Shown here: one piece after another, positions 1-12,031 of the stretch
Layout: every line of letters begins with the position of its first letter
Position numbering within the stretch: position 1 is the stretch's first letter
Source of the DNA: Schlesneria sp.
Lineage (GTDB): Bacteria; Planctomycetota; Planctomycetia; Planctomycetales; Planctomycetaceae
DNA: 12,031 bases
Assembly: GCA_025353525.1 (NCBI GenBank)
Contig: JANXOO010001429.1
Location: 1 to 12,031, forward strand
Direction: 5' to 3'
Translations under genes and position numbers: made by a program
The notes under the pieces: generated by a model
The model's database searches: none
What the model saw: only the letters and a program-made list of their open reading frames with translations
What the model was told of the DNA's origin: nothing

Positions 1-312
1 GAGGGAAAAGTTCGTAATGAAGGCGACGTGCAAATCGCAGTCTCGCCCTATCCCGTCAGCTATCGTTCGATTCGACCAAAGAAATCAGAATGTGAAAACC
101 TGCTGGTCCCGGTCTGCCTTGCGGCATCTCACATCGCGTACGGGTCAATCCGGATGGAACCCGTCTTTATGGTGCTTGGCCAAAGTTCGGCGACAGCGGC
201 ATGTATGGCGATTGACGCCCAATCGAGCGTGCAGGACATCGACTTCAACGCTTTGAAAAAGCGGCTGACCGACGATGGCCAAACGCTGGAGTGGAGCGGA
301 TCACGATTCTGA
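1..312 (+). CDS. FAD-dependent oxidoreductase, C-terminal fragment (5' end outside window)
   Basis: The frame is open from base 1 to a TGA at 310-312 and gives the last 103 residues of a longer protein. The fragment includes [20 protein letters not shown] followed by [15 protein letters not shown]. That is the C-terminal pattern I know from planctomycete FAD-dependent oxidoreductases (FAD_oxidored family), where the Gly/Ala-rich GQ-ATAA helix closes the FAD-binding fold. It is followed by a short helical tail ([13 protein letters not shown]) also usual for the family. The N-terminal dinucleotide-binding motif lies outside the window, so substrate and localisation cannot be judged; many homologues are secreted. 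The gene converges on the protease with a 17-base gap. I see no frameshift in the visible part. The family call is from recognition of conserved blocks, not a search. Confidence 0.85.
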
Positions 313-329
313 TTCAGGATCGCGATGCG

Positions 330-1796
330 TTATCGGTGCCAGACGACGAGTTGATTTCGGGACTCGGCAGCGTTCGCGCGGTTGATTTTCAGGATCACCG
401 ATTCGCTGCGGGCGTTTGATTCGAGCGCCACTCCCAAATCGTCAAGGCTTGTGACTGGTGACCGTCCAATCGCTTCGACCACATCATAAACCTGCAATTC
501 ACCATTCAGCGGACTGTTGCGATCAACTCGCAATACCAGCAATCCGCGTGCGGACCGCTGATAACCAAGTTGTTCGGCCAAATCGCCGTCGAGCGGATGA
601 AGGATCAATCCCATTTGACGAATGGGAGCACCGATGGCCGGTCTGGCAGGCGCTTCGCTTGTTTTTCGCATCTCGGTTCGATCGGCGAGGACGATTGAGA
701 GCGGAACTTTCTTTTGTCCGCGCCAGACGGTCATCCGGATCTGTTTTCCAATCGGTGACAGGCTGACCAGATTGATCAGGTGGTCATGGTCCTGGACATC
801 AATGTTATCAAAATTCAGAATGACATCATCGAATTGAAGGCCGGCTCGTGATGCAGGCGAATTGGGGAAAACCTCGTTCACACGAGCCCCTTGCAGTCGA
901 TCAAGCTTCAGCTTGCCCGCGACTTTGGTATCAAAATTCTCGTCGAGTTTAACTCCGATCCATGCTCGGGGGACGACGCCATGTTCGAGCAATTGGTCCA
1001 TGACGCGTTGTGCCAGTTGACTGGGAATGCTGAACCCGATCCCCTCGTTTCCTCCGCTTGACGACGCGATGGCCGTATTGATGCCGATGACTCGGCCCTG
1101 AAGATCAATCAGAGGTCCACCACTGTTACCGGGATTAATCGCAGCATCCGTCTGGAGAAAATCCTGATTGATGACTTCAGACTGTTTTCCGAGTTTCAAT
1201 AACCGGCGACCCCGGGCGCTAACGATCCCGAATGTGACCGAGCGACTGAGTCCAAAGGGGCTGCCCATTGCCAGTACCATGTGGCCGATATCAATTTTGC
1301 GACTGTCACCCCATTTGGCTGCTGTCAGATTCGGGGCATCGATTTTCAGAACGGCGATATCCGATTCGACGTCGGCCCAGACCTTTTCCGGCTGAATGAC
1401 CCGACCGTCATGCAGATGGATCGAAATGGAATCGAGCGGGGTTTTGTCAATCACATGTCCATTGGTAACGACAAAAAAGCCGCTTGCTTTTGAACTGCCG
1501 ATGATCACCCCCGAACCTGTTTCCTCTTCTTTGGCTCGGCCATTGACACGACGTTCGCTCTGGATGTGGACGACGCTGGGTGTCGTCACGGCAGCGATTT
1601 TGGCCAGCAGCATACTTCCGTCTTGCAACGACGAACCGTCAGTACTTAATTCGCGGTAAACCCGTTCCGTGTTAGTTCCATCGAGGTGCTCGGCATGTAC
1701 CGATCGATTGATCGGCAGTGAGGCAATAATCGCTCCGAGAGCGACGCCGATGACCAGGGTTCCCGCGTACATAATGAGGGGTTTGGGTTGGCGCAT
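330..1796 (-). CDS. Membrane-anchored S1C (HtrA/DegP-like) serine protease with two PDZ domains
   Basis: A trypsin-like protease of the HtrA type, expected to degrade or sense misfolded proteins on the outer face of the cytoplasmic membrane. Starting at ATG 1796 the protein has 488 residues. Residues 7-29 form one membrane anchor (LIMYAGTLVIGVALGAIIAS). The triad is complete: His114 in TNGHV, Asp146 in ESDIAVLKID, Ser225 in GNSGGP. PDZ1 spans about 277-372 and PDZ2 about 390-487; two PDZ domains are the DegP/DegQ arrangement. I chose ATG 1796 because the anchor follows at once, as in homologues. The base run before it (cgggaacgt) is only a weak ribosome binding site. The frame stays open for 93 more codons upstream, with another ATG at 2033 and a TTG at 2075, so a longer form is possible. 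It is downstream of the Dabb gene on the same strand. The specific gene (degP, degQ, degS) cannot be told. Confidence 0.9.
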   Translation of the reverse strand: MRQPKPLIMYAGTLVIGVALGAIIASLPINRSVHAEHLDGTNTERVYRELSTDGSSLQDGSMLLAKIAAVTTPSVVHIQSERRVNGRAKEEETGSGVIIGSSKASGFFVVTNGHVIDKTPLDSISIHLHDGRVIQPEKVWADVESDIAVLKIDAPNLTAAKWGDSRKIDIGHMVLAMGSPFGLSRSVTFGIVSARGRRLLKLGKQSEVINQDFLQTDAAINPGNSGGPLIDLQGRVIGINTAIASSSGGNEGIGFSIPSQLAQRVMDQLLEHGVVPRAWIGVKLDENFDTKVAGKLKLDRLQGARVNEVFPNSPASRAGLQFDDVILNFDNIDVQDHDHLINLVSLSPIGKQIRMTVWRGQKKVPLSIVLADRTEMRKTSEAPARPAIGAPIRQMGLILHPLDGDLAEQLGYQRSARGLLVLRVDRNSPLNGELQVYDVVEAIGRSPVTSLDDLGVALESNARSESVILKINRANAAESRNQLVVWHR

Positions 1797-2052
1797 ACGT
1801 TCCCGTTTTACCGCTGGGCGAGTTCCGTCATCGTGACATCGCTCGCAGTTCCCGATCGGCAGAATATCCGGTGCTGTTCCGAAAGTCAGATTCTTCCGAG
1901 TTTTCAGAGGCCGTTTGATGGCACTTGATTTTACCGGATCCTGGTTTGACTCGGCAGACCACTTTCTAAAATCGAGGATTTTTGTTGCGTCGTCGCTCGA
2001 ATTGAAAAAGCCGAACGTGCGGAAACCGGTCATTCCGAATTTTCCGCCGCGA
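1797..2052. other. Leader region between Dabb and protease genes, open in the protease frame
   Basis: This 256-base stretch separates the Dabb stop codon from the chosen protease start. On the minus strand it stays open in the protease frame throughout and would add about 79 residues from ATG 2033. The extension is polar and has no recognisable domain, but contains CERCHDDG at roughly 1827-1850, a CxxCH pattern, shortly before the membrane anchor. It may be an untranslated leader with a promoter, or a real cytoplasmic N-terminal extension. I see no clear promoter or terminator in it. Confidence 0.4.
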
Positions 2053-2385
2053 TCACGATTTTGTGTAGTTGTCAAACACTCGAACGTTGTCCCACGTCGG
2101 CTTGTTCTCTTCGATGAATTTTAGATGAGCGGGAGCCGTTTGGTAGACGTCATGGTCGTGCCTGGACTTGAAAACGACGAGCAATGCGACATGAAAATCC
2201 CGAACGTTCACCGGCCGTTCAAGATCAGGGACGAGAGGACCTGCACCGAAAAATGTGACTCCCGGATGGTCTTTAAGGTACTTGAAGCAGGCATCAACAA
2301 GATTCCGGATGTTATCAGCGGTTCCGTCTTTCAATCTGAAATAGACATTGTGGACGAGCATGGACTGGTTCGCATCGTGAGCCAT
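2053..2385 (-). CDS. Dabb family protein (stress-responsive alpha/beta barrel)
   Basis: A 110-residue protein of the Dabb family, small dimeric ferredoxin-like alpha/beta barrels whose exact role in bacteria is mostly unknown. The hallmarks are the opening LVHNVYFRLKDGT, the middle segment CFKYLKDHPGVTFFGAGPLV, and the pair of strands VNVRDFHVALLVVFKSRHDH followed by YQTAPAHLKFIEENKPTW. The domain fills nearly the whole protein and there is no signal peptide or membrane segment. I chose ATG 2385 because an AGGA lies 9 bases upstream on the minus strand. ATG 2361, directly at MLVHNVYF, is the alternative and would match homologues that begin at the first strand. Upstream GTG/ATG codons at 2451 and 2433 are open but add non-conserved sequence. 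The gene diverges from the lipase and precedes the protease on the same strand. Confidence 0.85.
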   Translation of the reverse strand: MAHDANQSMLVHNVYFRLKDGTADNIRNLVDACFKYLKDHPGVTFFGAGPLVPDLERPVNVRDFHVALLVVFKSRHDHDVYQTAPAHLKFIEENKPTWDNVRVFDNYTKS

Positions 2386-2386
2386 C

Positions 2387-2405
2387 AAAGGAGTTCCTGA
2401 ATATG
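2387..2405 (+). promoter_or_regulatory. Strong ribosome binding site and ATG in a frame other than the lipase
   Basis: AAAGGAG at 2387-2393 stands 9 bases before ATG 2403, the textbook arrangement, on the lipase strand. The reading frame it opens (2403-2657, 84 codons) is not the lipase frame; a -1 shift in the T-rich run at 2490-2502 would join them. It also lies just upstream of the Dabb start on the opposite strand, so it may be fortuitous. Confidence 0.35.
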
Positions 2406-2515
2406 AGTTTGCCGTCAGATACGCTTTTATCATCGCGTTTCGACTCGTCACTTGCCACTGTAACGGATAATGTAATCCGACCCCGATCGTTTTTCTTTTT
2501 TTCAGGTACGTCGCA

Positions 2516-3379
2516 GTGGTTCTGGAACTCTTCGAAGACTCGTTTGGCGATCATCGCAATGCGCAGGCCCTGGCCAAGGCGTCGGAACTTGCTTATATGC
2601 CCGAAGATACCGGCAGGGCCGAGTTTGCAGCCCAATTGGGGCTCGATGCGCGTCTGATCACCGTGGGTAATACTCAGGCTTACGTTGCACACAATGCGAA
2701 TCACATCGTCATTGCGTTTCGCGGTACTGAATCGCCCACGACGATCGACGGCCTGAAAGATTGGCTGCTGTCCGACGCCGTCAATCTGTTGATTTTGCCG
2801 ACAGGGCGACTGGGAACCGACTTCGCCGCCGCAGGGGTGGGCGCACGATTTCACCAGGGGTTTATCGACGCACTGAACGATATCTGGATTCCTGTATTCA
2901 CAACTGTTCAGGAGGAACTTAAACAATCCGAGCGTCCGTTGTGGATTACGGGGCACAGTCTGGGTGGCGCGTTAGCCGTCCTGAGTGCATGGTTATTTCA
3001 TCGTAAATTCGTCAGCGTTCACCAGGTTTATACATTCGGCGGGCCGATGATTGGATATGTCGAAGCGTCGTCAGCGTTCAACCGGGAACTGGCGGGCAAG
3101 ATTTTCCGGTACGTTAATGGTCCCGATCCCGTTCCAAAACTCCCCACAATGAGCCTGATCGCCAATGACTACGGTCATGTGGATAAAGAAATGGCGATGG
3201 GAGTTGGTCCCGGCGCCGCGTCATCGTTCCAACTGTTTTCACAATTTGCCAGCCGGTCGGCGGATGGCGTTATCCACGGAACATTGGTCGACGATATCTG
3301 GAAGGCGATTTCACAAACCGTCGAAGCGCATTTGATGCCCAGCTATCACAGTTTGATCGAACGACTGATGGGGAAGTAA
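2516..3379 (+). CDS. Class 3 lipase family alpha/beta hydrolase
   Basis: A 287-residue alpha/beta hydrolase of the fungal-type lipase (Lipase_3) family, expected to hydrolyse acyl esters. The family entry motif NAQALAKASELAY is at residues 15-27, followed by the oxyanion strand IVIAFRGTES (64-73). The nucleophile elbow is GHSLGGA, with Ser148. Asp204 lies in RYVNGPDPVPKLP, the usual acid position. His272 in AHLMPSY is the likely catalytic His; His278 is an alternative. There is no signal peptide in this reading, so a cytoplasmic location is the simplest inference. The start is uncertain: GTG 2516 has an AGG 9 bases upstream, and the frame is open back to 2471. A stronger start (AAAGGAG at 2387-2393, ATG 2403) lies upstream in another frame. 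The gene diverges from Dabb and converges on DUF2760. Confidence 0.85.
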   Translation: MVLELFEDSFGDHRNAQALAKASELAYMPEDTGRAEFAAQLGLDARLITVGNTQAYVAHNANHIVIAFRGTESPTTIDGLKDWLLSDAVNLLILPTGRLGTDFAAAGVGARFHQGFIDALNDIWIPVFTTVQEELKQSERPLWITGHSLGGALAVLSAWLFHRKFVSVHQVYTFGGPMIGYVEASSAFNRELAGKIFRYVNGPDPVPKLPTMSLIANDYGHVDKEMAMGVGPGAASSFQLFSQFASRSADGVIHGTLVDDIWKAISQTVEAHLMPSYHSLIERLMGK

Positions 3380-3398
3380 CGCATTTTGGGAGAATGCG
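3380..3398. terminator. Short hairpin between convergent lipase and DUF2760 genes
   Basis: CGCATT at 3380-3385 pairs with AATGCG at 3393-3398 across a 7-base loop. It begins directly after the lipase stop and lies inside the 28-base gap before the DUF2760 stop, a position that suits a bidirectional terminator. There is no T-run on either side, so intrinsic termination is only weakly supported. Confidence 0.3.
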
Positions 3399-3407
3399 GC
3401 CAACTCG

Positions 3408-3980
3408 CTACACCGCCGACCCGACTTCAACTTCGGCCGGAGCGATCGTCGTAGCGGCCAATTCGCCGCCAGTATATGCAGGAAGTTCGCAGCGGGTCGC
3501 TTCCCACCCATGGTGTCGCAGCGTCCCGCGGAACGGAGCTGTTCCGGTGAGTTGTCCTGTGAGACGGTAGCGCGTCGCATCGAATCCGGCAGGGATATCG
3601 ACCGGCGCGCCTTCGGAGTCTTTCAGGATTGGCTGGATGGCAAACAACCGATTGATCACGCTGCGACTGTCGCGGTGAATCTCACGAACGGCAGCACCCA
3701 CCTGTTCGTCGGAATAGCCGCTCAGATCTTCTTTCAGAAAATCGATGAACCGGGCCTCTCTTTGAAGAGTCGCCAAAAGCGTAATCGCTTCGCTCTGTCG
3801 CGGCTTCTGCGGAGCCGGAGCGGGAACCGGTTTTTTGGAAGGGGAATCCGCGACCGTCGCGGGCAGAGGAACAGGTTGTGACGGGACCGGACATGTTAGC
3901 GCAAGCTTCACGTTTTCAGCGGTTGTTTTGCTGAAAAGAGAACCAAAAAATGCCCGAAATGCCGTCGAAATTCTGCCCAT
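3408..3980 (-). CDS. DUF2760 domain-containing protein
   Basis: A 190-residue protein of unknown function. It opens with MGRISTAFRAFFGSLF, an N-terminal segment I recognise from this family. A Pro/Ala-rich linker follows (about 30-60). The DUF2760 core then runs from about residue 63: AITLLATLQREARFIDFLKE, LSGYSDEQVGAAVREIHRD, VDIPAGFDATRYRLTGQLTG, and APFRGTLRHHGW. The tail ends in APAEVEVG, also typical. No signal peptide or clear membrane segment is visible. ATG 3980 is chosen because AGGGGGA lies 8 bases upstream and homologues start here; a TTG at 4028 would add 16 residues. From memory, relatives often sit next to Hsp70-like genes, but none is present here. It lies 116 bases downstream of the ABC gene on the same strand and could be at the end of that transcript. 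Confidence 0.85.
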   Translation of the reverse strand: MGRISTAFRAFFGSLFSKTTAENVKLALTCPVPSQPVPLPATVADSPSKKPVPAPAPQKPRQSEAITLLATLQREARFIDFLKEDLSGYSDEQVGAAVREIHRDSRSVINRLFAIQPILKDSEGAPVDIPAGFDATRYRLTGQLTGTAPFRGTLRHHGWEATRCELPAYTGGELAATTIAPAEVEVGSAV

Positions 3981-4096
3981 TCCACGATTCCCCCTGATGC
4001 TTGCGACGAGGAGTGACTTCCGAATCAACCTCGCCCGGTAGTAGCGCGGCTTGCATGGGAAAAGTCAATCGACCTCGGGGAAAGTGACGAATCGGG

Positions 4097-6157
4097 TCAG
4101 TTCACGTCGCGAGAATTTTCTCCGTCGTGCCGGAACTCGTTGAAGTTCAGGTACTCCCAGTGCCGGTAAATCGAAGATTGCGTCACCAGCTTCGAATGCG
4201 GCCCCATCGCGGCAACTTTACCTTCGTGCAGGACGACAATCTGGTCAGAACGACGAACGGTCGACATTCGAGCTGGAAGGAAGATTACCGTTCGTTCGCG
4301 ACAAATCCGGTCATAGGCGTCGATCAGCAGCGTTTTGGTGTCTTCATCCAAAGGAACGCCCGGTTCTTCGATCACGAGCAACGCGGGGTTGCGAACGAGT
4401 GCTCGAGCGAGGCCGAGTCGAAATCGTTGCCCTGCATCAAGTGATTCGCCCTGGCTGGTCAGTACTGTTTCATACCCGTTGTACAGTTTTACGATGAAAT
4501 TGTGGGCGTGAGTCAGCTTGGCCGCTTCGGTTGCCTGTTGCAATGTAATCCCCGACTGACCGGCACGGATGTTTTCCAGGACGGTCCCTTCGAACGGGGG
4601 GTCGTCGGCGGCTACGAACACGGTTTCAGCACGCAATGATTCAAGAGTCACCCACGCGATGTCTTCGCCATCGATCATCACTCGGCCCTCGCGCGGCTCG
4701 ATAAATCGCGGAAGCAGTAATGCAATCGCCTTCGCTTCCAGCGGATTCGGTGACACGATCGCGTAACACTTGTCGACCTCGAGCTTGAAGTCTACTCCGT
4801 CGAGGATCTTTCGACCGGACGCGGTCTGGAATTTCACGTTTTCGAAATGGAGCGTTTTGGCCATTGGCTGCAGGAACTTGGCTCCGACCGCCTGGCTGAC
4901 GGTTGGCACACGATCAAGAAACCGCTGAACGGAGTCAGCCGCAATCGACGATTCTCGCCGAATTTCGGGAAGGGATTTTAATGCGAAGACACCTGGAATT
5001 GCTGCCACAATCGCAGCAATGAACGTCAATCCTTCGGCGATCGTCATTCCGGATGTTGATGTCGCACTTTCGAGTGCCACGACGTTGCTGCACAGAAGAA
5101 ACAGAAGAAAGGCACCAACGAAGGCGCAAGAAATGACGATGGTTGAATGGGGCCGGTCGATGGCCTCGGTCGCCCGCGATGATTCGGCCAACTGAGAATG
5201 ATATCGTTCGAGGTGCTTCTGAAACTGATCGTGGTCGTTTTGCTCGATCCCCAGTCCGCGAATCAACCTTGCATTCTGAAAACTGGCCAAAAGCACCTTC
5301 AGTTCGCCACGACTTCGATCTTCGGCCAAACGGCGATTCTTGATCGCTTTCTGGCGAATGCCATCCAGGAGGAGCAATCCCAGAGCGAGTGGAGTAATCC
5401 ATTGAAGGGCCAGTCGCCAGTCGAGACTTAGCACAACCAGTAACAAACCGGTCAATTCCAGCGGATAACGGACGCTGCGGGAGACAAATTCAAATGCACC
5501 CCGTCGAACGACTTCCAGTTCCTCTGTAAACAGTCGGGTTGCCAGCAGTTGACCAGATCCGTCGAGATCTTCAGGACCGAGTCTTAGAACCTGACGGTGA
5601 AGATTTCGCCGTGCAGTGGAGACACCTTCAATTGCGACCCGATGGCTGCAGACGCGCAGTCGAACAAGGCAAGCGCTGCGAAAAACCAGCAACAGGACTC
5701 CGATCGATAGCAGCCAGATCAGAGCAAGAACATTCATTTGCAGCCAGCCGACACGACGGTAAAGGAACGCGATGGTGCTGCCCCACAGAAAATGACGCGT
5801 CCGCCAGACCGCTGGCAAAATGCCATGTTCGTCGTAATAAACGTGGACCTTTTCGGGAATATCCTGTTCAGCGATCTGTGGCGCAATCGCTTTCGCGTCG
5901 ACGGGGCTTCCGGCCATTTTCAGCCCGGCAATTCGCTCGAATCGTGCGAATTCGTCAGGTGACAGATTCAATTCGAGCCGTCCGCGATCAACTACCAATC
6001 CGACAACAAGGCTGAGATCGAGAAGCAGCAGGAACAGTGATAGCGTTGCCGCAACCGCCCAGAAAGCGGCAGTTCTGGAATGTCCGCGGACCAGACTACG
6101 TCGAGAAAAAATTCGTTCGAGCGAATTCGCCGGAGCTACATCCACGGTGTTTGCCAA
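4097..6157 (-). CDS. ABC exporter-like half transporter with a degenerate ATPase domain
   Basis: A 686-residue protein built like a type IV ABC exporter: a transmembrane domain (about 30-400) followed by a nucleotide-binding domain (about 435-670). Hydrophobic helices are near 33-56, 141-160, 229-267 (two) and 338-395 (two). A polar segment of about 75 residues (57-130) separates the first two helices. The ATPase fold is recognisable throughout (LHFENVKF, EGRVMIDGEDI, GTVLENI, QRFRLGLARAL, STVRRSDQIVVLHEGKV), but the functional residues are lost. The Walker A position reads SPNPLEAKAI with no glycine. The A-loop aromatic is Thr445 and the Q-loop Gln is Ala517. The signature is LDAGQ (573-577), and the H-loop His is Ala629. 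Walker B (LLVIEEP) and the D-loop (VPLDEDT) are kept. The frame is uninterrupted, so this is not an obvious pseudogene. The start is TTG 6157 with no clear ribosome binding site; GTG 6145 is an alternative. It follows the permease gene by 8 bases. Confidence 0.85.
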   Translation of the reverse strand: MANTVDVAPANSLERIFSRRSLVRGHSRTAAFWAVAATLSLFLLLLDLSLVVGLVVDRGRLELNLSPDEFARFERIAGLKMAGSPVDAKAIAPQIAEQDIPEKVHVYYDEHGILPAVWRTRHFLWGSTIAFLYRRVGWLQMNVLALIWLLSIGVLLLVFRSACLVRLRVCSHRVAIEGVSTARRNLHRQVLRLGPEDLDGSGQLLATRLFTEELEVVRRGAFEFVSRSVRYPLELTGLLLVVLSLDWRLALQWITPLALGLLLLDGIRQKAIKNRRLAEDRSRGELKVLLASFQNARLIRGLGIEQNDHDQFQKHLERYHSQLAESSRATEAIDRPHSTIVISCAFVGAFLLFLLCSNVVALESATSTSGMTIAEGLTFIAAIVAAIPGVFALKSLPEIRRESSIAADSVQRFLDRVPTVSQAVGAKFLQPMAKTLHFENVKFQTASGRKILDGVDFKLEVDKCYAIVSPNPLEAKAIALLLPRFIEPREGRVMIDGEDIAWVTLESLRAETVFVAADDPPFEGTVLENIRAGQSGITLQQATEAAKLTHAHNFIVKLYNGYETVLTSQGESLDAGQRFRLGLARALVRNPALLVIEEPGVPLDEDTKTLLIDAYDRICRERTVIFLPARMSTVRRSDQIVVLHEGKVAAMGPHSKLVTQSSIYRHWEYLNFNEFRHDGENSRDVN

Positions 6158-6165
6158 TTGAAGAA

Positions 6166-7113
6166 CTAGGCCAGATCGCGATCTTCAAACAAAATAAACG
6201 CCAACAGAATTGAAGCACAACAATAGCAGGCACAGTAGATTGCAGAATAATAGAGATAAACCGGCGGGACGATATCTCCTGTTGCGACCGCCGCGCTGAT
6301 GTTAAACAGGTCCAGTGACGGCAGGACCGTTGCAATCAATCGGGCCATAAACTGCACATATTCGAGTTTTAAAACACCCGCCTGAACCAGTAATCCGGTC
6401 AGGTGCCCTACCACAAATATCGCGAAACAGCTTGTCAGGTTCACAACCATCGGCAAACGTGTCGAAATCGCCACGCTGACGGCCGAGATGACCGCGATTT
6501 CCATCATCAACAACGCAACACCGGGCAGGACCTGGTAGACCTCGTGAATTCGCTCGGCATGTGTCGGGATTTCCTTGGATCCCTCTTTGGCATCATAGCT
6601 GACTTTGAAGTAGACCAGCACCAGAAAGACTGTGACGACGGGCAGCATGTACCACAAAATCGCCTGGACGATTCCAATGTACTTTCCCAGGACGAACTGG
6701 CGTCGATTGATCGGCTTGGAGAGCAACGTCATTGCCGTCTTGCCGTCAATTTCTTCGGCAATACTGGTGCTGGCAGTCCAGACAGCGATCAACAGGCCAG
6801 TAATCAGAATTGTGGCCAACCCGCAATCTTTGACCATTTTGACATCTTCGCCGAGCGAGAAGAACGGCAAAACGTAATTCAGCAGCAAAATGACGATGGC
6901 GAGTGCCATACAGAGCAAAAAGACCGGTTGGCGTACGGCCTCTTTCGTCGTGGCTCGGGCAATAATCCCCGCTTTGGTCTGATACGAGAATCCAATCAGG
7001 GCCGCCAAAGCCAATACACCGAGAACGATTATCGGAATCCAGCTTGCGTCTCCGCGTGAACCGATATTGTCTGCGGCGAGAACCGAACTGGAAAACAGCG
7101 ACGACATCAGCAT
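6166..7113 (-). CDS. ABC-2 type transporter permease
   Basis: A 315-residue membrane protein with six or seven hydrophobic helices, at about residues 25-44, 62-85, 97-118, 146-168, 199-222, 225-245 and 283-308. The cytoplasmic segment [20 protein letters not shown] followed by FVLGKYIG (about 120-147) is the hallmark of ABC-2 permeases of the NosY/GldF type, where it couples to the ATPase. Such proteins normally work with a separate CcmA-like ATPase to move substrates across the cytoplasmic membrane; the substrate here is unknown. I chose ATG 7113 because GAGG stands 6 bases upstream. The frame is open for 90 more codons to a TTG at 7383, but that extension is Arg/Ser-rich without recognisable features. 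The only ATPase-like gene next to it is the degenerate one 8 bases downstream, so the pair is probably one operon. Confidence 0.85.
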
Positions 7114-7194
7114 GAACAACCTCGTGCGAAACAAAAGTGCCAGCGAAGAAACGGAAAAGTGCCCGACTTCACGGCGGAGCCTACGCCAAATCGC

Positions 7195-7209
7195 ATCCAA
7201 ATGTTGGAT
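7195..7209. promoter_or_regulatory. Dyad ATCCAA-ATG-TTGGAT upstream of permease operon
   Basis: A perfect 6-base inverted repeat with a 3-base spacer lies about 82 bases upstream of the permease start codon. Its size and position fit a dimeric regulator's operator, but a dyad this short can occur by chance and no matching regulator gene is in the window. Confidence 0.2.
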
Positions 7210-7427
7210 CGCAAGACGAGAATGTACCGATGGCAGCGACCGATTAAAACCGGTCCCGTCGATTTGTTTGAAATTTTGTCTTCGGGAATACAGGAAAGAA
7301 CGCTTTGAAGGGTCTGCGACACGTCGTCTGACGTTGCCGAAAGCCGTAAAGTCGCTTTGAATCGCGTGACCTGTGCGAAACAAAACCTCAAAATGACTTA
7401 ATCATTGTCACCAGCGGTAAAATCTGG

Positions 7428-7460
7428 CTCGGCTGCTCAACCCACTTTCGAGCAACCGAG
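7428..7460 (-). terminator. Hairpin between thioredoxin and permease genes
   Basis: The arms 7428-7438 and 7450-7460 pair over 11 bases, with one U-G wobble when read on the minus strand, around an 11-base loop. On that strand the stem is followed closely by ATTTTA, a short T-run. It lies about 145 bases beyond the thioredoxin stop, so it could end that transcript before the permease operon begins. The T-run is short, hence the modest confidence. Confidence 0.35.
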
Positions 7461-7602
7461 GCCAGAGGCTTTGCAGTCCCCAGCCCAACTACCACAAGCA
7501 AACACGATTGAAAAACTGCGCCCGGAAACAGGAAAATTCCTGAATTTCTGCGGCGTTTAAACGAACTGAATCGGTCACCCGTTCAGACGTTTTTGACCTG
7601 GT

Positions 7603-8442
7603 TCAGAGTCCGTTGACGTAATACAACGGGCTTTGAATAAACCTCCGCTGACGTTGCCGATCGCTGAACATCCAGATTCGCCCGCGCCACGTAACGGCCA
7701 TTCGAGGATCACCCCGTCCTGTCGAACCCTCTTCACGTGAGCGAACCAGACACTGGCCATTCGCGACAGGCCAGTACTTTTCAGGATCCGCCTGGAACTT
7801 TTGCAGATGTTCTTCCGATTGGAAGCAGATCGTCTGACCACGATGTTCTGCAACAAATTCCGGTAATCCTCGTCGAACCCGAGTTTCTTCGAGCAAGCTC
7901 ACCAGGCAATACCCGTCGAAACCGAACTTGAGCGCGTTCTCGGGATCGAGTGCCGACACTGCGTCGTCCGTACCGCTCCGCTTGCGAACCGCCGGTTGCG
8001 ATTTGGAGAGAGGCAAGAGCGCCGAAAACAAATCGTTTGCCGACTGAAAGCCGGCCATTCGCTTCAACTCTGTTTGATCCGGAGCGATCACGATCGTCGT
8101 AGGAAATGCTTCGACATGGAATTTCGTCACCATTTCCGGATTTTCATCGGCATCAATCATCAGCGGCACAAAGCCGGCCTGTACGATGTCAACTACGCGA
8201 GAATCGGCAAACGTCAGTTGTTTCATTTGCCGACAGGGGCCGCACCAGACTGCGGTAACCCTTACCAGGATGGGCTTTCCGTCGCGAATCGACTCTTCCG
8301 TCGCTTCCTTGTACGATGTTTTCCAGTCGATGGAAGGTACTTTGTAGGTACCTCCGTAATCCTGAGCGATGGCGGAACTTCCCGCCAACGTGATGGCGAA
8401 CAAACCGCTCGCCAAAGTGCGCATGTATCTCAATTTTTGCAT
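7603..8442 (-). CDS. Secreted thioredoxin-like protein with two YHS-like C-terminal repeats
   Basis: A 279-residue exported protein. A basic start (MQKLRYMR), a hydrophobic stretch and SSAIAQ form a signal peptide with a likely cleavage after about residue 26. The thioredoxin domain spans about 38-150: active site WCGPC with Cys67 and Cys70, and the cis-Pro loop AFPTT (Pro114). This supports thiol-disulfide exchange outside the cytoplasm. After a linker come two related blocks of about 52 residues, 174-227 (GYCLVSLLEE, HRGQTICF, FQADPEKYWPV) and 228-278 (GQCLVRSREE, WRGRIWMF, FIQSPLYYVN). They look like tandem YHS/TRASH-type domains, often linked with metal binding, with one cysteine each at the repeat start. 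ATG 8442 is chosen for its AGGAGG 5 bases upstream and the signal peptide. ATG 8481 also has a GAGG but would put acidic residues before the signal. Confidence 0.85.
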   Translation of the reverse strand: MQKLRYMRTLASGLFAITLAGSSAIAQDYGGTYKVPSIDWKTSYKEATEESIRDGKPILVRVTAVWCGPCRQMKQLTFADSRVVDIVQAGFVPLMIDADENPEMVTKFHVEAFPTTIVIAPDQTELKRMAGFQSANDLFSALLPLSKSQPAVRKRSGTDDAVSALDPENALKFGFDGYCLVSLLEETRVRRGLPEFVAEHRGQTICFQSEEHLQKFQADPEKYWPVANGQCLVRSREEGSTGRGDPRMAVTWRGRIWMFSDRQRQRRFIQSPLYYVNGL

Positions 8443-8673
8443 ACCAACCTCCTGGGCCGAACCATCGGTTCTCGAATCCATTCTTAGTCCTCAACTCGGC
8501 ATGCGCACGGCCCAAATTTTTGCTGCCCGAGTCCTGAGGCGGTCGAAAGAATAGTGGTGGTTCCAGAGGTGTGCCACCGAATTACGTCGCACGAACATTA
8601 AGAAATCGAAAGCCCGTTGAATCCTGCTTGATGTTTCAAGAGTTCTTGATACCTGACCCTGCAGAAGGCTTTA

Positions 8674-8687
8674 CGCCGTTTTCGGCG
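8674..8687. repeat. CGCCG-TTTT-CGGCG hairpin
   Basis: A perfect 5-base GC stem closes a four-base loop, about 230 bases upstream of the thioredoxin start. No T-run follows on either strand. It could be a structured leader element or part of a dispersed repeat; function not evident. Confidence 0.35.
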
Positions 8688-8834
8688 AGGGATTTCGCTT
8701 GAGGAAAGGGCCAATTGAGGGTGAAAAAGCCTTTTTTTTTGCCCCCAAAAATATGATTTTTTTGGTAGAATTCAGGTCGATTCAAGCGTTTTTTTAGCGA
8801 AATTGACGATTGAAACAGCGAAGAAGCTCTGCGT

Positions 8835-8849
8835 GAACGCTCGGGCTAC
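8835..8849. repeat. Single-arm remnant of the planctomycete-type repeat
   Basis: GAACGCTCGGGCTAC matches the right arm of the inverted repeat at 10808-10886 (TAACGCTTCGGGCTAC) apart from one missing T and one changed base. The second arm is absent here. It lies about 75 bases past the methyltransferase stop. Confidence 0.35.
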
Positions 8850-8922
8850 AACCAAAATCCGGGCAATTTTGTATTGAACATGGGCGACTTAACAGGTTTT
8901 TCCTGACCAGCGTTGGCGATTT

Positions 8923-10512
8923 TTATGCGATAAACATCGCTCGCCGCGCCAGATCATCGAGGACATCGGGCAAAAAGCTGTTTGCCGGAGTCCTCAAAAC
9001 GTCGGGGTCCATCACGCGAATCCCCTCTTGATGTACGATCAATTTTCCGCTCAGCAACGCCTGGCACAATGCCTCGATCAATTCCGGACGATTTTTCGTT
9101 CCGTCGCATGCGGCAACCACTTGCCGCTGCAAATCGTTGAGTGCGACGAGTTCATGTCGTCGGTTTGTCACATGGTTTCCCTGGGTCGCCTGAGTTCTGG
9201 CGAGGCTCGAAACCGTTGGAAACTGTCCAGGAGTTTTTGTAAAACGAGGTGCTGTAAAATGAAGGTCGATGACCGATGTCTCACAGCAACGCAAAAGCAG
9301 GGTTGCCAGTTTTTCCGTGTCTGAACTCATGACTTCGCGACCCGACTTTTCGCTGACACCGGACGATGCACACCCCGAGATTCTGGCGAGTTCGCGGAAG
9401 GGAATCGACGCTGGCCAGATTGTTTTCAAATGGTGCATCGCCGATTTGACGATGGCATTTGTTGTTGTCAGCTTTGGGTTTCCCCGACGGTAGACAACAG
9501 TATCTGCCGTTGCACCCTCGGGCGGCAACGCGTCGGGTAGGGCATCCGACGCAACACGAAGCTTCATCATCTGTTGCGGACTGGCAGGGCGTTCGACGTG
9601 TATGTCATCGTGGCACAAGAGTGTCTGCCGAAACGTCCGATTCCTCAAAAAGTCCATGTACTGTTCGGTTTCGATCTCATTTCGCGAGAATCGACGAAGC
9701 TTTTCCCGGACACCCTCTGGCAGATTTCCGGTCGACATGACCCCAAAAACGGCCTCTCCCAAATACCGCAACCCGTGACTGGCGGCTCTGTCGGCAAACT
9801 GGTGGAAATAGACAGGCAAATTCACTTCTTCGAGGTGATCGTGAAAGAGGTAATAGTCGTCGACGCGACGTACGATCGTCTCAAGTTCCTGTCGTAACAC
9901 ATTTCCGAACGGGTCACCTTCGACATTTGTTGCCTCGCTCAGGAATTCGAGCAACCCGCGTGCTTCGTCGAGCTTCTGCTGCGGTTGTTCGAACGAGTCT
10001 GCCCGGTACCTCATCATGTCACGAATCATTCCGCGCATGTGCCACCCGGGAAATGTGTTATAGCTGACGTAGGCGACCCCTTGAGGCGCCAAAGATCGAT
10101 TGCAAATCTCAAGAATCTTTTGTTGCACGGCCTCTGGAACCCACGAATAAACACCATGGCAAATCACGAAATCGAACGGTTTTTCGCTCGCGAAGGTCAA
10201 AATGTCCTGGCACCGCAGTTCGACGTTTCGCAGTCCCAGTTGAGACAACATTGAATTTCCGTCGGCGATCTGACGGGCAGAACCATCGATTCCGATAAAC
10301 TGGCTATCGGGGTACTGATCGGCAATCGGAAGCAGATTGCCACCGCTTGCGCACCCCAACTCAAGAACACGGCAGGACTCGAGCGGTGCCGGTGACATGC
10401 CAAACAGCGTCGCGACTGTCGCCATCACATCCGGATGCGACTGATAAATCGGATGACTCTTGTACGGAACCTCGTCGTATGAATTTGGCTGAGCAGTTGG
10501 CGGTGCGTCCAC
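8923..10512 (-). CDS. SAM-dependent methyltransferase with methyltransferase regulatory domain
   Basis: A 529-residue class I methyltransferase. The entry segment YDEVPYKSHPIYQSHPD is typical of the family whose best-known members are the rickettsial protein-lysine methyltransferases PKMT1/PKMT2. SAM-binding motif I is VLELGCASGGNL (49-60), the acidic residue after strand 2 is Asp76 in FIGIDGS, and DFVICHGVYSWVP (114-126) forms the post-motif region. YNTFPGWHMRGMIRDMMRY (151-169) is another strong family block. The methyltransferase regulatory domain covers about 215-310. The C-terminal half (about 345-500) resembles the helical tail of these enzymes, with LQRQVVAACDGTKNRPELIE at 461-480. No signal peptide or membrane segment is present, so it acts in the cytoplasm. 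Substrate is unknown; protein lysine methylation is an inference from PKMT. The start is GTG 10512 without a clear ribosome binding site. The gene stands alone, with long gaps on both sides. Confidence 0.85.
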   Translation of the reverse strand: MDAPPTAQPNSYDEVPYKSHPIYQSHPDVMATVATLFGMSPAPLESCRVLELGCASGGNLLPIADQYPDSQFIGIDGSARQIADGNSMLSQLGLRNVELRCQDILTFASEKPFDFVICHGVYSWVPEAVQQKILEICNRSLAPQGVAYVSYNTFPGWHMRGMIRDMMRYRADSFEQPQQKLDEARGLLEFLSEATNVEGDPFGNVLRQELETIVRRVDDYYLFHDHLEEVNLPVYFHQFADRAASHGLRYLGEAVFGVMSTGNLPEGVREKLRRFSRNEIETEQYMDFLRNRTFRQTLLCHDDIHVERPASPQQMMKLRVASDALPDALPPEGATADTVVYRRGNPKLTTTNAIVKSAMHHLKTIWPASIPFRELARISGCASSGVSEKSGREVMSSDTEKLATLLLRCCETSVIDLHFTAPRFTKTPGQFPTVSSLARTQATQGNHVTNRRHELVALNDLQRQVVAACDGTKNRPELIEALCQALLSGKLIVHQEGIRVMDPDVLRTPANSFLPDVLDDLARRAMFIA

Positions 10513-10585
10513 TTGAATGTCTCTGAAACAGGTTGCGAATTCTGAATGGCGACCGGCAGGAAAGGAAATACCGGTCGCTTACCAA

Positions 10586-10621
10586 GGGGACAGGCACCAG
10601 GCAGACCCTGAGCCAGTCCCC
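10586..10621. repeat. Planctomycete-type GGGGACTGGC inverted repeat
   Basis: GGGGACAGGC (10586-10595) and GCCAGTCCCC (10612-10621) pair at 9 of 10 positions around a 16-base centre. On the minus strand it reads GGGGACTGGCTC, then GGTGCCTGTCCCC. I recall this wording as a short repeat scattered through planctomycete intergenic regions. Copy number here cannot be checked; only one copy is in the window. Confidence 0.6.
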
Positions 10622-10677
10622 GTTTGCAGCGGTTAAATTTTCCACTACAGGTCACGAAACAGTCTGCGTCACGCCCG

Positions 10678-10732
10678 TTCGCCCGTCAATCGCGTACCTG
10701 AATAAAAGCAGTATTCGACGACGACGGGCGAA
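10678..10732. repeat. 10-base inverted repeat TTCGCCCGTC / GACGGGCGAA
   Basis: Perfect arms at 10678-10687 and 10723-10732 are separated by 35 bases. The stem is GC-rich but has no T-run, so it is unlikely to be an intrinsic terminator. It lies between the two other intergenic repeats. Confidence 0.35.
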
Positions 10733-10807
10733 GTCGTGGGACTGGGGCATAAACGATTACGCCGCGCCATGACGTGTCTGGTGGCTACGTCCACGGGAAC
10801 TCACTTT

Positions 10808-10886
10808 AGGTAACCCGAAGCGTTAGGAAGGGAGTTTCCGCTGTTTTCACTCGCCTGGACTCCCTCGCTAACGCTTCGGGCTACCT
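10808..10886. repeat. Large inverted repeat with CCCGAAGCGTTAG core
   Basis: The arms 10808-10835 and 10859-10886 match over 28 positions with three differences, around a 23-base centre. The shared core is CCCGAAGCGTTAG, followed in the better arm by CGAGGGAGT. I recall this sequence as one of the commonest dispersed repeats in planctomycete genomes. It would form a long hairpin in RNA. It sits 114 bases upstream of the LUD start; transcript ending or a mobile short element are possible roles. Confidence 0.65.
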
Positions 10887-10999
10887 CGTCGTTTCGACAA
10901 AGCGAGTACCATTGGGCGTGCGTCGGCCTGATTGACAGGCTAGACTTGTGAGCACGAGATTCACCCCGGCTGTTTTCCTGTTGAAGATCGATATTACTG

Positions 11000-11590
11000 A
11001 TGTCTTCGCGCGATTCGATCCTTGCCGCTGTGCGCGGGCACCTGCCGCAGTCGTCTCCTTTACCGGACCATACGGGACCGTGGATCGAGTATCCCGATCC
11101 GGTAGCCCAGTTTTCCAGTGTTCTGGAAGTGATCGGCGGCCGGTGCATTCGCGTCAGGCACGAGGCCGATGTTGCTGGCCAACTTGCCTCAATCCCACAG
11201 TTTGCCTCTGCACAACAAACACTGTTGCTTGTGCAAGGAGCGGGAACCGGAACCGTCGATATGGAACAGATTGATGATCCGCATCAATTGTTTGACATCG
11301 ATTTTGCAGTGCTGCCAGGCAAGATCGCTGTCGCTGAAAATGCTGCCGTCTGGGTCAGCGATCAAGGCCTGAAGCATCGAGTGATTTATTTTCTGTGTCA
11401 GCATCTGGCTCTGGTGGTTCAGGCGTCCGATCTGGTTCACAACATGCATCAGGCTTACGACCGCCTGTCCGTGAGCGATTCACCGTTTGGCGGATTCATT
11501 GCCGGTCCCTCCAAAACGGCGGATATCGAACAATCGCTCGTCGTGGGTGCTCATGGACCGCGGTCGATGACGGTTTTTGTCGTAGGATAA
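11000..11590 (+). CDS. LUD domain protein, LutC/YkgG family
   Basis: A 196-residue cytoplasmic protein of the LUD family. The C-terminal block GPSKTADIEQSLVVGAHGPR (169-188) is the signature of LutC-like proteins, and GKIAVAENAAVWVS (107-120) matches the conserved AETGT-type segment. The N-terminus (SSRDSILAAVRGHLP) is the usual opening helix. LutC acts with the iron-sulfur proteins LutA and LutB in oxidation of L-lactate to pyruvate. Neither partner is in the window, so the role here is uncertain. It starts at ATG 11000 without a strong ribosome binding site. It diverges from the methyltransferase and lies 47 bases before an NHL-repeat gene on the same strand, which may be co-transcribed. 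Length is close to the family norm and all key blocks are present. Its own gene symbol is not assigned because no lut operon is visible. Confidence 0.85.
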   Translation: MSSRDSILAAVRGHLPQSSPLPDHTGPWIEYPDPVAQFSSVLEVIGGRCIRVRHEADVAGQLASIPQFASAQQTLLLVQGAGTGTVDMEQIDDPHQLFDIDFAVLPGKIAVAENAAVWVSDQGLKHRVIYFLCQHLALVVQASDLVHNMHQAYDRLSVSDSPFGGFIAGPSKTADIEQSLVVGAHGPRSMTVFVVG

Positions 11591-11637
11591 ACGGGTATTG
11601 CGCCCACAAGACGCGTCCAACGTGAGGAGGTCTGAAG

Positions 11638-12031
11638 GTGCCGCATCGAAGGACTCAACCCGACTTCACATCGCTGATTTTCGTTTTCTTCATGTCGATA
11701 TGTGTGCAGGCCCGTGCTGTCGACAAGACTGCACGTGAACCCGGATTCACTCTGACGCCGCAAAAGAGCTTCCTGAAACTGTCCAGGGACCACATTCCCA
11801 CGGCTTGTTCGGCGGTTGGCGTCAACAGCAAAAACGAAGTCTTTCTGTTTCATCGCGGCCCGCGCCCCATCCAATGCTTCGATGCTGAAGGAAAATTTTT
11901 GCGAGCCTGGGGCGACGATGTCATCAAGATTGCGCACGGGTTGAAAATCGACGGCGATGACAACGTTTGGGTCACGGATGTTGGAGGTCATCGCGTCTAT
12001 AAATTTGACTCGACCGGCAAGCCCCTGCTTG
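11638..12031 (+). CDS. Secreted NHL-repeat protein, amidating-lyase-like (3' end outside window)
   Basis: The first 131 residues of a longer protein, open to the end of the window. The start is GTG 11638, well supported by GAGGAGG ending 7 bases upstream. Residues 1-27 form a signal peptide: PHRRTQPDF, a hydrophobic run with FVFFMSICV, and a likely cleavage after ARA. The mature part shows beta-propeller repeats of the NHL type: VNSKNEVFLFHRGPRPIQCF, then DAEGKFLRAWGDD, HGLKIDGDDNVWVTDVGGHR, and VYKFDSTGKPLL. The wording FHRGPRPIQCFD and HGLKID resembles the peptidyl-alpha-hydroxyglycine alpha-amidating lyase family, common in Planctomycetota, where the true substrate is usually unknown. It is expected to be periplasmic or exported. 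The LUD gene ends 47 bases upstream, so both may share a transcript. Confidence 0.8.
   Translation, partial: MPHRRTQPDFTSLIFVFFMSICVQARAVDKTAREPGFTLTPQKSFLKLSRDHIPTACSAVGVNSKNEVFLFHRGPRPIQCFDAEGKFLRAWGDDVIKIAHGLKIDGDDNVWVTDVGGHRVYKFDSTGKPLL

Follow-up and report, generated by a model that had tools for sequence, protein, structure and literature searches.

An ABC half-exporter lineage of Planctomycetia without a Walker A motif, usually encoded beside a NosY-like permease

What can an ABC exporter do once it has lost the residues for using ATP, and is its gene still a working gene? The question is raised by a gene on the minus strand (4097..6157) of a 12,031-nucleotide stretch of Schlesneria DNA, here called the window. 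The gene encodes a type IV ABC half-exporter of 686 amino acids, a putative pseudo-ATPase referred to below as the pseudo-exporter, with a TTG start, later in-frame GTG or TTG starts being possible. The first-pass annotation had described it as an intact exporter gene whose ATPase motifs are all degenerate. The frame is indeed uninterrupted, its 686 codons running on the minus strand from the TTG at 6157 to the stop at 4097; the one plus-strand frame tested over the same stretch contains many stops. Structure prediction gave an intact exporter fold, with the transmembrane domain (TMD) and nucleotide-binding domain (NBD) of a half-exporter and a predicted type IV (MsbA/TM287-288) fold over the full length of the protein, the structure look-ups reporting nearest folds only.

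Nucleotide-site residues in the window protein and its relatives

Alignment with canonical exporters confirmed the motifs as first read. The A-loop position is T445. The former Walker A motif, or P-loop, is SPNPLEAKA (residues 469-477; 4727..4753, minus strand, like all motif coordinates given here), the Q-loop position is Ala517 (4607..4609), the degenerate signature is LDAGQ (residues 573-577; 4427..4441), with Ser replaced by Asp and Gly by Ala, and the former H-loop is Pro628-Ala629 (4271..4276). The Walker B region, LLVIEEP, occupies residues 593-599 (4361..4381). A sequencing error, named in the annotation as a finding that could overturn its reading, is unlikely, because a 96%-identical protein from a different contig (P0002) carries the same residues at Walker A, signature and Walker B.

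Homologues were collected by a search that gave 582 matches at E<=1e-3, of which 120, among the matches listed, were retained. The 80 family loci were taken from genome contigs as the best 80 of 100, and other loci came from further genomes of the phylum. The resulting family alignment comprises 229 sequences (121 proteins and 108 open reading frames from loci); the window protein is present in it twice and further overlaps are likely. None of the 229 aligned sequences has a GxxxxGK[ST] Walker A motif, and none has a Lys at the Walker A position. The former P-loop is instead a conserved acidic stretch of the pattern S-x-(D/N)-P-L-E-A-(K/R)-A, with Ser469 in 204 of the 229, Asp or Asn at 471 in 196, Pro472 in 179 and Glu474 in 176. 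Ala or Gly occupies the Q-loop position in 218/229. At the signature Ser position (574), Asp is found in 181 sequences and Ser in 5; LSGG occurs at the signature position in 0/229, its letters appearing elsewhere in six. Pro628 is present in 226/229 and His at 629 in two. The Walker B and D-loop residues persist, as had been noted: Glu598 and Pro599 stand in 228/229, the sole remaining row having a gap there, and Asp604 of the D-loop in 213/229. As the motif losses are common to the 229 aligned sequences, chance is ruled out. The absence of the same residues across the alignment, proposed in the annotation as a check, supports a functional pseudo-ATPase family.

The presence of Asp and Glu where a P-loop would wrap the phosphates would argue against triphosphate binding. 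The pseudo-exporter NBD keeps its predicted fold but probably no longer holds ATP, since the P-loop has become the acidic Sx(D/N)PLEA and the contacts of the Q-loop, signature and H-loop are gone. The invariant Glu598-Pro599 pair may form an interaction surface or serve a different chemistry; for a pure scaffold, there is no obvious need for an invariant catalytic-type Glu598.

Distribution, origin and selection in Planctomycetia

A match at E<=3e-163 was present in all 28 genomes sampled from the window's own family (f1). With a class-wide profile at E<=1e-135, matches were found in 237 of 397 genomes of the class Planctomycetia, including, by row count, 119 of the 124 f1 genomes; this cut-off misses diverged or fragmentary copies, such as the pseudo-exporter fragment of one f1 genome (G739), which falls just outside it at 1.3e-132. 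The matches are spread over ten families (f1, f5, f101-f104, f109, f112, f113 and, with three genomes, f2). In the f2 genomes (G540, G641 and G671) the pseudo-exporter adjoins the permease described below, and the loss of the gene from f2 is thus not complete. When 30 genomes of the class were searched, four (G681, G745, G604 and G416) gave a pseudo-exporter as the best match and the other 26 a protein with canonical motifs. In one genome that is 99% complete (G468), both pseudo-exporter and permease were absent at the thresholds used.

For part of the profile matches, motifs were read in sets of 18, four and twelve sequences, and neither a Walker A motif nor LSGGQ was present in any of them. 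The set of 18 includes 16 ABC proteins encoded 3' of the permease in other families, which had been chosen by this position. Some relatives have kept single residues of the nucleotide site. The Walker Lys is retained in 4/7 f5 and 4/5 f101 sequences (as GxDDDSK and GPDPAEK), and most f5 sequences retain the Q-loop Gln and the H-loop His; in f1 all three residues are gone, with the exception of two His.

In a maximum-likelihood tree, one branch divided the pseudo-exporters from the exporters bearing Walker A (39 and 48 rows; SH-aLRT 98). An artefact of shared motif loss was rejected as the source of this split, which was also obtained after masking of the motifs (37 and 47 rows, the longest rows, L217, L222 and L006, being left out; SH-aLRT 100). 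As both trees were quick reconstructions, unrooted and run without bootstrap, a single loss is their simplest reading rather than a proven one. The simplest history would have the P-loop lost once, early in the class, with purifying selection afterwards and disappearance of the gene from many Pirellulales-type lineages. L217 and L222 form very long branches among the pseudo-exporter rows. Their NBDs are far more diverged, their frames are open (659 and 656 amino acids) and the permease adjoins both.

The annotation had also proposed a comparison of nonsynonymous and synonymous rates. This was done by the Nei-Gojobori method on 19 pairs of related loci, none including the window, the NBD being defined as the C-terminal 255 residues. 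The dN/dS ratio of the NBD was 0.02-0.08 in 18 of the 19 pairs and 0.16 in the other, a pair with a dS of only 0.06; dS exceeded 1 in four of the 19 pairs. The ratio was lower for the NBD than for the TMD (0.03-0.20) in 17 pairs and equal in two. Mean column entropy was 1.30 bits in the NBD versus 2.37 bits in the TMD. Evolution is therefore strongly purifying, and of the two halves of the protein the dead ATPase domain is the more conserved.

These values bear on two alternatives. A gene that is decaying or non-functional could account for the altered ATPase motifs and for the much greater divergence of L217 and L222, but its frames would not be expected to stay open, nor its replacement residues to be conserved, with low dN/dS and the gene kept in many families; we consider decay very improbable, and recent decay is rejected by the low dN/dS together with the wide conservation. 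The part of the first-pass reading that proposed a functional pseudo-ATPase is thus strongly supported by the conserved losses, the purifying selection and the intact predicted fold. The second alternative is a homodimer that is still competent for transport without ATP, as a channel, scramblase or gradient-driven carrier, in which inert NBDs would hold the two halves together. Such a carrier would be consistent with a TMD whose predicted fold is that of a complete exporter and which is itself under selection. It leaves the linkage to an ABC-2 permease unexplained, and to our knowledge no ABC exporter has been established as an ATP-independent channel, scramblase or carrier; we regard it as unlikely.

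The adjoining permease and the lipid A gene cluster

The most constant feature of the neighbourhood, on which the first-pass annotation was silent, is a gene for a NosY-like ABC-2 permease (6166..7113, minus strand; 315 amino acids if the ATG at 7113 is the start), whose product has a predicted ABC-2 permease fold. Starting instead at the TTG at 7383 would lengthen the protein by a stretch with little conservation. Eight bases separate the stop codon of the permease from the TTG of the pseudo-exporter. The permease lies directly upstream of the pseudo-exporter in 67 of the 80 family loci; of the remaining 13, five are cut by contig ends and eight have no permease within 1.1 kb or more. In other families it is upstream in 16 of 37 loci, including 7/7 from f5 and 5/5 from f101, and in 6 of 12 additional pseudo-exporter loci with short flanks. 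The two genes are unlinked in G321, G283 and G416. At the cut-offs used, the permease was detected in 381 of the 397 genomes of the class, versus 237 for the pseudo-exporter. Many genomes of the class thus carry a permease without a detected pseudo-exporter, which is therefore dispensable for the permease there.

The permease was the only conserved neighbour to stand out in the window's own family, the clustering of neighbours otherwise giving mostly noise from overlapping frames. Two further genes of the window, both on the minus strand, recur together in the same 7 of the 80 loci: a DUF2760 gene directly downstream of the pseudo-exporter (3408-4028) and, on the upstream side of the permease, a gene for a thioredoxin-like protein that has an additional C-terminal portion (7603-8481). 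The open frame of the permease is 508-618 amino acids long in 15 of 30 other-family loci (for instance L165, L168 and L175), about 200 residues being added at the N-terminus; no Pfam match was obtained for this extension in the three loci tested. Relatives of the permease also occur outside the class, where a metallophosphoesterase gene often comes next (checked with Pfam in L282, L285, L290 and L295) and parB lies near (checked with Pfam in L281, L290 and L295).

To look for an ATPase that might serve either protein, 11 ABC proteins of the window's genome were used to build an HMM. ABC genes bearing Walker A were detected in 7/80 family loci, 3/37 other-family loci (L197, L203 and L207) and 1/20 loci outside the class (L299). 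No such gene in these 80, 37 and 20 loci was an immediate same-strand neighbour of either the pseudo-exporter or the permease, and no cognate ATPase gene was found beside the permease in the loci examined, inside or outside the class.

This result bears on the possibility, raised in the annotation, that the pseudo-exporter pairs with an active subunit from another locus and forms the degenerate half of a heterodimer of the TM287/288, TmrAB and TAP kind. The degenerate half of such exporters retains its Walker A motif and a working signature, which it lends to the active site, and has lost the catalytic Glu. The pseudo-exporter has the opposite pattern of signature and Glu, and both composite sites would be damaged, because the P-loop, the signature Ser and the first Gly of the signature are all changed. 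According to PMC7756269, the degenerate sites of well-studied exporters still bind ATP, whereas the sequences aligned here are devoid of Walker A; the same review gives ABCG5/G8 and Pdr5 as exceptions with an altered Walker A in the degenerate site, and these would be precedents for a heterodimer. A heterodimer nevertheless fits less well, since well-studied degenerate sites hold ATP and lend a good signature, and we think it improbable. A regulatory or structural subunit, which the annotation had listed beside it, would be the best fit.

In 14 of 25 loci belonging to neither f1, f5 nor f101, a lipid A gene cluster lies beside the permease. The permease is there tail-to-tail with a MocA-type oxidoreductase gene, followed by LpxA- and/or LpxC-type and mostly OmpH-type genes, identified by Pfam in L193 and L206 and by tblastn in the other loci. 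The pseudo-exporter is found between permease and cluster in three of the 14 (L193, L201 and L204). In the other 11, the oxidoreductase gene is either 36-142 bases from the permease, as if the pseudo-exporter had been cleanly deleted (six loci), or 0.8-5.3 kb away (five loci). In many Pirellulales-type loci, the pseudo-exporter is either between the permease and lipid A genes or missing. No such cluster was detected around the 80 family loci or the 12 f5 and f101 loci, within flanks of 10 kb at most, many of them shorter. The arrangement hints that this MsbA-like protein has to do with the envelope or lipid A, but the evidence is weak, because the genes are convergent and the cluster is not seen in f1, f5 and f101 flanks.

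A proposed role, and comparison with known ABC systems

Across much of the class the gene stays intact although the parts for using ATP are missing, and it usually lies beside a second transporter-like gene; its product therefore probably has a job other than ATP-powered pumping. The explanation that we favour, with a probability of roughly 0.6, is an ancient pseudo-ATPase exporter that has taken on a new task in envelope biogenesis, as structural or regulatory partner to the NosY-like permease. The pseudo-exporter would most likely team with the permease as a subunit in the inner membrane, its NBD now acting as a platform for protein interactions, and the step served would be envelope transport or assembly, possibly related to lipid A or LPS. 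If ATP supplies energy at all, the ATPase would need to be the product of another locus. A more specific version, for which we see some room but which we would not expect to hold, is a hybrid ABC machine of Planctomycetia, in which the dead type IV half-exporter and the NosY-like permease without a linked ATPase would form one complex, the NBDs, devoid of ATP chemistry, gripping or gating the permease while the outer membrane (lipid A) is built.

No description of such a family was found among the titles and abstract openings listed from open-access literature, and "ABC transporter" was not matched in the main text of a Planctopirus essentiality paper. Discussion of degenerate ABC sites, as in PMC7756269, mostly concerns pumps that still work and in which one of the two sites is degenerate. 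Dead-site ABC proteins have precedents, but a half-exporter lineage that has no P-loop at all, is widely retained and goes with a permease without a linked ATPase appears to be undescribed. Here a whole lineage of half-exporters is without ATP-site residues and yet kept in ten families of one class. Extant relatives that still have the Walker Lys, the Q-loop Gln or the H-loop His make it a natural experiment on an ABC exporter without ATP, and the lineage points to an apparently unstudied pair of permease and pseudo-exporter in planctomycetes.

Among known systems, MsbA, the lipid A flippase, is also a type IV ABC exporter. The window protein scored 212.4 bits against the NCBIfam MsbA equivalog, whose cut-off is 602; the canonical exporters tested from the window's genome (L002-L004) likewise remained below this cut-off. 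It differs from MsbA in lacking Walker A, the signature Ser and the H-loop His, and in an insert (about residues 60-125) that, going by the order of elements in the predicted model, separates the first long helix from the second. With TM287/288, TmrAB and TAP the pseudo-exporter has in common the fold and the presence of degenerate motifs, but the pattern is largely reversed, with Walker A lost, the catalytic-type Glu kept and the signature changed, and no canonical partner exporter is linked to it, none being adjacent on the same strand in the 80 loci. The permease of the window is of the same ABC-2 type as NosY of NosDFY, but is without an ATPase gene alongside in the loci examined. SUR and CFTR, which are not pumps, show that the architecture of an ABC exporter can be put to another job. 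These proteins bind nucleotide, as PMC7756269 describes for ABCC7 and ABCC9. The pseudo-exporter differs from SUR and CFTR in that the residues of its own nucleotide site have been lost.
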